Shown piece after piece: positions 1 to 5,021 of a stretch of DNA of 5,021 nt. Source of the DNA: Actinomycetota bacterium (GTDB taxonomy: Bacteria; Actinomycetota; Actinomycetes; Streptosporangiales; Streptosporangiaceae); the NCBI GenBank assembly GCA_003140115.1, contig PLIQ01000368.1, forward strand, positions 1 to 5,021, read 5' to 3'. The notes under the pieces are model-generated. The model was given only the letters and a program-made list of their open reading frames with translations, did no database searches and was not told where the DNA came from. The stretch's first letter is position 1. Each line of letters starts with the position of its first letter. The position numbers and the translations under genes were made by a program.

Positions 1-815
1 CGCCCGGTCCAGGCGGCCATGCTGTGGCGGGTGGTCAGGGTGTCGGGGTGGTCGGGGCCGAGGACGCGCTGCCGGTCGGGCAGCAGCGCGGTGAACAACT
101 CCAGTGCGGCCCCGGCCTTCCCGGCCTCCCCGGTCCAGTCGGCTATGTCGTGGCGAGTGGTCAGGGTGTCAGGGTGGTCGGGGCCTTGCATCCGCTGCCG
201 GTGGGGCAGCAGCGCGGTGAACAATTCCAGTGCGGCGCCGGCGTCCCCGGCTCGCCCGGTCCAGACGGCGATGTTGGAGTGAGTCGTCAGCGTTTCTGGG
301 TGGTTTGGGCCGAGGACGCGTTGCCGGTCGGGCAGCAGCGCGGTGAACAATTCCAGCGCGGCGCGGGCGTCCCCGGCCCGTCCGGTCCAGAACGCGATGT
401 TGTGGCGGGTGTTGAGAGTGCTGCGGTCGTCCGGGCCGAGCACCCGCTCCCGGTCGGGCAGCAAGGCGGTGCACAACTGCAGGGCGGCGCGGGCGCCCCC
501 GGCCCGCCCGGTCCAATGGGCTAGGTTGTGGCGGGTGTTCAGCGTGTCTGGGTGGTCGGGGCCGAGGATCTGGCGCTGGTCTCGCAGCAAGGCGGTGCAC
601 AGCTCCAGGGCGGCGCCGACGTCTCCGGCCTGTCCGGTCCACAGGGCGATGTTGGCTCGGGTGGCCAGAGTGTCAAGGTGGTCGGGACCCAAGATCCGCT
701 GCCGGTCGGGCAGCAAGGCGGTGCACAGCTGCAGTGCGGCGCGGGCGTCCCCGTTCCGCCCGGTCCAGGCGGCGATGTTGTGGCGGGTGGCCAGGGTGTC
801 GGGGTGGTCGGGGCC
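1..815 (-). repeat. Array of 126-bp direct repeats encoding 42-residue TPR units (7 copies, leftmost truncated)
   Basis: Seven units in exact 126-bp register, with no insertion or deletion between them. The Gly codon opening each 'GPDHPDTL' block lies at 813, 687, 561, 435, 309, 183 and 57 (low coordinate, minus-strand codons). Each unit reads roughly GPDHPDTLxTRHNIAxW, then TGRAGDARAALELF, then TALLPDRQRVL. This matches paired-helix TPR repeats of the kind common in actinobacterial STAND proteins. Units 1-3 (from the N-terminal side) carry LC before TALL, and units 4-6 carry LF. Residue 9 runs A, A, N, N, T, T, T, suggesting stepwise duplication. The residue before the invariant Trp changes in almost every unit. 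Further units probably continue left of the window. Confidence 0.95.
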
Positions 816-2813
816 GAGTCCCTGACGGAGACGCTCATACCAGGATTGCCACAGCGCGAGGTTGTCTGCCGGGGTCGGGAGTTCCGGCAGCGCTGACAGC
901 GCCTGATCTGATTGTCCAATGGCCCAGAGGTGCTCACTGCGGCGGTCCCTCGCGTACGCCGCGACAGGCTTACTGTGCGGGCCGGCCTGCTGCAGATCGG
1001 CGAGAGCCTGCACGATCGCAGAGTGAGCTTCGGTGACGGCATCCTCGCCGAAGTGACCGCGCAGGAAGCCGGCGATTAGTTCATGAGCGGGCCCGACCCG
1101 TTCGTCCGGGCTGCCGGCGTCGGCTCTGGCCAGGAGTTCGCCGAGGGCGACCAAGCCATCCCGGACGCGTACGGCCAGAGTCTGGTCGCTGCGATCCTCG
1201 GACCGGAGCGCGGCAACCAGAACCTCTAGCGGCATCCGTGCGCCCACGGGCGCGGCGGCGAGCACCCTGGCCACGTCCGCCACCGGTGCCTGCGGAGCCG
1301 TGGTGACCGCTCCCGAGACGGCCTTCTCAAACACCGGCGCCAAGTCCAGGCCGGGGTACAGTTGCGCGCCAGCGAAGTGGCCCGCCCGGTGCAGACCGCT
1401 GAGCACGCGGGCCCGCAGCCACTCTCCGCCACTCAGCAAGGCGATCCGGTCCCTCGCTTCCGGATCCTCCACCAGGGCTCGCACCAGCTGTTTGACGCCT
1501 TCGGGGTCTCCCTGGGGCAGGTGGATTTGTGAGGCTGCGGGCAGGTCGTCCATGTGGCGCCCGGTCACGATCAGGCCCGCGTGGTGCAGGTTTGTGAAGG
1601 CCTCGAGCAATCGCCGTCGCTGTACGGTGTCGAGTTGCTCGACGGTGTCGACCCCAACCAGGACCCGTGCGTCCTCTGGGTCGAGGTGGGCGAGCGGGCC
1701 GGTGACGACCTGGTCGAACCGAGGTAGTTTCTCTTGCTCGTGAACAGGCGTGGCATTCTGGAACCGTTCGGCGGCCTTGCGGTAAGCCGGGCTCTTGTCC
1801 AACTGCTCAAGCAGCGCCTCGGCCAGGTCCGCCAGGTTGTCACCCAGCCGGGCGGTAACCAGGGCGTCCACGCTTAGGTAATCCCCGGCGCTGCTGCGTC
1901 CGAACGAGGCCAGCAGCGCTGACTTGCCGGTACCGGGGCCACCGGTGATGGCGATCGGCGAGACGCGGTTGGCGAGCAGTCGCATCACGTCCGCGGCGGG
2001 GCCCGGACGCATCTGCCAGTTCCGGGTCAAGCGGGCGACCACGCCCGCCATCTGCGTCCCCGCCAGCGCAGGCCTCAGGTCCGCCGCGCTATTGAGGCCC
2101 AGCCACAAGCCCGCGTCACGGCTGCCGTTCAACGACATGTGTGTCGTCGGCGCAAGGTCCGAGCAATCGGCGGGTGCGACGTCACGCAACCGGTCATGTT
2201 CGTCGTAGGCTCGCAGCTGGGCGTCGGCCGTCTCCGGCGAGCCCTTTTTCAGCAACTCAATTAAAGACCTGCTGAAGCACCCCCGAGATGCCACCTCCTG
2301 AGGGCGGGTGGCCGCGAAAACCTCCACCCTCGCCTGAAGCCCCTGCCATAGAAGCCCGGGAACCGGGTCGGAGATCACAGCACCCGAATGGCAGGCGTCG
2401 ATGACCAACATCAGGCCGTCGACACCCGAATATCGCCGCAGCAATTCCTTGATCCGCTGGCCGATGGGGACAGCGTTCTCGGAATCGATCAGGTCCGGGC
2501 TGGGGGTGTCAGAAGCGACGAGGTAGAAGTCTTGGCCCTCTTTGTGGCCGTGGCCGAGGAAATACACGAATAGCGTCGCCTGCTCCCGGCCAGCGCTGGC
2601 CATGGCCTCATCGAGCGCCTTCACTATCTCCGCCCGAGTGGTGGTGGCCGATGCGGTGAGGAACTCCCGGCCGTCCGGAAGCGCAGGTCGGCATGACCCG
2701 TAGCGGTCGTCCAGAACCACCGCGCGCAGGTCCTGCATCACCTCGGGAACGAAATCGAGCTTACCGAAGCGGTCGTTTTGAACACCGATCAATAGCGCAC
2801 GCCGCTCACCCAT
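1..2813 (-). CDS. Caspase-like protease / STAND NTPase / TPR-repeat protein (NLR-like), C-terminus beyond window
   Basis: Predicted cytosolic signalling or defence protein; 937 codons are visible with no in-frame stop, and the end lies left of the window. Residues 1-165 are a caspase-like (C14) domain: it opens with 'RRALLIGV', has the catalytic His in 'YFLGHGH' (H88) and the catalytic Cys in 'VIDACHSG' (C141), followed by 'ATRPQEVA' and 'CFSRSLIELL', as in bacterial caspase homologues. Residues about 285-480 are a P-loop NTPase: Walker A 'GGPGTGKS' (291-298), Walker B 'VLVGVD' (D389), a sensor-like 'VTGR' (416-419) and 'LSGGEWL' near 460. Residues about 500-666 are helical linker. From residue 667 there are seven 42-residue TPR units, the last cut by the edge. 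The ATG at 2813 is the only plausible start, because an in-frame stop lies at 2823-2825. No Shine-Dalgarno is visible. From the family, one expects NTP-dependent oligomerisation activating the protease; the ligand and protease target are unknown. Domain calls are firm; a defence role is inference. Confidence 0.93.
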   Translation of the reverse strand, partial: MGERRALLIGVQNDRFGKLDFVPEVMQDLRAVVLDDRYGSCRPALPDGREFLTASATTTRAEIVKALDEAMASAGREQATLFVYFLGHGHKEGQDFYLVASDTPSPDLIDSENAVPIGQRIKELLRRYSGVDGLMLVIDACHSGAVISDPVPGLLWQGLQARVEVFAATRPQEVASRGCFSRSLIELLKKGSPETADAQLRAYDEHDRLRDVAPADCSDLAPTTHMSLNGSRDAGLWLGLNSAADLRPALAGTQMAGVVARLTRNWQMRPGPAADVMRLLANRVSPIAITGGPGTGKSALLASFGRSSAGDYLSVDALVTARLGDNLADLAEALLEQLDKSPAYRKAAERFQNATPVHEQEKLPRFDQVVTGPLAHLDPEDARVLVGVDTVEQLDTVQRRRLLEAFTNLHHAGLIVTGRHMDDLPAASQIHLPQGDPEGVKQLVRALVEDPEARDRIALLSGGEWLRARVLSGLHRAGHFAGAQLYPGLDLAPVFEKAVSGAVTTAPQAPVADVARVLAAAPVGARMPLEVLVAALRSEDRSDQTLAVRVRDGLVALGELLARADAGSPDERVGPAHELIAGFLRGHFGEDAVTEAHSAIVQALADLQQAGPHSKPVAAYARDRRSEHLWAIGQSDQALSALPELPTPADNLALWQSWYERLRQGLGPDHPDTLATRHNIAAWTGRNGDARAALQLCTALLPDRQRILGPDHLDTLATRANIALWTGQAGDVGAALELCTALLRDQRQILGPDHPDTLNTRHNLAHWTGRAGGARAALQLCTALLPDRERVLGPDDRSTLNTRHNIAFWTGRAGDARAALELFTALLPDRQRVLGPNHPETLTTHSNIAVWTGRAGDAGAALELFTALLPHRQRMQGPDHPDTLTTRHDIADWTGEAGKAGAALELFTALLPDRQRVLGPDHPDTLTTRHSMAAWTG

Positions 2814-2820
2814 GGAACAG

Positions 2821-2833
2821 TCTTACAGTAAGA
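2821..2833. promoter_or_regulatory. 13-bp palindrome in the divergent promoter region (operator or overlapping -10 elements)
   Basis: TCTTACAGTAAGA is a perfect palindrome about a central A, with 6-bp arms, in the 69-bp space between the two divergent genes. It contains a TAnnnT hexamer on each strand: TACAGT on plus (2824-2829) and TACTGT on minus (2830-2825). It could therefore be a pair of overlapping -10 elements driving both genes, a dimeric repressor site, or both. On the minus strand the hexamer ends 11 nt before the ATG of the caspase gene, which would give a leaderless or nearly leaderless mRNA. I see no convincing -35 box on either side. The palindrome is a direct observation; its role is inferred. 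Confidence 0.45.
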
Positions 2834-2873
2834 AGCGCGACAACGACAGCCTTAACCACTGAGATTGGGTCTT

Positions 2874-2879
2874 GGGGGA
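2874..2879 (+). promoter_or_regulatory. Ribosome binding site deciding the hydrolase start
   Basis: GGGGGA ends 3 nt before the ATG at 2883. The spacing is short, but it is the only purine-rich anti-16S-like stretch near the gene. It supports the ATG at 2883 over the in-frame TTG at 2865, which has only GAGA directly abutting it. Confidence 0.55.
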
Positions 2880-2882
2880 TAC

Positions 2883-3806
2883 ATGGCGCAGATCGTGCTC
2901 ATCCATGGCATCGGACAGCAGGGCAGCACCGTCGAGGAGCAGGAGGCCGAGTGGTTGCCCAGTCTGGTCAAAGGAGTCCTGGCCAGCGGGCACCCGAATG
3001 CGGCAGCCGTGGCCGCGCGGGTGGCGGCCTCGACAGATCGGAACTGCCCGTCCCTGGCCCGGATGGCGTTCTACGGTGACCTGTATCTGCCCACCGACAC
3101 GCAGGGGGACGAGGTGTCAGCGTCGCCCGCGGCCGAGGCCCTGGCCGAGGCGTTCGCCGCCGCCCTGCTGGCGCACGCCGCCGTCAGCGGCGACCCGAGG
3201 CTGGCAGCCGAGGCGGCCAACGCGCTTCGCCAGGCTGATCCCGGTCGCGATGGTGTGCAAGGTCTAGGCGCTCGCGCCCGCGGCGCGGCCGCCGTGCTGG
3301 ATGGCAACGCCTGGTTGACGACGCGCATCTTCGGAGCGCTGCAGAAAGCTAAGCAGGATCTGGTGCAGGTCACTCGATACCTTACTGAGAACGACCTGCG
3401 CGCTACCGTCCAGGCCAGGGTGACGGCGCTCCTGGACGACGACACACAACTCGTTATCGGACACTCACTCGGCACCGTCGTCGCCTGGGAAGCCTGCCAG
3501 GTACTGGGCCGGCCCCTGCCCATCCTGGTCACCCTCGGCAGCCCACTCGGGCTCGACAACGTGGTCTACCCGCGACTCCGCCCCCAACCTCCGACCTGGC
3601 CACCACTCGTCCGTCGGTGGGTAAACGTCGCACATCCAGACGACGTGGTCGCGGTCGAACCTGACCTGGGACGGCTGTTCCCGTCCCCGAACGGTCTGAC
3701 TATCGAGTCCCACACCCCGCGGAGCAAGCACGAGCACCACGCCGCCGCCGGCTACCTCGGCGAGCAGGCCACCGGCCGTGCCGTCGCCGACGCCCTGAGT
3801 GGGTGA
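2883..3806 (+). CDS. Serine alpha/beta-hydrolase (esterase/lipase-like), divergent partner of the caspase-NTPase gene
   Basis: Protein of 307 residues with no signal peptide or membrane segment, so probably cytosolic. It begins directly with the first core strand, 'QIVLIHGIGQQG' (oxyanion HG at residues 8-9). The nucleophile elbow is 'VIGHSLG' with Ser195, followed by 'LVTLGSPLGL' as in PGAP1/DUF676-like and lipase-type hydrolases. Candidate acid residues are D253 or D254 in 'VAHPDDVVAVEPDL', and the candidate catalytic His is among H283, H285 and H286 in 'KHEHHAAAGYLG'. About 185 residues separate the HG and the Ser, more than usual; the insert is Ala-rich and predicted helical, suggesting a cap or regulatory domain. 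The substrate cannot be told; a lipid or other ester is likely. The gene is transcribed away from the caspase-STAND-TPR gene across a shared 69-bp region, which suggests co-regulation. A TTG start at 2865 would add six residues but is less likely. Hydrolase fold is firm; an effector role is inference. Confidence 0.9.
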   Translation: MAQIVLIHGIGQQGSTVEEQEAEWLPSLVKGVLASGHPNAAAVAARVAASTDRNCPSLARMAFYGDLYLPTDTQGDEVSASPAAEALAEAFAAALLAHAAVSGDPRLAAEAANALRQADPGRDGVQGLGARARGAAAVLDGNAWLTTRIFGALQKAKQDLVQVTRYLTENDLRATVQARVTALLDDDTQLVIGHSLGTVVAWEACQVLGRPLPILVTLGSPLGLDNVVYPRLRPQPPTWPPLVRRWVNVAHPDDVVAVEPDLGRLFPSPNGLTIESHTPRSKHEHHAAAGYLGEQATGRAVADALSG

Positions 3807-3813
3807 GCCCCAG

Positions 3814-3837
3814 CTGCCGGGTTTTCGCCGGTGCCAG
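3814..3837. terminator. Weak hairpin between convergent genes
   Basis: CCGG (3817-3820) can pair with CCGG (3828-3831) across a 7-nt loop, GTTTTCG. Outer CTG (3814-3816) could pair with CAG (3835-3837) if TGC is bulged out. It lies in the 46-bp space between the convergent ends of the hydrolase and dehydrogenase genes, where a bidirectional terminator is expected. The stem is short and lacks a T-tract, so the call is tentative. Confidence 0.22.
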
Positions 3838-3852
3838 TAGGGGGTTAGGGAG

Positions 3853-4617
3853 TTACAGGGTCACGCCGGTCAGCGCGGCGCAGTGCCTGAGCAGTCCGTC
3901 CTGAACCGTGAGATCGCGGGCGGCGGGGTGTGGCGTGCGGGGCTTCTGGTGATAGAAGTAGCCGCCCGTCACCCTTGCGTCCGGATCCGGGCTGACGGCC
4001 AGCCATGCCTGGGTCACCGGGCCGAGTGACATGTCATCGGGTGCGCCGGGGCCGCCCATTCTGGTCGGTACCCAGCCAGGCTCAAGCGCGTTCGATAGGA
4101 CATCGGTCCACAGCCGCGCGACGGCGAAGGCGAGCACGACGTCGAACAGCTTGCTGTCGGAGTATGCCTGCGAGCCGTTCCAGTGACGGTGCTCCCACTG
4201 CGGATCGGCCAGGCCGGGATCCCCGCCGCGATGCATGCCCGAGCTGAGGTAGACCAGCCGGGCAGGCCGCTCGATCAGGCCGGTGAGCAGGTACGGAGCG
4301 AGCACGTTGATCGCGAAGACGTGCTCCAGGCCGTCATCGGTGCGGATCCGCGGCTCCCGGTAACCGACCCCGGCATTGTGAATGACCGCGTCGTAAGGAC
4401 CGCCCGCGTTAGCCTGCTCGGCGACCTGCCGCATACCCGCGATACTGGACAGGTCGCCGACGACGACGGCTCTGGCCGCGGGCAGAGCCGCACGTGCGTC
4501 CTCAGCCCTGGCTGCACTGCGGGCATGCAGCGTGACCGAATGCCCATCGTCGGCCAGCAGCCTGGCCGCCATCAGTCCCAGCCCCTCGGTGGAGCCGGTG
4601 ATGAGCACGCGTGACAT
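3853..4617 (-). CDS. Short-chain dehydrogenase/reductase (SDR, retinol-dehydrogenase-like)
   Basis: Complete protein of 254 residues, the normal length for a classical SDR: an NAD(P)(H)-dependent oxidoreductase acting on an alcohol or carbonyl. Visible motifs are the Rossmann glycine motif 'TGSTEGLG' (7-14), 'GDLSS' (54-58), 'HNAGVG' (80-85), Asn104 in 'INVLAP', 'YLSSGMH' with catalytic Ser125/126, and the 'YSDSK' active site (Tyr152, Lys156). Arg33 in 'HARS' after strand 2 hints at NADP preference. The Ser-Tyr spacing of about 26 residues matches the retinol-dehydrogenase/WWOX-like branch rather than FabG-type SDRs. The ATG at 4617 is chosen because AAGGGG lies 7 nt upstream; the TTG at 4623 would sit almost on that site. 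The gene is co-directional with the amidohydrolase upstream (90-bp gap) and convergent with the hydrolase. The substrate is not predictable. Confidence 0.92.
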   Translation of the reverse strand: MSRVLITGSTEGLGLMAARLLADDGHSVTLHARSAARAEDARAALPAARAVVVGDLSSIAGMRQVAEQANAGGPYDAVIHNAGVGYREPRIRTDDGLEHVFAINVLAPYLLTGLIERPARLVYLSSGMHRGGDPGLADPQWEHRHWNGSQAYSDSKLFDVVLAFAVARLWTDVLSNALEPGWVPTRMGGPGAPDDMSLGPVTQAWLAVSPDPDARVTGGYFYHQKPRTPHPAARDLTVQDGLLRHCAALTGVTL

Positions 4618-4624
4618 CAGCAAT

Positions 4625-4630
4625 CCCCTT
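4625..4630 (-). promoter_or_regulatory. Ribosome binding site deciding the SDR start
   Basis: On the minus strand AAGGGG is followed by a 7-nt spacer (ATTGCTG) and then the ATG at 4617. This is near-ideal Shine-Dalgarno geometry. It argues against the in-frame TTG at 4623, which would have only one or two bases of spacing. Confidence 0.75.
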
Positions 4631-4632
4631 CG

Positions 4633-4650
4633 AGCGCAAGCAGCGCAAGC
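4633..4650. repeat. 9-bp tandem direct repeat upstream of the SDR gene
   Basis: AGCGCAAGC occurs twice back to back (4633-4641 and 4642-4650), immediately upstream of the SDR Shine-Dalgarno. It could be a direct-repeat regulator site, a 5'-leader element or a replication-slippage product. The repeat is exact; any function is unknown. Confidence 0.5.
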
Positions 4651-4651
4651 A

Positions 4652-4680
4652 TAGGCCGAGATGATCGAACGGCCGGCCTA
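4652..4680. other. Inverted repeat between amidohydrolase and SDR genes
   Basis: TAGGCCG (4652-4658) and CGGCCTA (4674-4680) form a perfect 7-bp inverted repeat with a 15-nt loop; the right arm overlaps the palindrome GGCCGGCC. It lies downstream of the amidohydrolase stop and upstream of the SDR gene. It may be a weak intrinsic hairpin or a protein-binding dyad. There is no T-tract in either direction, so I do not call it a terminator. Confidence 0.35.
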
Positions 4681-4707
4681 GAGGCAACTTGTGCCGGGTC
4701 CGGTTGG

Positions 4708-5021
4708 TTAGGCACGCAGATGCTCCCGGCTGGCGTGCATCAGTTCTAGGGCGTGGTCGACATTGTCGCCGGCCAGCTTGCCGTCGCGCTTGACCACGTC
4801 GCCCCCAACGATCACCGTCTCGACGTCGGCGGGACCCGCTCCGAGGACCATGACGGCGACCGGGTCGCCGAACCCGTCGAGGTGGGGAGATCGCATGTCG
4901 ATGACCACGATATCGGCCTGTTTGCCCGGCGTGAGGGTGCCGATCTCGTCTTCAAGGTGCCACACCCGGGCTCCGTCGATGGTGGCCAGGCGCAGCATGT
5001 CCCGCTGGTGCAGGTCCACGG
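4708..5021 (-). CDS. Amidohydrolase C-terminal part (TRZ/ATZ-type deaminase/chlorohydrolase superfamily), N-terminus beyond window
   Basis: The last 103 residues plus stop of a protein whose start lies right of the window; the frame is still open at the edge. It contains the C-terminal hallmark of the metal-dependent amidohydrolase superfamily: 'LRLATIDGARV' then 'IGTLTPGKQADIVVID', the return to the small beta-sandwich domain, followed by 'VETVIVGGDVVKRDGKLAG', the typical final beta-hairpin. This pattern fits the cytosine/guanine deaminase, S-adenosylhomocysteine deaminase and atrazine-chlorohydrolase-like branch. The metal-binding HxH, His and Asp residues lie in the missing part, so substrate class and activity cannot be judged. 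An internal GTG at 5017-5019 is not taken as the start, because the family needs several hundred residues upstream. The gene is co-directional with the downstream SDR and possibly co-transcribed. Confidence 0.88.
   Translation of the reverse strand, partial: VDLHQRDMLRLATIDGARVWHLEDEIGTLTPGKQADIVVIDMRSPHLDGFGDPVAVMVLGAGPADVETVIVGGDVVKRDGKLAGDNVDHALELMHASREHLRA

Follow-up and report, generated by a model that had tools for sequence, protein, structure and literature searches.

The window, a 5,021-nt stretch of DNA from a soil bacterium, contains on its minus strand (2813 to 3) an intact open reading frame (ORF) for a caspase-STAND-TPR protein, the 3′ part of which is truncated by the window edge. 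A gene encoding an alpha/beta-hydrolase is transcribed divergently from it. The following features were assigned:

2094..2813, minus strand: caspase (paracaspase-like) domain, residues 1-240
2550-2552, minus strand: caspase catalytic H88, inside the caspase domain
2391-2393, minus strand: caspase catalytic C141, with D139 adjoining
834..2084, minus strand: Apaf-1-like STAND NTPase with the subsequent helical and winged-helix parts, residues 244-660
1923-1925, minus strand: K297 of the Walker A motif GGPGTGKS (STAND residues 291-298)
3..815, minus strand: kinesin-light-chain-like TPR sensor, 42-aa units starting at residue 667
2814..2882: 69-bp gap between the divergent start codons, as read from the sequence
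2883..3806, plus strand: alpha/beta-hydrolase, lipase/esterase-like, 307 aa, divergent from the caspase gene
3465-3467, 3642-3644 and 3738-3740, plus strand: hydrolase catalytic triad S195, D254 and H286
3093..3122, plus strand: hydrolase loop 1, residues 71-80, with Q74-G75 (low-confidence, pLDDT block mean 61)
3243..3284, plus strand: hydrolase loop 2, residues 121-134, with Q126-G127 and R133 (low-confidence part 121-130, pLDDT mean 51)
3853-4623, minus strand: neighbour gene, short-chain dehydrogenase/reductase
4708-5019, minus strand: C-terminal piece of an amidohydrolase/deaminase-like gene, truncated by the window edge

The initial annotation of this DNA had proposed a C14 caspase, a STAND NTPase and TPR repeats in one protein with intact catalytic and nucleotide-binding motifs, and profiles, alignments and a confident structure model bear out both proposals. 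The His-Cys dyad lies within a caspase fold, as is characteristic of the C14 superfamily, and the NTPase combines a P-loop with the NOD/winged-helix module of STAND proteins; its Walker B motif is likely LVGVD, ending at D389. Domain searches and structure prediction, the checks suggested in that annotation, gave TPR_10/TPR_12 matches in a Pfam scan of the window protein and a model resembling the MALT1 paracaspase, Apaf-1 and TPR solenoids, with Apaf-1 as the top fold match of STAND residues 244-659. The TPR part, which also matches KLC1 (E 1.8e-17), comprises six complete units and one truncated at the window edge, and the complete units share 71-85% DNA identity with one another. Close relatives of the receptor are up to 1232 aa long (P0002). 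From its MALT1-like fold and the Asp before its catalytic Cys, the caspase would be expected to prefer basic residues. A plus-strand frame at 24-524 and others across 3-2813 are long antisense ORFs opposite the GC-rich TPR repeats and look like composition artefacts.

The Pfam scan (E 0.001) found no VMAP-M or VMAP-C domain in the window protein, whose C-terminus extends past the window. The caspase scored 54.2 bits with NF047832, the EACC1 caspase family, where the cut-off is 140, and the score with NF040586, the FxSxx-COOH TPR protein, was 242.3 bits against a cut-off of 300, its strongest stretch being 730-933, within the TPR region. Among the PADLOC models, Avs included, just the ‘caspase’ model (E 2e-11) and, weakly, a methyltransferase model (E 0.08) matched at E 0.1.

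The predicted fold of the hydrolase is lipase/esterase-like and suggests a lipid substrate, its matches being tied among many esterases. A profile search of solved structures with the hydrolase gave nothing significant (best E 0.17). Identity with DDHD phospholipases was considered and dropped: the DDHD domain of Nir2 held Foldseek rank 1 (E 8.4e-3), yet it tied in VIA Z with many lipases, and the DDHD profile was not among the 25 displayed of the 51 matched Pfam families (99 members). The Ser, Asp and His of the triad are conserved in 181, 182 and 182 of 182 hydrolases, and R133 of loop 2 is common (137 of 182). The only replacement of the catalytic Ser was found in P0102, where residue 195 is Leu; its presumed partner, P0002, comes from a contig of equal length (96,905). 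The active sites of both members of the pair are intact in the window. Judging from the sequence, the 69-bp gap probably holds the promoters of both genes, and the short-chain dehydrogenase/reductase gene is probably unrelated to them.

A search with a 20-row hydrolase alignment against one genome per species found at least 383 relatives among the candidates, and the best 80 were taken with flanks of up to 10 kb. A caspase ORF, detected by an iterated caspase profile, adjoins the hydrolase gene in 68 of these 80 loci at a distance of 583 bp or less, and no caspase was found at any other flank position in the best 80 of at least 383 loci. The 12 loci with no adjacent caspase are ten from Nocardia, one from Pseudomonas (L026) and a 3.6-kb contig (L074); among loci on viral contigs, two of eight have an adjacent caspase. 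Within the same best 80, the two genes lie on opposite strands, as in the window, in 19 loci (15 divergent; L008, L009, L013 and L068 convergent) and share a strand, with either gene first, in 49. Since divergent, convergent and same-strand arrangements all retain both partners, the partnership is not tied to gene order. A STAND profile matched in 18 and a TPR profile in 17 loci of the opposite-strand set (L011 has neither, L013 has no TPR match). Eight neighbours, five same-strand and three opposite-strand, were scanned further, revealing WD40 repeats in L028 and L047 and VMAP domains in L067 and L078.

All 71 caspase sequences compared, that of the window among them, retain the catalytic His and Cys as well as an Asp at position −2 from the Cys. 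Distances between caspases correlate with those between hydrolases (Spearman 0.80, N 71, with shared ancestry still included), and none of 2000 permutations gave an equally high value. Loci L008 and L009 are opposite-strand caspase-STAND-TPR/hydrolase pairs on contigs binned as Burkholderiaceae and Bryobacterales, which could reflect either lateral transfer of both genes together or faulty binning. The Pseudomonas contig carries a partial hydrolase relative (L026 10001-10435) that lacks a neighbouring caspase, and a caspase-STAND protein was not found in that genome either. The window caspase-STAND protein gave no hit in 345 genomes from the order to which the L070 genome belongs, but this negative carries no weight, as only three candidates per genome were scored in the 20 rows displayed and a positive control was lacking. 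The two hydrolase loops with a conserved QG had been considered as caspase-cut gates, in the manner of Canu, and this idea was dropped: 10 of 10 isolated hydrolases keep both loops, whereas of the 54 others, 51 of which are paired with a caspase, only 6 do so and 48 are without at least one (either QG or MG being accepted). Because isolated hydrolases keep both loops and most others do not, the QG loops do not signal cleavage.

The ten Nocardia loci in the set of 80 where the hydrolase stands alone come from genomes that, without exception, encode caspase-STAND proteins at other places. Both genes were searched for in 98 Nocardia genomes, with window-clade hydrolases defined by E below 1e-60; absence here means, short of proof, that none was found among up to 23 (hydrolase) or 12 (caspase-STAND) candidates scored per genome. 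The hydrolase was detected in 29 genomes, caspase-STAND in 30, both in 29 and neither in 68 (Fisher p 4.8e-24); thus, caspase-STAND accompanies the window-clade hydrolase in 29 of 29 genomes and occurs in 1 of the 69 others. This cut, set after the list had been viewed, excluded G422, G436 and G442, which have more distant hydrolases only (E 1e-42 to 1e-54); with these three retained (E 1e-30 cut, 32 genomes), the figures are 29 of 32 versus 1 of 66.

Of the 29 genomes, 7 have the two genes side by side. Another 5 carry both on one contig with about 1.5 to 3.2 Mb between them, and the remaining 17, out of the 22 counted as ‘non-adjacent’, place them on different contigs of draft assemblies; less than 1 kb separates the hydrolase from the contig start in G447 and G445, and adjacency is possible there. 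On a midpoint-rooted gyrB tree of the 98 genomes, which includes four partial gyrB sequences and several weakly supported deep branches, the hydrolase requires 8 changes and caspase-STAND 9; all 8 hydrolase changes are matched because the presence patterns are identical except for G393. A model of dependent evolution was preferred to one of independent evolution (LR 62.6, p 8e-13, 4 df; equal root weights, some rates at bounds). The caspase and hydrolase genes are tightly coupled in evolution, also when not adjacent, and the hydrolase is the partner of the caspase, tied to it by adjacency and by co-inheritance without adjacency. A second gyrB-like gene was observed in 12 of the 98 genomes, 11 of which carry caspase-STAND receptors.

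The earlier reading of the protein as TPR sensor, NTPase switch and protease agrees with the folds that were matched (MALT1, Apaf-1 and TPR solenoids), but overlooked the neighbouring hydrolase. It left the caspase to cleave an unspecified cellular protein; because of the adjacency (68/80 loci) and co-inheritance (29/29 Nocardia genomes), the target is likely a dedicated partner, the hydrolase. With modest confidence, we favour a sensor-executioner module of the NLR/apoptosome type, in which the activated caspase would switch on the lipase-like effector. A trigger, perhaps arising from a phage, would be detected by the TPR array, or by the WD40 repeats or VMAP region in other members. The Apaf-1-like STAND part would bind nucleotide and then oligomerise, as is known for Apaf-1, and the oligomer would gather the fused caspase domains, which could activate each other. 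The caspase would then process, possibly by cleavage, or otherwise turn on the partner hydrolase; this lipase-like enzyme may attack membrane lipids, and the cell would be killed or arrested. Membrane-lipid hydrolysis is named in the accessible part of Kaur 2021 (PMC8195603) for alpha/beta-hydrolases that carry a fused death-like domain. The hydrolase is probably the executioner of the caspase-STAND receptor, and the fused receptor with its co-evolving hydrolase suggests a bacterial circuit for cell death that resembles animal ones in design.

The coupling of the genes leaves the direction of action, caspase on hydrolase or the reverse, unset. It is conceivable, though we think it unlikely, that the caspase kills via general cellular proteins and that the hydrolase is a parallel second effector, recruited to the complex uncleaved. 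The failure of the QG loops to track pairing would agree with this, and the accessible text of Kaur 2020 says merely that caspase and hydrolase operate together. A caspase sufficient by itself is harder to reconcile with the presence of the hydrolase in 29 of 30 caspase-STAND-positive Nocardia genomes, and the exceptional genome, G393, has lost the caspase His, as if lone caspase activity were useless. Its receptor (L226) has GYG for GHG with the Cys kept, the only loss of the catalytic His among 35 Nocardia receptor ORFs (truncated ORFs and the hydrolase-linked L098, L099, L105 and L227 included), and G393 is the sole receptor-bearing genome of the 98 where no hydrolase was found. This single case of a divergent protein fits a caspase with the hydrolase as its only useful target, as the module favoured above would have it.

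The pairing of caspase and hydrolase is already known from VMAP systems, where, according to the accessible part of Kaur et al. 2020 (PMC7159879), a gene for an alpha/beta-hydrolase always adjoins the caspase, a related hydrolase recurring in GAP1-N1 systems. The hydrolase profile used here reaches such loci (L067 and L078, with VMAP domains beside the hydrolase). In contrast to VMAP ternary systems, the window protein contains a STAND switch and a TPR sensor of its own and no VMAP domain, and there is no adjacent MoxR/vWA gene among the other genes visible in the window, beyond which one flank lies. The EACC1 two-gene systems (NF047832) have a caspase of the same broad group, and the same part of Kaur et al. 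2020 lists STAND NTPases as one kind of C-terminal fusion partner of these caspases; the window caspase is below the 140-bit cut-off, and the gene visible beside it encodes a hydrolase instead of the EACC1 membrane protein, the far flank lying past the window edge. Canu may offer a model of how the caspase/hydrolase pair works, by analogy: its caspase gene stands beside an effector enzyme, a pro-nuclease, which the caspase activates, as described in the accessible part of Tuck et al. 2025 (PMC12799240). The Canu effector is an MBL-fold nuclease and its prototype caspase has an Ig-like domain (same source), whereas the neighbours visible in the window are the alpha/beta-hydrolase, the short-chain dehydrogenase/reductase and the amidohydrolase, the other flank lying beyond the window.

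The Apaf-1/caspase-9 apoptosome likewise has a STAND switch and a repeat sensor; in the window, sensor, switch and caspase are in one chain and the partner is lipase-like. Bacterial NLR-like proteins (Avs, bNACHT, CARD-NLR) also combine a STAND switch with a repeat sensor, but the window protein fuses a caspase to them and has a lipase-like hydrolase as partner enzyme. Background was also taken from the accessible parts of a Caulobacter CARD-NLR paper (PMC13236601) and a DGR paper (PMC10907252). The caspase-STAND-TPR fusion itself belongs to a known kind; what is new is that a self-contained receptor is inherited together with a hydrolase, even without adjacency, and that several receptors occur per hydrolase. 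No account of either the coupling of caspase-STAND-TPR to an alpha/beta-hydrolase or the sharing of one hydrolase by several receptors was found in the literature searched, which took in few subscription papers and no supplementary tables. Protease-activated effectors of bacteria include gasdermins. They are now known for nucleases as well, according to the accessible part of PMC12799240. If the proposed module is real, a caspase and a lipase-like enzyme, with an Apaf-1-like switch in the same chain as the caspase, would form a further executioner class. Since the two genes can be inherited together without being adjacent, searches for defence systems that are confined to neighbouring genes overlook such circuits.

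The 22 non-adjacent Nocardia genomes have one window-clade hydrolase apiece (G404 and G430 each add one of a distant clade) and together 54 caspase-STAND matches, one of them partial, at 1 to 6 per genome, with two or more in 18 of the 22. One hydrolase per several receptors would also suit a shared signal maker, that is, a hydrolase acting upstream by making or removing a lipid or acyl signal read by the receptors, or by keeping the receptor inactive. We consider this arrangement quite improbable, given that the C-terminal end varies (TPR, WD40, VMAP) while caspase and hydrolase persist. Because the two stay together while the C-terminal ends vary, the caspase is more likely the common interface.

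Alternatively, the module could serve filamentous actinobacteria as a protease switch in regulation or development, rather than as an immune or death system. The conserved flanking genes in seven Amycolatopsis loci of the window type are in line with it; the 25 flank ORFs that recur most widely in the 19 opposite-strand loci are restricted to Amycolatopsis and Kibdelosporangium, apart from one family that occurs also in a Nocardia. A developmental role seems very improbable in view of the patchy presence of the genes (at least 8 changes across the 98 Nocardia genomes), the several divergent receptors per genome and a plasmid copy close to recombinases and a transposase. Among 72,556 plasmid records, 28 match, and two of these were inspected. 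In that of Rhodococcus ruber, the hydrolase lies upstream of a WD40 protein with recombinases and a transposase nearby, and in that of Streptomyces phaeochromogenes its gene is lined up with genes for a hypothetical protein and an AAA ATPase. A search of a phage collection matched no relative.

Returning to the executioner reading, it can be suggested only tentatively that several divergent, scattered caspase-NLRs per genome each switch on one unlinked lipase-like executioner. In G404, six receptors are dispersed along the single large contig, with one window-clade hydrolase; their conservation is 49-73% in the caspase, 33-51% in the NTPase and 16-52% in the C-terminal part, and one of them (L221) gives no TPR signal with the TPR profile. 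Divergent C-terminal parts as a network-specific diversification of sensors were considered and dropped, the caspase being on average the best conserved part in linked relatives from other species too (mean identity 46.8% for caspase, 35.8% for NTPase and 40.3% for TPR; 253 pairs). If it exists, such a receptor network would be a bacterial counterpart of animal caspase execution, and also of the plant networks whose many sensor NLRs depend on a common helper. Many receptors with one executioner would offer a direct genetic handle, as removal of one hydrolase should silence every receptor. A tandem of two caspase-STAND receptors was observed in L217 (513-6896), and comparable tandems occur in L102, L104, L107 and L108.
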